A DNA stretch of 64,000 bases from Bacteroidota bacterium. GTDB lineage: Bacteria > Bacteroidota > Ignavibacteria > Ignavibacteriales > Ignavibacteriaceae. Below the pieces are notes generated by a model. That model had not been told where the DNA came from and searched no databases. It saw only the letters and a list, made by a program, of their open reading frames with translations. A program made the translations under genes and the position numbers. Shown here in pieces: positions 1 through 64,000 of this stretch. The stretch lies in NCBI GenBank assembly GCA_021824145.1, contig JAKALM010000009.1, forward strand, positions 1 to 64,000, given 5' to 3'. Numbering within the stretch: position 1 is the first letter of the stretch; each line of letters opens with the position of its first letter.

Positions 1-305
1 ACTAAAAAGTGTTACATTTACCATTGAATCCCTCGATAAAGCTTGGTGTTTTTATTTTTTCCAAAACTAATTTACCACCTTTATTTGAGGGATTTATTTT
101 TTATTATTTTGGACAGATATGATTAAAATATACAATTCTAAATTTTAATTGCCTTACAACAACATTTTTAATTTTTTTACAAAACTTAAAAAATTCAATT
201 CTATTTACACATCAATATCAGAATGATTTTATTCTAAGATTAGTTTTACTTTTGCATCAGATTTCAAATGTCAATAAATTAGATACAAATAATTTTGGTT
301 ATAGT
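1..305. other. Leading non-coding stretch with a long hairpin
   Basis: No coding region is supported here. The notable element is the long hairpin at 25-96, listed separately. A TACTTTTG at 247-254 fits the Bacteroidota -7 promoter pattern TAnnTTTG, but no clear -33 TTTG box sits about 20 bases upstream, so the promoter is only possible. It would place the transcription start near 260, in front of the ATG at 306 of the carboxypeptidase gene. Confidence 0.5.
25..96 (+). terminator. Long interrupted hairpin followed by a T-rich run
   Basis: AATCCCTC at 27-34 pairs with GAGGGATT at 87-94. After a 1 x 2 internal loop, ATAAAG at 36-41 pairs with CTTTAT at 79-84, giving 14 pairs, with a possible further GGTG/CACC pairing inside. 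The right arm runs into a T-rich tail from 95 to about 110. It could terminate a plus-strand gene lying before the window, or be a structured leader of the M14 peptidase gene. The window edge prevents a decision. Confidence 0.45.
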
Positions 306-1769
306 ATGATCAAAATAATATTTTTATCTCTATTAATTTTAAGTGAAACACTAATGGCACAAGACATAGAATTTGCAAATAATATTTATTTTAAATATCA
401 GAACTATAAAGAACCTACTTTAACTTCGAGAAGATTTAGACAATCAGATATTCTTCCGCTGATTGATAGACTAAGAGAGAAAAACATTTTTTCAGTAAAT
501 AAAGTTGGAGAATCTTCAAGAAAACGACCTATATTTTTAATCAGTGCTGGGAATGGAAAAACAAAAATTTTTCTTTGGTCGCAGATGCATGGAGATGAGT
601 CAACAGCTACAGGAGCTATTTTTGATATCTTCAATTTTTTATCCCGAGATGATGAGTTTAATGGTTTTCGGAATGACTTGCTGAGCAAAGTTACAATTTA
701 TTTTATGCCGATGGTAAATCCTGATGGTGCAGAAGTCTTTCAGCGAAGAAATGATTTTGAAATTGATATTAATAGAGATGCAATTTCCCTGCAATCTCCG
801 GAAAGTAGAGTTTTAAAAGATACCTTTGATAGCTTAAAAGCTGATTTTGGATTTAATCTTCACGATCAAAGTATTTTATATTCTGCTGGACACACTTTTA
901 AAAATGCAGCACTTTCATTTCTTGCACCAGCAGAAAATTTTGAAAAAACTATAAGCGAGACACGATCAGATGCAATAAAATTAATTGGCAAAATGAATAA
1001 TATTTTATCTTCGCTTATTCCGGGACATATTGCAAAATATAAGGATGATTTTGAGCCGAGAGCTTTTGGAGATAATTTTCAAAAATGGGGAACAAGTACA
1101 ATTCTAATTGAATCTGGCGGTTGGAAGGACGATCCCGAAAAGCAATACATTCGGAAATTAAATTTTGTTGCTTTAGTAAGCGCATTTAATTGCATAAGCA
1201 ACCAAAGTTATAAATCAGAACCATTAGAAACATATGATAATATTCCTTTCAATGAAGAAGATTTAATGAATTTAATAATTAGAAATGTATCTTTTAAAAA
1301 GAATGGATTTAATTATAAGGCAGATATAGGAATTACAAGAACAGAATTTAACACTAACAGTTGTAAAGATTTTTATTACAAATCTTCAGTAGAAGATATT
1401 GGAGATTTATCAACTTTTTTTGGATATGAAGATTTTAATTTTGACGGTATGGAAATCCAAATTGGAAAAACCTTTCCTCAAAAATTTAATTCAGTTCCTG
1501 AAATTGAAAAATTGAATTTTAAAAAACTTTATGATGAAGGTTATACAAATTTATTAATTGACTCATCTGTTTTCAAAGAAAAATTTATTTCGCTGCCAAT
1601 CAATTTAAAATATAAGGATGACGAAATAGGTGATTCAAATATGAAGATAGGCGATGTTCCCAATTTTATTATAAAAAAAAATGGACAAGTTAGATATATT
1701 ATTATTAATGGATTTTTAATAGAATCCGAAAATATTCCGACAAAATTTAAGAATGGATTATTATTATAA
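306..1769 (+). CDS. Secreted M14-family zinc carboxypeptidase
   Basis: Probable zinc-dependent exopeptidase acting outside the cytoplasm. From the ATG at 306 the protein has 487 residues and opens with a clear signal peptide (MIKIIFLSLLILSETLMAQ). The family's zinc site is visible: HGDE with H95 and E98, and the third ligand H186 in NLHDQ. NPDG and NRD motifs of the substrate pocket lie between them, and the catalytic glutamate is E269 in IESGG. The last 200 or so residues match nothing I recognise. A TTG at 252 would extend the frame, but it would put 18 residues in front of the signal peptide and overlaps a possible -7 promoter box, so 306 is preferred. Substrate is unknown. Confidence 0.88.
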   Translation: MIKIIFLSLLILSETLMAQDIEFANNIYFKYQNYKEPTLTSRRFRQSDILPLIDRLREKNIFSVNKVGESSRKRPIFLISAGNGKTKIFLWSQMHGDESTATGAIFDIFNFLSRDDEFNGFRNDLLSKVTIYFMPMVNPDGAEVFQRRNDFEIDINRDAISLQSPESRVLKDTFDSLKADFGFNLHDQSILYSAGHTFKNAALSFLAPAENFEKTISETRSDAIKLIGKMNNILSSLIPGHIAKYKDDFEPRAFGDNFQKWGTSTILIESGGWKDDPEKQYIRKLNFVALVSAFNCISNQSYKSEPLETYDNIPFNEEDLMNLIIRNVSFKKNGFNYKADIGITRTEFNTNSCKDFYYKSSVEDIGDLSTFFGYEDFNFDGMEIQIGKTFPQKFNSVPEIEKLNFKKLYDEGYTNLLIDSSVFKEKFISLPINLKYKDDEIGDSNMKIGDVPNFIIKKNGQVRYIIINGFLIESENIPTKFKNGLLL

Positions 1770-1986
1770 TTTTTTCAATAATATTTTTTAAAATTTTCAA
1801 AATTTAATAATTACATTCCATGATAAAGAAACATTCTTTTGTGATTTATAAACATTTCAATATTATTCAAATAATAAATAATTTTAGAGAAATTTGAAGC
1901 TTAATCAATAATTGATAGTCATACTTGATTATCCATAAATGATTATTTATTTTAAATGTTCAGGTTTTAGAAAAGAAAGGTTACTC

Positions 1987-2367
1987 ATGGCTAGAATTAA
2001 GAATGTTGAGGCATTCTGCTCATTTTGTAATGGGGTTAAGAAAATGGAATTGGCGGGCGAAGTTTTAGGCACAGATAAAACAAATAAATATTGGGCTAAG
2101 TGCAAAAAATGCAAGCAAACAATGATAATTGATATAACTGAAGATGTAAAAGAAACGAAGCCATCATTGGAAGGAATTGAAAATGAAAATTGTACTGTAT
2201 ATTCTCCGGATAAATCATTTTCAATAGGAGAGTCTATATATCATAAAAATTGGGATGACTTTGGTAAAGTAATTTCTAAAGAAATACTTTCCAACGGTCA
2301 TAGTTCTATTGCTGTATCTTTTCAAAAATCGGGTTTGAAAAAATTAATTGAATCATTAACAATTTAA
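1987..2367 (+). CDS. Zinc-ribbon protein with CarD/UvrD-tail-like C-terminus
   Basis: A 126-residue protein with two CxxC knuckles (C11, C14, C39, C42) that should bind one zinc ion. A short acidic linker follows, then a segment (about residues 70-126) with the pattern GxxIYHxxWxxFGKV...IAVSFxxxGLKKL. That pattern resembles the Tudor-like beta fold of CarD and of the UvrD/PcrA C-terminal tail, which contact RNA polymerase; this is inference from pattern only. The start at 1987 follows a GAAAGG ribosome-binding site, whereas an upstream ATG at 1939 has none. It sits 22 bases before rpsU and is probably cotranscribed with it, hinting at a role in transcription or translation. The exact function is not known. 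Confidence 0.7.
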   Translation: MARIKNVEAFCSFCNGVKKMELAGEVLGTDKTNKYWAKCKKCKQTMIIDITEDVKETKPSLEGIENENCTVYSPDKSFSIGESIYHKNWDDFGKVISKEILSNGHSSIAVSFQKSGLKKLIESLTI

Positions 2368-2378
2368 TACCATGAAGT

Positions 2379-2385
2379 GAGGTGA
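2379..2385 (+). promoter_or_regulatory. Strong Shine-Dalgarno site of rpsU
   Basis: GAGGTGA lies five bases before a TTG start codon and fixes the start of the S21 gene at 2390. It is one of the better anti-SD matches in the window. In Bacteroidota a strong SD on rpsU is linked to autoregulation through bS21-dependent occlusion of the 16S anti-SD; applying that here is inference. Confidence 0.75.
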
Positions 2386-2389
2386 TATT

Positions 2390-2581
2390 TTGGTAGGAAT
2401 TACTGTTGGCGACAACGAGTCCATTGACAAAGCTCTTAGAAGATTTAAAAAAAAATATGAAAGATCTGGTGTACTTAAAGAATTTAAGAAAAGAACTTTC
2501 TTCGTTAAACCTTCAATTAAGAAACGAATGGAAAAATTAAAGGCTGCTAGGCGTGCTCACCGAGTGGATAATGTAGAATAA
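2390..2581 (+). CDS. rpsU: 30S ribosomal protein bS21
   Basis: Small-subunit ribosomal protein of 63 residues, normal length for the family. The N-terminal half carries the typical IDKALRRFKKKYERSG segment, followed by a basic region ending in KLKAARRAHR that contacts 16S rRNA. Translation starts at a TTG, a weak codon compensated by a strong GAGGTGA site. The gene follows the zinc-ribbon protein at 22 bases and is closed by a good intrinsic terminator, so the two form a short operon. Confidence 0.95.
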   Translation: MVGITVGDNESIDKALRRFKKKYERSGVLKEFKKRTFFVKPSIKKRMEKLKAARRAHRVDNVE

Positions 2582-2586
2582 AATTT

Positions 2587-2612
2587 AAGCCCCTTTTTGG
2601 GGCTTTTATTTT
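2587..2612 (+). terminator. Intrinsic terminator after rpsU
   Basis: AAGCCCC (2587-2593) pairs with GGGGCTT (2599-2605) across a TTTTT loop and runs into a T-rich tail. The left side is A/T rich, so it may also stop the convergent LOG-family gene, whose stop codon directly abuts it. Confidence 0.9.
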
Positions 2613-3463
2613 AATGCCAATCTTGGTTCTATAATATCACTTTCTTTTTTATTTAAATAATGCCTATCGAAATGCCTTACAATATTTTCATAAGCTTCAT
2701 CTACCGTATTACAAAAATTTAAATAATTTAAATCTGATTTATTAATAACGCCATTTGCAACTAAATTATCAAAATTTAAAATGCTCTTCCAATATTTTTC
2801 GTCATATACAACCAAAAGCATCTTCTTTTTAATCTTACCTGTTTGAAGAAGAGTTAAGATTTCGAAAAATTCATCCATTGTGCCAAAACCGCCTGGAAAT
2901 ACTATCAAACATTTTGCTAAATATGCAAACCAAAATTTTCGCATAAAGAAATAGTGGAATTCAAATCTTAATTCTGGACTAACATATTTATTCATAAATT
3001 GTTCGAATGGAATGCTTATGTTTAACCCAATAGAATAACCTCCGGCTAGCTTAGCTCCTCTATTTGCTGCTTCCATAACTCCCGGCCCACCGCCCGTACA
3101 AATAATAAATCTATTAGCAAATGTCTCTAAATTCATTGACCATTCTGTTAACCTTCTCGATAATTCCACCGCGTCTTCATAATATTTTGACATATGAACT
3201 TGCTGTTGAGCTTTTCTTAACTCTTCAGCTAATTTTGGTGTACTTGGATTGATAGTCTTAAATCTATTCAATTCAGTTAAGGCGTCTTTCCTTGATTTTA
3301 ACCTAGCAGATCCAAAAAAAACAATTGTGTCAATAATTTTATGCTTCTTAAATTCTTTTTGTGGTTCTAAAAATTCCGCAAGAATTCTTAATATTCTAGC
3401 TTCAGAAGAATTTAGAAATTCTAAGTCCTCATAAGCTTTTAGAAGTGTTGTTTTTTTTGCCAT
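2606..3463 (-). CDS. LOG-family (TIGR00730-like) nucleotide phosphoribohydrolase
   Basis: A 285-residue Rossmann-fold protein of the LOG / lysine-decarboxylase-like family. Members that have been tested cleave ribose-5-phosphate from nucleoside monophosphates such as cytokinin nucleotides or AMP. The two diagnostic motifs are present: GGGPGVMEAANRGA near residue 125 and PGGFGTMDEFFE near residue 191. The roughly 90-residue N-terminal extension is longer than in the shortest family members and matches the large bacterial subfamily. The gene is alone on the minus strand, convergent with rpsU and divergent from the PBP4-type gene. The true substrate cannot be told from sequence. Confidence 0.87.
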   Translation of the reverse strand: MAKKTTLLKAYEDLEFLNSSEARILRILAEFLEPQKEFKKHKIIDTIVFFGSARLKSRKDALTELNRFKTINPSTPKLAEELRKAQQQVHMSKYYEDAVELSRRLTEWSMNLETFANRFIICTGGGPGVMEAANRGAKLAGGYSIGLNISIPFEQFMNKYVSPELRFEFHYFFMRKFWFAYLAKCLIVFPGGFGTMDEFFEILTLLQTGKIKKKMLLVVYDEKYWKSILNFDNLVANGVINKSDLNYLNFCNTVDEAYENIVRHFDRHYLNKKESDIIEPRLALK

Positions 3464-3677
3464 AAATTATCCGTTAAATATTTTCTAAATTATAACCTTG
3501 TTAATCCGAAAGTCTTTCATTTCTACTTAAAAATTTTATATTTGCCCATAATTCTTTTAAGTATTATTTCATCATAATTATTAATCGAAAATTAAAATTA
3601 TAAGTAATAAAAAAATTAAACAAGTTTAAAAATTACAAATAATAATTTTGGTTTTTCTATATGGAGATACGGATTAG

Positions 3678-4949
3678 ATGGTATTAAGAAAATTATTTAT
3701 AATATTATTACTATGTTCATTACAATACTTTGCTGCTTCTAAAGAAATAATTAAATCGAAAATAGAAAATACATTGGCAAAAATTCCTTCCTCAACTAAA
3801 ATTGCTATTTTAGTTTATAACCCGCTTACACAAGATACAATATTTAAAATGAATCATAAAGAATCTATGATTCCAGCATCAAATACAAAATTGTTTACTA
3901 CTGCTACTGCGCTTTCTATTATGGGTGGAAACTATCCATTAGCTACCAAAATTTTGAGCGATGATAAAAATATAAAAAATGGAATTGTTAAAGGTAATCT
4001 ATATATAAAAGGTTTTGGTAATTCTACTTTTACATTGGAAGATTTGGAAGAGATGATTCGAGTTTTGAAGGAAAAGGGTATTAAAGAAATTACTGGAAAC
4101 ATTATAGGAGATGATTCATATTTTGATGAAATATATACTCGTTCAGATTGGATTGATGATGAAACTGCCAATGTTAAACTTCCTCCAATTTCGGCTTTAG
4201 TTATTGATAGAAATAGAACATTAGAACAAAAGAAAATTAAAATTAGGAAAAGAAGACAAGTTCGATATAAAGTTGAACAATTCTATTCTAATATTTCTGA
4301 CCCACCGCTTTTTATTGCAAAACTTCTTAAGGAAAAATTAACCCAAAACGGGATAAAAGTTGATCGTTCTGCAATTAAAGGTAAAACTCCAGACAATGTT
4401 ATTACACTTTCTGAATCAAAAATATTATTAAAAGATTTAATACAAAAAATAAATAAGAGAAGTGATAATTTTTTAGCCGAATGCCTATTTAAAACTGTTG
4501 GAGCAGTCTCATCGGGGAAACAAGGCAACTCATTTTATGCCACACAAGCAATCTTAAAATTTCTTAAAGATAATGGAATCTATTCAGAAGGGACTTCGGT
4601 TGTTGACGGTTCCGGTATTTCTCGATTTGACCAAGTTACGGTTGGTGCTATTGTTGGATTGTTAGATAGAATGTATTTCGATCTTAAAAATTATAAAGAT
4701 TATTATAACTCATTAAGTATTGCCGGAATTGACGGAACGCTTCGTCATCGTATGAGAAGCAGTGCAGCTGAAAATGATTTTCACGGAAAAACTGGAACTT
4801 TAAATGGAGTTTCTTCTTTGTCAGGTTATTTAAAAACATCAGACAATCAAGATTTAATTGTAAGCATGATTTTCGATTTCAAAAAAGGTAATGCAAATTA
4901 TTATAGATCTATCGAAAATGAAATTGTTGAAATTTTGACAAATTGGTAA
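3678..4949 (+). CDS. dacB: D-alanyl-D-alanine carboxypeptidase/endopeptidase (PBP4, S13)
   Basis: Periplasmic penicillin-binding protein of 423 residues that trims or opens peptidoglycan cross-links. A signal peptide covers about the first 20 residues. The three active-site motifs are present: SxxK as SNTK with S68 and K71, the SxN motif as SDN near residue 265, and KTG at about 371-373. The order and the large insert between the first two motifs are typical of class C low-molecular-weight PBPs. The ATG at 3678 was chosen because the signal peptide starts there; GGAGAT at 3663-3668 may be its ribosome-binding site. A strong hairpin follows the stop codon. Confidence 0.92.
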   Translation: MVLRKLFIILLLCSLQYFAASKEIIKSKIENTLAKIPSSTKIAILVYNPLTQDTIFKMNHKESMIPASNTKLFTTATALSIMGGNYPLATKILSDDKNIKNGIVKGNLYIKGFGNSTFTLEDLEEMIRVLKEKGIKEITGNIIGDDSYFDEIYTRSDWIDDETANVKLPPISALVIDRNRTLEQKKIKIRKRRQVRYKVEQFYSNISDPPLFIAKLLKEKLTQNGIKVDRSAIKGKTPDNVITLSESKILLKDLIQKINKRSDNFLAECLFKTVGAVSSGKQGNSFYATQAILKFLKDNGIYSEGTSVVDGSGISRFDQVTVGAIVGLLDRMYFDLKNYKDYYNSLSIAGIDGTLRHRMRSSAAENDFHGKTGTLNGVSSLSGYLKTSDNQDLIVSMIFDFKKGNANYYRSIENEIVEILTNW

Positions 4950-4952
4950 AAA

Positions 4953-4984
4953 AAAATTCCGGATTTCAAATGATCCGGAATTTT
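4953..4984. terminator. Bidirectional terminator between dacB and secG
   Basis: A perfect 12-bp stem, AAAATTCCGGAT (4953-4964) with ATCCGGAATTTT (4973-4984), and an 8-base loop. The A-rich left flank and T-rich right arm let it serve both convergent genes. Confidence 0.85.
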
Positions 4985-5008
4985 AGAAAAAAATCCACCA
5001 AAACAATT

Positions 5009-5383
5009 CTATTTATTTTGCTTTGTATTATTCTGTTGATTTTGTGTTTGAGTTTTAATTTGATTATCTGACGGCAAAGTTGGAGTTTGTGGGATTTGCT
5101 GTCTACTTGATTGAATAATACTTTCTTTTTGATTTGCAGTAGCTTGTCCTGGCAAAAAGAATAAATTGATAGCAATTGCTAAAACAGCTAAAGTTCCAGC
5201 AAGCCACCATGTTGATTTACTTAAAAAATCGGCTGTTCTTCTTGTACCAAACATAGATCCCATAGTTCCTGCTGCGCTGCCAAATGTTCCGGATAATCCG
5301 TCACCTTTGCTTGCTTGCATTAGTACTACAATCATCAAAATAACAGATATAAACGATGCAATAACTACTAAAAATGTATACAT
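5009..5383 (-). CDS. secG: Preprotein translocase subunit SecG
   Basis: Small inner-membrane partner of SecY/SecE in protein export, 124 residues. It has the expected two transmembrane helices (about residues 3-22 and 60-78) joined by the conserved loop VLMQASKGDGLSGTFG and the segment around FGTRRTADFLSKSTW. The final 40 or so residues are a Gln/Asn/Thr-rich, probably disordered tail, longer than in Escherichia coli but common in Bacteroidota relatives. An SD-like AGGAG lies just before the ATG. A tRNA gene lies 20 bases upstream on the same strand. Confidence 0.93.
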   Translation of the reverse strand: MYTFLVVIASFISVILMIVVLMQASKGDGLSGTFGSAAGTMGSMFGTRRTADFLSKSTWWLAGTLAVLAIAINLFFLPGQATANQKESIIQSSRQQIPQTPTLPSDNQIKTQTQNQQNNTKQNK

Positions 5384-5402
5384 ATTTTACTCCTTAAAAT
5401 CG

Positions 5403-5476
5403 TAGCGGGGGAGGGATTCGAACCCCCGACACGTGGATTATGATTCCACTGCTCTGACCTACTGAGCTACCCCGCC
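5403..5476 (-). tRNA. tRNA-Met (anticodon CAT), probably elongator
   Basis: On the minus strand all four arms fold: a 7-bp acceptor GGCGGGG/CCCCGCT, D stem GCTC/GAGC, anticodon stem GTGGA/TCCAC around loop ATCATAA, and T arm GGGGG-TTCGAAT-CCCTC. The anticodon is CAT. The anticodon stem lacks the three G-C pairs of an initiator tRNA, so it is an elongator Met tRNA, or less likely the lysidine-modified Ile2 species. CCA is not encoded. Confidence 0.93.
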
Positions 5477-5572
5477 CAATCTAAATTTTAGCTGACAAAT
5501 ATAGGAATTTTTGATTAATATTCCCAAAATAAATTATATAGATTGAGCTTCTTCAAATGTAGTAGCCAATTT

Positions 5573-6577
<1,005 letters not shown>

Positions 6578-6593
6578 TTATAATTTCTCAAAT

Positions 6594-8204
6594 CTAGGTA
6601 AAAAATTTAGCAACTGAATTAGTTAAAATAAGTGCTTCTTTTGAATAAGGATTTACTCTATAGGTAATGAAAACACTCTTTAAAATTTGAGTAGCTTCTT
6701 CGTAGTTACTGCATTCGCTTAACCTTTCCATTGTAGAGATGAAATCCTTTTTATCATCATTAAAAACATTTGAAACAATTTTTCTAATATCTTTCTCATC
6801 TAAAATATCAATAATATCTTTTTTAGGTTTTGAATTTACATTATCATGATAATTAAGAGTCTCATTTTCAATTTTTAAATCATCATTATCTATTTCTTCT
6901 TCTTTTTGTGTAAATTCTTCCAATTCCCTTTCAAACTCTGTGGCAAAGTCAATACTATTTGTTTGTGAAGAAAATTCTTCTTCATTTTTCTCTTGTTTTA
7001 TTTTTTTCTCAGTTTCTTGTTCTATATCGATATTATTAAATTCTTTTAGTAATTCATTTGTTTCTTCCTCAAAATCATAAATTGAATCTAATTCAATATT
7101 TTGAGACGCAGTTGAATCATCATTTACTTTTTTATCATCTTCTCTTTGTTCATCTTCAGATTTCGTTTCATCTTTTAGATAATCAACAGAAAAAAGATCG
7201 TCTTCAATTAAACTATCAAGACTTATTTCATCATCTGATAAACTTTGTTCTTCTTTTGAAGGCTTTTCTTCATCTAAAATTTTTTCTTCAACATCTTCTT
7301 TGATTTTTTCGTTTTGTCTTTCACTAACTGCATCAGATTTTAATATCGGCGCGTCATTGATTTCTTCTTTTGAATTATCTTTGTTTGGGAGTGTTTCTTT
7401 AACTGGTTCAGGCTTTGTTTCTTCTTCAGCTATATCATGAACTACTATCGGCTCGGTGGAAAAAATAATTTTTCTAATATCATCAATATCATATCTCTGC
7501 TTTATTTCATTAGGAAATTCATTTTTTAGCTTAATTAAATATTCAGTTAGTTCTTTTTCTTTTAAGAATAATTCTACACCAAAAGGAGGAATTCTGGTTT
7601 TGTTAACTCCGCCAATATTAATAAACTCAGCAAGAGTAAATAAAAAATTATCAATTAATTTCTGCTTTTGATCAGTGAAAATTTCCTTATCAATTTTGTT
7701 CAGAATTAGTTCAAAGTCTGTTATACTTAATATATTTAATTTTCTTTTATTTATATAGCTAAGAAAAATATTTTTCACATAATCATAATAGTAAACATAA
7801 TTTAACGTCAGCTGAATATCTTCGATTGATCTTTGATCTGCTTCATTAAATACCAATTTTGTAAGAGACCAATTTGGCCTTATAATAAAGTTGAGATTAA
7901 ATGAAACAGCTTGAATTACTAGTTTCTTTAAATCTTCAAAAGAAATTTTCTTATTTCTTTTAACTTCTTGAGTAATAATATTAAAATGCTTCGCAACTTC
8001 CGGCCCAGAATAATCAAATATAGATTGCTGCAGAAGTTTCTTTCTATCTTCAGCAACAAGGTAATCAAGCTCGGCAGAAATGTATTGAATTACTGCCGGA
8101 TGTATATCGCTTTTAACCAATTTCTCAAAAGTTATAAATGCGCCATAACTTTTAATTTTATTTAGGTTAAAATCTGCTATAAATTTTATTTCATTTTCAA
8201 ACAT
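6594..8204 (-). CDS. Uncharacterised protein with a long acidic disordered middle
   Basis: A 536-residue protein I cannot assign. The first 250 or so residues look mostly alpha-helical and soluble. Residues of about 257 to 465 are extremely rich in Glu, Asp, Lys and Ser with no predicted structure, and include repeated short acidic-hydrophobic motifs such as LDSLIEDDLF and LDSIYDFEEE. A compact helical domain of about 70 residues closes the protein (IIDILDEKDIRKIVSNVF onward). There is no signal peptide and no membrane segment. It sits directly upstream of obgE and is probably cotranscribed, which suggests but does not prove a link to ribosome assembly. The ATG at 8204 has only a weak ribosome-binding site. 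Confidence 0.72.
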   Translation of the reverse strand: MFENEIKFIADFNLNKIKSYGAFITFEKLVKSDIHPAVIQYISAELDYLVAEDRKKLLQQSIFDYSGPEVAKHFNIITQEVKRNKKISFEDLKKLVIQAVSFNLNFIIRPNWSLTKLVFNEADQRSIEDIQLTLNYVYYYDYVKNIFLSYINKRKLNILSITDFELILNKIDKEIFTDQKQKLIDNFLFTLAEFINIGGVNKTRIPPFGVELFLKEKELTEYLIKLKNEFPNEIKQRYDIDDIRKIIFSTEPIVVHDIAEEETKPEPVKETLPNKDNSKEEINDAPILKSDAVSERQNEKIKEDVEEKILDEEKPSKEEQSLSDDEISLDSLIEDDLFSVDYLKDETKSEDEQREDDKKVNDDSTASQNIELDSIYDFEEETNELLKEFNNIDIEQETEKKIKQEKNEEEFSSQTNSIDFATEFERELEEFTQKEEEIDNDDLKIENETLNYHDNVNSKPKKDIIDILDEKDIRKIVSNVFNDDKKDFISTMERLSECSNYEEATQILKSVFITYRVNPYSKEALILTNSVAKFFT

Positions 8205-8245
8205 ATAACTTAATGGATGAAGTGTTGCCCATAAAAATAAAAAAA

Positions 8246-8288
8246 TCCCGATTAACTTGCCTTGTTATTCAACAGTAATTAATCGGGA
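8246..8288 (-). terminator. Terminator of the sdhCAB operon
   Basis: TCCCGATTA (8246-8254) pairs with TAATCGGGA (8280-8288), with one more A-T pair inside. Read on the minus strand the stem is followed by TTTTTTT, as expected for intrinsic termination just after sdhB. Confidence 0.87.
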
Positions 8289-8317
8289 CTAAAAAATTAT
8301 TAATTATACTTTATCAG

Positions 8318-9085
8318 CTAAGCTTCAACATTTGTTGATTTACATTTAGCCGACAAATATTCGTGATTAAGTTTTGCAATGTTTCTTACTGAAATTCCTT
8401 TCGGACATTCAGCTTCGCAGGCATAAGTATTTGAACAGCTTCCGAAACCAAGCTCATCCATTTTTGCAACCATTGCTTCCGCTCTCTGTTGTCTTTCCGG
8501 CTGCCCTTGAGGTAGTAATGCAAATTGAGTAACCTTAGCACTAACGAATAACATTGCTGAACCGTTTTTACAAGTTGCAACACATGCGCCGCATCCGATA
8601 CATGCTGCAGAATCAAAAGCATCACTAGCTATATCTTTTGATATAGGAAGCGCATTTGCATCCTGAGCGCTTCCTGTATTTACAGAAATATAACCGCCTG
8701 CTTGTATAATTTTATCAAAAGCTGAGCGGTCAACTGCAAGATCTTTAATTATTGGGAAAGCTTTAGCCCGAAATGGTTCGACCCAAATTGTTTGGCCGTC
8801 TTTAAAATTCCTCATGTGAAGCTGGCATGTTGCAATTTTTCTTAGCGGTCCGTGCGGTTCGCCATTTATAACCATTCCGCATGTTCCGCAAATTCCTTCG
8901 CGGCAATCGCTCTCAAACACAACCGGCTCTTGATTATTTTTTTCTAATTCATTGTTTAATTCGTCAAGCATTTCAAGAAAAGATGCATCTGGAGAAACTG
9001 ATACGTTATAATCTACAAATGCACCTACAGCTTTTGGATTAGATTGACGCCAAACTTTTAATTTTAAATTCAAATTGTTATTCAT
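8318..9085 (-). CDS. sdhB: Succinate dehydrogenase/fumarate reductase iron-sulfur subunit
   Basis: Electron-transfer subunit of complex II, 255 residues. The N-terminal ferredoxin domain has the 2Fe-2S motif CREGICGTCG (about residues 61-70) and a further cysteine in IATCQLH. The C-terminal domain shows CIGCGACVATC and a later CEAECPKG for the 4Fe-4S and 3Fe-4S clusters. Its ATG overlaps the stop codon of sdhA by one base (TAATG), implying translational coupling, and a GAGGAG ribosome-binding site lies nine bases upstream. It closes the operon before an intrinsic terminator. Sequence alone cannot say whether the complex mainly oxidises succinate or reduces fumarate. Confidence 0.95.
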   Translation of the reverse strand: MNNNLNLKLKVWRQSNPKAVGAFVDYNVSVSPDASFLEMLDELNNELEKNNQEPVVFESDCREGICGTCGMVINGEPHGPLRKIATCQLHMRNFKDGQTIWVEPFRAKAFPIIKDLAVDRSAFDKIIQAGGYISVNTGSAQDANALPISKDIASDAFDSAACIGCGACVATCKNGSAMLFVSAKVTQFALLPQGQPERQQRAEAMVAKMDELGFGSCSNTYACEAECPKGISVRNIAKLNHEYLSAKCKSTNVEA

Positions 9086-10995
9086 TATTTGTAACTCCTC
9101 TGAGCTAAATGTAAAAACTCAAATTCAAGTTGTTCTTTGTGAAGATTCCACTTGCCAACATTTTCGAATTGCCATGCTGCAACATAACGGTAATTTTCAT
9201 CATCACGTTTTGCTTCACCTTCTTCGGTTTGATATTCTTCTCTGAAATGTCCGCCGCATGATTCATTTCTATTCAAAGCATCAGTTGCCATTAATTCTCC
9301 AAGTTCAAGATAATCGGCAACTCTTCCGGCTCTTTCTAATGTTTGGTTTAAATCATTATCCTTACCAACTACATTTACATTTTTCCAGAACTCTTCTCGA
9401 AGTTCTTTTATTTCACCAATAACTTCTTTTAATCCTTTTTCATTTCTTGCCATACCGACTTTGTTCCACATTAATCTGCCAAGCTTTTTATGAATTTCAT
9501 CCACAGTTATCTTGCCTTTAATTGAAAGAAGCTTTTTAACTTGTTCTTTTACACCTTCTTCAGATTTCTTAAACTCATCATGAGTAACAGAAACCGGTGA
9601 AAATTTTGTAGTCGCTAAATAATCACCAATTGTGTATGGAATAACAAAATATCCGTCTGCTAAGCCTTGCATAAGAGCACTTGCACCTAGTCTATTTGCG
9701 CCGTGATCTGAAAAATTAGCTTCACCTAAAACAAATAATCCAGGAACTGTACTCATCAAATTATAATCCACCCACAAGCCGCCCATTGTATAATGAGGTG
9801 CGGGATAAATTTTCATAGGAACATCGTATGGATTTTCTCCGGTTATGTTTGCGTACATATCGAACAAATTTCCGTACTTTTCTTCGATCGATTTTTTACC
9901 AAGTCTTTTAATTGCTTCTGATAAATCAAGGTAAACTGCTTCACCACCGTTTACGCCTCTGCCCTCATCGCAAACTTCTTTTGCGCTTCTTGAAGAAATA
10001 TCTCGCGGAGATAAATTACCATAAGAAGGATACTTTCTCTCAAGATAATAATCTCTTTCATCTTCAGGAATTTGATTTGGCGGACGATGATCGCCTTTCT
10101 TTTTTGGTACCCAAACGCGTCCATCATTTCTTAAACTTTCACTCATCAAAGTAAGTTTTGATTGACTTTCACCATGAAGCGGCAAACAAGTCGGATGAAT
10201 TTGAGTGTAACATGGATTAGCAAAGAAAGCGCCTTTTTTATGTGCACGCCAAATTGCAGTTGCATTACTATTCATTGCGTTCGTAGAAAGGAAAAACACG
10301 TTTGAATATCCACCAGTTGCAAGAACAACTGCATGGCCTGAATATTTTTCAATCTCGCCGGTAAGTAAATTCCTAACAACAATTCCTCTTGCAGCGCCAT
10401 CAATAACAATCAGATCTAACATTTCTCTTCTATTAAACATTTGTACAGAGCCGTTGTTTATTTGTCTGCTCAAAGCACTGTATGCACCAAGCAAAAGCTG
10501 CTGGCCTGTTTGTCCTCTTGCGTAAAATGTTCTAGATACTTGTGCACCGCCAAAAGAACGGTTATCAAGCAAGCCGCCGTATTCTCTTGCAAATGGAACT
10601 CCTTGAGCTACACATTGATCAATTATATTTCCACTTACTTCGGCAAGACGATAAACATTTGCTTCGCGTGCACGGAAATCGCCGCCTTTTATTGTATCAT
10701 AAAATAATCTAAAAATTGAATCGCCGTCATTTTGATAATTCTTTGCAGCGTTAATTCCGCCTTGAGCTGCAATGCTATGAGCACGGCGCGGACTGTCATG
10801 AAAAGAAAATGCTTTTACTTTGTAGCCAAGTTCACCAAGAGTAGCTGCCGCAGACGCGCCTGCTAAACCTGTTCCAACAACAATTATTTCGTACTTTCTT
10901 TTGTTTGCAGGATTAACCAACTTCAAATTGAATTTGTGATTAGTCCACTTGCTTTCGATTGGACCTGCCGGTACCTTTGAATCTAATATTCCCAT
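9085..10995 (-). CDS. sdhA: Succinate dehydrogenase/fumarate reductase flavoprotein subunit
   Basis: FAD-carrying catalytic subunit of complex II, 636 residues, the length usual for the Bacteroidota/epsilon-type enzyme. Visible are the dinucleotide-binding [10 protein letters not shown] near residue 42, the FAD-attachment segment [16 protein letters not shown], the active-site region [11 protein letters not shown], the capping segment [12 protein letters not shown] and [13 protein letters not shown] near the C-terminal third. It lies between sdhC (three bases away) and sdhB (one-base overlap). Base composition is richer in G+C than in neighbouring hypothetical genes, as is also true of hppA, which probably reflects conservation or expression rather than transfer. 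Confidence 0.96.
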
Positions 10996-10998
10996 TTG

Positions 10999-11655
10999 TT
11001 ACCTCCCATGAAAATATAAAAAGTAAATTGGCAACGAAGCAAATCCTATCGCAATAAGCGTTGCGTAAATTGTACCAATTAATTGAATAAGAGAAAAATA
11101 TTTTTTGTGGTTCCATCCCATGGTTTGAAATGCACTTTGAAATCCATGATTCAAGTGAAATCCTAATAATAACATTGCAACAATATAAAACCATCCATAA
11201 ATGGGATCAGAAAATCTTCCTGAAACTAATTGATAAAGATTCAATTCCCCGCCTCCTGCATTATATGGATACCAAAAAGTAACTAAGTGAATAATGAGAA
11301 AAATAAAAACAACAACGCCGGTATGGATCATCGTTCTTGAAAATAAAGTGCTGTTTTTTGACTTTGCATTTATTGCATAATCAATTGGTTTGGATTTTTT
11401 GTTTTCCCACCAAACTCTAATACCATTAAAAATGTGTAATATAAATATTAGTGCTAGTAAAATTTCTATTATTCTAATCAAAGGTTTTACAATTTCTAAT
11501 GTGCCTGCATAAGAATTAAAAGCCTTCTCTCCGCCGTACAAAGATAAATTGCCAGCAAGATGAATAATCAAAAAAATTATAAGTAAAATTCCGGTAAAAG
11601 CCATAGTAAGCTTTTTACCAATCGAAGAATTTGTGAATTGCCAAAACCAACTCAT
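10999..11655 (-). CDS. sdhC: Succinate dehydrogenase cytochrome b558 subunit
   Basis: Membrane anchor of complex II, 218 residues with five hydrophobic segments. It belongs to the single-polypeptide, di-heme b558 type found in Bacteroidota, Bacillus and Wolinella relatives, so no separate SdhD is expected. Candidate heme-ligand histidines lie inside the helices, for example in IIHLAGNLSLYG, FILHIFNG, MIHTGVVVFIFLIIHL and GFHLNHGFQSA. It is the first gene of the sdhC-sdhA-sdhB operon and is followed at three bases by sdhA. A divergent 454-base region separates it from the cupredoxin gene. Confidence 0.93.
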   Translation of the reverse strand: MSWFWQFTNSSIGKKLTMAFTGILLIIFLIIHLAGNLSLYGGEKAFNSYAGTLEIVKPLIRIIEILLALIFILHIFNGIRVWWENKKSKPIDYAINAKSKNSTLFSRTMIHTGVVVFIFLIIHLVTFWYPYNAGGGELNLYQLVSGRFSDPIYGWFYIVAMLLLGFHLNHGFQSAFQTMGWNHKKYFSLIQLIGTIYATLIAIGFASLPIYFLYFHGR

Positions 11656-12109
11656 TGAGTTTCTCCTATTTTAATCTGCTTCTCAATAAAATTATTAATT
11701 GAATCGAAACTGCAGATAGTTGTTGTGCGGTTAAATTTTCCCCGAATATCAGATCGGTTAATTTTTAGAGCTAAATGATTCAACGAAACTAAACCAAAAA
11801 AATGAATTCATAAAAATTTTTCGCGTTAAACTTATCAAATATTGTTTATAAAATCAATTTAAAGAATTAAATGTTTTTTAATTTTAATTCAGAAATAAAA
11901 TTTTCATTATTTAGCTTTATAAAAAAAACTATTCAAAAGAAATCAATTTTTTATTTCAGTACTTTTTTAACAATCTATTTATAGCTTCAGTTTTAGTGCG
12001 ATAAAACATATTTAAGAATTTTTTGTTTTCATGTATATTCATGTTTTGTTATTATTACATACACTTCCAATAATGCGGATTTAGTAAATATTATTCGTTT
12101 GAGGTTTTT
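11656..12109. other. Divergent intergenic region between sdhC and a cupredoxin gene
   Basis: About 454 bases, very A/T rich, with no supported gene. It must hold the promoters of the sdh operon (minus) and of the cupredoxin gene (plus). I could not find a convincing -7/-33 pair, a sigma-54 motif or a strong palindrome, so individual promoters are not called. Confidence 0.5.
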
Positions 12110-12763
12110 ATGAAAAAATCTAGAATGTTGTTTGTTTCTCCGCTGCTGTTTTTATTCTCTTTGCTTGCTTATTCACAAACCACTCATATTGTTGATGTTT
12201 CAAACTTTCAGTTTACACCAGCCAACTTATCAGTTTCTGTAGGAGATACAGTTGAATGGATAAATCAAGGCGGCTTCCATAGTGTGGTTGCTGATAACAA
12301 CAGCTTTACAAGCGGAGCTGCATCTACTTCTGCATGGTCATATAAGTTTGTATTTAACACTGCCGGTAATTTTCCATATTATTGCTCAATTCATGGCGGC
12401 CCGAATGGACAAGGTATGTCCGGTTCAATTACAGTACAAAATACAACTGGAGTTTTACATAATAACTTAACTGCAAATAATTTTGAACTTAAACAGAATT
12501 ACCCAAACCCATTTAATCCTTCTACAAATATTTCTTTTTCTTTACCTGCGCCTGGACATGTTAAATTAGATTTATTCAATTTTTTAGGAAAAAAAATTGC
12601 AACGTTAATAAATATGGATGAAAGTAAAGGGATTTATAATTTTCAGTTTGAAGCTTCTTCAATAAATGGTGGATTGCCATCTGGAATTTATTTTTACCGG
12701 TTAGACGAAACAACTACAAAAGGAAATTTTACTCAAATAAAAAAAATGGTATTGCTGAAGTAA
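12110..12763 (+). CDS. Secreted plastocyanin-like blue-copper protein with T9SS sorting domain
   Basis: A 217-residue exported protein in three parts: a signal peptide (about 1-22), a cupredoxin domain (about 24-115) and a C-terminal type IX sorting domain (about 125-217). The type 1 copper ligands are visible as a His in GGFHSVV and the cluster YYCSIHGGPNGQGM, supplying Cys, His and Met. The tail begins ELKQNYPNPFNPSTNISF, the signature of type A sorting domains, and ends with KKMVLLK. It should be secreted across the outer membrane and act as an extracellular electron carrier or copper binder. TGAGG upstream of the ATG is the probable ribosome-binding site. The gene stands alone. Confidence 0.92.
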   Translation: MKKSRMLFVSPLLFLFSLLAYSQTTHIVDVSNFQFTPANLSVSVGDTVEWINQGGFHSVVADNNSFTSGAASTSAWSYKFVFNTAGNFPYYCSIHGGPNGQGMSGSITVQNTTGVLHNNLTANNFELKQNYPNPFNPSTNISFSLPAPGHVKLDLFNFLGKKIATLINMDESKGIYNFQFEASSINGGLPSGIYFYRLDETTTKGNFTQIKKMVLLK

Positions 12764-12938
12764 TGTTTGGCTTACCAATTTATTATTTAAGTTTTAAAAT
12801 AATTTTAATTTTTAATTTGAATAAATTGATATCCAAAATAGCAAACTATTGAATATTAATCAGTTTCAAGTCGTTTTTTCAATCAGTACTTTTATTAAAT
12901 TTTAGATGTACTTGAAATATATTTTAAACTCATTTCCT

Positions 12939-14441
12939 TTAGCTTTCAGAAGCATGTTTTAGTTTTTTTAGAAATATTAACACAAGCGATGCTGAGACAA
13001 CTGAAGTTATAATTAATAAAAGAAAGAATTGCCACAATTCCCAACTAACGTAAAATCTTCCTACAAAGCCAGCTAAATAGCTTCCGACTGCTTGCCCTGC
13101 AAACCAGCCTCCCATCATTGCACCTTTCATTCTTGGTGGTGCTACTTTATAAACGAAAGAAATTCCCATCGGACTTAGAAATAATTCAGCAACTGTAATT
13201 ACAAAGTAAGATGAAATTAACCAATATGGTGTTACTCGGCCAAAAATTGCTGTAGCAGCGTTATGAACTGAAGGTAGCCCTATTGAAGCAAACAACATTA
13301 TTGTAAAAGATAATGCTGTAATAAACATTCCTAATCCAATTTTTCCAGGAGAACTTGGTTCTTTCGATTTTTTATTTAGCCAGCCAAAGAATGCAATAAT
13401 TATCGGAGTTAAAAATAAAATGAATAAAGGATTAAATGATTGAAAACTTTCCGGTGAAATTGGGTTTTGATTTGGAAGGAAATCTAATTTAAGCAGCAAA
13501 ACAGCTATAGCAGCAAAAGAAATTATTCCACTCATTGTTCTTAGCTTAACAGATTCATTTTTTCTAAATGCAGTTGTTAAGAAAATTATCAATGCCAATA
13601 TGGATAAAAGCGAGAGTGGATCGAATAAAAGAAAAGTTAATTTATTTACTTGTGTTGCTGTATAATTTTTTGCAAACAAAGTCATCGTATAACCATTTTG
13701 ATAATAAGTCATCCAGAAAAAAATTATAATTGCAAAAATTATTAATAGTGCAGTAATCCTTTCTTTTTCTTGTTTCCTAGTTAATACAACTTCATTTGAT
13801 TGGACAGATTTATCTTTATCTCTGTAATCAGCGTACTTATAATGTTTTTTAAATGTTAAAAAAATTGCAATCCCAATCAACATTCCAACGGCGGATACAC
13901 CAAACGCTGCATTGTAGGCATGAGCTAAAGAAAAATGATAATGTTCAATCATAAAATTTTTAGTAGAAGATGCTGCTATGGGCGCAAGGAAAGCACCCAA
14001 GTTAATTCCCATATAAAATATATTATAAGCGGCATCCTTTTTAGATCCATCAACTTGAGTGTACAAATTTCCAACGATAACATAAGTGTTAGGTTTGAAA
14101 AGTCCATTTCCAATTGCAATTATAACTAATGCAGAAAACAGCAAAACTGGTTCTGTTGTTGGTATTGCAAGCAGAGAATATCCAACGAATGAGGTGATTG
14201 CGCCTAATAATATTGTTTTACCATATCCTAGTATTCTATCGCTAACCATTCCGCCAAATAATGGAAGGAAAAAAGTTGCGGCTATAAAAAGTCCATAAAT
14301 ATTTCCAACTGTTGCAGCATCCCAATGAAAGTTTTCTTGAAGATACAAAACAAAGATCGAAAGAACAGTATAGAACCCGAAACGCTCCCACATTTCTGTA
14401 AAGAAAAGTACATACAAACCTTTCGGATGGCCTTTGAACAT
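12939..14441 (-). CDS. POT/PTR family proton-coupled peptide transporter
   Basis: Inner-membrane symporter of 500 residues expected to import di- and tripeptides with protons. The family signature is at the very start: FFTEMWERFGFYT contains the ExxERF motif of helix 1. About 14 hydrophobic helices follow, the bacterial DtpA/YjdL-type arrangement, with the PTR2 segment FYMGINLGAF and GNGLFKPNTYVIVG. The start at 14441 is preferred over an ATG at 14486 because AAAGGAA lies just upstream of it and the protein then begins at the conserved N-terminus. It is divergent from the B12 riboswitch and shows no operon partner. Confidence 0.92.
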   Translation of the reverse strand: MFKGHPKGLYVLFFTEMWERFGFYTVLSIFVLYLQENFHWDAATVGNIYGLFIAATFFLPLFGGMVSDRILGYGKTILLGAITSFVGYSLLAIPTTEPVLLFSALVIIAIGNGLFKPNTYVIVGNLYTQVDGSKKDAAYNIFYMGINLGAFLAPIAASSTKNFMIEHYHFSLAHAYNAAFGVSAVGMLIGIAIFLTFKKHYKYADYRDKDKSVQSNEVVLTRKQEKERITALLIIFAIIIFFWMTYYQNGYTMTLFAKNYTATQVNKLTFLLFDPLSLLSILALIIFLTTAFRKNESVKLRTMSGIISFAAIAVLLLKLDFLPNQNPISPESFQSFNPLFILFLTPIIIAFFGWLNKKSKEPSSPGKIGLGMFITALSFTIMLFASIGLPSVHNAATAIFGRVTPYWLISSYFVITVAELFLSPMGISFVYKVAPPRMKGAMMGGWFAGQAVGSYLAGFVGRFYVSWELWQFFLLLIITSVVSASLVLIFLKKLKHASES

Positions 14442-14589
14442 TATTTTTTCCTTTAGAGTAGTATTAGAAATAAAATTTGGGCACAAAATAATATTTTGCT
14501 CAACAAGAAAGTAGTAGAAATTTTGATTTACTAAAGTTTATTGAATTGTGAAAAATATTTTTTATCTTGTTATAGTTCTTATAAACAAA

Positions 14590-14805
14590 TTTACGGTGTC
14601 CTAAAATTTTATAGGAAGAATAGAGAATCCGGTGACTTGCAAAAAAAATAATGAAAACAAGAATTCCGGAGCTGCCGCGCAACTGTAGTAAGCGTTAACT
14701 ATCAGCAATAACCACTGTCAAATTATTGATGGGAAGGTGCTGAAAGTTGCTTTAAGCCAGGAGACCTGCCGTAAATAATTTTAATCAACCTTCGCGGGTA
14801 AGGTT
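14590..14805 (+). ncRNA. Cobalamin (B12) riboswitch controlling btuB
   Basis: The conserved core can be read in order: GGTGTC at 14595-14600, GAATCCGGTG near 14625-14634, CCGGAGCTGCCGCGCAACTG at 14666-14685, CACTGT near 14713, GGGAAGGTGCTGAAAG near 14731, and the B12 box GCCAGGAGACCTGCC at 14756-14770. A hairpin AACCTT/AAGGTT at 14787-14805 has the loop CGCGGGT. Its CGCGG (14793-14797) is exactly complementary to CCGCG (14675-14679) in L5, the kissing loop that senses the ligand. High B12 should lower expression of the downstream genes. Confidence 0.95.
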
Positions 14806-14851
14806 AGGTTAGCAAAAATTCTTATTCATTTCTGCTTTCCTTATTTCCCAC

Positions 14852-14895
14852 GAAGTTACAGCCTTTTAATAAATTTATAATTTAGGAGTAACTTC
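14852..14895 (+). promoter_or_regulatory. Candidate SD-sequestering hairpin of the B12 riboswitch
   Basis: GAAGTTAC (14852-14859) is a perfect complement of GTAACTTC (14888-14895), which spans the end of the AGGAG ribosome-binding site (14884-14888) and the spacer before the ATG at 14897. This would hide the start site of btuB, so control is probably at translation. No poly-T terminator is seen between the aptamer and the gene. Confidence 0.55.
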
Positions 14896-14896
14896 T

Positions 14897-16840
14897 ATGG
14901 ACAAAAAAAAATTTTTATATATTTTTCTTGTTATCAACTTTATTGCTGCAAATATTTTTGCCCAAAATATTGATTCAACAAAAGTTTACAAAATGTCTGA
15001 AGTAGTTGTAACAGCAACAAAAATAAAAATTCCTGAAATTGAAACTGCTAGTTCTATAACTGTAATAGATTCAACTGAAATTTCCAGACAGGCGAACTCT
15101 AATATTTTTGATTTACTTCAAAACCAAGTTGGAATAACTTATGCTAGAGAAGGTGCGCCCGGTTCGCTTTCCTACATATACATTCGCGGCGCCAATCCAG
15201 GCGAAACATTAATATTAATTGATGGCGTAGATGTGAATATGCCGAATGATCCAGACAACACTTTTGATTTTGCAAACCTCCCTTCGGACAATATTGAAAG
15301 AATTGAAGTTCTTCGTGGCCCGCAAAGTACACTGTATGGTTCTAATGCTATGGCTGGAGTAATTAATATTATTACAAAACAAGGATTTGGGGCGCCTAAA
15401 TTTTTCTTGTCAGCAGAAGGCGGTTCATACAATTCATATAAAGGATTAGCTGGTATTAATGGCGGTAATGATTCTTTTAATTATTCAGCTACATTAAGTA
15501 GATTCAAGTCCGATGGATTTTCTTCTGCTTCTTCTAAATACGGTAACACTGAAAAAGACGGAACTTCAAATTATAATTTGTCCTCACGATTAGGTTTTAA
15601 TCTTCTGAAAGATTTTGATTTAAATCTTTTCATCAGATATTCGAAAGCTAATACTGCTCTCGATCAGCATGGAGGAGCTTTTGGCGATGATCCAACTTAT
15701 GTTTATAATACTGAAGAATATTCATATCGAGCAGAAGGAAATTTAAATTTATTTAAAGGGTTCTGGGATCAAACAATTGGTTTATCCTTTTTTAGAAACG
15801 TTCGCAAATACAGCTTTGATTCAACTTTAAATAATCCAGCTTCATCAAACAGCATTTATGATGGAAACAAAATTAAATTTGATTGGCAGAATAATCTTAA
15901 ATTTTCAAATTTTAATACGCTTACTTTCGGATTGGAATCAGAAACTGAAAAAGCAATTTCAGATTATTTTTATAATTCTTCAGCTTATGGAAGCTTTCAA
16001 AGCGTATTTCCTAATACAAGTTCAACATCAACTGGTATTTATATTCAAGATTTGATAAATCTACGCAATCAATTATTTACATCCGCTGGAATGAGATACG
16101 ATGTACACAACCGATTTGGATCTGTTATTACTTATCGTATAGCGCCGGCATTTGTAATTTGGGGAAGTGGAACAAAAATAAAAGCAACTTTTGGAACTGG
16201 ATTTAAATCTCCATCTTTGTTTTACCTTTTTGATCCGGTTTATGGAAATAAAGATTTGAAGCCAGAAAATAGTTTGGGCTGGGATGCAGGAGTTGAGCAA
16301 TATTTATTCAATCCTAATTTTATTTTAGGTTTAAATTATTTTTATAATCGATTTACAAACTTATTTGGATTTGATAATAACTTCAAAACTATAAATATTG
16401 ATAAAGCAGAAACTAATGGGTTTGAATTTTATTTTAAATCAATTCTGTTTACAAATTTAAATTTTAATTTTAATTATACTTATACAAACTCTAAAGATGA
16501 AAGTATTGGTTCGCCGGATAATGGATTGCCTTTACTTAGAATTCCTAAAAATAAATTTGGAATAAATATTAATTATTCATTTTCAGAAAAAACAAATTTG
16601 AATCTGGAATTAATTTCTGTTGGCACAAGAGACGATAAAGATTTTAATACTTATCCTGTTCAACGTGTTAGGTTGGATAAATATTCAGTTGTAAATTTAG
16701 CAGCCTCATATTTGATTACTGATCAAATAAAAATTTTTGGTAGAATTGATAATTTATTTAATACTTACTATGAAGAAATTCTTGGTTATGCTACACCAGG
16801 CTTATCAGAATATTTGGGTATAAACCTAACTGTTAAATAA
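14897..16840 (+). CDS. btuB: TonB-dependent outer-membrane cobalamin receptor, BtuB-like
   Basis: Outer-membrane receptor of 647 residues. After a signal peptide (about 1-22) comes a TonB-box region around MSEVVVTATK, then the plug domain (about 35-160) with IRGANPGETLILIDGVDVN and ERIEVLRGPQSTLYGSNAMAGVINIIT, then a beta-barrel rich in alternating aromatic strands ending in the typical C-terminal strand YLGINLTVK. The B12 riboswitch in its leader makes cobalamin the likely ligand. An AGGAG ribosome-binding site precedes the ATG. The small membrane-protein gene 88 bases downstream likely shares the transcript, and energy would come from one of the two ExbB-ExbD-TonB sets in the window. Confidence 0.93.
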   Translation: MDKKKFLYIFLVINFIAANIFAQNIDSTKVYKMSEVVVTATKIKIPEIETASSITVIDSTEISRQANSNIFDLLQNQVGITYAREGAPGSLSYIYIRGANPGETLILIDGVDVNMPNDPDNTFDFANLPSDNIERIEVLRGPQSTLYGSNAMAGVINIITKQGFGAPKFFLSAEGGSYNSYKGLAGINGGNDSFNYSATLSRFKSDGFSSASSKYGNTEKDGTSNYNLSSRLGFNLLKDFDLNLFIRYSKANTALDQHGGAFGDDPTYVYNTEEYSYRAEGNLNLFKGFWDQTIGLSFFRNVRKYSFDSTLNNPASSNSIYDGNKIKFDWQNNLKFSNFNTLTFGLESETEKAISDYFYNSSAYGSFQSVFPNTSSTSTGIYIQDLINLRNQLFTSAGMRYDVHNRFGSVITYRIAPAFVIWGSGTKIKATFGTGFKSPSLFYLFDPVYGNKDLKPENSLGWDAGVEQYLFNPNFILGLNYFYNRFTNLFGFDNNFKTINIDKAETNGFEFYFKSILFTNLNFNFNYTYTNSKDESIGSPDNGLPLLRIPKNKFGININYSFSEKTNLNLELISVGTRDDKDFNTYPVQRVRLDKYSVVNLAASYLITDQIKIFGRIDNLFNTYYEEILGYATPGLSEYLGINLTVK

Positions 16841-16928
16841 AATTGGACAAAAGAGAATTTGAAAACCCTTTTTAATTTATCTTAAATTTAATTAGTTTAG
16901 AATTATTATTTTGAATAAGGAGATTACA

Positions 16929-17459
16929 ATGGAAAAAAAATTTATTAATCCGAGATTATTAGTCATCATAGGAATGATTTTGGCCGGTGCATTATTGAGA
17001 TTGATTCCGCACTATCCAAATTTTACTCCAATTGCCGCGATGGCATTATTTGGAGGAGCTTATTTTAATAATAAAAAACTTGCCTTCGTCATTCCGTTTG
17101 CTGCAATGCTTTTATCTGATTTGTTTCTCGGATTTCATTCAACAATGCCGTTCGTCTATATTAGTTTTGCATTAATTGTAATGATCGGTTTTAACTTAAG
17201 AAATAATAAAAAAGTATTGAATATTGCCATCGCATCTCTTTCCTCTTCAATTTTGTTTTTTGTAATTACAAATTTTGCAGTTTGGGCTAGCGGTGGAATT
17301 TATCCGCTTAATGCTAGAGGATTAGTAGAATGTTTTACTATGGCAATTCCATTTTTCCAGAATAATGTTCTTGGCGATTTACTTTATACTGGAATATTCT
17401 TCTCTGTATTTGAGCTAGCAAGATTGAAATTCCCTGTGCTAACAAATGCACATGCATAA
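16929..17459 (+). CDS. Small membrane protein, DUF6580/ECF-S-like, in the B12 operon
   Basis: A 176-residue hydrophobic protein with about five membrane helices. The motif RLIPHYPNFTPIAAMALFGGAYF near the N-terminus and the overall size resemble the DUF6580-type putative transporters and, more loosely, ECF-transporter S components. An AAGGAG site fixes the ATG at 16929. It follows btuB under the same cobalamin riboswitch and is closed by its own terminator, so a role in moving cobalamin or a precursor across the inner membrane is a reasonable inference. No BtuC, BtuD or BtuF gene is nearby. The family name is from memory; direct evidence of substrate is only the riboswitch context. Confidence 0.72.
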   Translation: MEKKFINPRLLVIIGMILAGALLRLIPHYPNFTPIAAMALFGGAYFNNKKLAFVIPFAAMLLSDLFLGFHSTMPFVYISFALIVMIGFNLRNNKKVLNIAIASLSSSILFFVITNFAVWASGGIYPLNARGLVECFTMAIPFFQNNVLGDLLYTGIFFSVFELARLKFPVLTNAHA

Positions 17460-17489
17460 ATTAGAAAAATAAAAGTTTCAATTTACTTA

Positions 17490-17518
17490 AAAGGCGACTC
17501 ATTGAATCGCCTTTTTTA
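17490..17518 (+). terminator. Terminator of the btuB operon
   Basis: AAAGGCGA (17490-17497) pairs with TCGCCTTT (17507-17514) over a 9-base loop and leads into TTTTTT. Confidence 0.9.
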
Positions 17519-17795
17519 TTTAAATAAAAATAACTAAAAACATACTTGTCCTAATTTATTATGATGAAGTATTAAATTAAGTAATAAGTGAAAAATCATG
17601 TGGTGTTTTTAATAATTAAGAGAAATGAAATTACTTATATTAAACCAATTGGCGGCTAGTAATTTTTGTTTATAACTGCAAGACAAATTTTTCGTTAATT
17701 GATAAAACATCAATTAAGCAGATTTTTACTTAAAAAAGTTTTACCAAATAAGAAGCATACTTCAAAAGATTTTTATAATATGATAGGCAAATAAG
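17519..17795. other. Gene-free stretch with a perfect inverted repeat
   Basis: Between the btuB-operon terminator and the hppA terminator no gene is supported. TTAATTGAT (17695-17703) and ATCAATTAA (17709-17717) form a perfect 9-bp inverted repeat around AAAAC. It is A/T rich and could be an operator or a weak hairpin, or chance. Nothing else stands out. Confidence 0.4.
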
Positions 17796-17826
17796 AAGCC
17801 GCTCCTTATAGTATTGGGAGCGGCTT
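17796..17826 (-). terminator. Terminator of hppA
   Basis: AAGCCGCTCC (17796-17805) pairs with GGAGCGGCTT (17817-17826), a 10-bp GC-rich stem just after the hppA stop codon on the minus strand. The following T run is short (TTCTTATTTG). Confidence 0.8.
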
Positions 17827-17837
17827 AATTATTTTAA

Positions 17838-20255
17838 TTACTTTCCAGTTGGAATTCTCATCCCATAGAATGAACGCCTTACAAAGTAGAAAGCAATTAA
17901 TAGGAAAACTATTCCGACGTATAGAGCAGCATGTCTGAACGATGGAGTAATAGCAATTTCCATTGCAAGCAAACCAAATAAAGTAGTAAACTTAATAATT
18001 GGATTCAAAGAAACTGATGATGTATCCTTATATGGATCTCCAACAGTATCGCCTACAACTGTAGCATCATGTAACTCTGTGCCTTTTTCCTTTAGATCAA
18101 CTTCTACCAATTTTTTAGCATTGTCCCAACTGCCACCAGCATTAGCCATAAAGACTGCCTGGAATAGGCCAAATGCTGCTATTGCAATAAGGTAAGAAAC
18201 GAATAAGCTTACCGGTTCGTTGCTGCTGGAAGGTGCAGAAAGGCAGGCAAAAGCCAAAGCGAAAGAAAAGATAGCGAAGAAGATGTTCCACATACCTTTC
18301 TGTGCATATTGGGTACAGATTTTTACAACTTCTTTTGAATTTTCAGTAGATGCCTTTTGATTAGCATCTGTATCGAGATGAATATGTTGTTTTATGTAAT
18401 CCACAGCTTTATATGCACCTGTAGTTACTGCTTGAATGGAAGCTCCTGTAAACCAGAAGATTACAGCGCCGCCAGCAATAAATCCAATTATGGTATAAGG
18501 ATTAAGCATATTTAGGATAGTTTCGGGTTCCACACCCAGTGCTTGTTTTATTAACAAAATTAAACTAAAGATTAAAGTAGTAGCACCAACAACTGCTGTT
18601 GCAATTAATACTGGTTTAGCCGTGGCTTTAAAAGTATTGCCAGCACCGTCATTAGCTTCCAGGTAATGCTTAGCTTTTTCGAAATCAGGATCGAAACCGA
18701 AATTATCATGAATTTCTTTTTTAATATTAGGAATAGTTTCTATCAGTGAAAGTTCATATATAGACTGGGCGTTATCAGTTACAGGACCGTAACTGTCAAC
18801 AGCGATAGTAACAGGGCCCATACTTAGGAAACCAAAAGCAACAAGGCCAAAGGCGAAGACTGCTGGATAAATCATAGTTTCAGCCGGAAAGAAAGTACTT
18901 GCGTAATAGCCAACAAACATCAATAGCATAATTACCATACCAATCCAGAAACCGCTGAAGTTACCTGCAACAAGACCAGACAGAATGTTTAATGAGGCAC
19001 CGCCCTCCCTTGAAGCTTTAACAACTTCTGAAACATGAGCAGATTTTGTGCTAGTAAAGATCTTAACGAATTCTGGGATCAGAGCTGCACCAAGCGTTCC
19101 GGAACTCATAATGATAGACATTAAAAGCCAAAGACTTGGAATTTGAGCTCCCACATCAGATGCCGGGCCTATTTCGAAATAACTAGCTATAAAAACTGCT
19201 ATGATTGATATAATGGAAGCAAACCAAACCAAACTGGTAAGTGGCTCTTCAAAATTAAAATCTTCTTTACCTGCAAACCTTATTTTGCTGAAAGCTTTAT
19301 TGATATAGAATGCACCTATGGAAGTGATAATCAAAAGTATTCGAATCATAAAGACCCATACCAAAAGATGTGTTTGAAGAGTTTGGTTAACTGCTAACAC
19401 AATAAAAGTAATTAGTGCAACCTGTGTAACACCAAAAGTTTCAAAACCATCTGCAGTTGGGCCAACGCTGTCGCCTGCATTATCTCCAGTGCAATCTGCA
19501 ATTACGCCTGGGTTACGAGGGTCATCCTCTTTAATCTTAAACACAATTTTCATCAAGTCTGAACCGATATCGGCAATTTTTGTAAAAATACCGCCTGCAA
19601 TACGTAATGCACTGGCACCTAATGACTCACCTATGGCAAAACCAATGAAACTATCACCTGCCAAATCACGTGGAACAAACAACAAGATGATCAACATCAT
19701 GATTAACTCTATACAAACTAAAAATACCCCAACGCTCATACCAGCATCGAGAGCCACATTCACAGTTTTAAGAGGTTTACCTTCCATTCCTGCAAATGCT
19801 GTACGGGCGTTAGCAAGAGTATTCATACGAATACCATAAAAAGCTACACTGGATGAGCCAAGTATTCCTAAAACAGTCCATAAAAGGATGAGCACTACAC
19901 CACCAAAGGCAATATGTGATAGCACACCGAAATAGAAAGCACTAACAATACCGATAATGATGAAAAGTGCAAACAAAAATTTTGCCTGCTGCTTGAGGTA
20001 AGTCTTACAAGTAGCGTAGATAATACCAGCAACTTCAAGCATAGAAGTATGAGCAGGCATTTTCTTGACTCTCTTAAACTGGTACAAACCGAAAAGAATA
20101 CCTAAAACACAAACCAGCAAACCGTAATATAACAAGTTGTTTTGAGCCTGATTAAGCGGCGGAACCGCCAATTTAGATTCATCAGCGAAAACCAACCCCG
20201 GTGAAAGCAAGAACAATAACATGCTGAGCAATCCGCCAGGTATCAACTTCTTCAT
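17838..20255 (-). CDS. hppA: Membrane-bound ion-translocating pyrophosphatase
   Basis: Integral-membrane enzyme of 805 residues that couples pyrophosphate hydrolysis to pumping of protons and/or sodium. About 16 helices are visible. Catalytic motifs are present: DDPRNPGVIADCTGDNAGDSVG in the middle, AVDSYGPVTDNAQ, and GDTVGDPYKDTSSVSLNPIIK near the C-terminus. The positions equivalent to GNTT(A/K)A read GNTFKA, that is Lys at the residue that separates potassium-dependent (Ala) from independent (Lys) enzymes. This variant family should be compared with characterised members before naming the ion. A hydrophobic leader of about 25 residues precedes the first conserved helix. AAAGGAAAGGTGG supports the ATG. 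Soluble pyrophosphatase (40752) is also encoded. Confidence 0.93.
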   Translation of the reverse strand: MKKLIPGGLLSMLLFLLSPGLVFADESKLAVPPLNQAQNNLLYYGLLVCVLGILFGLYQFKRVKKMPAHTSMLEVAGIIYATCKTYLKQQAKFLFALFIIIGIVSAFYFGVLSHIAFGGVVLILLWTVLGILGSSSVAFYGIRMNTLANARTAFAGMEGKPLKTVNVALDAGMSVGVFLVCIELIMMLIILLFVPRDLAGDSFIGFAIGESLGASALRIAGGIFTKIADIGSDLMKIVFKIKEDDPRNPGVIADCTGDNAGDSVGPTADGFETFGVTQVALITFIVLAVNQTLQTHLLVWVFMIRILLIITSIGAFYINKAFSKIRFAGKEDFNFEEPLTSLVWFASIISIIAVFIASYFEIGPASDVGAQIPSLWLLMSIIMSSGTLGAALIPEFVKIFTSTKSAHVSEVVKASREGGASLNILSGLVAGNFSGFWIGMVIMLLMFVGYYASTFFPAETMIYPAVFAFGLVAFGFLSMGPVTIAVDSYGPVTDNAQSIYELSLIETIPNIKKEIHDNFGFDPDFEKAKHYLEANDGAGNTFKATAKPVLIATAVVGATTLIFSLILLIKQALGVEPETILNMLNPYTIIGFIAGGAVIFWFTGASIQAVTTGAYKAVDYIKQHIHLDTDANQKASTENSKEVVKICTQYAQKGMWNIFFAIFSFALAFACLSAPSSSNEPVSLFVSYLIAIAAFGLFQAVFMANAGGSWDNAKKLVEVDLKEKGTELHDATVVGDTVGDPYKDTSSVSLNPIIKFTTLFGLLAMEIAITPSFRHAALYVGIVFLLIAFYFVRRSFYGMRIPTGK

Positions 20256-21357
20256 AAAAAAACCACCTTTCCTTTTAAATGATTAAATGATATAGGTATT
20301 TATTCTACTCCCAAAATCGCTATCTTTTGATTGATATAATTCTTACTCAATAGTGTAATGATACTTGTAAAGTTGTCCCAAAAATTTCTATATAAAAATG
20401 ATAGGTTAGATTTTTGACGTAATTTCTTGCTATACAATGTGAATAAAATAAAAATTCCCTTTTGATCATGATGAAAAATGACCACAACGGTCTCACAAGA
20501 TTTATTACTTAATTCTTTAGCCAATCTGTGTTGTAATTTTTTTTGAAAATCCTCATTAGTGGCGATTTGCCATCATCTAAAATTGTTAGCAGATATTAAT
20601 TTGTTTTATCCTTTTTGAGGATACCCGTCTAAATATAATTGAGGTACCATATTAAAAACGGATTAATCTGTACAAAATATCTGGCGGTAAACTTAACAAA
20701 TTGATATTGCAGTGTCAACTAATCTATAAGATTTTAAGCATTTGTTAGTTTAATTATAATTAAAATTAGATGTTTAGATGAACCGCTGTTCATACATTTG
20801 GAATTCTTGAGATAACTCTAAAAAGTTCATTATAAACAGTGTTTTCAGTGGGAAAAAATATGAACCGCGCAAAACTTCATTTGTGTAAAGTATAGTGGCT
20901 GATCCCTTCAAAGATTCCAAATATTCATCTCTTAAATTATTAGGGATATTTACACTTGTATTAACTCCACTATTTATTCAACTAAATTTTAATTTATCTA
21001 AAAAATTAATTTTTAAAAAGAGATTAGGTTTTTTATTTTATCATTGATTACAATAGCGAAAATTTTTAAAAATAATGTACTTGACAAAAGAAATCGATTT
21101 GAATAGTTTTAGTGCCCAATAATCAGGATAATTTAATTTTCAGTTTTTAAAAAAATATTTTGATGATAGAATATTCGAATAGGATAAGTAGGAAAATAAA
21201 TTTAAGTAAAAGTATCCAACCTAAAATTTCTTACACGCTAAAAAAACTATTCTTTTTTATTTATTCTTCAAAAAATATTTTTATCAATCCCTTATTATTT
21301 TTGAACAATGGAATTATTAATTAGTATTAAATATCAATTTAGAAAAGGAAAAGAATC
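20256..21357. other. 1.1 kb region without a supported gene
   Basis: The longest gene-free stretch in the window. Reading frames are short, lack ribosome-binding sites and resemble nothing known. Two small features are visible: a perfect inverted repeat ATGAAC-CGCT-GTTCAT (20778-20793) and a second copy of ATGAACCGC at 20861-20869, with GTTCAT at 20826-20831 between them. It must hold the promoters of hppA (minus) and the permease (plus). It could be a decayed gene or an untranslated regulatory region; I cannot decide. Confidence 0.5.
20778..20793. repeat. Perfect 6-bp inverted repeat, possible operator
   Basis: ATGAAC and GTTCAT flank CGCT. The half-site ATGAACCGC recurs at 20861-20869. Such repeated half-sites suggest a regulator-binding region upstream of hppA or of the permease, but short A/T-rich repeats also arise by chance. 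Confidence 0.3.
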
Positions 21358-22908
21358 ATGAAGCAAATTTTTGCCAAGAAACCATTAAAGGTTCTTTTGG
21401 ACGAAGTTGTAAGTGAAAACCGATTACGTCGTGTTCTTGGTCCGGTTGCACTTACAAGCTTAGGAGTTGGTGCGATTATTGGCACTGGTATTTTTGTTTT
21501 AACTGGTGTTGCTGCACATGATAAAACTGGACCAGCAATTATATTATCATTCGTAGTTTCAGGTCTTGCTTGCGTTTTTGCAGCGCTATGTTACGCAGAA
21601 TTTGCTTCTATGGTTCCTGTAGCTGGTTCGGCATATACTTATGCTTATGCAACTCTTGGTGAATTGTTTGCTTGGATTATTGGTTGGGACTTGATTCTTG
21701 AATACGCAGTGGCTTCTGCTACTGTAGCTCACGGATGGTCTCATTACTTTCAAGATTTTATTAGCATAATAGGAATCAAGTTTGGGCATGCTTTCTCAAA
21801 TGCGCCATTTGACTTTAACCCAACAACTGGGCTATTGTCATCAACCGGTTCAATACTTGATCTTCCGGCAATATTAATTACTATACTAATTACTATTATT
21901 CTTGTAAAAGGAATTAAGGAAAGTGCGGGAGTAAATTCAGCAATTGTTATAACAAAAATTGCAATTGTTTTATTGGTAATTGTTGTTGGTGCATTTTATG
22001 TAAATCCTGCAAACTGGCATCCATTTGCACCATTTGGATATTCGGGTTTAAGTTTATTTGGTAAAACAATTTTAGGTCAGACTGGCCCTGGAGGTGCGCC
22101 AGTAGGTGTGTTGGCGGGAGCCGCAATAATTTTCTTTGCATATATTGGATTTGATTCTGTTTCTACTCATGCAGAAGAAGCTAAAAATCCAAAGCGTGAT
22201 GTTCCTATCGGAATAATTGTATCCTTAGTTCTTAGTACCATACTTTATATTGCAGTATCTGCAGTGCTAACAGGAATGGTTGGATATCAAAAGATTGATA
22301 TTAACGCACCGGTTTCCAATGCCTTTGGTCAGGTTGGTTTAATTTGGGCACAATTTTTAATTTCCTTAGGCGCAGTTGCTGGAATTACCTCAGTACTTTT
22401 AGTAATGATGTTGAGCCAAGCAAGAATATTTTTAGCTATGGCAAGAGATGGATTAATTCCTTCAAAGTTTTTTGGTGATGTTCATGAAAAATATAGAACA
22501 CCCTGGAAATCAACTATTTTAACCGGTGTTTTTGTTTCTATTCTTGCAGGATTTTTACCTTTAAGAGTTTTAGCTGATTTGGTTAATATTGGAACGCTCT
22601 TCGCATTTGTGGTTGTATCTGCAGCAGTATTAATTATGAGAAAAACTCATCCAGAAGCAGAACGCCCATTCAGAGCACCATTTGTTCCACTTGTACCTAT
22701 TTTAGGAATTATAATTTGTGGTGTACTTATGTTTTCTTTACCCGAGGAAAATTGGTTTAGACTTTTCGGTTGGTTACTTATTGGATTGGTGATCTACTAT
22801 TTTTATGGACGTAAACATAGCATCATGCATCGCATGATGAACAATGAAACCGAAATTAATGGTGATCAAGCACACCCAGTAATAGAAACAGATGCAACAA
22901 ATTTGTAA
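21358..22908 (+). CDS. APC-superfamily amino acid permease
   Basis: Inner-membrane transporter of 516 residues with about 12 helices. The first helix has the broken-helix motif VGAIIGTGIFVLTG that binds the amino-acid backbone in APC proteins, followed by the conserved CYAEFASMVPVAGSAYTY. The overall pattern is that of the cationic amino acid transporter subgroup (YfnA/GkApcT-like), which moves Ala, Arg or other amino acids with protons. GAAAAGGAAAAG precedes the ATG. It has a long untranslated region upstream and the first ExbB gene 55 bases downstream, but a shared function with those genes is not obvious. Confidence 0.9.
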   Translation: MKQIFAKKPLKVLLDEVVSENRLRRVLGPVALTSLGVGAIIGTGIFVLTGVAAHDKTGPAIILSFVVSGLACVFAALCYAEFASMVPVAGSAYTYAYATLGELFAWIIGWDLILEYAVASATVAHGWSHYFQDFISIIGIKFGHAFSNAPFDFNPTTGLLSSTGSILDLPAILITILITIILVKGIKESAGVNSAIVITKIAIVLLVIVVGAFYVNPANWHPFAPFGYSGLSLFGKTILGQTGPGGAPVGVLAGAAIIFFAYIGFDSVSTHAEEAKNPKRDVPIGIIVSLVLSTILYIAVSAVLTGMVGYQKIDINAPVSNAFGQVGLIWAQFLISLGAVAGITSVLLVMMLSQARIFLAMARDGLIPSKFFGDVHEKYRTPWKSTILTGVFVSILAGFLPLRVLADLVNIGTLFAFVVVSAAVLIMRKTHPEAERPFRAPFVPLVPILGIIICGVLMFSLPEENWFRLFGWLLIGLVIYYFYGRKHSIMHRMMNNETEINGDQAHPVIETDATNL

Positions 22909-22963
22909 TAGATATTTTTTTGTAATTGAACAAAGTAGTAATTTCTTGTGGAAAGGATAATTT

Positions 22964-23638
22964 ATGGAAAGCCCCAGTTTACTTGATCTGATTGCCAAGG
23001 GCGGTTATGTAATTTTTATACTTGCATTTTGCTCATTGCTATCGGTTAAAGTAATCATAGAAAAATATATTACATTTAAAGGAATAACTGAAAAAGTAAT
23101 AACTGATTTCATGGATAATATTTACAACAGCCTTAACTCAGAGGATATGAAGGAAGCGCTGTTCATTTGCAAAACAAGTTCATGGAATTGGTTCATTATG
23201 AAAGTAAAATGTCCGCTTGCAAATGTTGTAAAACATATCATCGAACATTATAAAGAACCCAAAAATGAATTGGAGATTTCTGCTTATAATCAATTAGATA
23301 AAGAAATTGCCAAGATGGAAAAAGGTTTAGGAATTCTAGCAACCTTGGGAAGCATTTCACCTTTTATTGGATTGTTCGGAACAGTTGTTGGAATTATTAG
23401 ATCATTCAATGCACTTTCGGTAAATAATTCTTCTAATTACGCAAATGTTATGAGCGGAATTGCCGATGCTTTAATTGCAACTGCTGCAGGATTAATTGTA
23501 GCAGTTCCCGCCGTAATGTTTTACAATTATTTTATTAAAAGATTAAAACTTAGTATGCCGCTTTATGATGAAGCTATTCAAAAAACAATTAGAATTGTTA
23601 AAACTCTTGAATTGAGAAAGAAACATGAGACGGTATAA
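22964..23638 (+). CDS. exbB: ExbB/TolQ/MotA-family proton channel subunit (set 1)
   Basis: Inner-membrane proton channel component of 224 residues with three membrane segments, at about residues 13-33, 120-145 and 165-190. The conserved core LATLGSISPFIGLFGTVVGI is present, which lines the channel next to ExbD. A GAAAGGA ribosome-binding site precedes the ATG. The stop overlaps the following ExbD gene by 14 bases, so the two are translationally coupled. With the TonB-like gene downstream it forms a complete energy-transduction set. TolQ is an alternative label, but no TolA, TolB or Pal is near. Confidence 0.9.
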   Translation: MESPSLLDLIAKGGYVIFILAFCSLLSVKVIIEKYITFKGITEKVITDFMDNIYNSLNSEDMKEALFICKTSSWNWFIMKVKCPLANVVKHIIEHYKEPKNELEISAYNQLDKEIAKMEKGLGILATLGSISPFIGLFGTVVGIIRSFNALSVNNSSNYANVMSGIADALIATAAGLIVAVPAVMFYNYFIKRLKLSMPLYDEAIQKTIRIVKTLELRKKHETV

Positions 23639-24029
23639 ATTAGACGAAAAAGAATTTTCTGAAATTAATATTACTCCTTTTACAGATGTAATTTTAGTTG
23701 TATTAATTATTTTTATGATTACAAGTCCTTTTCTGATAACTGGGGCTTTGAAAGTAAAGCTGCCTCAATCATCTTCAGCTGAAACGACTATAAATAATAA
23801 TATTGAAGTTTATCTCAACAACAAAAATCAAATTTATTTAAATGATAAAATTGTTGATATAACTCAACTTCCAACTGAATTACAAACAGAGTTTATCCAA
23901 AAAGGAAATAGAGATGTAATTGTTAAAGCAGATAAAGATGCTGTATATGGAAATGTGGTTCAACTTCTTGATGCACTTAAGAATGCGGGAGCTACAAAAC
24001 TTCTAATGGCAACTTTGAAAAAACAATGA
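23625..24029 (+). CDS. exbD: ExbD/TolR-family protein (set 1)
   Basis: A 134-residue inner-membrane protein with one N-terminal helix and a periplasmic domain. The membrane segment carries the essential proton-carrying aspartate in ITPFTDVILVVLIIFMI. The periplasmic part has the usual beta-alpha pattern ending VVQLLDALKNAGATKLLMAT. It overlaps the ExbB gene by 14 bases and is separated from the TonB gene by 165 bases that contain a long hairpin. Confidence 0.92.
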   Translation: MRRYKLDEKEFSEINITPFTDVILVVLIIFMITSPFLITGALKVKLPQSSSAETTINNNIEVYLNNKNQIYLNDKIVDITQLPTELQTEFIQKGNRDVIVKADKDAVYGNVVQLLDALKNAGATKLLMATLKKQ

Positions 24030-24048
24030 TTCAATAATAATTATTTGC

Positions 24049-24100
24049 ATACCCTGGCGTTTATAATTTTTAATTAAATTTAAATAAATCGTCAGGGTAT
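24049..24100 (+). terminator. Long imperfect hairpin between exbD and tonB (set 1)
   Basis: ATACCCTG (24049-24056) pairs with CAGGGTAT (24093-24100). With a G-T pair and one bulged T the stem continues through GCG-TTTAT/ATAAA-CGT to about 16 pairs. The sequence after it is AATTTTGTAAAAAAAA, so the T run is poor. It may partly terminate transcription, or stabilise the upstream exbB-exbD message and lower TonB expression. Confidence 0.5.
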
Positions 24101-24194
24101 AATTTTGTAAAAAAAAAAGTTCCTGAAAAATTAAGTTTTTATTTATTCCCTTTTACTTCAAATTTAGATATTCAATTGCGAACTTTTATGTAAG

Positions 24195-24944
24195 ATGAAA
24201 TTACTCACTGTCAAAAATCTATCCACACTTACTTCTATATTATTTCATGCTAGTTTGTTTTTTTTAATAATATATACAGTAAATATTAAAAGCCCAGAAA
24301 TTAAAGATCAAGTTGTTGAAATTGGATTTGGCGGTACAACAGAAACGAATTCTCCTGGATCACCAGGCGGAAGCATCGAGGATCAATCTTCCCAATTTAA
24401 GAAACCAGAAACAATAAAGGTCAAAGAAAAAATAAAGCCTATTGAAGAAACAATAAGTGATAAAAAGGAGAAAACTAAAAAAACTAATGAAACCTCTGCA
24501 AGCAGCGATTCAAGTAAAGGTAATTCTTCCGGTAGTTTAATTGCTGGCAATAATGGAGAAGGAAGTGGTACAGGAAGCGGCTCTGGAAATGGCCAGCCTG
24601 GCTCTGGTGCACCCAAAAAAGGTTTATATATTCCGAATGATATTTATTATGTAGCTGTAGATCAAATGCCTGTTCCAATTGGCGGAATGCAAGGCATTAA
24701 TGCCAGAGCTTTCTATCCACCATCTGCAAAAGCAAAAAATATTCAAGGAACAGTTTATATTTTAGCATTTATTGATGAGCGTGGATATGTGCGGAAAATT
24801 TCTTTACTTAAAGGAATTGGTTACGGCTGCGATCAATCTGCAGAAAGAGCAGTGAAAGACACCCGCTTTGAACCAGGCCAAATGCATGGAGTGCCAGTCA
24901 AAGTTCAACTTACTATTCCAATAAATTTTAGCCCAAATAATTGA
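24195..24944 (+). CDS. tonB: TonB-family energy transducer (set 1)
   Basis: A 249-residue protein with the TonB layout: one N-terminal membrane anchor (about 15-30), a long low-complexity periplasmic spacer rich in Lys/Glu then Gly/Ser (about 45-145), and a C-terminal TonB domain (about 165-249) with IQGTVYILAFIDERGYVRKI and ERAVKDTRFEPG. The spacer is Gly/Ser rich where classical TonB is Pro/Lys rich. It should pass energy from the ExbB-ExbD channel to outer-membrane receptors such as the BtuB-like protein at 14897. It lies 165 bases after ExbD behind a hairpin, so its expression may be set separately. Confidence 0.9.
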   Translation: MKLLTVKNLSTLTSILFHASLFFLIIYTVNIKSPEIKDQVVEIGFGGTTETNSPGSPGGSIEDQSSQFKKPETIKVKEKIKPIEETISDKKEKTKKTNETSASSDSSKGNSSGSLIAGNNGEGSGTGSGSGNGQPGSGAPKKGLYIPNDIYYVAVDQMPVPIGGMQGINARAFYPPSAKAKNIQGTVYILAFIDERGYVRKISLLKGIGYGCDQSAERAVKDTRFEPGQMHGVPVKVQLTIPINFSPNN

Positions 24945-25058
24945 TTCCAACATTACTTTCAATTAAAATTTTTCACATAAAATTTTTATAGAATGACATC
25001 GCTAGGAAAACTTCGGCACGGATGAAATTCAAAATTAAAATATCATCAAGATTTCAAA

Positions 25059-25706
25059 TCAAGCTTTAACTGATTTTAGTTTATGCCTTATGAATTCAAT
25101 AATTCCAGGCAAAATTGAAATTATAATAATAGCAAGTATAACTAAGGAAAAATTATTTTTAACAAACTCGATATTTCCGAAATAAAATCCAGCATAAACC
25201 ATAAGAGCAACCCAAGCCACAGCTCCAATAATATTATATAAAATAAATTTTGAATATGTCATGCTTCCAATTCCAGCAACAAACGGGGCAAAGGTTCTGA
25301 TAATAGGTATAAAGCGAGCAAAGATAATTGTTTTTCCACCGTACTTTTCATAAAATTTATGAGTCCGCTCAAGATATTCTTTTTTTAGGAACTTAACATT
25401 TTCACGATGGAAGATTTTTGGGCCAATGAAATGGCCGATCCAATAATTTGCAGTATCTCCAAAAATCGCTGCAGCAGAAAGTATCAAGAATAAATAATTT
25501 TCATTGAATGAACCTTTTGCTGCAAATGCACCAGCAGCAAATAATAGTGAGTCTCCTGGAAGAAAAGGTGTAAAAACAAATCCTGTTTCTGCAAAAATGA
25601 CTGCGAATAAAATTATGTATGTTACAGTTCCATATTGAATGATAATATCATTAAGATGAACATCAAGATGGAGGAAAAGGTCAATTATAAATTTGATTGA
25701 TTCCAT
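25059..25706 (-). CDS. DedA-family membrane protein
   Basis: Inner-membrane protein of 215 residues in the DedA/SNARE-associated (VTT) family. Members flip lipids such as undecaprenyl phosphate or phosphatidylethanolamine, or otherwise keep the membrane and proton gradient intact. The conserved acidic FAETGFVFTPFLPGDSLLF and the arginine motif FARFIPIIRTFAPFVAG are both present, with re-entrant and membrane helices around them. The ribosome-binding site is weak. Which lipid it handles cannot be read from the sequence. It is convergent with the TonB gene and lies next to the MFS gene. Confidence 0.92.
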   Translation of the reverse strand: MESIKFIIDLFLHLDVHLNDIIIQYGTVTYIILFAVIFAETGFVFTPFLPGDSLLFAAGAFAAKGSFNENYLFLILSAAAIFGDTANYWIGHFIGPKIFHRENVKFLKKEYLERTHKFYEKYGGKTIIFARFIPIIRTFAPFVAGIGSMTYSKFILYNIIGAVAWVALMVYAGFYFGNIEFVKNNFSLVILAIIIISILPGIIEFIRHKLKSVKA

Positions 25707-25788
25707 TTAACTCAGTTTTAATTTATATTTTAATGGCATGAAAAATATTAAAATGGAACCGCAATCAAAAACATTCATTTAAAGATTT

Positions 25789-27024
25789 TCAAATATTATC
25801 CACGTAATCTAAATCAACTCCGTATGTTTCCTTCAAATTGTAAAGTGAAATGAAAGCAATTATTACAGTTATTATACCAACAATCAAAGCAGAATAAATT
25901 AAACCAAAAGGTTTTCTTAATAAATCGAAAAAAATTGTTATTGGAATGACCGAACCTCTTATAAAATTTGGAACCGTTGTAGTAACTGTAGATCTTAAAT
26001 TAGTTCCAAATTGTTCTGCAGCGGTTGTAACAAAAACAGCCCAATAGCCGATTGAAATTCCAAGGACTACACAGAGAGCATAAAAATAGAATAAAGAAAG
26101 TCCGTGGGAGAAAAGATAGACAAGTACAAATATGGTTGTTAGAATTACAAAAACAGATACGGCTTTCTTTCTGCTTTTTAGATATTGACTTAAAAAGCCA
26201 CTCACAAAGTCACCGAATATTAATCCAATGTACGTGTACATAATTGATTTGCCAGCAACAATTGGCTGTGTAACACCTAAAAATTTTCCAAATTCTGGTG
26301 AGAATGTAATTAGCACTCCAACTACATACCATATCGGCAATCCAATCATAATACAATTTAAGTATTTGAAGAATCTTTCCTTTGAAGTAAACAATTTTAA
26401 GAATTGTCCTCTTGCAACATTTGAACTTGAAATAGATTTATACATTCCAGATTCGAAAACACTGATACGCATAATTAATAAAATTACACCTAACACACCC
26501 CCAATTATATAAGCCATTTGCCAGCTAAATTCTTCACCAACAATAGCAGCAAGAATGGCACCCATTACTCCGATTGTTGCTACAATTGCTGTTCCATAAC
26601 CCCGAGTTTCTTTAGTCATTGTTTCGCTAACTAAAGTAACTGCAGCACCAAGTTCACCAGCTAATCCAATTCCAGCAATAAATCTTAGAACGGCATACAT
26701 TTGAATTGAAGTAACATATGCATTTAAAAAATTTGCAGCAGAATAAAGAAAGATAGAAGCAAACAAAACTGAAAGTCTTCCTTTTTTATCTCCCCAAATT
26801 CCAAATATCAATCCGCCAATAAGCATTCCGCCCATCTGCATATTTAAAATGTAAACACCGGAATCAATTAATTGGCTGCCGTGAATTCCAAGATATGTTA
26901 AGCTTGGAATCCTAACAATTCCAAAAAGTATTAGATCATAAATGTCTACAAAGTAGCCTAATGATGATACAAGAACAGTAATGTTAAAAATATTTTTATA
27001 TAATTTTTTGTGCTGTTCATCCAT
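25789..27024 (-). CDS. MFS metabolite/proton symporter
   Basis: A 411-residue inner-membrane carrier with about 12 helices. Two loop motifs mark the major facilitator superfamily: FGIWGDKKGRLSVLFAS after helix 2, and RFIAGIGLAGELGAAVTLVSE in helices 4-5. The second motif is typical of the metabolite:proton symporter group (ProP, ShiA, KgtP and sugar-porter relatives). AGAGG lies seven bases before the ATG. The substrate is unknown. It shares strand with the DedA gene downstream and with the ATP-grasp gene upstream, but gaps of 80 to 120 bases do not prove an operon. Confidence 0.88.
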   Translation of the reverse strand: MDEQHKKLYKNIFNITVLVSSLGYFVDIYDLILFGIVRIPSLTYLGIHGSQLIDSGVYILNMQMGGMLIGGLIFGIWGDKKGRLSVLFASIFLYSAANFLNAYVTSIQMYAVLRFIAGIGLAGELGAAVTLVSETMTKETRGYGTAIVATIGVMGAILAAIVGEEFSWQMAYIIGGVLGVILLIMRISVFESGMYKSISSSNVARGQFLKLFTSKERFFKYLNCIMIGLPIWYVVGVLITFSPEFGKFLGVTQPIVAGKSIMYTYIGLIFGDFVSGFLSQYLKSRKKAVSVFVILTTIFVLVYLFSHGLSLFYFYALCVVLGISIGYWAVFVTTAAEQFGTNLRSTVTTTVPNFIRGSVIPITIFFDLLRKPFGLIYSALIVGIITVIIAFISLYNLKETYGVDLDYVDNI

Positions 27025-27142
27025 CTAATACCTCTTTGAATAATTTAAAATTACTTGGTTTTTATTTTTAAATTTTAATTTTCAGATTAAACTAAAATGA
27101 TTTTTTGAAAGAGGATGTGATAATAACCCAATAAGCTGACGT

Positions 27143-28204
27143 TTATTTTAGAATTGAGTTTCTTCTTGCCCAAGCTAATTTGATTATTTTTATAAGTGCA
27201 TCTTCGTAAAGTATTCCTGCAGTCTCTGCCGATCTCATAAAACCAGCACCTTCGGTTAAATCGGGATTGGGATTTACCTCGAGAACAAATAATTCGTTAT
27301 GTTCATTTAAACGCATATCAACTCGGGCATAATCACGGCAACCCATAGCTCGAAATGCTTTAACTGCAATTTCTTTTGCTTTCATTTCTATTTTTTTCTC
27401 AAGCCTAGCCGGGCAACAAGGAATAGTTTTATGATATGATTCATGTAATGGGTCCCACTTCGCTTGATAGCTTACAATATTATAAAGGTGATCTGGCATG
27501 GCTGAAAAATCTATTTCACTTATGGGTAAAGCTTTTGGATTTTTATCGCCCATTACTGCAACATTAAGTTCTCTACCTTCAATATATTCTTCCACTAAAG
27601 CTGGTTGAAGAAAATTATCCAACACATATTTTATTCTTGATTTCAATTGTTTGAAATTTTCTACAATTGAATCATTATCAATTCCAACACTAGCATCTTC
27701 AAAAGCAGGTTTAACAATTAAAGGATATTCTAATCCATGGTTGTAACGCCCTGCAATTTTTTTAATTAATGCAAATTTGGGTGTTTTGATTCCGAAAGTA
27801 TTGAGGATACGTTTTGCAAGTACTTTATTTTGACAATTTGCAAGAGCAATTGGAGGAGCGCCGGTATATGGAATTCCTAAAAGCTCAAGAAGTCCTACAA
27901 CGTTCATTTCCAATCGAGCATTATCTTTAAATAATTCAACAAAATTAAAAATAACATCCGGTTTGTGTTTTTTTAAATCTGTCAATAAAATATCAATATC
28001 ATCTTTTATATTAATTGTATAAGCATCTATATTTTTTTTACACAGTCGTTCGGAAAGAAGCTCAAATTCTTCTATTGGTGTGAAATTGTCAACTTCAAAA
28101 TATGGAGTGAATGGAAGTTTCTTCTTGTTTAATTCGGCCGGTTTTATGTAAAAATCCGGATTTGCTTCGTTATAAGTTATTGCTACTTTTAGTTTCTTCT
28201 TCAT
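27143..28204 (-). CDS. ATP-grasp ligase related to D-Ala-D-Ala ligase
   Basis: A 353-residue cytoplasmic ATP-grasp enzyme that should join a carboxylate to an amine through an acyl phosphate. The N-terminal domain (about 1-120) resembles the D-Ala-D-Ala ligase substrate domain, with FNFVELFKDNARLEMNVVGLLELLGIPYTG. The ATP-grasp part shows YPLIVKPAFEDASVGID, EEYIEGRELNVAV and metal-binding VLEVNPNPDL. The last motif differs from the EVNTxPG of true Ddl proteins, so wall-precursor synthesis is unlikely. It is divergent, 100 bases apart, from a C39-like cysteine peptidase gene. Together they suggest a peptide-forming and peptide-cutting pair, which is inference. Confidence 0.83.
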   Translation of the reverse strand: MKKKLKVAITYNEANPDFYIKPAELNKKKLPFTPYFEVDNFTPIEEFELLSERLCKKNIDAYTINIKDDIDILLTDLKKHKPDVIFNFVELFKDNARLEMNVVGLLELLGIPYTGAPPIALANCQNKVLAKRILNTFGIKTPKFALIKKIAGRYNHGLEYPLIVKPAFEDASVGIDNDSIVENFKQLKSRIKYVLDNFLQPALVEEYIEGRELNVAVMGDKNPKALPISEIDFSAMPDHLYNIVSYQAKWDPLHESYHKTIPCCPARLEKKIEMKAKEIAVKAFRAMGCRDYARVDMRLNEHNELFVLEVNPNPDLTEGAGFMRSAETAGILYEDALIKIIKLAWARRNSILK

Positions 28205-28303
28205 ATCTTAATTAAAAATAAAGAAAAAATTTCTTTCAGCAAAATTTTTTGATGAATAAATCAATTACATTAACTAAATTACTTAATAAAAAATCGGAAC
28301 AAT

Positions 28304-29140
28304 ATGAGCTTTTATCCTCAACCCTACAAATATCAATGCGGACCCTTCGCCTTAAAATATGCATTAGTTATGCTTGGTAGATTTGAAAATGAACGTGAAA
28401 TTGGTAAGCGCGCCGGAAGTACTTGGTGGTATGGTACAGATGAAATTGGTTTAGCAAAAGCTGCGAAAAGTTTTGAATGCAAAATGAAATATTTTAGGCG
28501 TGAAACACCTGAAGAAGCTATAAAAATTTTAAGCGAACACTTAAAGCAGGGTTTGCCTTGCATTTTAAGCGTTGATAACTGGGAACATTGGTTTACTGTT
28601 ATTAATGAACAGCAAAAAAAGTTTATTGTTGTTGATAGCGGCTTAGATAAAGTGATTATTATATTAACAGAAAATCAGCTAGCTAAAAGATGGAAATATG
28701 TTGATGATGAAACCGGCTATATTAGTTACGATGGATATGCTTTAACACCAGATGTAAAACCTATGACTAAAGCTAAATTCTCGTTGGATAAAGCAAAGTA
28801 TGTAATGCAAAATAGAAACAAAGAACTTGCTGAAAAATGGGACACATATTTCAATGATTTAATTAATATTTGCCGGCCAAGAACTCCAGTTTCAAAAAGA
28901 ACAATTTCTTTTACAGAATTTTTACGACGTCATGAAAACCTTCTTATTAAACAAGTAGCTAATTGGCATGGAACTCCAACTTATCATGAACTGAAAAAAA
29001 TTTTAAAGAACATGCAGTTTGTTGCAGAAGTTTATGATTTAGTTATTTATGCTGAAGATCAAAAAAAGGCATTGGTTGATCTAACTTCAATTTTGATGAT
29101 GTATGCTTGCGGTAAATACGGTATGGATCCTATTTATTAA
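28304..29140 (+). CDS. C39-like papain-fold cysteine peptidase
   Basis: A 278-residue soluble protein whose N-terminal 170 residues follow the peptidase C39-like pattern. The nucleophile is C12 in QCGPFAL, the histidine is in NWEHWFTVI (near residue 103), and the third residue is in VVDSG (near 116). The absence of membrane helices separates it from bacteriocin-exporting C39 ABC transporters. Residues 175-278 form a helical extension I do not recognise. There is no signal peptide. It runs divergently from the ATP-grasp ligase and is followed at 16 bases by an isochorismatase-fold gene, forming a compact three-gene group of unknown role. Confidence 0.78.
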   Translation: MSFYPQPYKYQCGPFALKYALVMLGRFENEREIGKRAGSTWWYGTDEIGLAKAAKSFECKMKYFRRETPEEAIKILSEHLKQGLPCILSVDNWEHWFTVINEQQKKFIVVDSGLDKVIIILTENQLAKRWKYVDDETGYISYDGYALTPDVKPMTKAKFSLDKAKYVMQNRNKELAEKWDTYFNDLINICRPRTPVSKRTISFTEFLRRHENLLIKQVANWHGTPTYHELKKILKNMQFVAEVYDLVIYAEDQKKALVDLTSILMMYACGKYGMDPIY

Positions 29141-29156
29141 ATTATGAGGCAATAAA

Positions 29157-29726
29157 ATGGAAAATATTACAGAAAGAAATAAAAAAATTTTATCTCGCGA
29201 AAAAACTGCATTGCTTATAATTGATATTCAAGAAAAAATTTTAGCTGTAATGCAGAATCCAGATGAAGTTATTAAAAATACCATTAAGCTAATAAAAGGT
29301 TTTAAAGTATTAAATATTCCTATTTTTTATACAGAACAATATCCAAAAGGATTAGGTCAAACTTCGCTACCGCTATTAAAAGAATTAGAAGGACTAAGTC
29401 CAATTCAAAAAATGAGTTTTAGCTGTTCAGGAGCTGGAAATTTTTTTACAAGACTTAAAGATAACAATGTCTCTCAAGTTGTTATTGCAGGAATAGAAAG
29501 TCACGTCTGCGTACAGCAAACGGCTTTAGATCTTGTTGCAAATGGTTTTCAAGCAGATGTTATTGCCGATGCTATTTCTTCAAGAAAAGAGAGCGATTAT
29601 AAATTTGCAATTGAAAGAATGCGCAGCAATGGAATTGAAATTACTTCTACTGAAGCAGTCTTATTTGAGTTGCTAAATATTTGTGGCACAGAGGAGTTCA
29701 AAGAAATTTCCAGAATTGTAAAATAG
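29157..29726 (+). CDS. Isochorismatase-fold cysteine hydrolase
   Basis: A 189-residue enzyme of the isochorismatase/nicotinamidase superfamily, YcaC-like subgroup. The catalytic triad is visible as D23 (LIIDIQE), K85 (IQKMSFS) and C118 (ESHVCVQQT), with the expected cis-peptide region VIAGIESHV. Family members hydrolyse amides such as nicotinamide or related small molecules; the substrate here is not predictable. It starts 16 bases after the C39-like peptidase stop codon and is probably cotranscribed with it, so it may process an amide released by that pathway. Confidence 0.88.
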   Translation: MENITERNKKILSREKTALLIIDIQEKILAVMQNPDEVIKNTIKLIKGFKVLNIPIFYTEQYPKGLGQTSLPLLKELEGLSPIQKMSFSCSGAGNFFTRLKDNNVSQVVIAGIESHVCVQQTALDLVANGFQADVIADAISSRKESDYKFAIERMRSNGIEITSTEAVLFELLNICGTEEFKEISRIVK

Positions 29727-29909
29727 TTTTTTAAAGATTGTGATAGCTTTTTTATTTCTTTAAAAATTCATTTTTTATAACTCTAATTAATATTTAACAT
29801 TTGGAAAAACAGAATTACTATTTTAGTAAATTTTACTATTAGAATTAGGTAATTTTTACCGCTCCACGTTTAATCCCATCAATTTTTATTAAAAAACAAA
29901 ATTAATTTA

Positions 29910-29925
29910 TGGCACACTGGTTGAA
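29910..29925 (+). promoter_or_regulatory. Sigma-54-like promoter candidate upstream of a lipoprotein gene
   Basis: TGGCACACTGGTTGAA matches the -24 element TGGCAC and the -12 TTG with the required GG-N10 spacing, but ends GA instead of GC. Transcription would start near 29936, about 84 bases before the ATG at 30020. A closely similar site stands at 35453-35468, and the gene between them encodes an NtrC-type sigma-54 activator. Confidence 0.5.
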
Positions 29926-30019
29926 AGATAAATCTACAATTTGTCTTTCATCTAAGGATAAATTTTAGACGCGCTTTGATATAGAAAATTTATTAATAAT
30001 TCACTTAAAAGGATAAGTT

Positions 30020-30583
30020 ATGAAAAAAGTTTTATACTTTATATTAGCAGCCGGATTATTTTTCTTTGGTTGTTCTGATGTTGGAACTAATGTAGTTAAT
30101 CAGCCTGCAACTTCAAATAAAACAATAGTAAAAATTCCTGCAAAATCGGGCCATGCTATAGTTTCTGGGCTCTCGGTTGATAAAAATATTAATGGCAGTT
30201 TGGGTGGAATTATTATTTTGAACAGCGGCTTTGATGCAGAAGATGGAAGTCAAGTTGGCGTTTTTGCAACTTTAAAAATACCAAGAAACGCATTTGATGG
30301 CACAACAGATATTTCAATGGCTGCTGATGTTGAATATGCAGGATTAATTTTTGGACCACACATGGTTTTTAATGTACCGTTAAGATTAAATTTAACTTTT
30401 ACTGGTTTGAATTTTAAAGAATTAGGAATAAAAAACGATAAAGTAGGTTTTTACAATGTAGATGATAATGGCAATCTTATTCCCGTTCCAAATAATGGTG
30501 TATTCATAAATTATTCAACCGGAACTATTAGAGTAGTGGATGCACAGATTGATCATTTTTCTAGATATGCTTTTGCACAATAA
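30020..30583 (+). CDS. Lipoprotein with a ZU5-like beta domain
   Basis: A 187-residue exported lipoprotein. The signal ends in a lipobox FFFGC with C18. The remainder is beta-rich, with the pattern of an exposed ZU5-like domain: KIPRNAFDGTTDISM, then FGPHMVFNVPLRLNLTF and a closing IDHFSRYAFAQ. This arrangement occurs in many Bacteroidota and Ignavibacteria surface lipoproteins. AAAGGATAAG precedes the ATG. It lies downstream of a sigma-54-like promoter candidate and 70 bases before the TPR gene. Function is unknown; a surface or periplasmic structural role is the best guess. Confidence 0.8.
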   Translation: MKKVLYFILAAGLFFFGCSDVGTNVVNQPATSNKTIVKIPAKSGHAIVSGLSVDKNINGSLGGIIILNSGFDAEDGSQVGVFATLKIPRNAFDGTTDISMAADVEYAGLIFGPHMVFNVPLRLNLTFTGLNFKELGIKNDKVGFYNVDDNGNLIPVPNNGVFINYSTGTIRVVDAQIDHFSRYAFAQ

Positions 30584-30653
30584 ATAAATAATTTATTTGT
30601 TTAATAATATATATATCATCCATTCATAGTTCAATAATTATAATAGAAGAACT

Positions 30654-31895
30654 TTGAAACAATTAGATCAAAAGAATATAGAATTTTTATCAAACGCATT
30701 AAAAGTTTTTTTTGATAAAAAAGATGCAGATGAGTTTTTAAAAAAATTTATAACTATTGACGGAAATAAACCAAAACATTTTCAAATTAATTCAGCAAAT
30801 AAAGAACAGATTAATATTAGTTTATCCGATAACTACCAAATAAATACAGATATTGATCTTCTTATAACATTTGCTGAATTACGACTTTCCAAAATTAAAT
30901 TATTTGAATTACTATTACTCTTAGGTCAATTTACTATCACTTCTGGAGAATTATATTTCTCAATTTATATCCACCAAAGAATTTTAACTGAAACTAAAAA
31001 TGTAAGCGATCTTTCCAATTTGTCTGCAAGAGCAGCTTTAGCCCTTGGCGAAATTTATTCTAAACAGGCAAATTGGAAATTAAGTTTCAATTATATAAAA
31101 CAAGCAAATACTATATTTAAGTCATTAAACGATGTTAAGGGTTGTGCTAACTGTGAAAATCTTCTTGGAACAATTTATGGCGAAATAGGAAATCTTTCTA
31201 AAGCAAAAGAGCATTTTGAAAAAAGCCTATCCTTGATTGACAAAGTAAATGACAACTCGCTTAAAGGTAAGTTGGAAATTAATATTGGCATTATATATAA
31301 CATTCTTGGCGATTTTGAAAACGCAATGTCTTATTACCGCAGAGCTTTATTGAATTTTGAAAAAATTAAAGACTTTAAAAGAATTGCAGAAATAAGACAC
31401 AACATGGGAATGCTTTACACAAAAAAGAATCAACATACGTCTGCAATACAAGAATTCGACCGCTGTATTGCCACAGCAATGCAAACTGGATATTTGTACT
31501 CATTAGGTATTGCTTATTTGAGCAAAGCTTTTATTTATTCATTACAGAATGATTTTTATTTGGCTGAAGCATTTGCCGACAAAGCTTTAGAAATTTGTAA
31601 TAAAACTAGTGATAAACTTTCAATTGCTGATATTTATAAAATAAAAGGAATTATTCAAAGGAAATTAAAAAGGTTCGAACTTTCTGAAAATTATCTTTTA
31701 ACTAGTATACGTTTAAATAAAGAATTACAGAATGAACTTAACTTAGCCGAGAGTAATGTGGAGTTAGGAATTCTTTATAAAGAAATGAAAAAAGCTAAAG
31801 AAAGTAAAAATTGCCTTACTAATTCCCTAAAATATTTTAAAAAGATTAAAGCTGCTAATGAAGTAAAATCTATTTATGAATTATTAAACGCTTAA
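30654..31895 (+). CDS. Cytoplasmic TPR-repeat protein
   Basis: A 413-residue protein made largely of tetratricopeptide repeats between about residues 115 and 400. Clear repeats include CENLLGTIYGEIGNLSKAKE, EINIGIIYNILGDFENAMSY and RHNMGMLYTKKNQHTSAIQE. There is no signal peptide or membrane helix. Its first 110 residues form a different helical domain. The start is a TTG at 30654 behind AGAAGA; no in-frame ATG is suitably placed. It precedes a histidine kinase and sigma-54 activator by 180 bases, so it could be a signalling partner, similar to TPR proteins that bind kinases or regulators, but nothing direct shows this. Confidence 0.82.
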   Translation: MKQLDQKNIEFLSNALKVFFDKKDADEFLKKFITIDGNKPKHFQINSANKEQINISLSDNYQINTDIDLLITFAELRLSKIKLFELLLLLGQFTITSGELYFSIYIHQRILTETKNVSDLSNLSARAALALGEIYSKQANWKLSFNYIKQANTIFKSLNDVKGCANCENLLGTIYGEIGNLSKAKEHFEKSLSLIDKVNDNSLKGKLEINIGIIYNILGDFENAMSYYRRALLNFEKIKDFKRIAEIRHNMGMLYTKKNQHTSAIQEFDRCIATAMQTGYLYSLGIAYLSKAFIYSLQNDFYLAEAFADKALEICNKTSDKLSIADIYKIKGIIQRKLKRFELSENYLLTSIRLNKELQNELNLAESNVELGILYKEMKKAKESKNCLTNSLKYFKKIKAANEVKSIYELLNA

Positions 31896-32075
31896 GACTA
31901 ACCACTCTTCCCTTCTTACAAATTCTTCTACAATAAAAAAAACATCTATAAATTTAGTTTCTAATCATTAAATTTTTTTATAATTATTTAGCGAAAATTA
32001 AAATAGTTCATTAGAACTGGCTTTGTTTTTATTTTAGAAATTAATTAAATATTACAGACTTAAATTAATTAAAAT

Positions 32076-33923
32076 ATGTTTAGAACATTTTTTACAACAT
32101 TACGCGCCAAAATATTAACCGGTTACATTGTTGTAATTTTTATTATGATCTGTGTAATGATTTGGAGCTTATACAATTTTAATAGGCTCAACGAATCATT
32201 CAGAATTTTAATCTCCCAAAATTACTCCAGTATTGTTGCAGCCGATAATATGGTTAGAGAGCTTGATAATCAAGTTAATGGATTATTTCTAATTTTTTCC
32301 AGGGAAGATCCGGTTGCAGGCAATGCTCAATTCCAAAAAGCTAAACAAGATTTTTTCTCTTGGTTTGATAAGGCAAGAGTTGCCGCCTCCTCTCCAGATG
32401 AAATCGCAATACTCGACAGTTTGAATGACCAGTATGAATTATTTAAAACTGAAGTTGGCTACATGATTTCTTCGCCGGAAAATTATCCAACGAATGTTGG
32501 ACACGAAGATGAATACACTAAAGCGATTAATCTAATTTCTAAAATTAAAGGAAGATGTTATCAGCTTTTTGAAACGAACCATGCTTTTATTGGTAGAACT
32601 GAAGAGAGCGTACAGTCAATAACAAGAATAGCAGCATTTACAATGCTCTTTCTTGCAATACTCGGAACAGTTTTGAGCTTAGTTTTCAGTACAAAATTTT
32701 CAGAATTTATTGTTAAACCGGTAAAAGATTTAACTAGGTCTGTTAAGCATATTTCTGCAGGTAATTTCGATCAAGTAATTAAGACAGATGATTCGGATGA
32801 AATAGGAGTTTTAGCAGATGAATTTAACAGCATGGTTGGAAGATTAAAACGATATGAAAAGTTAAACATTAATAAAATTCTATATGAAAAAAGAAAATCT
32901 GAAATTATAATTGAAAGTATTAATGATCCTGTTTTGATGGTTGATAATCAATTAAATATTCTTCTTGCAAATTTGGCATTTACAACTGAATTCGGAAAAC
33001 CCAAAGAAGAACAAGCGCCTTTAAGTGACGTAATTCGCGATGAAAAAATTTGTGAAAATATTAAAGCTTTTATTTCAGGGAAGATTCCTAATAAATCAGA
33101 TAACACTTTTCAAATTTTAGATTCGAATGGCAACATTAGATATTTTAAATTAAGATATTCTTTAATAAATCTTCCCGAAAATGATATTGATGCCGCACTA
33201 ATTGTTTTCAGCGATATTACAAAATATGAGGAATTGGATCGATTAAAATCTGAATTTGTCGCAAAAGTTTCTCATGAATTAAAAACACCATTAACTTCAA
33301 TGGGAATGGCTGTTGGAATTTTAGGCGACGGTGTTGTTGGAAGTCTTTCTGATAAACAAAAAGAATTAATCAATTCAATGAAAGAAGATTATGACAGATT
33401 AAATAAACTAGTAAAAGAAATCCTAGAACTTTCTCGTATTGAATCTGGCGGCATCAAACTAGATCTTAAACAAGTAAATGTAAGTTCGCTTTTGAAAGAA
33501 TGCATCAAATCTTTTTCGTTACAATGCAAAGAAAAAAATATTCGCCTTGGTTATTTTGGAAATGGTGATTTGCCGACAATACTTGCAGATTATGATTATC
33601 TTTCCCGTGCAATTGGCAATTTTATCGGCAACTCAATTAAATTTACTGATAAAGGCGGTGAGATAAATATAAATGCCGAATCAAAAAATAAGGAAGTTAC
33701 TATTACAATCTCTGATTCAGGAAAAGGCATCAATCCAGAATATCTTGATAAAATTTTTGATAAATTTGTGCAGGTAAGCGATAGTAAGCCAGGAAGTGTT
33801 GGACTTGGTTTAACAATTGCAAAAGAAATAATTGAACTTCACCATGGTTCAATAAATGTTTGGAGTAAACCAGGCATGGGAAGTAAATTTGAAATAACAA
33901 TTCCTATAGAAAGAAATGAATAA
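32076..33923 (+). CDS. Membrane sensor histidine kinase with HAMP and PAS domains
   Basis: A 615-residue two-component kinase. Order of parts: first membrane helix (about 13-33), a periplasmic helical sensor (about 34-185), second helix (about 187-208), HAMP (about 209-262), PAS (about 275-385), HisKA with the phospho-acceptor H400 in SHELKTPLTS, and a HATPase domain with N box NFIGNSIKFTD, G1 DSGKGI and G2 GLGLTIAKEI. The layout resembles KinB/NtrY-type kinases. Its stop overlaps the next gene, an NtrC-type regulator, by eight bases, marking them as a cognate pair. The sensed signal is unknown. Confidence 0.94.
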   Translation: MFRTFFTTLRAKILTGYIVVIFIMICVMIWSLYNFNRLNESFRILISQNYSSIVAADNMVRELDNQVNGLFLIFSREDPVAGNAQFQKAKQDFFSWFDKARVAASSPDEIAILDSLNDQYELFKTEVGYMISSPENYPTNVGHEDEYTKAINLISKIKGRCYQLFETNHAFIGRTEESVQSITRIAAFTMLFLAILGTVLSLVFSTKFSEFIVKPVKDLTRSVKHISAGNFDQVIKTDDSDEIGVLADEFNSMVGRLKRYEKLNINKILYEKRKSEIIIESINDPVLMVDNQLNILLANLAFTTEFGKPKEEQAPLSDVIRDEKICENIKAFISGKIPNKSDNTFQILDSNGNIRYFKLRYSLINLPENDIDAALIVFSDITKYEELDRLKSEFVAKVSHELKTPLTSMGMAVGILGDGVVGSLSDKQKELINSMKEDYDRLNKLVKEILELSRIESGGIKLDLKQVNVSSLLKECIKSFSLQCKEKNIRLGYFGNGDLPTILADYDYLSRAIGNFIGNSIKFTDKGGEININAESKNKEVTITISDSGKGINPEYLDKIFDKFVQVSDSKPGSVGLGLTIAKEIIELHHGSINVWSKPGMGSKFEITIPIERNE

Positions 33924-35244
33924 AGGCAGAGTTTTAGTAATTGACGACGAAATAAATATTTTAAAAGTAATTGAACTTTCTTTAAGCTCTCAAAATTTTT
34001 TACCAGAAGTTTTCAGTAATCCAGTTGACGCCTTAAAAAGAGCTCAAGAAATTTATTTTGATATTGCATTTATCGACCTAAAAATGGAACCGATAGATGG
34101 GCTGCAAACTTTAGCGCAGCTAAAAAAAATTTCGCCAGATACAACTTCAATTTTAATGACGGCACATGGAACAATTGAAACTGCAGTTGAAGCTATTAAA
34201 GGCGGTGCTTACGATTATATTACCAAACCTTTTACTCACAAAGAATTTCTTCATCTTGCAGAAAGAGTTTTTGAATATCATATATTACTAAAAGAAGTAA
34301 AAGGATTAAGAGCCCAAGTTGAAGAAGATTATGAAAACGGCGAAATAATTTCTCACAATTTTCATATGCGTGAAATTTTAAAATTAAGCAAAGATATTGC
34401 GGATAGTGATCTTCCTATTTTAATTGAAGGTGAAAGCGGAACTGGAAAAGAGATATTAGCAAGATATATTCATTCTAATAGTAAAAGAAATGTAAATCCT
34501 TTTGTCCCGATAAACTGTTCCGCAATTCCTGAAAATCTTTTTGAAAGTGAAATCTTTGGTCATGTTAAAGGTTCCTTCACCGGCGCATTAAAAGATAGAA
34601 TTGGACGGTTTGAAATGGCAGATCAAGGAACTGTTTTTTTAGATGAAGTTGGTGAAGTTGCCAAAGCCATGCAAATCAAACTTTTAAGATTTTTACAGAG
34701 CATGGAATTTGAAAGGGTTGGAGAAAGTATAACACGAAAAATTAATGTTAGAATTATTAGCGCAACAAACAGAAATATTGATGAAGACATTAAATCCGGC
34801 GATCTTAGAGAAGATTTTTATTACAGACTTAGCGGAATTCGAATTAAACTCCCACCATTACGTGAGCGAAAAGAAGATATTCCTTATTTAGCGGAATATT
34901 TTATAAACAAATATTCTCAAGAAGATGGCACAAAGCTTTCCGCCGAGGCATTAAAACTTTTAACTGAATATAACTGGCCTGGAAATATTAGAGAACTTGA
35001 AAATGTTATAAATCGAGTGATAGTTCTTGCTAAAGACAAAATTATTAAGCCAGAATATTTGCCTGTAGAAATTTATCACGGCAACGAAATGCAAACTAAT
35101 TCACTGATGCCAACACTTAATGAAATTGAAAAAAACTATATTATAGAAATACTAAAAAGCCATCCAAACCCTAAAGAAGCAGCACAAATCTTAGGCATAT
35201 CACTTACAACTCTTTGGAGAAAGAGAAAAGAACTAAAAATTTAA
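33916..35244 (+). CDS. NtrC-family sigma-54-dependent response regulator
   Basis: A 442-residue enhancer-binding protein. The receiver domain has D10/D11 and the phospho-acceptor D54 in AFIDLKM. The AAA+ domain contains Walker A GESGTGKE, the sigma-54 contact loop GSFTGA (a Ser variant of GAFTGA), Walker B TVFLDEVGE and the arginine-finger region. A Fis-type helix-turn-helix (NPKEAAQILGISLTTLWRKR) closes the protein. It overlaps the kinase gene by eight bases. Sigma-54-like promoter motifs on both sides of this gene group are plausible targets. It needs RpoN, which is not in the window. Confidence 0.95.
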   Translation: MNKGRVLVIDDEINILKVIELSLSSQNFLPEVFSNPVDALKRAQEIYFDIAFIDLKMEPIDGLQTLAQLKKISPDTTSILMTAHGTIETAVEAIKGGAYDYITKPFTHKEFLHLAERVFEYHILLKEVKGLRAQVEEDYENGEIISHNFHMREILKLSKDIADSDLPILIEGESGTGKEILARYIHSNSKRNVNPFVPINCSAIPENLFESEIFGHVKGSFTGALKDRIGRFEMADQGTVFLDEVGEVAKAMQIKLLRFLQSMEFERVGESITRKINVRIISATNRNIDEDIKSGDLREDFYYRLSGIRIKLPPLRERKEDIPYLAEYFINKYSQEDGTKLSAEALKLLTEYNWPGNIRELENVINRVIVLAKDKIIKPEYLPVEIYHGNEMQTNSLMPTLNEIEKNYIIEILKSHPNPKEAAQILGISLTTLWRKRKELKI

Positions 35245-35452
35245 TAATTCTCTTTCAAATCGAAATAATTTCAAATATCCAAATTTCAAATTGAAATTTT
35301 TTAAATAATTATAAAACAATCACTTCTCTATTCACTATTTCATTTTGAAATAAAAGATAATTAAATAAATATTTAATAAAATTTTAGTTATTAAAAAAAG
35401 TAAAATTCTTTATAAAATTTCTTTTTTCTGATTGTAAAAATAAATAATATTG

Positions 35453-35468
35453 CGGCACGCTGTTTGAG
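35453..35468 (+). promoter_or_regulatory. Sigma-54-like promoter candidate upstream of the second exbB
   Basis: CGGCACGCTGTTTGAG has GGCAC and TTG in sigma-54 spacing (GG-N10-GA), with the same -12 deviation from GC as the site at 29910-29925. The two sites agree at 12 of 15 positions over their shared core. Start of transcription would be near 35479, about 56 bases before the ATG. The NtrC-type gene ends 209 bases upstream. Confidence 0.5.
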
Positions 35469-35534
35469 AGTTTCGCAGCGTTTAATTAACATTAACAGCA
35501 AAAACATTTAATTAAAAATGGAGATATACAAACC

Positions 35535-36311
35535 ATGAAACAATCTGTGTTCATAACTATCCTTACGGTAGTTGCCTTCGGTATAGCTTTAGCTATATAT
35601 ATTTATGTTTTCGGAAACCCTGCAAACTTTATAAATGGTGAAGTTCGTACACAACCAAATAACTTATTAGGTACCATATACACTGGTGGTCCTTTGGTTG
35701 CTCTTTTAATTATGCTTTCAATTATGGACGTTGCAATTATTTTCGAAAGAATTTTTTCACTTAAAAAAGCCGGCGGAAAAAGAACCGTTGCTGCTTTCTT
35801 TAAAGATGTTATCGTTGATTTGGATAACGGCGAATATGATGCTGCAATCGAATTATGCGACAAGCAAAGAGGTTCTGTTGCAAACGTAATTAAAGCTTCT
35901 CTTGTAAGATATAAAGAATTGATTTCTAAAAACAAAAATATGGAAGCTGAAAAACAATTAGCTGAAGTTCAAAGAGCTGTTGAAGAAGCTACAATGCTAG
36001 AAACTCCTCTATTAGAAAAGAATTTAATTGCACTTTCAACCATCGCATCTATTGCAACAATGGTTGGTCTTTTAGGAACCGTTATCGGTATGATTAGAGC
36101 TTTTGCTGCTATGGGTAAAGCTGGCGGCGCTCCAGATGCAATTCAGTTAGCTATTGGTATTTCCGAAGCTCTTATAAATACAGCTGGTGGTTTAATTACC
36201 GCTATCATGGGTATTGTTGCTTATAACTTCTTTGTTAATAAAGTTGATAGTTTTACATATTCAGTTGATGAAGCTAGCTACAATGTAATTCAAATTCTTA
36301 AATCGAAATGA
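35535..36311 (+). CDS. exbB: ExbB/TolQ/MotA-family proton channel subunit (set 2)
   Basis: A 258-residue inner-membrane protein, longer than set 1 because of an extra N-terminal hydrophobic segment (about 7-27). Helices at about 47-70, 160-182 and 210-232 follow, with the core LIALSTIASIATMVGLLGTV. It begins an operon with two ExbD genes and a TonB gene, at close spacing (12 bases to the first ExbD). TGGAGAT lies before the ATG. A sigma-54-like motif upstream suggests regulated expression, unlike set 1. Use as the motor for surface transport or a T9SS-linked process is possible but not shown. Confidence 0.92.
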   Translation: MKQSVFITILTVVAFGIALAIYIYVFGNPANFINGEVRTQPNNLLGTIYTGGPLVALLIMLSIMDVAIIFERIFSLKKAGGKRTVAAFFKDVIVDLDNGEYDAAIELCDKQRGSVANVIKASLVRYKELISKNKNMEAEKQLAEVQRAVEEATMLETPLLEKNLIALSTIASIATMVGLLGTVIGMIRAFAAMGKAGGAPDAIQLAIGISEALINTAGGLITAIMGIVAYNFFVNKVDSFTYSVDEASYNVIQILKSK

Positions 36312-36323
36312 TGAGGCGTTAAA

Positions 36324-36794
36324 ATGCCAAAAATTAAAAAGAAAAGAGTTAATGTAAGAATTGACATGACCCCAATGGTGGACGTTGCTTTCTTGCTGTT
36401 AACATTCTTTATGTTAACAACTCAATTCCAGCCACCAGAAAAGGTTAAAATACAAGTCCCTTCATCACATTCGGCTTTTAAAGTTCCGGATTCTGACGTG
36501 ATGACTATCTATATTGATAAACAGGGCGAAATTTTTATGGGTGTTGATGCACCTGCGTTAATGGCAAGGTTATTTGGTCAAGAAGCAAAATCACTTAAAC
36601 AAGTTCAAGTTAAAATAGATAACTTACCTGATCTTTTAATCCAAGCACGTATAAGCAATCCTAAGCTTAGAACTGTTATTAAAGGTGATCAGGATGCTGA
36701 TTATGGCACGGTTGAAGACGTTATGAATGTTCTTCAGAAAACTCAAATAACAAGATTTGCCATGATAACTAATCAAATTATTGACAAAAAGTAA
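36324..36794 (+). CDS. exbD: ExbD/TolR-family protein, first copy of set 2
   Basis: A 156-residue inner-membrane protein with a basic cytoplasmic start, one membrane helix with the proton-carrying aspartate in MTPMVDVAFLLLTFFML, and a periplasmic beta-alpha domain. It lies between ExbB and a second ExbD that shares the same membrane motif. Bacteroidota operons with two different ExbD proteins are common, probably forming a mixed dimer inside the ExbB pentamer; this is inference. Confidence 0.92.
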   Translation: MPKIKKKRVNVRIDMTPMVDVAFLLLTFFMLTTQFQPPEKVKIQVPSSHSAFKVPDSDVMTIYIDKQGEIFMGVDAPALMARLFGQEAKSLKQVQVKIDNLPDLLIQARISNPKLRTVIKGDQDADYGTVEDVMNVLQKTQITRFAMITNQIIDKK

Positions 36795-36816
36795 TTAATT
36801 ATAGAGGAAATTAAAT

Positions 36817-37320
36817 ATGGCTGGAGTTGACACCGGCGGTGATAGCGGCGGAAGATCCAAACATAAAAAGAAACATCATAAGAAAAAAAGAACTGGTGTT
36901 AGAATTGATATGACACCTATGGTTGATGTGGCTTTTTTGCTTCTTACATTCTTCATGCTAACAACCGTTATGCGAAAACAACAGACTCTTGAAATCAACC
37001 TTCCACCAGATAATAAAACAAAGGTTGAGATTGCTGAGTCTAACTTGATGACAGTCTATGTTGATGAGAACGATAAAATTTATTACAGTGAAGGTAATGA
37101 TAAAGCTCCTCACGGTATCGAATTTAACGGATTGAAAGATTTCTTCACTAACAAAGAAAAGAGTAATTCAAAAATCGTTATACTTTTAAAATTCGACCGC
37201 AAGAGTAAGTATCATATGATGGTTGATATAATTGATCAGCTAAACCTTGCAGAACTTCAGAGATTTTCCATCGCTCCATTAACAGATGACGATAAAAAAT
37301 TCTTATCCAAGGCATCTTGA
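36817..37320 (+). CDS. exbD: ExbD/TolR-family protein, second copy of set 2
   Basis: A 167-residue paralogue of the preceding gene. Its cytoplasmic start is unusually basic (HKKKHHKKKR), and the helix again reads IDMTPMVDVAFLLLTFFML, including the key aspartate. The periplasmic domain differs strongly from the first copy, so the two probably have distinct contacts. AGAGGAAA precedes the ATG. The gene is followed at 13 bases by the TonB gene, whose strong AAAGGAGGA ribosome-binding site overlaps this stop region. Confidence 0.92.
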   Translation: MAGVDTGGDSGGRSKHKKKHHKKKRTGVRIDMTPMVDVAFLLLTFFMLTTVMRKQQTLEINLPPDNKTKVEIAESNLMTVYVDENDKIYYSEGNDKAPHGIEFNGLKDFFTNKEKSNSKIVILLKFDRKSKYHMMVDIIDQLNLAELQRFSIAPLTDDDKKFLSKAS

Positions 37321-37333
37321 AAGGAGGATTATT

Positions 37334-38077
37334 ATGAATGATAACACATTAGTAATGGGCAATCAATCCGAATATGGTGCCTTTGAACTGAAAAAAGCTT
37401 ACCCAAGAAATTATAGTTTGGGTTTGACAATAGCAGTTCTTATACATTTACTTCTGATTGGAACATATATTTTCATCGAATCAATAACTAGAGAAGATGA
37501 CAGTAATATTGCCACTGTCAGAATCTTAAAATATAGTGAACTTGGGCCACCGCCTTCATTAGATAATAATGTTCAGCAGCAGCTTGCAGTTTCTGCACCT
37601 GCAATAAAACCGAACATTGGTATACCTACACCTGTGCCAGATGCTGAAGCTCCTAAAGAGCAAACCATTGCAACACAGCAAGAAATGAACAAAGTTGCAG
37701 CTCCAATTGGAGAAGGCAGCGGCGGCGGAGTACAAATTACAAAAGACTTACAAGTTGAAGCACCTAAAGATGATGCACCACCGGATATTAACGCTTTTGT
37801 ACCGGTAGAAAAAATGCCTCAGGTAGTTGTTTCTGTTCCCCCTGTTTATCCGGATTTAGCTAAACGTGCTGGGATTGAAGGCACAGTTTATGTAAAAATT
37901 TTGGTAAGCAAGGAAGGAAAACCTATAAAGGCAGTTGTAGTTAAAAGTGACTCAGAAGTGTTTAATCAACCTGCTATTGATGCGGCTATGAAGTTTGTCT
38001 TTACGCCTGCTATTCAGCATAAAGCACCAGTAATGGTTTGGGTTGTAGTGCCATTCAGATTTAGACTAAACAATTAG
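37334..38077 (+). CDS. tonB: TonB-family energy transducer (set 2)
   Basis: A 247-residue protein with a cytoplasmic head, one membrane anchor (about 28-46), a Pro/Ala-rich periplasmic spacer (about 65-150) and a C-terminal TonB domain ending VMVWVVVPFRF. The domain shows YPDLAKRAGIEGTVYVKILV and DAAMKFVFTPA. The ATG at 37334 is chosen because AAAGGAGGA, one of the best ribosome-binding sites in the window, lies seven bases upstream. A farther ATG at 37286 would overlap the previous gene. It completes a second ExbB-ExbD-TonB set. Confidence 0.93.
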   Translation: MNDNTLVMGNQSEYGAFELKKAYPRNYSLGLTIAVLIHLLLIGTYIFIESITREDDSNIATVRILKYSELGPPPSLDNNVQQQLAVSAPAIKPNIGIPTPVPDAEAPKEQTIATQQEMNKVAAPIGEGSGGGVQITKDLQVEAPKDDAPPDINAFVPVEKMPQVVVSVPPVYPDLAKRAGIEGTVYVKILVSKEGKPIKAVVVKSDSEVFNQPAIDAAMKFVFTPAIQHKAPVMVWVVVPFRFRLNN

Positions 38078-38097
38078 TATAAACGAAAGCAACACTG

Positions 38098-38295
38098 ATG
38101 AATATCATGAAATATTTCGCTTATGCAATTGCAATCCTCTTCATATTACTCGGGATTGCAATCCTTAGCGAATTTTTCATTACCATAAATGTTCCTTCTC
38201 AATTCAGAGTTATGATTGGTATTGTGTTAGTGTTATACGGTGTTTTCAGATTAGTAATGATATATTCAAAAAAAAATCAATCAATTGAAAATTAA
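38098..38295 (+). CDS. Small two-helix membrane protein
   Basis: A 65-residue protein with two hydrophobic segments (about 5-27 and 37-57) separated by a short loop containing SQFRVMIG. No family is recognised. It sits 20 bases after TonB and three bases before the PstS-like lipoprotein gene, clearly within the operon. A helper of the ExbB-ExbD-TonB complex is possible from position alone. Confidence 0.75.
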   Translation: MNIMKYFAYAIAILFILLGIAILSEFFITINVPSQFRVMIGIVLVLYGVFRLVMIYSKKNQSIEN

Positions 38296-38298
38296 TAT

Positions 38299-39171
38299 AT
38301 GTATCGATTAGCTTTAATATTAATATTCGGAGTATTTGTTTTTTTTGGTTGTCAGGAAAGCAACGTATCACCAACAAAAGGCTCTGTTACAGTGGAAGTT
38401 GATCCTGCAGTCTTTCCTATTATTCAAACGGAAAAAAATGCATTCGATTCGCTTTACACAAATGCTAAAGTAGAATTGAAGGCGGTCACTCCACTGGAAG
38501 GAATGGTTAACCTGTTAAATAATAAATCGAGAATGTTTGTTACTCCTCGATATTTTGATCAGAAACAATTAGACTTTATTAGAAACCAAAAACTTGATAT
38601 ACAGATAAATAAATTTTGCTTCGATGCTATTGCAATTATTTGTTCAAAACATAATAACACCAATAAGCTAAGAGTTGATGAAATTAAATCTTCACTTTTA
38701 GGAATTACTAAAAATTATACGTTCGTAATTCCACAAAGTAATACTGCTACTTTTCAATTTTTAAAAGAGGAAGTTTTAGATAATAATAATCCAAAAAATT
38801 TCATAGTTGTTCCAAACGATTCAGATGTATTAAAAAAAATTGAAAAGAGTGATGACCTACTTGGAATAATAAATTTTAATATTATTCAAGATTCTTCAAA
38901 AATAAATTTTGTACAAATCGGTCAAATAAAAAATGAAATAGGCCAGGACAGCACAAGAAATAGTTTACAGATAAATTATTATACTCCGCATCCTGGATAT
39001 TTAGTTAAAAATGATTATCCTTTAAAGCAGACTGTATATATATACTTAAATGAACTTGAAATGACACCTGCTTCAGGATTTACTACCTTCTTGACAAGTT
39101 ATGAAGGGCAAAAAATAGCTCTCGGTCAAAATTTAGCGCCGGCGGCTGTTCCAGTAAAAATTAATGAATAA
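38299..39171 (+). CDS. PstS-like periplasmic substrate-binding lipoprotein
   Basis: A 290-residue lipoprotein. The signal ends in VFFGC with C18. The rest follows a PstS-like type 2 binding-protein pattern: an early VEVDPAVFPIIQTEKNAF, a middle VTPRYFDQKQLDFI, then FCFDAIAIICSKHN and a C-terminal half with GYLVKNDYPLKQTVYIYLN, as in phosphate-binding proteins. No Pst ABC permease or ATPase is near, so phosphate import by the usual route is not implied. Its place after TonB and before a TPR protein suggests a receptor or scaffold role in this operon; I recall similar orders in Bacteroidota, unverified. Confidence 0.78.
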   Translation: MYRLALILIFGVFVFFGCQESNVSPTKGSVTVEVDPAVFPIIQTEKNAFDSLYTNAKVELKAVTPLEGMVNLLNNKSRMFVTPRYFDQKQLDFIRNQKLDIQINKFCFDAIAIICSKHNNTNKLRVDEIKSSLLGITKNYTFVIPQSNTATFQFLKEEVLDNNNPKNFIVVPNDSDVLKKIEKSDDLLGIINFNIIQDSSKINFVQIGQIKNEIGQDSTRNSLQINYYTPHPGYLVKNDYPLKQTVYIYLNELEMTPASGFTTFLTSYEGQKIALGQNLAPAAVPVKINE

Positions 39172-39191
39172 CAATCAACCGGGAATAAAAG

Positions 39192-40580
39192 ATGAAAGCA
39201 ATTATTTTCTTAGTTCTATTTATTTTGCTTGCAAGTTTTGATTTTGCCCAAAATCAGTATGATGCGGCTTCGGAAGCCATAAAAAATAATAACTTTAAAA
39301 AAGCTTTAAGCATTGCTCAAGAATGCTTAAGCAAAGATTCTACAGATACTGCAATCAAAATATTAATAGATCTAACTGCACACGATACAACAAATAAAGC
39401 AGCGTATGAAGCACTTGGCGATGCTTATAATAAAATGAGCGTTCTTGAATTAGCTCTTCAAAATTATGAACACGCAGAAAGCTTAGATACCTTAAATGTT
39501 GCGCTAAAATTTAAAATTGGCGAAACTCTTTATAAGCAAAAAAGCTACACAGATGCTGCAAATAAATTTTTACAAATTATATCTATCGATTCGAATTATG
39601 CGCCTGCATATTTTAAAGTTGGCGAAATACTTTATTATGCTAAGCAATATTCAAATGCAGCTTATTACTTAACAAAGTATTTAAAATTCGATCAAACAAA
39701 TAGCAAAGCATTCTACTATGCATCTCACTCTTTATACTTAATTCAAAATTTCAAACAAGCATCTGAAGAAGCACTCTTAGGAGTTCAAAAATTTCCTCAA
39801 ATGACTGACTTGAAAAAAATTCTTGCTTTGTCATTAACATTTGATAAAAATTTGTCAGAAGGATTAAAATATCTAAATGAAGTACCGGATTCATTGTATA
39901 CAGGGCGCGAATATATATTGGTTGGTAGTGAATTTCTTAATGCTAAAATGGATTCCATTGCTGTAATTTATTTTAAGAAAGCTATGGAAAAGGAACCTTC
40001 ACTTACTAATTCTTTAGCAGAAACCATAGCAACAACTTACTACCGTTCTGCAAATTATGATTCTGCTATTGTTTATTATGATAAAAAAATTAAAACTGAT
40101 TCTACATCATTAAGTGCTCATGTTAATAAAGCATTATGTATGATTCAGTTAAAAAATTTTGATGGTGCAAGAATTGCTTTGTTACAAGCTGAACAAATAA
40201 AAAGCGATTATATGCCAACTTTAGAATGGCTGGGAAAGACTTATCAATATATGGATTCATCTGATGCAGCCGCAGATACTTATGACAAAATAATAAAATT
40301 AGCCTCTGCCGATCCTGATAAAAATTCAAAAACATTGGGTGATGCTTATGGTGCCAAAGCTCTGGCTTTATTATTAAAGAAAAAATATAACCCTGCTATT
40401 GAGCCTTTGAAAGATGCAATAAAATATGATCCAAATAATTTTCAATATCATTTATGGCTTGCTCAAGCTTTAGCTTTAACAGGAAAAAAAGCTGACTCAA
40501 TAAAAGAATACAAAAAAACCTTACAATTAGATCCCAATAATGCAGATGCTAAAAAAGGTTTGAAAATTTTAGGCGAATAA
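39192..40580 (+). CDS. Exported TPR-repeat protein
   Basis: A 462-residue protein with a signal peptide (about 1-20, ending FDFAQ) and tetratricopeptide repeats along almost its whole length, for example AYEALGDAYNKMSVLELALQ, ALKFKIGETLYKQKSYTDAA and LAQALALTGKKADSIKEYKK. It should be periplasmic and act as a docking surface for other envelope proteins. It follows the PstS-like lipoprotein at 20 bases and is followed at eight bases by a very small membrane-protein gene, so it belongs to the ExbB-TonB operon. Confidence 0.85.
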   Translation: MKAIIFLVLFILLASFDFAQNQYDAASEAIKNNNFKKALSIAQECLSKDSTDTAIKILIDLTAHDTTNKAAYEALGDAYNKMSVLELALQNYEHAESLDTLNVALKFKIGETLYKQKSYTDAANKFLQIISIDSNYAPAYFKVGEILYYAKQYSNAAYYLTKYLKFDQTNSKAFYYASHSLYLIQNFKQASEEALLGVQKFPQMTDLKKILALSLTFDKNLSEGLKYLNEVPDSLYTGREYILVGSEFLNAKMDSIAVIYFKKAMEKEPSLTNSLAETIATTYYRSANYDSAIVYYDKKIKTDSTSLSAHVNKALCMIQLKNFDGARIALLQAEQIKSDYMPTLEWLGKTYQYMDSSDAAADTYDKIIKLASADPDKNSKTLGDAYGAKALALLLKKKYNPAIEPLKDAIKYDPNNFQYHLWLAQALALTGKKADSIKEYKKTLQLDPNNADAKKGLKILGE

Positions 40581-40588
40581 TTTTTAAA

Positions 40589-40735
40589 ATGGCAATGATT
40601 AGAAATATGAATCTTCGCGATTATGTTTCAATTAAGTGGATTAAATTCCTTTTGTGGACACTTATTTCTCTGAGCGGACTTATTATTATTGCTATGGTTT
40701 CAAGATTATTAACAAGATTGGTTTTCCATTTATAA
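40589..40735 (+). CDS. Tiny single-helix membrane protein
   Basis: An open frame of 48 residues starting [12 protein letters not shown], with one strongly hydrophobic helix (about 18-38) flanked by basic residues, and ending RLVFHL. It starts eight bases after the stop of the TPR gene and ends 16 bases before the ATG of ppa, filling the gap between them. A further in-frame ATG at 40595 is an alternative start. It is too short for firm proof, but the position, basic flanks and hydrophobic core speak for a real gene. Function unknown. Confidence 0.55.
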
Positions 40736-40751
40736 AAAAAATTTAGAATAT

Positions 40752-41291
40752 ATGAATAATAGTCCATGGCACTCAGTTAATATTGGTGAAGATGTCCCTT
40801 CATTTGTTAATTCTATTATAGAAATACCAAAAGGCTCTAAAGGGAAATATGAATTAGATAAAGCTAGCGGCTTGTTAAAGCTTGATCGTGTTCTATTTTC
40901 TGCAATACATTATCCTGCAAACTATGGTTTTATTCCGCAGACTTTTTGCGATGACGGTGATCCATTGGATATTTTAGTTATATGTTCAATTGATGTTGAA
41001 CCGATGTGTATTGTGGAAGCAAAAGTAATAGGAGTAATGAGAATGCTGGATGAAGAAGAATATGATGATAAAATAATAGCAGTTGCAAAGAATGATGTGT
41101 CGGTTAACTATATAAATAATATAGAAGAACTTCCTCCTCACACTGTTGTAGAACTTAGAAGATTTTTCGAAGATTATAAAAAGCTTGAAAATAAAAAAGT
41201 TATTGTAGATGGTTTTATGGGGAAAGAGCAAGCATATAAAATTATTGAAGATAGTATAGAACTTTACGCAAAAACTGAATTTACTTATTAA
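40752..41291 (+). CDS. ppa: Soluble inorganic pyrophosphatase, family I
   Basis: Cytoplasmic enzyme of 179 residues that hydrolyses pyrophosphate from biosynthetic reactions. Family I residues are present: [11 protein letters not shown] near residue 23, [24 protein letters not shown] near residue 56-80 with the metal-binding aspartates, and [14 protein letters not shown] near residue 98. The window also encodes a membrane pyrophosphatase at 17838, so the cell can either waste or conserve this energy. It closes the set 2 operon before a strong terminator. Confidence 0.95.
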
Positions 41292-41309
41292 TTTTTCAAT
41301 TTTACTGTA

Positions 41310-41349
41310 AGGGTTTGAGTTAATAAAGCTCAAACCCTTTATTATTTTA
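41310..41349 (+). terminator. Terminator after ppa
   Basis: AAGGGTTTGAG (41310-41320) pairs perfectly with CTCAAACCCTT (41330-41340) over a 9-base loop, followed by TATTATTTT. It ends the long operon that begins with the second ExbB gene. Confidence 0.92.
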
Positions 41350-41427
41350 AATTGTCCAGCCTCTATAAGATTAAAAAAATTTTTTCATTATTTTTACAAA
41401 TCATTAAAAAGAAAATTTAAAAGAAAA

Positions 41428-42693
41428 ATGGAATTTTTTGAATCGGATTATTTTCATTACAGAAACAATAAACTTTATTGCGAAGATTTATCAGTTCAAG
41501 AATTGGTAGAAACAGTTGATTCCCCTGCATATATTTATAGCAAAAAATATTTTACCGATAAGTATAAAGAATTTGATGAAGCTTTTAGAAAAATCAAACA
41601 CAAAATATTTTTTGCATGCAAATCTAACTTTAACTTAAGTGTAATTAAAACTTTCGTCAATCTTGGCAGCGGAGTAGATGTAAATTCTGAAGGAGAATTA
41701 TTAAGAGCATTAAAAGCCGGAGCTAATCCTCAAAATTTAATTATGTCTGGTGTTGGTAAAACACCGGAAGAAATAAAATTAGCAATAGAAAAAGATTTGT
41801 TGATGATAAAAGCGGAATCAGAAGAAGAAATTTTTTGGATAAATAAAATTGCTTTATCATTAAATAAAACAGCTAGAGTAGCATTGAGAGTTAATCCTGA
41901 TGTTGATGCTCATACCCATCCTTATATATCTACGGGACTTGCAGAAAATAAATTCGGTGTTGATACCGAAACTGCTATGAAGCTTTTCCGAAAGCAGAAC
42001 GATTTGAAAAATATTAAATTCACTGGAATCGATATGCATATCGGTTCTCAAATTATTAAAATTGAACCTTTCGTTGAAGCTGCCAATAAACTTTCGGAGT
42101 TAATTTTACAGCTTAAATCGGAAGGAATAGTTTTAGAGCATCTAGACATGGGCGGCGGTGTTGGTTCAACTTATAATAATGAAAAGACTTTTGAAATTAA
42201 TGATTTTGCAAAATCACTCCTTCCAATTTTTCAGAAAATGGATTGTGATGTTTTTTTTGAGCCAGGAAGATACTTAACAGCTAATGGAGGTATTTTAGTA
42301 ACTAAAGTTCTTTATAATAAAAATAATCATGACAAGAATTTTATTATTGTAGACAGCGCAATGAATGATTTGCTGCGCCCGAGTATTTACTCAGCATATC
42401 ACCACATTCAACCAATTATTTTGAAGAATGATAGGAAAAATATTGTTGCTGACATTGTTGGTCCAGTTTGTGAAAGCGGCGATTTTTTTGCAAAGAAAAG
42501 AGAGATTTCTGAAAGCATTCAAGGTGAGTATTTGGCAATAATGTCAGCAGGTGCTTATGGAATGACAATGGCATCTAATTATAATTCAAGAAGAAGACCA
42601 ATTGAAATTTTAGTTGATAGAGATAAATATAAAATAATTCGTAGCCGCGAAACATTTGATCATTTATTTTTTGATGAGCCTGAATTAATATAA
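41428..42693 (+). CDS. lysA: Diaminopimelate decarboxylase
   Basis: PLP-dependent enzyme of 421 residues that converts meso-diaminopimelate to lysine, the last step of the pathway. Visible are the PLP-binding KSNFNLSVI region (Lys near residue 71), HIGSQI, the DMGGGVGSTYN loop that holds the phosphate, PGRYLTANGG, and GPVCESGDFF with the catalytic cysteine near the C-terminal third. The motif GAYGMTMASNYN is typical of LysA rather than of other alanine-racemase-fold decarboxylases. It is followed at eight bases by the LD-carboxypeptidase gene, which fits a link to peptidoglycan-derived diaminopimelate. Confidence 0.95.
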   Translation: MEFFESDYFHYRNNKLYCEDLSVQELVETVDSPAYIYSKKYFTDKYKEFDEAFRKIKHKIFFACKSNFNLSVIKTFVNLGSGVDVNSEGELLRALKAGANPQNLIMSGVGKTPEEIKLAIEKDLLMIKAESEEEIFWINKIALSLNKTARVALRVNPDVDAHTHPYISTGLAENKFGVDTETAMKLFRKQNDLKNIKFTGIDMHIGSQIIKIEPFVEAANKLSELILQLKSEGIVLEHLDMGGGVGSTYNNEKTFEINDFAKSLLPIFQKMDCDVFFEPGRYLTANGGILVTKVLYNKNNHDKNFIIVDSAMNDLLRPSIYSAYHHIQPIILKNDRKNIVADIVGPVCESGDFFAKKREISESIQGEYLAIMSAGAYGMTMASNYNSRRRPIEILVDRDKYKIIRSRETFDHLFFDEPELI

Positions 42694-42701
42694 ATTTAAT
42701 T

Positions 42702-43763
42702 ATGCAGAGAAGAAATTTTCTAAAAACTTTTTCAGCTGCTTCTGCTTTTACATTAATAAAACCAATTGATTTAATATCTAAAAGCAAGTTTGTAGAAATA
42801 AAATCCGAAAATAAATTAATAAAACCACCAAGATTAAAAATAGGTGATACAATAGGTTTAATAGCACCAGGAAGTTTTATTGATGAAAAAGAGTTGAAAG
42901 ATTCAGTTGAAAATTTAGAACATTTAGGATTTAAGGTTGTTTATACTGACAATATTTTAGCAAGAGATGGATATCTTGCAGGCACTGATAAACAAAGGGT
43001 TTCAGATATTAATGAAATGTTTTCGCGAAAAGATGTTAATGCAATTGTAGCTGCACGCGGCGGTTATGGATGCACTAGGATTCTTCCAATGATAGATTAT
43101 AAAACGATAAAAAATAATCCTAAAATTTTAATTGGTTATAGTGATATCACTGCCCTTCTTTATGGAATCTTTAAAGAAACAGGTTTAGTTTGTTTTCATG
43201 GACCTGTTGGAATTTCAACTTTTAATGATTTTAGTGTAGATTACTTTAAAAATGTTCTAATGTTTCCACATGGCAAACTAACTTTTTATAACGCTCATGA
43301 AAACAACAACGATGATCTTTATAAACCAGCAACCATCAGAAGCGGAAAAGCTCAAGGAAAATTAGTTGGCGGAAATCTTTCATTAGTTGTCTCTGTTATC
43401 GGCACTTCATATGATATTGATACAAACGGAAACATAATTTTTCTTGAAGAAGTTGGCGAAGAACCTTATAGAGTAGATAGAATGATTACTCAAATGATTG
43501 AATCGGGAAAATTTAATAAAGCAAGCGGGATTGCCCTTGGGGTTTTTTCTAGCTGCAAACCGAAACCTAGCCATTCTGATATTGACAATTCATTTTCAGT
43601 TTTAGAAGTTTTATTTGATCGATTATTTCCTTTAAATATCCCTGTTGTTTATGGAATGTCATTCGGACATATTACAAATAAATTTACAATCCCTTTTGGT
43701 ATAAATGCAGAATTGGATTCACTTGAACAAACACTAACATTATTGGAACCTGCAGTTTCTTAA
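42702..43763 (+). CDS. LD-carboxypeptidase (S66), probable Tat substrate
   Basis: A 353-residue hydrolase of the S66 family that removes D-Ala from the tetrapeptide of peptidoglycan fragments. The nucleophile is the serine in IGYSDITALLYG, the glutamate is in IIFLEEVGEEPYRVDRM and the histidine in SFGHITNKFTIP. The leader MQRRNFLKTFSAAS carries a twin-arginine pattern (RRNFLK), suggesting Tat export, unlike the cytoplasmic LdcA of E. coli. It lies eight bases after lysA and 16 before a lipoprotein gene, so one operon is likely. Confidence 0.9.
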   Translation: MQRRNFLKTFSAASAFTLIKPIDLISKSKFVEIKSENKLIKPPRLKIGDTIGLIAPGSFIDEKELKDSVENLEHLGFKVVYTDNILARDGYLAGTDKQRVSDINEMFSRKDVNAIVAARGGYGCTRILPMIDYKTIKNNPKILIGYSDITALLYGIFKETGLVCFHGPVGISTFNDFSVDYFKNVLMFPHGKLTFYNAHENNNDDLYKPATIRSGKAQGKLVGGNLSLVVSVIGTSYDIDTNGNIIFLEEVGEEPYRVDRMITQMIESGKFNKASGIALGVFSSCKPKPSHSDIDNSFSVLEVLFDRLFPLNIPVVYGMSFGHITNKFTIPFGINAELDSLEQTLTLLEPAVS

Positions 43764-43779
43764 ATTAAAAGGATTTCAT

Positions 43780-44343
43780 ATGAAAAATTTTTTATCAGTA
43801 TTTGTTAAAACTTCTGCTTTCATTTTATTATTTATTTTTAATGGTTGTTTAACTTTCCATAAAGTTTCTTATGAAGTAAAATTAACACAACCAAATTCCG
43901 GTTCTGTGTTAATTGATATGTACGACATTCGTTCAACAGCAGCCAACAACAAAGAATTTGATGATGATAAGAAAAATCTTTTCCAGTACATGCTAAAGAG
44001 CAAACAGTTCATCGAAGATCAAAAATCTCAAGGCAAAGATATTATAGCAAGGAAGTTATTTTTAGAAAATGGAAAGTTAAATGGCCAAGTAGAATATAAA
44101 TTCACAGAGATTGAGAATGTTGAAGGTATGAAATATGACGGCGGCTTTCATTATATCAATTTAAAAATGGATGACAGTGTAATTGCAACTAATGGAGAGA
44201 TTATAAGATCAAAAGATTATAAAAGAATTGTTTGGGACAGTACATTTACCGAACTTAAGTTCACAATGTTAGCTAATCCTTTTAATGGGAAAGAACATTT
44301 TAGGTCATTAGCTCCTTACTTCAATCAGAAATTTAATAAGTAG
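43780..44343 (+). CDS. Lipoprotein of unknown function
   Basis: A 187-residue exported protein. The signal ends in FNGC with C23 as the likely lipid site. The mature part is mixed alpha/beta, with a charged stretch (NKEFDDDKKNLFQYMLKS) near residues 55-75 and no motif I recognise. It sits between the LD-carboxypeptidase and priA (25 bases to the latter). Its place in the operon says little beyond a probable envelope location. Confidence 0.78.
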   Translation: MKNFLSVFVKTSAFILLFIFNGCLTFHKVSYEVKLTQPNSGSVLIDMYDIRSTAANNKEFDDDKKNLFQYMLKSKQFIEDQKSQGKDIIARKLFLENGKLNGQVEYKFTEIENVEGMKYDGGFHYINLKMDDSVIATNGEIIRSKDYKRIVWDSTFTELKFTMLANPFNGKEHFRSLAPYFNQKFNK

Positions 44344-44368
44344 TCATTAAAACTGATTTAAAATTTTC

Positions 44369-46834
44369 ATGTATGCAGAAATTGTTTTTCCACTTCCCTT
44401 TCGTAACTCTTTTACTTACTCAATTCCAGAGGAACTAGAACAGTATGCTAAATTAGGTTTCCGTGCCGTTGTGCCATTTGGAAAAAGAACTCTGACTGGC
44501 TTCATAATTAACACCACATCGAACCCTAAGAATATTGAAAAAATAAAACCAATTACTGATATCCTTGATGATGAACCAATTTTCAATAAAAAAACATTGG
44601 AGTTTTATCAATGGTTATCCGAATATTATCTTTCTTCATTAGGTGAAGCATTAAAATTAGCCGTTCCTTACGGTTCAGAAGTAGAATCAAAAAGAAAAAT
44701 TTTAAGTGATATAAATGTTTCAACCGAACTTTTTAAAAGAGAAAAAAATAAAGATTCAATTAAAGCAAATATTCTGAAGATACTTTCTGAAAAAGAAGAA
44801 ATAAATCTTTCTTATTTGCAAAAATTAGTAAAGAAGAAAAATATTTATTCAACACTTCGCAGCTTAGAAAAATCCGGTTCATTAAATATTTTAGATGAAA
44901 TTGAAGAAGCAAAAGCTAAAGTTAAAAAAGCCAAATATGTTAAACTGAATAAATCTATTGCCGAGATTTATGCATTTTTCCCTGAACTTGAAAGCAGATC
45001 GCCAAAACAAGTTAAAATTATACTTGAACTGATTAACAAAAAAGACAAATCAATTCAGTTAGCTGAATTATTAAAGAAAACAGAATCTTCACAGACTTCA
45101 ATAGAATCGCTTGAAAAAAAAGGTTTAATTAAAATTTTTGAAAAAGAAGTTGATAGGAGATTTCTTGAAGAATTTAAAGAAGAACATGTAAAACTAGTTT
45201 TAACTTCTCAGCAAAAAATAATCGTTGATGAAATTTCAGAAAAAATTGACAGCGGAATTTTCCAACCTTACCTTTTGCACGGCGTTACTGGAAGCGGCAA
45301 AACTCAAGTTTATATTGAATTAATTAATAAATCTCTTTCGGTAAATAAACCAGCATTAATTTTAGTTCCAGAAATTTCATTAACACCGCAAATGACTTCA
45401 AGACTTTACAACAATTTTGGAAATCAAGTTTCTGTAATTCACAGCAGAATGTCGCTTGGAGAAAGATATGATTCATGGAGAAGGATTCTTAAAGGGAAAT
45501 CAAAAGTAATTATTGGTGCGCGCTCTGCATTGTTTGCACCTATGAAAAATACCGGCATCATTATCGTGGATGAAGAGCACGATGCAAGTTATAAACAATT
45601 TGAATCAGCTCCAAAATATAATGCAAGAGACGCTGCTATAATTTTAGCACGAATGAATAACTGTCCAGTTTTGCTGGGCTCTGCAACTCCATCGATTGAA
45701 AGCATGTATAACGCTAAAACTGAAAAATATAAATTACTTACACTTCCAGAAAGAGTTGATAACGCAAAGCTTCCCAAAATCAGTTTAGTAAATATTTCTA
45801 TCGAAAGAAAAAAGAAAAAGATGGAAAATATTTTTTCTAAAATTCTTATTGATAAAATTGAAGATCGATTGAAAAAGAAAGAAGGTGTTATAATTCTTCA
45901 AAACAGGCGCGGCTTTTCAACTCAAATCTATTGCGAAGATTGCAGTGAAATTGAAACATGCGACAACTGCTCTGTGCCAATGGTTTATCATATAAATCAA
46001 AATATTCTGCAATGTCATTACTGCGGATTGACAAAGAAAGTTCCACATGCATGCACAAATTGCGGATCACTTTCCATAAAATATTTTGGAACAGGAACCG
46101 AGCGTGTTGAGGATGAACTTGAGTTTTATTTCCCAGGAATAAAAATAAAACGAGTAGATTCTGATTCTATTTCAAGAAAGTCTTCCTTAAGCAAAATTTT
46201 ATTTGAATTTAGCAAAGGTGAGACGGATATTTTAGTAGGCACACAAATGGTATCTAAGGGATTGGATTTCCCAAGATTAACTTTGGTTGGTGTAGTTTCT
46301 GCCGAAACAACTTTATGGCTTCCGGATTTTAGAGCAGATGAACGAACGTTTCAACTTCTTACACAAGTTGCAGGCAGAGCCGGCAGAAGCAAAGTTGAAG
46401 GAGAAGTAATAATTCAAACTCAAAATGAAAAACACTTTGCTTTACAAAAAGTTATTCAAAACGATTATGAGGGATTTTATAAGAAAGAAATTATTGATCG
46501 AGAAAGATTTGATTATCCACCTTTCAGTAGAATATGTTTGATTGAGACAAAAGATTCTGACGAAGATAAAGCTAAAGGAGCAAGTATCGATTTTCACAAA
46601 GAACTTTTAAATTACCGCAAGTGGCTAAAGATTTCATCTCCGGCATCAGCTATTATTGCAAGATTGAAAGGCAATTATAGATTTCAAATTTTAATTAAAA
46701 GTTTAAGGAATACCGACCCCGGCGGCAAAATTTTAAGACAGGCTGTGCTAAATTCATTTGTGGAGTTTAATAGAAAGTCGCGCTACAGAGATATAAAAAT
46801 AATTATTGATGTCGATCCACAAAGTATAATTTAA
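44369..46834 (+). CDS. priA: Primosomal replication restart helicase PriA
   Basis: A 821-residue helicase that reloads the replisome at collapsed forks. The N-terminal DNA-binding domain starts MYAEIVFPLPFRNSFTYSIP. Helicase motifs include Walker A GVTGSGKTQVY, the box DEEHDASYKQ, GSATPSIES and QVAGRAGRSKVEGEV. The zinc-binding insert has eight cysteines in CEDC, CDNC, CHYC and CTNC pairs. About 80 residues between the N-terminal domain and Walker A form a Lys/Glu-rich helical linker. Start ATG at 44369 fits the conserved start of the family. It ends a lysA-to-priA gene run. Confidence 0.96.
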   Translation: MYAEIVFPLPFRNSFTYSIPEELEQYAKLGFRAVVPFGKRTLTGFIINTTSNPKNIEKIKPITDILDDEPIFNKKTLEFYQWLSEYYLSSLGEALKLAVPYGSEVESKRKILSDINVSTELFKREKNKDSIKANILKILSEKEEINLSYLQKLVKKKNIYSTLRSLEKSGSLNILDEIEEAKAKVKKAKYVKLNKSIAEIYAFFPELESRSPKQVKIILELINKKDKSIQLAELLKKTESSQTSIESLEKKGLIKIFEKEVDRRFLEEFKEEHVKLVLTSQQKIIVDEISEKIDSGIFQPYLLHGVTGSGKTQVYIELINKSLSVNKPALILVPEISLTPQMTSRLYNNFGNQVSVIHSRMSLGERYDSWRRILKGKSKVIIGARSALFAPMKNTGIIIVDEEHDASYKQFESAPKYNARDAAIILARMNNCPVLLGSATPSIESMYNAKTEKYKLLTLPERVDNAKLPKISLVNISIERKKKKMENIFSKILIDKIEDRLKKKEGVIILQNRRGFSTQIYCEDCSEIETCDNCSVPMVYHINQNILQCHYCGLTKKVPHACTNCGSLSIKYFGTGTERVEDELEFYFPGIKIKRVDSDSISRKSSLSKILFEFSKGETDILVGTQMVSKGLDFPRLTLVGVVSAETTLWLPDFRADERTFQLLTQVAGRAGRSKVEGEVIIQTQNEKHFALQKVIQNDYEGFYKKEIIDRERFDYPPFSRICLIETKDSDEDKAKGASIDFHKELLNYRKWLKISSPASAIIARLKGNYRFQILIKSLRNTDPGGKILRQAVLNSFVEFNRKSRYRDIKIIIDVDPQSII

Positions 46835-46840
46835 GAAAAA

Positions 46841-46871
46841 AGTGGAACTCACTTGGTCAGCAAGTTCCACT
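46841..46871 (-). terminator. Terminator of the Yip1-family gene
   Basis: AGTGGAACT (46841-46849) pairs with AGTTCCACT (46863-46871). An alternative inner stem ACTTG/CAAGT is possible. Read on the minus strand the hairpin is followed by TTTTTTC, so it mainly serves the minus-strand gene and may also cap priA. Confidence 0.8.
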
Positions 46872-46881
46872 CCAATATAAA

Positions 46882-47706
46882 TTATCCGCCAAAAGCTCCT
46901 AAAAACGGAACTGCTTTTCCAATAAAGAATAAAATCAATCCTCCGATGAGCCAAATTCCAAAAACAGTAACATAGTATTTTCCAGTCGAAGTCGATTTAA
47001 ACATTTTGGCAAGTCCAATGCTTAAAACGATATAAATCCAGATTGAGAAAATGTCAAGCTTGGAAAATACAAATCCTAAAAATGTTGATTTGTCAGAATT
47101 CAAAAAAGAAGCTAAGCTTGTGTCTTGAAGATATCTTCCAAGTGCAAACGTTAGGATTGTCGTAACAAGAACTTGAATTACCGCTATATAAAAAGTCAAT
47201 CCGCTTGCAACAAGAACTGAATTATAATTTCCATCTCCTTTTAAAAGGAATTTTACAAACAGATAATAAATTCCCGAAACAATAAAGAACACAATGAAAC
47301 CGCCAATGAAAATTCCCACAACTATAAAAACCATCTGCAAAGCACCGAAATTTTCCATTCTATCCTGTATTGCATTTAATTGTTGAGTAGCTTGTTCTTG
47401 GGTCATCTTTTTTTCAGCAACAGCTTGGTCTAAATTCTTTTGAATTTTATTCATCTGCATTTCAACAATTTGAGAATGAATTGCCTTGTTACTGTTAATT
47501 AAGATTTGTGTCACCGCTATAACTAAGAAAGCAATTAAGACAGGCAAGAACCAATCGATTGTTTTCGTCGGATATTGAGCAATCTTTTCATAAGTGCTAG
47601 TTGGTTCACTAAAGACACCGATCATTTTATCCGAATGCCCAAGTTCTTCTTCAGTTTGAACATCATTAGCTTGAGACGAATTTGAAGGTTCCGTATAATT
47701 ATCCAT
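46882..47706 (-). CDS. Yip1-family membrane protein
   Basis: A 274-residue inner-membrane protein with a hydrophilic head of about 50 residues, followed by five hydrophobic helices. The pattern, including PTKTIDWFLPVLIAFLVIAV, a charged coiled segment (about 90-120) and GDGNYNSVLVASGLTFYIAV, fits the bacterial YIP1/DUF1282-like family. Function is unknown in bacteria. The ATG at 47706 follows AAGGAG by eight bases and is preferred over an upstream start at 47772. It is divergent from tnaA. Confidence 0.82.
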   Translation of the reverse strand: MDNYTEPSNSSQANDVQTEEELGHSDKMIGVFSEPTSTYEKIAQYPTKTIDWFLPVLIAFLVIAVTQILINSNKAIHSQIVEMQMNKIQKNLDQAVAEKKMTQEQATQQLNAIQDRMENFGALQMVFIVVGIFIGGFIVFFIVSGIYYLFVKFLLKGDGNYNSVLVASGLTFYIAVIQVLVTTILTFALGRYLQDTSLASFLNSDKSTFLGFVFSKLDIFSIWIYIVLSIGLAKMFKSTSTGKYYVTVFGIWLIGGLILFFIGKAVPFLGAFGG

Positions 47707-47925
47707 GCAGTACTCCTTTTTATTTTTAAGAAATGCTGTAAAAAACTTATTTATACTTTTAGTAAAACGCAATAATAAAATTGTTAATTATTGCATTCAG
47801 TTGTTTTGAATTATTTTTTTGGTGAATTTTGTGCAGAGAATTTTTTAATCATCCATTTGAAAGTTTGACCAGACAAAATTTGGTCGTCAATTCAAAGGAA
47901 ATATTCCTAAAAACAAAAGGTATTT

Positions 47926-49299
47926 ATGAAAACAATAATTGAACCATTTAAAATAAAATCTGTGGAACCTATTAGATTTACAACAAAAGAGGAAAGAATT
48001 AAATTAATTAAAGATGCCGGCTACAATCCTTTTATGCTGCATGCTGATGATGTTTTAATTGATCTGCTTACAGACAGCGGAACTTCTGCAATGAGCTCAA
48101 AACAATGGGCTGGAATTATGGATGGAGATGAATCTTACGCTGGCTCAAAAAGTTTTTATAGATTTGAAGAAACTGTAAAAAAAATAACCGGACTTAAATA
48201 CATCATTCCAACTCATCAAGGAAGAGCAGCAGAAAAAATCCTTTTTTCGGTTGTTGGCGGCAAAGGGAAATTTATTCCAAACAACACACATTTTGATACT
48301 ACCCGTGCAAACGTTGAATTTACAGGTGCGGAAGCAGTTGACCTTTTAAATGAAGCTGGAAAGCATCCAGAAATACGCGCAGATTTTAAAGGCAATATGG
48401 ATGTAAAAAAACTTGAAGAATTTATTATTAAAACCGGAAGAGAAAATATTCCCCTTTGCATGATAACAGTTACAAATAATTCAGGCGGCGGACAGCCGGT
48501 TTCAATGCAGAATATTAAAGATGTAAAACAAGTCTGTAAGAAATTTGATATTCCCCTTTTCATTGATGCTTGCCGCTTTGCTGAAAATGCATATTTTATT
48601 AAAAGACGAGAACCAGGATATTCAAATAAATCAGTTTTAGAAATTGCACAGGAAATGTTTTCTTATGCAGATGGTGCGACAATGAGCGCTAAAAAAGATG
48701 CGCTTGTAAACATTGGTGGATTTCTTGCTTTAAATGATGAAAATATTGCTCAGCAATGTAGAAACCTGTTAATTGTTACTGAAGGATTTCCAACTTACGG
48801 CGGGCTTGCAGGCAGAGATCTGGAAGCAGTTGCACAAGGTTTAGAAGAAATTCTTGATGAACATTATCTTCAATACAGAATAAGAAGTATTGAATATCTA
48901 GGCGAAAAATTAGTTGCCTCTGGTGTACCAATTATTGAACCGCCAGGAGGACACGCAATTTACCTTGATGCTAAAAGATTTCTTCCCAATATTCCATCTG
49001 AAAATTTTCCTGGACAAGCAATTGTCTGTGAACTTTATATTGAAGGTGGAATTAGATCAGTTGAAATTGGAAGTGTAATGTTTGGTAAATATGATGATAA
49101 TGGAAAGTTAATTCCTCCGCCGATGGAGCTTGTTCGCTTAGCAATACCGAGAAGAGTTTACACTCAAAGCCATATCGATTATGTTTTTGAAATTATTTTA
49201 GAAGTGTTTAATAAACGCAAGGCATTAAAAGGTTATAAAATTGTTTATGAAGCTCCGATGCTAAGACATTTTACTGCACAATTTGAACCTATTATTTAG
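47926..49299 (+). CDS. tnaA: Tryptophanase (tryptophan indole-lyase)
   Basis: PLP enzyme of 457 residues that splits tryptophan into indole, pyruvate and ammonia. The fold is shared with tyrosine phenol-lyase, so residues decide. PLP is held by K257 in SAKKDALVN. At the position of Arg381, which reads the phenol in tyrosine phenol-lyase, this protein has I381 (VEIGS); at Phe448 it has H448 (LRHFTA). Both match tryptophanase. Other core motifs are QWAGIMDGDESYAGS and TEGFPTYGGLAGRD. No TnaC-like leader peptide was seen. Indole as product gives it a possible signalling role. Confidence 0.93.
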   Translation: MKTIIEPFKIKSVEPIRFTTKEERIKLIKDAGYNPFMLHADDVLIDLLTDSGTSAMSSKQWAGIMDGDESYAGSKSFYRFEETVKKITGLKYIIPTHQGRAAEKILFSVVGGKGKFIPNNTHFDTTRANVEFTGAEAVDLLNEAGKHPEIRADFKGNMDVKKLEEFIIKTGRENIPLCMITVTNNSGGGQPVSMQNIKDVKQVCKKFDIPLFIDACRFAENAYFIKRREPGYSNKSVLEIAQEMFSYADGATMSAKKDALVNIGGFLALNDENIAQQCRNLLIVTEGFPTYGGLAGRDLEAVAQGLEEILDEHYLQYRIRSIEYLGEKLVASGVPIIEPPGGHAIYLDAKRFLPNIPSENFPGQAIVCELYIEGGIRSVEIGSVMFGKYDDNGKLIPPPMELVRLAIPRRVYTQSHIDYVFEIILEVFNKRKALKGYKIVYEAPMLRHFTAQFEPII

Positions 49300-49307
49300 T
49301 TATAAAA

Positions 49308-50138
49308 ATGTTAAAGAAAGAATTCACATATTCAAACAACAGGCAAATATGGCGGCTTTTGCTTACCGAAAAGAATAAATTAATTATTGAAGAAAGAGAT
49401 ATAAATTCTAAAGAAGTTTTTTTTAATTGTATAGAAGTTCAATCAGGTAAAAAAATATTTTCAAACTTGCAGCTTGAAGAAAAATATTGGGCTGGAATTG
49501 AAGCAATTCATGATGAAATTATTTTCTTTCACAAATTTATTAATCGCGATATGCCTGACCACACAGGTATCTTTGCATTCGATATTAATTCAAAAAATTT
49601 TTTATGGAAGGTTGAAGATTTAATTTTCCTATTTGTTTTTGGGGAGAATGTATTTTGTTATAAAAATAAATTCGATACACGGGAATATTTTGTTCTTGAT
49701 TGTAAAACTGGAAACTTAATTGAAGAATTAGGTGACGATTCAAAGAAAATAAATCTGTTAAGAAATCAGTCATTTAACACAAATAACTATGATGGCTATT
49801 TATTTCCATCATCATTTAATTCTTATAATTCTGAAACGAAAGCTTATAATAATTTTTTTAACGAACTGAAAGAAAACAATACAATTGCTGGAACCATTGA
49901 CTTTATTGAATTAAATAATTTGCTGTTATTCAATTTTCATGAAGTCCAATCAGATGGAAGTTTAACTAATAGATTTAAAGCAATTGAATATTTAACTAAA
50001 AATGTTATTTTAGAAGAAGTATTAAACTCAAAAACAAAATCATTTATTCCGGACTCCTTTTTTATTAAAGATAATTTCGTTTTTCTGCTAATTGAAAAAA
50101 CGAAGTTAAAGGTTTTCTCGATAAAGAATTTTAATTAG
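49308..50138 (+). CDS. Hypothetical protein, DUF4905-like
   Basis: A 276-residue soluble protein without signal peptide. It is rich in beta strands with repeating Trp/Phe/Asp-Gly patterns such as KYWAGIEAIHDEIIFFHKF, TGIFAFDINSKNFLWKVED and EYFVLDCKTGNLIEELGDD, suggesting a small beta-propeller. The composition and these motifs recall a Bacteroidota family I know as DUF4905, but the match is from memory. It sits between tnaA (eight bases) and the AmmeMemo genes (ten bases) and is likely cotranscribed. Confidence 0.72.
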   Translation: MLKKEFTYSNNRQIWRLLLTEKNKLIIEERDINSKEVFFNCIEVQSGKKIFSNLQLEEKYWAGIEAIHDEIIFFHKFINRDMPDHTGIFAFDINSKNFLWKVEDLIFLFVFGENVFCYKNKFDTREYFVLDCKTGNLIEELGDDSKKINLLRNQSFNTNNYDGYLFPSSFNSYNSETKAYNNFFNELKENNTIAGTIDFIELNNLLLFNFHEVQSDGSLTNRFKAIEYLTKNVILEEVLNSKTKSFIPDSFFIKDNFVFLLIEKTKLKVFSIKNFN

Positions 50139-50148
50139 AAAGAATTTT

Positions 50149-50730
50149 ATGGAGTTATCTGAAGAGTCGAAAGGTATTTTATTGCTAGCTGCTCGGGATT
50201 CAATTCAATCTATTTTCAGTGAAAAAAAACCTCCAATAATTGATTATACTTACTATCCTGATTTGTTAAAAGAAGGCTATGGAGTTTTTGTTACAATTAT
50301 TATCAACAATCAATTAAGGGGATGCATTGGTTATATTACATCTAACATGCCATTATTTGATACTGTGTGTGATTCTGCTGTTCAAGCTGCATCAAACGAT
50401 CCGAGATTCTATCCAATTTCGGAAGAAGAATTGCCATATTTAAATATTGAAATTTCTATTCTTTCCCCACTTATGGATATTACAAATTATGATCAAATTA
50501 AAATTGGTTTGCATGGATTAGTTTTAGAAGATGATTATTACCGAGCAATTCTTTTACCACAAGTTGCTGTTGAAAATAATTATGATGTTGATCAATTTCT
50601 AACTGCTTTATGTGAGAAAGCTGGAATAGAACCTTACGCATGGAGAACTGATAATTTAAATATTAAAGTTTTTACCGCTTCTATTTTTTCTGAGTTAGGA
50701 AGTCGGAGAAGAACTTATGAAAGATATTAG
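50149..50730 (+). CDS. amrA: AmmeMemoRadiSam system protein A (AMMECR1 domain)
   Basis: A 193-residue AMMECR1-domain protein. The family hallmark LRGCIGYI is at about residues 61-68, followed by the conserved AVQAASNDPRFYPISEEELP. It overlaps by 14 bases the gene for the Memo-like partner. In the described three-part set (AMMECR1, Memo and a radical SAM enzyme) the biochemical role is unclear. The radical SAM component is not in this window. Confidence 0.92.
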   Translation: MELSEESKGILLLAARDSIQSIFSEKKPPIIDYTYYPDLLKEGYGVFVTIIINNQLRGCIGYITSNMPLFDTVCDSAVQAASNDPRFYPISEEELPYLNIEISILSPLMDITNYDQIKIGLHGLVLEDDYYRAILLPQVAVENNYDVDQFLTALCEKAGIEPYAWRTDNLNIKVFTASIFSELGSRRRTYERY

Positions 50731-51541
50731 AAAACCTGCCGTCGCTGGATTTTTTTACCCTTCAAATCCCAAAAAGCTGAAATTACAAATTGATAATTTT
50801 TTGAATCTGCCAAAGTTTAATATTCATCTTCAGAATATTTTTGGCCTTGTTGTACCGCATGCTGGAATAGATTATTCTGGCCAAACTGCAGCTTATGCTT
50901 TTAAACTTCTTCAAAATACTGATTATAAAACTTTTATAATTATTTCACCAAGTCATAGAGAATATTTTTCTGGTATTTCAGTTTGTGAAAGTGAAGGGTT
51001 TGAAACACCTTTAGGAATTGTACCGATAAATATTGATTTGTCTGAAAGTATTGCTTCTCAAAGTGAATTAATATTTAGAAGTATGAAAGGGCACGAACAA
51101 GAACATGCAATAGAAGTTCAGCTTCCGTTTTTGCAAGAAGTAATTAATAACTTTGACATTGTACCAATAGTTATGGGAGATCAAAGTCAATTATATATTG
51201 AAGAACTAAGCTCAATACTTGCCGAAGTTGTAGATGACAAAACTGTTATTATTGCAAGTTCTGATCTTTCACATTATCATTCAAAACAAGAAGCATATAG
51301 ATTAGATTCACTTGTAGAAAAGCGAATTAAAGAATTTGATTTTCAAAAATTTCAGTATGATTTAGAAAATAATTTTTGTGAAGCATGCGGCGGCGGCCCT
51401 ATTTTAACTTTGATGAAAGCTGCCGCATTGAGAGATAAAAACAAATCAGTAGTTCTAAATCGGAGTGATTCCGGCGATACTTCAGGAGATTATGCAGAAG
51501 TTGTAGGATATATCTCAGCAGCAATTTATGGGGACTTTTAA
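50717..51541 (+). CDS. amrB: AmmeMemoRadiSam system protein B (Memo-like)
   Basis: A 274-residue protein of the Memo family, related in fold to class III extradiol dioxygenases. Motifs are RKPAVAGFFYPSNPKKL at the start, VPHAGIDYSGQTAAYAF with a metal-ligand histidine, PSHREYFSG, and IIASSDLSHYHS, plus CGGGP near the end. Its start overlaps amrA by 14 bases and its stop abuts the TTG start of the Rossmann-fold gene that follows, so all three are one transcription unit. Reaction unknown. Confidence 0.93.
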   Translation: MKDIRKPAVAGFFYPSNPKKLKLQIDNFLNLPKFNIHLQNIFGLVVPHAGIDYSGQTAAYAFKLLQNTDYKTFIIISPSHREYFSGISVCESEGFETPLGIVPINIDLSESIASQSELIFRSMKGHEQEHAIEVQLPFLQEVINNFDIVPIVMGDQSQLYIEELSSILAEVVDDKTVIIASSDLSHYHSKQEAYRLDSLVEKRIKEFDFQKFQYDLENNFCEACGGGPILTLMKAAALRDKNKSVVLNRSDSGDTSGDYAEVVGYISAAIYGDF

Positions 51542-52453
51542 TTGAACAAAAAAAATAATATTGCCATAATTGGCGCCGGCAAAATTTCTTATTCGTTAAC
51601 ATCTGCACTTATTCAAGCTGGATTTAATATATCAATCATAATAAGTAAGAAGAAAAAATCAGCTGAAAGTTTGGCAAAAAAATTTCATATTAAAAATTAT
51701 TCTAACAAATTAGAAGATATCCCTTTTAAAAATGGAATTTTCTTTTTAACTGTTCCCGATAGTCAAATAAGAATTTTATCAAAAGACTTATCGAAACTTA
51801 AATTGAACTTTACCAATTCAATTTTCATTCATCTTTCTGGTGCATTGGATATTTTTGAATTAAAATCATTAAGAATAAAAAAAGCAAAAATAGCTTCGTT
51901 TCACATTATGCAAACGTTTCCTTCTAAAAAAATAATTAATATTAAAAAATGTTTTGTCGCCATTGAAACAGAAGATAAAATCACACAAAAAATTATATTT
52001 AATTTAGCTGGCAAACTTTTTCTAAAACCAGTAGAAATAAAAAGCTCTGAAAAAACATCTTATCATTTGGCTGGAACAATTGCTTCAAATTTTTTAGTTG
52101 GTAATATTTTTAATGCCGAATTAATTTTTAATTCAGTATTTGGGAAGAATAAAAATTTTAACAACATAATTAATCCGATAGTCCAATCAACATTAAAAAA
52201 TATTAAAAAATTTGGTGCTGTCAATTCATTATCTGGACCAGTTGAAAGAGGCGATATTCAAACAATCAAAATGCATTTAAGTTCACTTAAAAAACGAAAT
52301 AAATATTTATATTTTAACTATATTATCCAATCTCTTAATCTTTTAGAAATTGTAAAAGTAAAAAGTAATAAATTGACAGAAAGCCATATTAAAATAAAAA
52401 ATTTTTTAGAAGAAAAATTAAAAGATATTTTGTCATTCTACCACATAAACTAA
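51542..52453 (+). CDS. Rossmann-fold oxidoreductase with DUF2520 domain
   Basis: A 303-residue protein. The N-terminal NAD(P)-binding fold begins AIIGAGKISYSLTSALIQAG and continues with VPDSQIRILSK and FIHLSGALDIF. The C-terminal helical half (about 175-300) follows the DUF2520 pattern, with TSYHLAGTIASNFLVGNIFNAE and SGPVERGDIQTI. Members look like dehydrogenases but have no proven substrate. The TTG start is directly after the amrB stop codon, so it is cotranscribed. The protein is unusually Lys and Asn rich. Confidence 0.83.
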   Translation: MNKKNNIAIIGAGKISYSLTSALIQAGFNISIIISKKKKSAESLAKKFHIKNYSNKLEDIPFKNGIFFLTVPDSQIRILSKDLSKLKLNFTNSIFIHLSGALDIFELKSLRIKKAKIASFHIMQTFPSKKIINIKKCFVAIETEDKITQKIIFNLAGKLFLKPVEIKSSEKTSYHLAGTIASNFLVGNIFNAELIFNSVFGKNKNFNNIINPIVQSTLKNIKKFGAVNSLSGPVERGDIQTIKMHLSSLKKRNKYLYFNYIIQSLNLLEIVKVKSNKLTESHIKIKNFLEEKLKDILSFYHIN

Positions 52454-52499
52454 AATGTGCGCATAGTATAAGCCTGCCAAAATATTCGTGCCTTTTTAC

Positions 52500-52507
52500 T
52501 ATATTTG
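52500..52507 (+). promoter_or_regulatory. Possible Bacteroidota-type -7 element before glyS
   Basis: TATATTTG matches the TAnnTTTG pattern of the -7 box. No good -33 TTTG was found 20 bases upstream. If real, transcription begins near 52513, which would exclude the GTG at 52488 as start of glyS. Confidence 0.35.
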
Positions 52508-52529
52508 TACTCATTTTTGGAATTTAATT

Positions 52530-54035
52530 TTGGAGGATTTTGTCATCGAAAAGCAAAAAAATAACTCGAATGATGTTGTAGATAAAATAGTATCTCTTGC
52601 TAAGCGAAGAGGTTTTGTTTTTCAATCAAGTGAAATTTACGGCGGCTTAAATGGATGTTGGGATTATGGTCCACTTGGAGTTGAACTTCTAAAGAATATT
52701 AAAGAAGAATGGTGGAAGTTCATGACTTACCGCGATAATATTGAAGGTATTGACGCTTCTATTCTTATGCATCCAAAAGTTTGGGAAGCTTCTGGACACG
52801 TAGAAAATTTTACTGATCCAATGGTTGATTGCAAGCAGTGCAAATCCCGCTATAGAGTTGATGTACTTGGAGATTCCATTAATGAAAAGAAACAGAAAAA
52901 AATTTTAGAGGCAGTTCAAGAAAAAATTAAAACTGATAATATTCTTCTTGAAAAATATAAATTAATTTTTGAAAAGGTTGAAAGTCCCTTTAATGCTCTT
53001 TTAGAAAGTTTAGATTTTAGTAAACTTCTCTTAGATGAAATAAATTGCCCCCAATGCGGTAATAAAAATACTTTTACTCAAGCACGGCAATTTAATTTAA
53101 TGTTCAAAACATTTGTCGGTCCGCTTGAAGATTCCAGCGCTGTTGTTTATTTACGGCCTGAAACAGCGCAGGGAATTTATGTAAATTTTTTGAATGTACA
53201 AGGCTCATCACGACAAAAACTTCCATTTGGTATAGCACAAATTGGTAAAGCTTTCAGGAATGAAATTAATACTAAGAATTTTCTTTTTAGAACACGCGAA
53301 TTTGAACAAATGGAAATGCAATTTTTCGTAAAACCTGGTGAAGATAAAAAATGGTATGACTATTGGAAAGAAGAAAGACTTAATTGGTTCTATTCTCTTG
53401 GAATGAAAAACGGAAAACTTCGATATCACGATCATCCATACAATAAGCTTGCACACTATGCAAAAGAAGCCACTGATATCGAATATGAATTTCCTTTCGG
53501 TTGGGGAGAAATTGAAGGTATTCATAATAGGACAAATTTTGATTTAACACGGCATGAACAATTCTCTGGAAAGTCGATGAAATATTTTGATGAAGAATCA
53601 AAGGAGAAATTAATTCCTTTCATAATTGAAACTTCTGCAGGTGCCAGCAGATCATTTATGGCTTTCTTTATCGATGCATATTATGAAGAAGAAGTAAAAG
53701 GTGAAATGAGATCGGTTTTAAGATTCAATCCTCGTCTGGCACCAATAAAAGCAGCTATCTTCCCTCTCGTAAATAAAGATGGGATGCCGGAGATAGCTTT
53801 GCAGATTGAGAAAGATTTAAGAAAAAATCTAAAAGTATTTTACGATGATAAAGGTGCAGTTGGAAGAAGATACCGACGACAGGATGAAGCTGGTACACCA
53901 TTTTGCATTACAGTTGATACTCAAACTTTAAGTGATCAAACTGTAACCATTCGCGAACGTGATTCAATGGAACAAGTACGAGTTTCAAATGACAAAATTT
54001 TGTCTTATTTATTAGAGAAAATTTCTAATTCCTAA
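52530..54035 (+). CDS. glyS: Glycyl-tRNA synthetase, single-chain class II type
   Basis: Charges tRNA-Gly; about 500 residues, the alpha-2 type. N-terminal VDKIVSLAKRRGFVFQSSEIYGGL, motif 1 region RPETAQGIYVNF, motif 2 GKAFRNEINTKNFLFRTREF and motif 3 ETSAGASRSFMAFF are visible. An insert carries CKQC and CPQC, which could bind zinc. The start is unsettled. A GGAGG site (52532-52536) lies eight bases before an in-frame ATC at 52545, which would give an N-terminus of usual length; the only canonical in-frame starts nearby are TTG at 52530 and GTG at 52488. I give the TTG as the conservative boundary. Confidence 0.93.
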   Translation: MEDFVIEKQKNNSNDVVDKIVSLAKRRGFVFQSSEIYGGLNGCWDYGPLGVELLKNIKEEWWKFMTYRDNIEGIDASILMHPKVWEASGHVENFTDPMVDCKQCKSRYRVDVLGDSINEKKQKKILEAVQEKIKTDNILLEKYKLIFEKVESPFNALLESLDFSKLLLDEINCPQCGNKNTFTQARQFNLMFKTFVGPLEDSSAVVYLRPETAQGIYVNFLNVQGSSRQKLPFGIAQIGKAFRNEINTKNFLFRTREFEQMEMQFFVKPGEDKKWYDYWKEERLNWFYSLGMKNGKLRYHDHPYNKLAHYAKEATDIEYEFPFGWGEIEGIHNRTNFDLTRHEQFSGKSMKYFDEESKEKLIPFIIETSAGASRSFMAFFIDAYYEEEVKGEMRSVLRFNPRLAPIKAAIFPLVNKDGMPEIALQIEKDLRKNLKVFYDDKGAVGRRYRRQDEAGTPFCITVDTQTLSDQTVTIRERDSMEQVRVSNDKILSYLLEKISNS

Positions 54036-54050
54036 TTTAAAGAGAATAAA

Positions 54051-55214
54051 TTGAAAAATTTCTTTTTAATATTATTCATCTCAATTAGTTATTTTTCAAT
54101 TTATTCACAAAATACTAAGGCTCAATCTCTTTCGCCAAGCTTCGATTCAACAATTGTAAATGGCATCCGTCAAATTTATGATATTAAATTTGCCGATGCT
54201 GAGAAAACATTTAAAGGATTAATAGCTGACTATCCCCAAAAACCTCAAGGCAGATTTTTTCTTGCAATGATTGATTGGTGGAAGATTATGCTTGATCCAG
54301 ATAACGAATCTTATGACGAAGTATTTTTTCAGAAGCTTGAAGATGTAATTTATCAATGCGATCAAATCCTAAAAAAAGATCCTGATAATGAAGAAGCACT
54401 ATTTTTTAAAGGAGGATCTATAGGATTCCGCGGAAGGCTGCGTGCTTATCGCGATAGTTGGCTTAAAGCAGCTGATGATGGAAGACTTGCTTTGCCTATA
54501 GTTGAGAAAGCTTCCAAACTTGATCCAAAAAATGTTGATGTTCAATTGGGTTTTGGAATTTATAATTATTATGCAGACGTTATTCCTAAAGAATTTCCAC
54601 TAATCAAACCATTAATGATTTTTTTCCCTTCCGGCGATAAAAAAAAAGGAATTGCGCAATTGACAAATGTTGCACTAAATGGGATGTATGCAAAATATGA
54701 AGCACGTTATTTTTTAATGACTTTATATTTTAGCTATGAAGATAATCCTTTCAAAGCTGAAGAGTGGGCTCAAATTTTAGTAAAAGATTTTCCAGATAAT
54801 CCGGTTTTTGAAAGATGGCTCGGAAGAATAAAAGCAAAAGAAGGAAATTATTTTGCATCTGATTCAATCTTTAAAGATGTTCTTTCAAAAGCAGAAAAGA
54901 ATACTACAGGTTACAATTTGGTGAGTGTAAAAAGAGAAGCAACTTATTACATAGGTTTTGAATATAGACTAATGAGAAGTTTAGATTCTGCAAAAGTTTA
55001 TTTTGAAAAGTGCGCTAAATATTCTTTGGAATTAGATAAAAAAGAACCTTCGGGATTTCTAATTAACTCTTATCTTTATCTTGGGATGATTAACGATGAA
55101 TGGGGAAATAGACCGGTTGCAATAAATTATTACAATAAAATTCTTGATTTAAAGGAATATAAAAATTCTCATACAATTGCAGAAGAATATTTAAAAACTC
55201 CTTATCGAAGATAA
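54051..55214 (+). CDS. Exported TPR-like protein
   Basis: A 387-residue protein with a signal peptide (about 1-20, ending YSQ). The remainder consists of helical repeats close to the TPR pattern, for example FADAEKTFKGLIADYPQKPQ, CDQILKKDPDNEEALFFKGG and AINYYNKILDLKEYKNSHTI. Between them lies a longer conserved insert (GFGIYNYYADVIPKEFPLIK). Such proteins are frequent in Bacteroidota and Ignavibacteria and are probably periplasmic. The start codon is a TTG at 54051, 15 bases after glyS. Function unknown. Confidence 0.8.
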   Translation: MKNFFLILFISISYFSIYSQNTKAQSLSPSFDSTIVNGIRQIYDIKFADAEKTFKGLIADYPQKPQGRFFLAMIDWWKIMLDPDNESYDEVFFQKLEDVIYQCDQILKKDPDNEEALFFKGGSIGFRGRLRAYRDSWLKAADDGRLALPIVEKASKLDPKNVDVQLGFGIYNYYADVIPKEFPLIKPLMIFFPSGDKKKGIAQLTNVALNGMYAKYEARYFLMTLYFSYEDNPFKAEEWAQILVKDFPDNPVFERWLGRIKAKEGNYFASDSIFKDVLSKAEKNTTGYNLVSVKREATYYIGFEYRLMRSLDSAKVYFEKCAKYSLELDKKEPSGFLINSYLYLGMINDEWGNRPVAINYYNKILDLKEYKNSHTIAEEYLKTPYRR

Positions 55215-55248
55215 TTTTTTCAGTTTGAACAAATATTAAAAAATTAAG

Positions 55249-56190
55249 CTACAGATTTGTTGAAACACTTATTCTATGTATTGCTCCGATCATTCCTAAA
55301 GAAGAAAATCCATAATCAAATCTATAATTAGTAATGTTCACACCTAAACCAATATCAAATCCAGCTAATCCAGCTGATTGACCAATTGTCAAATCATTTC
55401 TCATTTTATTGTTATAACCAAACCGAAGATCTAAAACTTTACTCAAATAAAACTCTGCACCAAGACTAAAGGAGTTGAACTTCTGGAAGAAACTATCTTG
55501 TTGTTCATTAAGATTATGAAAGTCTAAAGATATTCTTAGTGGAACATGTTCCATTCTTTTCGAAACTCCAAATACAATATCTAAAGGTAAACTTTCTTTA
55601 GTAGAATAATAAGTTGACATTTGAGTTCCCACATTCAGAATTGAAAATCCAATGTCTGTAAGATTTGAAGGAATTGAATAGTGCAAACCCACATCAAAAG
55701 CTGCTGCACTTGAAGATCTATCTGCAATTTTTGAATAAATTAATTTTACGTTAACACCATAAGCAAAATTTTTATCAAGAAGATTTGCATAACCTAATGT
55801 TAATGCAAATTCACCCGCACCATACTCGCCGGTTTTATTTCCAAATTCATCAGCTTGAGTGAAAGTTCCATAATTGATATACTGAATTGCGCCGCCAAAT
55901 CTGCCCAAATTATTAATTAGAGTTGAATAAGAAAGGCTTGCAAGGTTTATATCTAATAAATGTTTTACAAACGAAAAAGAAACCGGATTTTTATCAAGAA
56001 GTTCTAATCCAGCAGGGTTATAAAAAATAACGTCAGGATCATCATTGTTCGCAACAAAACTACCCGCAAGAGATGCAGCTCTCGCACTCATATCCAAATT
56101 TAAAAATTGGTAAGTGCTTTGTTGTCCTAAAGAATAGCTAAATGAAAATAAAATAAGTATAATGAAAATAAAACCGGTCGTTTTCTTCAT
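55249..56190 (-). CDS. porQ: PorQ-like protein (type IX secretion, PorV/PorQ family)
   Basis: A 313-residue outer-membrane beta-barrel protein related to FadL and to PorV. The start YQFLNLDMSARAASLAGSFVANNDDPDVIFYNPAGL is diagnostic of PorQ. PorQ works with the T9SS sortase group in Porphyromonas. The barrel strands end with IGAIHRISVSTNL. The ATG at 56190 is preferred over 56214 because AGGAAA lies just before it and the signal peptide then begins MKKTTGFIFI. No other por or gld gene is near. It supports T9SS use, in line with the sorting domain at 12110. Confidence 0.87.
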   Translation of the reverse strand: MKKTTGFIFIILILFSFSYSLGQQSTYQFLNLDMSARAASLAGSFVANNDDPDVIFYNPAGLELLDKNPVSFSFVKHLLDINLASLSYSTLINNLGRFGGAIQYINYGTFTQADEFGNKTGEYGAGEFALTLGYANLLDKNFAYGVNVKLIYSKIADRSSSAAAFDVGLHYSIPSNLTDIGFSILNVGTQMSTYYSTKESLPLDIVFGVSKRMEHVPLRISLDFHNLNEQQDSFFQKFNSFSLGAEFYLSKVLDLRFGYNNKMRNDLTIGQSAGLAGFDIGLGVNITNYRFDYGFSSLGMIGAIHRISVSTNL

Positions 56191-56312
56191 AAATTTCCTA
56201 AAATTATGTTTCATATTTAACCAGATTATAAAATAAAGGCAAGGGAAAATAATGTGCTAATAAACTTTTATTCTATTTCCAGATGACAAAAGTAAAAAAA
56301 ATTTCTAGAAAA

Positions 56313-58400
56313 TTATTCACTTTTACTTTTCCATTTTTCCCAAACGCTTTTTTCAGTCAGCATTTTAATAAACATTCCACCAACTACTGATCTAGCTTGG
56401 AATCCAACATGGCGAGCAGTTTTTGTATCGTACCAATCTGTAAGCGGAACTCTATCTGGAGTTTCATTTACAAAATTATTTACTTTAGATACGATTTCTT
56501 CAAAATCTTTTTGATTATTTGCTAAAGCCGCTGTCCACAAAGTCCAATCTATTTTAGTATAATCTTTTCGATCATCTAAAGGAAGTCCGAATTCATTTAG
56601 TTTTGTTTTATAAAATTTTATTTCTTTCTGAGCTATCTCATCAGGAAATAAATTTAAATCCAAAATTTTATTCCATACAAGATTATATTTTTGGCTCCAT
56701 GTTCCCGGTTTATCAAATGCAAGGCGATAATGATCACCGTCATTAGCCATTTGCTGCCAAAGTTTTGCATACTTCTCAGCAATGTTCCAATATTCCTTAG
56801 CTTCTTCTTTTTTGCCGCTCATTTCACAAAGTTTTGAATAAGAACCTAAAGCCAGAATTGCCTTCAAAGAAAGATTTACGTTGTGCGCAAGATGCCCGGC
56901 AAAATCATCAGTACAAAGTTGATTTTCAGGATCTAATCCTTTTTCCTTAAGATACTCTGCCCATTTACTAAGTGATGACCAATATTTTAATGCGTATTCA
57001 GGAGAATGTTCAGTATAAGCAATTGCGTATGCCAATATCAACATATTTCCACACTCTTCAACCGGCATTTGATCTTCTTGACTCGTCTCGCCGCCACCAT
57101 ATACTTGTCCGTCAGCCAAAGGATAAGTTCCAAGATCATGAGGCGCAAATTGGAAATGCCAGCGCTTCATTCCAGCATATTCAAATACAGGTGTAACACT
57201 CGCTTTAAGAAGATCAACATTAAATAGAAGAAAGATTGGTGCAGTCGGATAAATTACATCAACAGTTGAAATACATCCGTTGCTAAAATTTTCTTTTGGA
57301 AAGAGCATCGGTGTTCCATCAATATCAGCCGTTAACTTATGAGCTGCAATTGACTGCCGATAAGCTAATGAACAAAGCAAAGCGTAATCTTCCCCACCGA
57401 CTTTTTTTAAATCGCTTATTAATTCTTCATCGAACTTTTGACATCGGTTTATATTTTCTGAATAATTTTTTATTGAACTTTCAATTAATTCATTTCTATC
57501 AATTCCGTAAGCTCGCCAATAAGGCTGGAGGCGACGATAAAAATATTCAATTGAAAACTCGTCATCATAAGCTAACAAAATAAAACGCTTGATTGGTTCT
57601 GAAGAAATTTTACCAATGTTAAATTCATAAGCAAGCACAGGCCATTCATCGTCAGCTTTGCGGGGGTAATTTAAATCATCTGATAATGGTAAAGTTCCGG
57701 TCTTAATAAATTTATCTCTCGCTTTATCACTAGAACAAATTACACTCATTGGATTTTGAAAATTTGGCGAACAAGAAAAAAAATATCCCCAATCTATTCT
57801 TAAATCATCTCCGGATTTTTGAAGCACTGGCTGCTTTAATGAACCAACACTCATCACTTTTATTCCATTTAAATTAAATCTTGACCAAGAAACTTTTTCG
57901 TCAACAGTATTAACTGCAACTTCGGCGGAATTATCAAAATAAATTTGGACATCATGTTCTTTGTTGTCGATCGACTGAACTTTCCAAGAAACATAAGTAA
58001 TGGGTTCAGACAATAATTTTAAATCACTTGGTATTAACGGAGTTGAAAAAGTTAATGTAAATTCAATTCCCGCTCCAGAGAAATAATAAATTGTTTGTGT
58101 TGGATTAACTATAATATTATTCATTGGTAATTTTGGTAAACTATCAACGCCTCGGCTCAGAATTCTGTAACACTTTCCATCAATACGAATCATACTTGTA
58201 AGAGCCATATTTTTCCCAGTCCAGTGTTTTGTCCAATCGTCTGCCGGATGATTTGAAAAAGACCAGATGCTGAAATATGGATCGCAAGTTACAAGCGGAA
58301 CGGCAGGCGGACGAAAATTTCTTTTTTGCGCTTTCAAACAGTTAGTTAATGAAAAAAATAAAACTGTAATAACGAGCAGTATGGTTAAAACATTTTTCAT
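56313..58400 (-). CDS. Secreted glutaminase-like (DUF4965/DUF5127) protein
   Basis: A 695-residue exported protein with a signal peptide (about 1-25). The start of the mature part, RPPAVPLVTCDPYFSIWSFS, and the following DDWTKHWTGKNMALTSMIRIDGKCYRIL are signatures of the GtaA/glutaminase A group with DUF5127 and DUF4965 domains. The C-terminal half resembles an (alpha/alpha)6 barrel, with RQSIAAHKL, YPLADGQVYGGGETSQEDQMPVEE and DFAGHLAHNVNLS. Fungal relatives hydrolyse glutamine; the bacterial substrate may be glycan or amide. The gene is monocistronic between porQ and htpX. Confidence 0.88.
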   Translation of the reverse strand: MKNVLTILLVITVLFFSLTNCLKAQKRNFRPPAVPLVTCDPYFSIWSFSNHPADDWTKHWTGKNMALTSMIRIDGKCYRILSRGVDSLPKLPMNNIIVNPTQTIYYFSGAGIEFTLTFSTPLIPSDLKLLSEPITYVSWKVQSIDNKEHDVQIYFDNSAEVAVNTVDEKVSWSRFNLNGIKVMSVGSLKQPVLQKSGDDLRIDWGYFFSCSPNFQNPMSVICSSDKARDKFIKTGTLPLSDDLNYPRKADDEWPVLAYEFNIGKISSEPIKRFILLAYDDEFSIEYFYRRLQPYWRAYGIDRNELIESSIKNYSENINRCQKFDEELISDLKKVGGEDYALLCSLAYRQSIAAHKLTADIDGTPMLFPKENFSNGCISTVDVIYPTAPIFLLFNVDLLKASVTPVFEYAGMKRWHFQFAPHDLGTYPLADGQVYGGGETSQEDQMPVEECGNMLILAYAIAYTEHSPEYALKYWSSLSKWAEYLKEKGLDPENQLCTDDFAGHLAHNVNLSLKAILALGSYSKLCEMSGKKEEAKEYWNIAEKYAKLWQQMANDGDHYRLAFDKPGTWSQKYNLVWNKILDLNLFPDEIAQKEIKFYKTKLNEFGLPLDDRKDYTKIDWTLWTAALANNQKDFEEIVSKVNNFVNETPDRVPLTDWYDTKTARHVGFQARSVVGGMFIKMLTEKSVWEKWKSKSE

Positions 58401-58581
58401 CTAAAATCTCCGAAGAAAATTTTTGTCACGAAAAAATAAGATTATTTCACAGGTTTTGCCAAACTATTTTTTGAATCGTTTTCTAATAAAAAACATCACA
58501 AGTTATAATGTTCCCAAATTTGTTTCCTTGCTTAAGGAAGAGGCATTATTTAATTTTGAATTGAACAAATTAGGAAAAATA

Positions 58582-59433
58582 ATGAACACGCTTAAAACTG
58601 TTTTTTTAATGACTTTGATGATGGTTCTATTTTTATTGGTTGGAGGGCTTATCGGCGGCAGAGGCGGTATGACAATAGCTTTCTTGTTTGCTATTGTAAT
58701 GAATTTTGGATCTTATTGGTTTTCAGATAAAATTGTTTTGTCAATGTACAGAGCCAGACAGGTTACGAGAGAAGAAGCACCGGATTTATTTTCTGTTGTT
58801 GAAAGATTATCGCAAAGCGCAAGCATCCCTATGCCAAAAGTTTATATTATCGATGATCAAACACCAAATGCTTTTGCTACAGGAAGAAGTCCAGAACATG
58901 CCGCAGTTGCAGCTACGACTGGAATTTTAAATATTTTAAATCAAGATGAACTTGCCGGAGTACTGGGACATGAACTTGCACACGTAAAACACAGAGATAT
59001 TTTGACCGGCACTATCGCGGCAACGCTTGTTGGAACAATTACATTCATTGCACAAATGGCTGGTTGGGCTATGATGTTTGGCGGCAGAAGCAATAATAGA
59101 GATGATGACGGAGGAATTGCGTCATTATTTTTATTAATATTAGCACCAATTGCTGCCACACTACTTCAACTTGCAGTTTCAAGATCAAGAGAATATGCTG
59201 CTGATGCTGGTGGCGCGCAATACTCTCATAATCCTTTAGCCTTAGCTTCAGCTTTAGGAAAAATATCTGCAGGAAATCAACTGAAACCGGTAAACAATGC
59301 TGGTCCGGCAACGGCACATATGTTTATAGTAAATCCTTTAAGCGGAAAATCTTTGATGAAATTATTTTCCACACATCCTCCAATTGAAGAAAGGATAAAA
59401 CGGTTACAAGCAATGGCAGCCGATCGAGCCTAA
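58582..59433 (+). CDS. htpX: Membrane metalloprotease HtpX
   Basis: Zinc endopeptidase of 283 residues that clears damaged inner-membrane proteins. Two N-terminal helices are followed by the zinc motif HELAHVKH (H130, E131, H134) and two further helices around GTITFIAQMAGWAMMFG and SLFLLILAPIAATLLQ. The third ligand is the glutamate in SREYAADAGGA. AGGA lies eight bases before the ATG at 58582. Frames upstream to 58423 are open but have no ribosome-binding site and would add 53 residues unlike the family. Confidence 0.94.
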   Translation: MNTLKTVFLMTLMMVLFLLVGGLIGGRGGMTIAFLFAIVMNFGSYWFSDKIVLSMYRARQVTREEAPDLFSVVERLSQSASIPMPKVYIIDDQTPNAFATGRSPEHAAVAATTGILNILNQDELAGVLGHELAHVKHRDILTGTIAATLVGTITFIAQMAGWAMMFGGRSNNRDDDGGIASLFLLILAPIAATLLQLAVSRSREYAADAGGAQYSHNPLALASALGKISAGNQLKPVNNAGPATAHMFIVNPLSGKSLMKLFSTHPPIEERIKRLQAMAADRA

Positions 59434-59530
59434 AGTAATTATTTTTTAATATCATTCAGTTAAAGGTTTCTATAATTTTAAGTTATTATATTTTTAAATT
59501 TTTACACAAGAATTTTCAACTTAAATAATT

Positions 59531-60163
59531 ATGAAAGACAAAAAGCAAGCTATAAGTTTAGATTATTTAATTCTGCTTAGCTTTTTGTTTTTCTTATTTT
59601 CACCAAATAAATCAATCGGCCAGGTTACCCCAACCAATCTCGAAATTCTTTATAAGCTTGCTGATTCAGCTGCTTATAATTTAGCTGACCAAATTCCAGT
59701 TTCTCAAAAAAAAATAAAATTGAATTTTGTGGTGGGTAATTCATACAAAATTTTTGCCGATAAAATAATTACAACTTTAACTAATGATGGAATAAAAATC
59801 CTAAGTGAGAATTCAAAAGATAGCTCTTTGATCATTGTTAATTTTACAATTGACAATGCAAAAGTTTTATACGGAGCTTTATTTAAAAAAAGTTTTTTAG
59901 GAGATTTTTATACCACAAGAGATTTTATTTTTTCCGGAAGTTATATTTTAAATTCATCTGATGTAAAACCTTCTAATTTCAATTTTTCTTATACCGACAC
60001 TGTCGCTTCTTCAGATATTAAAAACTTAGAAAATCCTTCTTATCCGTTTACACAAGCTCAATTGCCAGCTGAACCCTTTATCTCAAGTATTTATGAGCCA
60101 GTTATTGCTGTAGGAGCAGCCGCATTAACAGTTATATTGTTCTTCACAGTAAGAAGTAAGTAG
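59531..60163 (+). CDS. Hypothetical exported protein with membrane tail
   Basis: A 210-residue protein with an N-terminal signal or anchor (about 13-30), a periplasmic mixed alpha/beta domain (about 35-180) and a hydrophobic helix at the C-terminus (about 185-205, VIAVGAAALTVILFFTVRSK). Repeated Asp/Ser/Asn-rich segments and NFVVGNSYKIFADKIITTL are visible, but no family comes to mind. It lies 78 bases before the bamD homologue and could share its transcript. Confidence 0.7.
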   Translation: MKDKKQAISLDYLILLSFLFFLFSPNKSIGQVTPTNLEILYKLADSAAYNLADQIPVSQKKIKLNFVVGNSYKIFADKIITTLTNDGIKILSENSKDSSLIIVNFTIDNAKVLYGALFKKSFLGDFYTTRDFIFSGSYILNSSDVKPSNFNFSYTDTVASSDIKNLENPSYPFTQAQLPAEPFISSIYEPVIAVGAAALTVILFFTVRSK

Positions 60164-60240
60164 CAATAAATACCTTTGACTACGTAGAGTTTTTATTTAT
60201 AATTGTAGTTAAATTTTTATAAATCAATAAAATATCGGAA

Positions 60241-60999
60241 ATGAAATATCTTTTTTTGTTTTTAACAACAACATTAATCTTTTGGGGATGCTCTGCCTCC
60301 ATAAATACTTCTTCATATACTCCAAGCCAAAAACTGCAATATGCTATGAAATTGTATAATGATAAAGATTATGAAAGTTCCGTTAAGGAATTTCAAGCAA
60401 TTATTTTGCAATATCCTGGCAATGATGTAGTTGATACGGCACAGTTTTATTTAGGTCAATCTCGTTATCAGCGTGGTGAATATATAATGGCTGCTTATGA
60501 ATTCAGTAGATTAATTAAAAATATGCCAGCTAGTAAATTAGTGCCTAGTGCTCAATATATGCTTGCACAAAGTTATTATAAACTTTCACCATATTACGCT
60601 CTTGATCAAAAATATACGAAAAAAGCAATAGCAGAATTTCAGGCATTTATTGATTTTTTCCCCACAGATCCTAAAGTTCCGGAAGCAGAAAAGAAGATTT
60701 CTGAACTAAATGATAAGCTTGCTGAGAAAGTATATAATGACGCTTACATTTATGAAAAATTAGAAGATTATAAAGCTGCTTTAATTTATTATGATTTGGT
60801 CTTAGATAATTATCATGATACTAAATATGCACCATTAGCCATGTATGATAAAATAAAATTATTAGTCTATAGAAAACGAAATGACGAAGCACTTGATACA
60901 ATTTCAAAATTCATAGAAAAATATCCGACCGACTTACACATTAAAGAAATTGAAAAAATTAAATCTTCACTTGAAGGAAAGCTATCTGCTTCAAAATGA
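60241..60999 (+). CDS. bamD: Outer-membrane assembly lipoprotein BamD
   Basis: A 252-residue lipoprotein of the Bam complex that inserts barrel proteins into the outer membrane. The signal ends in FWGC with C17. TPR-like repeats follow, with QKLQYAMKLYNDKDYESSVK, DTAQFYLGQSRYQRGEYIMA and YNDAYIYEKLEDYKAALIYY, the pattern of the BamD/YfiO family. The stop overlaps the thioesterase gene by four bases (ATGA), so the two are coupled. BamA is not in the window. Confidence 0.9.
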   Translation: MKYLFLFLTTTLIFWGCSASINTSSYTPSQKLQYAMKLYNDKDYESSVKEFQAIILQYPGNDVVDTAQFYLGQSRYQRGEYIMAAYEFSRLIKNMPASKLVPSAQYMLAQSYYKLSPYYALDQKYTKKAIAEFQAFIDFFPTDPKVPEAEKKISELNDKLAEKVYNDAYIYEKLEDYKAALIYYDLVLDNYHDTKYAPLAMYDKIKLLVYRKRNDEALDTISKFIEKYPTDLHIKEIEKIKSSLEGKLSASK

Positions 61000-61475
61000 A
61001 TATCAAAGCAAAAAAAATTAGTGAATCTGTAATTACTAAAACTGAATTGGTACTGCCAAACAATACTAATCAGCTTGGTAAATTATTGGGTGGACAATTA
61101 ATGCATTGGATTGACATTTGTGCCGCTTTAAGTGCAGCAAAGCATAATAATCAAATTTGTGTTACTGCTTCGGTAGATAGAATAGATTTTCATCATTCAA
61201 TTAATCTTGGTGACGCAGTTACTTTAATTGCCTCAGTAAACAGAGTATTTAATACGTCCATGGAAATTGGAGTTAAAGTTTTTGCAGAATCTTTTCGAGA
61301 AGGAACAAGAGTTCACACAAATACAGCTTACTTAACTTTTGTAAGTGTTGATAGTAATGGCAGACCGGTAAAAGCAATTGAAGCTATTCCGGAAACAGAG
61401 GATGAAAAAAGAAGATATGAAGAAGCCTTACAACGAAGAGAAAACAGGCTTAAGAATAGAATTAAAGATAACTAG
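60996..61475 (+). CDS. Acyl-CoA thioesterase, hotdog fold (YciA-like)
   Basis: A 159-residue enzyme expected to cleave acyl-CoA to acid and CoA. The hotdog signature LGKLLGGQLMHWIDICAALSA holds the catalytic Asp and helix; ASVDRIDFHHSINLGDAV and AYLTFVSVD are the matching strands. The last 30 residues are a charged helix (ETEDEKRRYEEALQRRENRL) that overlaps the start of the FG-GAP gene in another frame. It overlaps bamD by four bases. Chain-length preference is unknown. Confidence 0.9.
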   Translation: MNIKAKKISESVITKTELVLPNNTNQLGKLLGGQLMHWIDICAALSAAKHNNQICVTASVDRIDFHHSINLGDAVTLIASVNRVFNTSMEIGVKVFAESFREGTRVHTNTAYLTFVSVDSNGRPVKAIEAIPETEDEKRRYEEALQRRENRLKNRIKDN

Positions 61476-63561
61476 CATTTTTTTCATTGCTTTGATAATA
61501 TCGAAAGAGATTTTTTCTCAGATTCCAATTAATGGGTTTTGCCAATACAAAAGTTATAAAGTGGATTCTGGATTCAAATCACTTTTTGCTCTTAATTTTA
61601 ATAACGATTTTTATACCGATCTTGTTTTATTTAATCCTGATTCAAAAAAAATTGAAGCCATTGCTGGAGAAAAAAATGGCGGTTATAGCAAGCCAATATC
61701 TTACTCAGTTCCATATGAAATTACAAATATTCATAATCTAATTGAAAGAAATAAAATTATTAAGAAATATGCTTTTGTAAGCCGACAAAAAATGCGTGCG
61801 GGAATTTATGCATTTACTTCTTCTGGCAGGCCCTACTTAAGCAGTTCGATAAAATTTAAATCCTATCCGGGAAATATTAGTACAGCAGATATTAATAAAA
61901 ATGGTAAAGATGAATTTTTAATATCTGGAAGTGCATTTGATGGATTATCATTAGTTTATCAAACTAGTTCAGGTCTTAAAGAAAAAAAAATAATCTCAAA
62001 TATTAGTTTTTCAAATGCTATTTTTACTGATTTGAGCAATGATAATTATCCGGATATTGCTGCTTTTAATGTTCTTAATAACTCTTTAATATTTTTTTAT
62101 AACGATGGGACAGGACAATTCAGAAAAGTCCGTTCAATCAAATTTGACCAGCCAATTCATCTTCTTTATTCAACTGATTTAAATCTTGACAGCTATAATG
62201 ATTTAATCTTTTCAGAAGGTAAATCGATAAAAATTATTTACGGCGATTCAGCATCATCCTATTCCATTACAAATAAAATAAATACTAAATATAAACCGGA
62301 CCAAATTATAACCGGAGATTTTAATCGCGATGGCAAAATGGATATCGCATATTCAAATTCTGAATCTGGAACACTTTCAATATTTTTTGGCAAAGATACA
62401 TATAGCTTTTATCCAGAAATTATTTATTCTAAAAAAGATGGGATTCAAAACATTATTCCATATTACAGTAAATTTCTTAATGGAATTGCAGCCATAAATT
62501 TTAATGGTTATGTATTTACAGTTACTAATCTTCCGCCATTTTTAGATAACGCAAATATCTCTCTTGGTGGACAACCATCGGCTCTTTCTTTCTTTGATGA
62601 TGGAAATAACGGAATTTTTGATATTTGTTATATCGATAATTTTACTCATTCGTTAGATTTAATTGTTCGCAATATCTCTGGAATTCCAAACACTTTTTAT
62701 TCATATCCGGTTAACGAAAATCATTCCCAAATAATTGTTGATAATACTCTTCCAAGAATTAAAACATTCTTCTGTTATTCATATGGCAAAAGATTAATTG
62801 ATATTTTAAAGGTTGATTTTGCACAAAACAAGATTGAAAGAAATGCAGTTTACGCCCCGGGTGCAATTGAAGATTTAAAAATAAAACATTCAAACAACAA
62901 TTTTAGCAATATATATCTCACTTATTCAGACGGCAAAAACGTTGGATTATGTTTAATGGAATATAGAGATTACAAATATTCTGTTAGTAATTATCCGGTT
63001 AATACTGTTGCTTATTGTTCTAATATTTTAAAAAGTAACGAAATAGGGATGACATATTGGTCGAAAGAAAATAATTATGAAAAACTAACTAAAATAATTT
63101 TATCTGGTGGTACCACTTCATCTAATTTAATATATAATTCAAAAATTGATAGTGTGAATTCTATATTTTCTTTTACTGGTGATCTTTTCAATAACGATAA
63201 TGATGCAACCATAAGTTTATTGCAAACTAATAACAATAAATACTTAACCATTACTAACGATAAAAAAACATTTATAATCAAACATGCTGAAATTCCAAAT
63301 TATTTAACTTTTACTAATCCGAACCAATTATTTTTTGGAGAAATAAGACCAAATGGATTAAAAAAATTATATGTTTACTTTCCGAATAAGAAATTCATTA
63401 GCACAATTGATTTCATAAATAAAGGAAGAGATATTATTATACCAAAATTAATTAATGTGGAAGATATTGATAGCTTTTTCATTAAAAAGATGAGTTCACG
63501 AAATTATCATTTAGTTTATACTAATAAATCAAATGGCTGCATAACTATTAAACAACTTTAA
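61417..63561 (+). CDS. Secreted FG-GAP/VCBS-repeat protein
   Basis: A 714-residue exported protein with a signal peptide (about 18-35, ending IFSQ). Four calcium-binding-type repeats can be read: DINKNGKDEFLIS, DLSNDNYPDIAAF, DLNLDSYNDLIFS and DFNRDGKMDIAYS. They suggest a beta-propeller in its first half; the second half has no recognised domain and no T9SS tail. The start is nested in the thioesterase gene. ATGs at 61402 and 61417 are both possible; the shorter is used because it leaves a normal signal peptide. Function is unknown; cell-surface binding is a guess. Confidence 0.8.
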   Translation: MKKPYNEEKTGLRIELKITSIFFIALIISKEIFSQIPINGFCQYKSYKVDSGFKSLFALNFNNDFYTDLVLFNPDSKKIEAIAGEKNGGYSKPISYSVPYEITNIHNLIERNKIIKKYAFVSRQKMRAGIYAFTSSGRPYLSSSIKFKSYPGNISTADINKNGKDEFLISGSAFDGLSLVYQTSSGLKEKKIISNISFSNAIFTDLSNDNYPDIAAFNVLNNSLIFFYNDGTGQFRKVRSIKFDQPIHLLYSTDLNLDSYNDLIFSEGKSIKIIYGDSASSYSITNKINTKYKPDQIITGDFNRDGKMDIAYSNSESGTLSIFFGKDTYSFYPEIIYSKKDGIQNIIPYYSKFLNGIAAINFNGYVFTVTNLPPFLDNANISLGGQPSALSFFDDGNNGIFDICYIDNFTHSLDLIVRNISGIPNTFYSYPVNENHSQIIVDNTLPRIKTFFCYSYGKRLIDILKVDFAQNKIERNAVYAPGAIEDLKIKHSNNNFSNIYLTYSDGKNVGLCLMEYRDYKYSVSNYPVNTVAYCSNILKSNEIGMTYWSKENNYEKLTKIILSGGTTSSNLIYNSKIDSVNSIFSFTGDLFNNDNDATISLLQTNNNKYLTITNDKKTFIIKHAEIPNYLTFTNPNQLFFGEIRPNGLKKLYVYFPNKKFISTIDFINKGRDIIIPKLINVEDIDSFFIKKMSSRNYHLVYTNKSNGCITIKQL

Positions 63562-63562
63562 T

Positions 63563-64000
63563 ATGAAAAAAATTTTTGTTTTACTACTGTTATCAATAAT
63601 TTATTTTCAAACCCAAGCACAGGAACTTAATCGCACTCAGCTTGACTCATTATACAATTTGTATGTAAGTATACGAACTTCATCTAATGAACAAAGACAT
63701 GGAATTCAATCTATAGATACTACTCATATTAAATGTGCTTTTGGCATTGTAAGTTATATTAAATTTAATTTTGATAGATTTTTGCCAGCACAGAAATCAA
63801 TATTAAAAGTTTTATTTGATCGCCCAACAACTGATACAAGCATTGTAAGCCCAAATGGTTTTTTCAGAATTCATTATAATATTAGCGGGCCGGCTGCACC
63901 AAAATATAGTATAGATTCGTTGGCGATTGCATTGGATTCGGCGTATAATTTTGAAGTTAATTATTTGGGCTATCCTCCTCCACCATCAGATAACGGAGCT
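63563..64000 (+). CDS. Start of an MXAN_6640-like putative metalloprotease (cut by window end)
   Basis: The first 146 residues of a secreted protein; the reading frame is open at the last base of the window. The signal peptide (about 1-19) ends TQAQ. After about 85 residues of charged linker comes NGFFRIHYNISGPAAPKYSIDSLAIALDSAYNFEVNYLGYPPPP, the start of a family I recall as MXAN_6640-type putative metalloproteases, in which HExxH follows later. The end is outside the window, so the zinc motif and any sorting domain cannot be checked. It follows the FG-GAP gene at one base. Confidence 0.72.
   Translation, partial: MKKIFVLLLLSIIYFQTQAQELNRTQLDSLYNLYVSIRTSSNEQRHGIQSIDTTHIKCAFGIVSYIKFNFDRFLPAQKSILKVLFDRPTTDTSIVSPNGFFRIHYNISGPAAPKYSIDSLAIALDSAYNFEVNYLGYPPPPSDNGA

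Follow-up and report, generated by a model that had tools for sequence, protein, structure and literature searches.

The association of an ATP-grasp enzyme with a peptidase is a known theme. In the RimK-RimB system, an ATP-grasp ligase is encoded in one operon with a peptidase that undoes its product, and the two act in vitro as writer and eraser, according to the available part of PMC12239564. The Anbu operon, as presented in the accessible portion of PMC6376114, combines ATP-grasp, alpha-E, transglutaminase-like and Anbu genes, its ATP-grasp protein resembling glutathione synthetase. Here we describe a locus in which a Ddl-like ATP-grasp ligase is encoded divergently from a C39-like papain-fold enzyme. 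It lies at positions 27143 to 29726 of a 64,000 nucleotide stretch of DNA, analysed as a whole and hereafter called the window, from a Bacteroidota bacterium (assembly GCA_021824145.1, contig JAKALM010000009.1, positions 1-64,000). The locus is similar to RimK-RimB in bringing a ligase gene together with that of a presumed peptidase; however, RimB is a retropepsin-like aspartic peptidase while the partner here is a papain-fold cysteine enzyme, the ligase scores best as Ddl-like, and no protein target is known for our pair. As in the Anbu operon, an ATP-grasp enzyme is found with a papain/transglutaminase-type hydrolase, but the two ATP-grasp proteins are of different kinds, and no alpha-E gene was noticed by eye in the neighbourhood. 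A link to the proteasome-like HslV, akin to that with Anbu, occurs in one family only (f12), and HslV is not Anbu. Among the open-access papers searched, we found no description of the ligase-C39 pair in titles, in the opening lines of abstracts or in the accessible parts of PMC10318531, PMC8939145, PMC6376114, PMC11915815, PMC4431377 and PMC12239564; the survey of amidoligase neighbourhoods by Iyer et al. 2009 may list the pair or the tandem operon described below.

The three ORFs that the earlier note had placed at this locus, with the ligase divergent from the C39 gene, were all present in the ORF list (Table 1), and 16 bases separate the C39 gene from the isochorismatase gene downstream of it on the same strand. 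Since the ligase and C39 genes diverge from a shared region of 99 bases, they are probably co-regulated. No firm operator motif was found in this region, where only A/T-rich words rose above the shuffled sequences; these may be promoter elements. Among the neighbouring genes mentioned in what follows, hslU, mutS, CobO, groEL and, outside locus L121, the GNAT and KamA genes were named by eye, with no profile.

Table 1. Features of the ligase-C39 locus, in window positions.
Feature	Positions	Strand	Evidence
ATP-grasp ligase, Ddl-like fold, C39-linked clade	27143..28204	-	ORF, 353 aa; PF07478; model; tree
EVNPNPDL motif, ligase residues 309-316, at the place of the Ddl EVNxxPGM stretch	27257..27280	-	A2 alignment
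Divergent intergenic region, 99 bases, presumed site of both promoters	28205..28303		ORF limits
C39-like papain-fold enzyme, without transporter domain	28304..29140	+	ORF, 278 aa; PF03412; A1 alignment; model
Codon of presumed catalytic cysteine C12	28337..28339	+	Invariant in A1; offset to PeiR C90
Codon of presumed catalytic histidine H95	28586..28588	+	Invariant in A1
Codon of presumed catalytic aspartate D111	28634..28636	+	Invariant in A1
C-terminal extension, mainly helical, residues 161-278	28784..29137	+	Alignment A1, predicted model
Isochorismatase-fold hydrolase, optional third gene	29157..29726	+	ORF, 189 aa; PF00857

The ORFs collected for the ligase, the C39 enzyme and the isochorismatase were complete in 75 of 84, 88 of 92 and 59 of 71 cases and, with the incomplete ones left out of the conservation scoring and duplicates merged, gave 71, 84 and 56 rows, respectively. 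The ligase scored 126.1 bits with the Pfam family Dala_Dala_lig_C (PF07478; cut-off 24) and also exceeded the cut-off of the RimK profile (28.8 versus 21 bits), and its predicted model (mean pLDDT 88.7) had Ddl structures as its best matches (E 2e-23). Its best score with an NCBIfam Ddl family was 164.9 versus a cut-off of 243, and it fell under every NCBIfam Ddl-type cut-off among the matches listed (25 of 58 rows). A separate Ddl gene was found elsewhere in the genome of the window, with no second ligase at E 1e-60 among the matches listed. When 35 rows of the C39-linked clade were aligned with the genome's own Ddl, we observed that K127, K165, E212, K249, R294, D296, E309 and N311 were present in all of them and E206 in 34. 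The first-substrate triad of Ddl is Glu15, Ser150 and Tyr216 in E. coli DdlB numbering. Glutamate occupied the first of these columns in one of the 35 rows, the alignment being unsure there; the S150 column held alanine in 30 rows, glycine in 4 and serine in 1, the Y216 column held tryptophan in every row, and the S281 column held no serine. The clade ligase thus has in common with Ddl the fold, the ATP-site residues, the omega-loop lysine and the active-site arginine and asparagine, whereas the first-substrate residues and the second-site serine are replaced. At the motif, E309, N311, P312, N313 and P314 were invariant in the 38 rows of alignment A2; outside A2, the ligase of locus L156 reads EVNQNPDL and those of f12 read EVNPNPNL. 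The initial reading of the enzyme as a ligase with a motif foreign to Ddl therefore stands, and a standard D-Ala-D-Ala ligase was rejected on the loss of the substrate residues, the NCBIfam scores under cut-off and the separate Ddl gene.

The C39 protein scored 29.8 bits with Peptidase_C39 (PF03412; cut-off 22), a family matched by 26 of 36 relatives at E up to 0.1. Residues Q6, C12, H95 and D111 were invariant in all 36 rows of alignment A1 and correspond to the glutamine, cysteine, histidine and aspartate of a papain-type active site, their roles being assigned by analogy. The C39 reading of one genome outside these 36 (G398) has a different start and lacks both the usual first residues and Q6. 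The N-terminus, MSFYPQP, contains no evident signal peptide by eye, and the protein, at 278 residues with no transporter domain and no precursor gene nearby, does not have the hallmarks of the double-glycine-leader type. Its predicted model had a mean pLDDT of 90.4, residues 1-10 lying below 50. PeiR was the top PDB sequence match of the C39 profile (E 0.00038), and the core, residues 6-150, aligned with PeiR with a Z of 17.4 (rmsd 2.4, 132 residues aligned), in a near tie with ComA (Z 16.4, rmsd 2.1, 127 aligned). C12 would fall on C90 of PeiR, the residue altered in entry 8z4n, as judged from the end points of the VIA-align match (6..150 on 84..228). Matches in a viral fold library were mainly called peptidase, lysin or uncharacterised.

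Beyond this core, the model is mostly helical over residues 161-272, which bears out the C-terminal helical extension that had been proposed. In the window protein, the Pfam searches assigned this part to no family, and the VIA-align matches barely reach it. The extension is conserved at Y182, D185, R208, R209, W221, H222 and Y244, with R208, R209, W221 and H222 present in 36 of 36 rows. The window enzyme thus has its core in common with the C39/PeiR-like papain-fold peptidases, but differs from the matched proteins in lacking a transporter fusion and in carrying a conserved helical C-terminus beyond their coverage.

The pairing of the two genes is conserved. Scanning genome contigs for C39 by patterns of the window protein, which favour near kin, yielded 68 loci, which overlap with the genomes used in the profile searches of the class and whose titles mostly name Ignavibacteria, Ignavibacteriales, Melioribacteraceae or Bacteroidetes MAGs. 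The ligase gene was divergent and upstream of the C39 gene in 58 of the 60 loci with at least 1300 bases available upstream, the two others being L074 and L098; the intergenic gap had a median of 92 bases and measured 78-160 in 59 of 63 cases (largest 982). An isochorismatase gene was found downstream on the same strand in 55 of the 63 loci with at least 900 bases on that side, within 100 bases of the C39 gene in 48 of 58 measured. Thus the three genes, which the earlier note had seen as one cluster, do adjoin in relatives. Clustering the proteins of 55 long loci into families gave 55 loci with C39, 53 with the ligase, 47 with the isochorismatase and 22 with the neighbour family that ranked next. 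The pair also occurs elsewhere in the class, in other families and with different flanks (L108, L109, L111, L156 and L157), where the C39 proteins are 42-46% and the ligases 43-52% identical to those of the window.

Profile searches matched the C39 enzyme in 43 of 395 Bacteroidota genomes, every one within the class of the window (two of them, G093 and G243, weak matches only), with no relatives outside the class among these 395; phyla beyond Bacteroidota were covered by the contig scan, which finds close relatives only. Within the class, C39 was found at E 1e-30 in 45 of 149 genomes. The ligase profile at E 1e-60 matched 103 of these 149 genomes, since a second kind of operon holds relatives of the ligase, and the C39-linked clade was therefore delimited at 430 bits or more, all places at or above this score being included and G396, whose ligase is truncated by a contig end, being counted by adjacency. 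On this basis, both genes were present in 40 genomes, C39 only in 5, the ligase only in 1 and neither in 103; no simple P value can be attached to this count because related genomes are not independent. Of the 40 genomes with both, 26 carried them side by side and 14 unlinked (G140, G398, G427 and 11 of family f12), so that the two genes are retained together even apart.

The C39-only genomes were G407, G240, G464, G446 and G454; the last two are 67% complete, and G454, counted as C39-only, has an unclassified 323-bit ligase piece at a contig edge. G464 lacks the ligase gene that in G004 and G228 stands between C39 and mutS, and G240, G464 and G407 hold tandem ligases that might stand in for the clade ligase. 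Conversely, G152 has kept the ligase and the isochorismatase with the C39 gene missing between them (L134). Because G152 on the one side and G240, G464 and G407 on the other keep one gene alone, the two are not strictly dependent on each other. A second C39 copy with no adjoining ligase was found in G055 and G251. On plasmids, the window C39 protein had no relatives and the f12 C39 protein one weak match (E 0.4); the ligase had matches in 554 plasmid records, and four that we examined have other gene contexts.

The isochorismatase scored 111.4 bits with its Pfam family (PF00857; cut-off 27), and its nearest solved structures were 8rl0 and the MAR1 entries. An Asp-Lys-Cys triad is the functional triad of this family, and D23, K85 and C118 were conserved in at least 98% of 56 rows. 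Its membership in a three-enzyme core, as originally put forward, did not hold despite its frequency downstream of C39. Indeed, relatives of at least 55% identity were confined to families f1, f2 and f59 of the class, the loci examined from f3, f4 and f57 have the pair without this gene next to it, and it occurs without C39 in G402, G414 and G421 of f59 as well as in G152, while a broader family (39-49% identity) is found in many genomes without C39. We thus rejected a three-gene core; the third gene is optional and limited to some families.

The origin of the ligase can be traced. In a tree of 74 rows, in which the C39-linked ligases were thinned and the Ddl and Thioflavicoccus rows form long branches, one clade of 35 rows with a support of 97/97 contained the C39-type ligases, three solitary ligases of f12 and one at a contig end. 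At the level of sequence, this establishes a common descent of the C39-linked and the solitary f12 ligases. The C39 label in the tree includes L138, which is unlinked, and L134, where C39 is missing; the tree leaves out L112 and L158. The clade is placed among the second ligases (ligase B) of a tandem operon, with mixed support at the outer forks. In this operon, ligase A is followed by ligase B, a GNAT gene and a KamA-like radical SAM gene. Of the 17 loci in which the two ligases were read in tandem, 16 showed an adjoining KamA-like ORF and 15 a GNAT-like one, those missing being hidden under ORFs in other frames. At L121, the one locus tested, the KamA-like protein stayed below the cut-offs for both lysine 2,3-aminomutase (448.7 bits versus 525.4) and glutamate 2,3-aminomutase (436.5 versus 650), and the GNAT protein had matches only under cut-offs. 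Ligase B usually carries an EVNPNPD motif and is the nearest kin of the clade ligase in the tree; unlike the pair, the tandem operon includes aminomutase-like and GNAT-like genes and has no adjoining C39. The replacements by alanine and tryptophan (A171 and W250) are also found in all 17 ligase B rows, and ligase A keeps both serines in 17 of 17; since A171 and W250 are common to ligase B, they predate the pair and do not mark it in particular. H258 of the omega loop and Q125, on the other hand, were present in all 35 clade rows, with His258 in none and Gln125 in at most one of the 17 ligase B rows; L029, which is in A2 and not in the tree, has asparagine at 125. By title and the start of the abstract, we found no open-access paper on an aminomutase with an ATP-grasp enzyme that deals with the tandem operon.

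We give an even chance to the reading that the locus encodes a dedicated ligase and a cysteine acyl-enzyme with a common, amide-bonded substrate; the reactions, their order and the substrate we infer as follows. The ATP-grasp ligase would activate a carboxylate as an acyl phosphate and join it to an amine. With help from His95 and Asp111, and with Gln6 as the oxyanion residue, Cys12 of the C39 enzyme would attack a bond of the amide or isopeptide type, and the enzyme would either hydrolyse the ligase product or pass the acyl group to another amine. The helical C-terminal part would probably help to hold the substrate, and the isochorismatase-fold enzyme would be an accessory in some families. 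The operon of the ligase's nearest kin includes a GNAT and an aminomutase of the lysine/glutamate 2,3 type, so that the likeliest product would be a small compound resembling a dipeptide, perhaps one that contains a beta-amino acid. The pair offers a testable two-enzyme unit that several families of a single class possess, its ligase being of traceable origin and its C39 gene tied to hslV in one family. Knowing what it acts on would bring to light a reversible modification or, alternatively, a small peptide metabolite of Ignavibacteria, in either case a new one.

The two genes could also be unrelated in function and stand together through vertical descent only. All cases found lie in one class and some genomes keep one gene alone, which speaks for this view; however, we hold it to be unlikely, given that flanking genes differ between families around a constant pair and that both genes are retained even when unlinked. 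About as improbable is a C39 enzyme of BtrH/CtaG type, working as an amide synthase or acyltransferase by moving an acyl group to an amine. CtaG makes amide bonds, and structures of CtaG, AziU2-U3 and phytochelatin synthase were among the Foldseek matches, and 23 of the 36 members gave weak BtrH_N matches with E values of at most 0.1, the lowest being 0.0004. Yet the window protein reached only 15.7 with BtrH_N against a cut-off of 29.7, the CtaG alignments had a TM of about 0.3 and an rmsd of about 18, PeiR and ComA took the lead in the second look, and the gene maps, read by eye, showed no carrier protein nearby. A pathway of the graspetide kind, in which C39 would remove the leader of a ribosomal peptide, seems to us very improbable. 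Graspetide loci often hold transporter-fused C39 peptidases, according to the available part of PMC8939145, and the ligase does exceed the RimK cut-off, but its Dala_Dala_lig_C score is far above that with RimK. No exporter family is conserved at the pair; an ABC ATPase family is found some genes away in 5 of 55 loci. In 55 loci we collected 496 ORFs of 20-99 aa that lay clear of long ORFs and no more than 3.5 kb from C39; none of their families was widespread, the most frequent, a small cysteine-rich protein, being limited to 6 loci. The absence of a substrate peptide gene reported by the earlier note is thus confirmed near C39; a small substrate peptide next to the locus was rejected on this ground, and no graspetide precursor gene was found within 3.5 kb in the 55 loci, which leaves room for one elsewhere in the genome.

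Protein turnover is brought in by family f12. According to the coordinates, 12 of its 13 genomes have C39 as the gene immediately preceding hslV, in the same orientation; C39 of the remaining one, G431, ends at a contig edge. Gene maps of eight f12 genomes show C39, hslV and then an hslU-like ORF, all in one orientation, the rest of the flanks being variable. A role of C39 in protein turnover would fit this link. The ligase could then tag proteins with a single residue or a short tag, with C39 removing the tag or trimming peptides and HslVU degrading the marked proteins, which resembles the proposal for the Anbu operon in the available portion of PMC6376114 and recalls the writer and eraser of RimK-RimB. 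We consider such tagging doubtful, to the same degree as the acyltransferase, because the link is not general: among the other 32 C39 genomes, hslV was matched in 30 (not in G240 and G427) and adjoined C39 in none, the two genes being on different contigs in 27 and at least 46 kb apart in G004, G124 and G132, and in the genome of the window hslV follows another gene. There is moreover no tag gene near C39, and the ligase is Ddl-like; to our knowledge, the known relatives of Ddl act on small molecules, which counts against tagging. Less probable still is a variant in which the Ddl-derived ligase attaches a small group, perhaps a beta-amino acid, to proteins or peptides, C39 removes it and one family has joined the eraser to the HslVU operon; if true, marking would feed a relative of the bacterial proteasome in that family. 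As for the amidoligase-peptidase theme invoked by the earlier note, the pairing itself holds; a peptide or tag pathway stays a conjecture, the sole hint of protein turnover being the f12 linkage of C39 and hslV.

Two observations concern the flanks of the ligase. A link to groES-groEL, seen in G398 (L131), was dropped as it was not seen in G427 (L159), a comparison limited by a contig that begins 235 bases before the ligase. Genes convergent to the ligase that resemble cobalamin uptake genes occur in many loci and are absent at the window; we take them as shared synteny.

An operon with two Ddl-like ATP-grasp ligases in tandem is widespread across the class Ignavibacteria, and by its appearance it looks like a pathway for a beta-amino-acid peptide. 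We found no description of a tandem Ddl-like ligase, GNAT and KamA pathway in the literature searched. Most of the operon's loci also carry a GNAT-like gene and a KamA-like radical SAM gene. On the Thioflavicoccus plasmid, the listed row of genes faces a KamA-family gene convergently.

In many relatives the ligase gene runs convergently to TonB-receptor-like, small-membrane-protein and HAD-IIA phosphatase genes, and in other loci to a CobO-like gene (names partly by eye); the window does not show this arrangement. The short C39-like proteins, which are of the window's class and about 150-270 aa in size, have varied gene surroundings.

Coordinates of features in relatives and in other DNA (L, locus; G, genome; C, contig)
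Feature	Position	Remarks
Two Ddl-like ATP-grasp ligases in one operon	L121:7808-11593	Same operon at L122, L123, L125, L126, L127, L129, L130, L132, L135, L136, L137, L151-L155
Diaminobutyrate transaminase, SbnA, ornithine-cyclodeaminase-like gene, distant ATP-grasp relative	L106:4467-9948	Thioflavicoccus plasmid
TonB-receptor-like gene, small membrane protein, HAD-IIA phosphatase gene	L049:411-4845	And similar loci; names partly by eye
C39 gene, then directly hslV and hslU-like ORF	L113:8595-11561	Family f12 of the class; same order in f12 at L142-L145, L148-L150
Short C39-like proteins	L115:7960-8409, L116:7956-8771, L117:10111-10569, L118:8361-8864	Weak kinship
Isochorismatase-family relatives	G399:C5:98426-98992, G196:C26:142282-142833	Each with a single in-frame TAG
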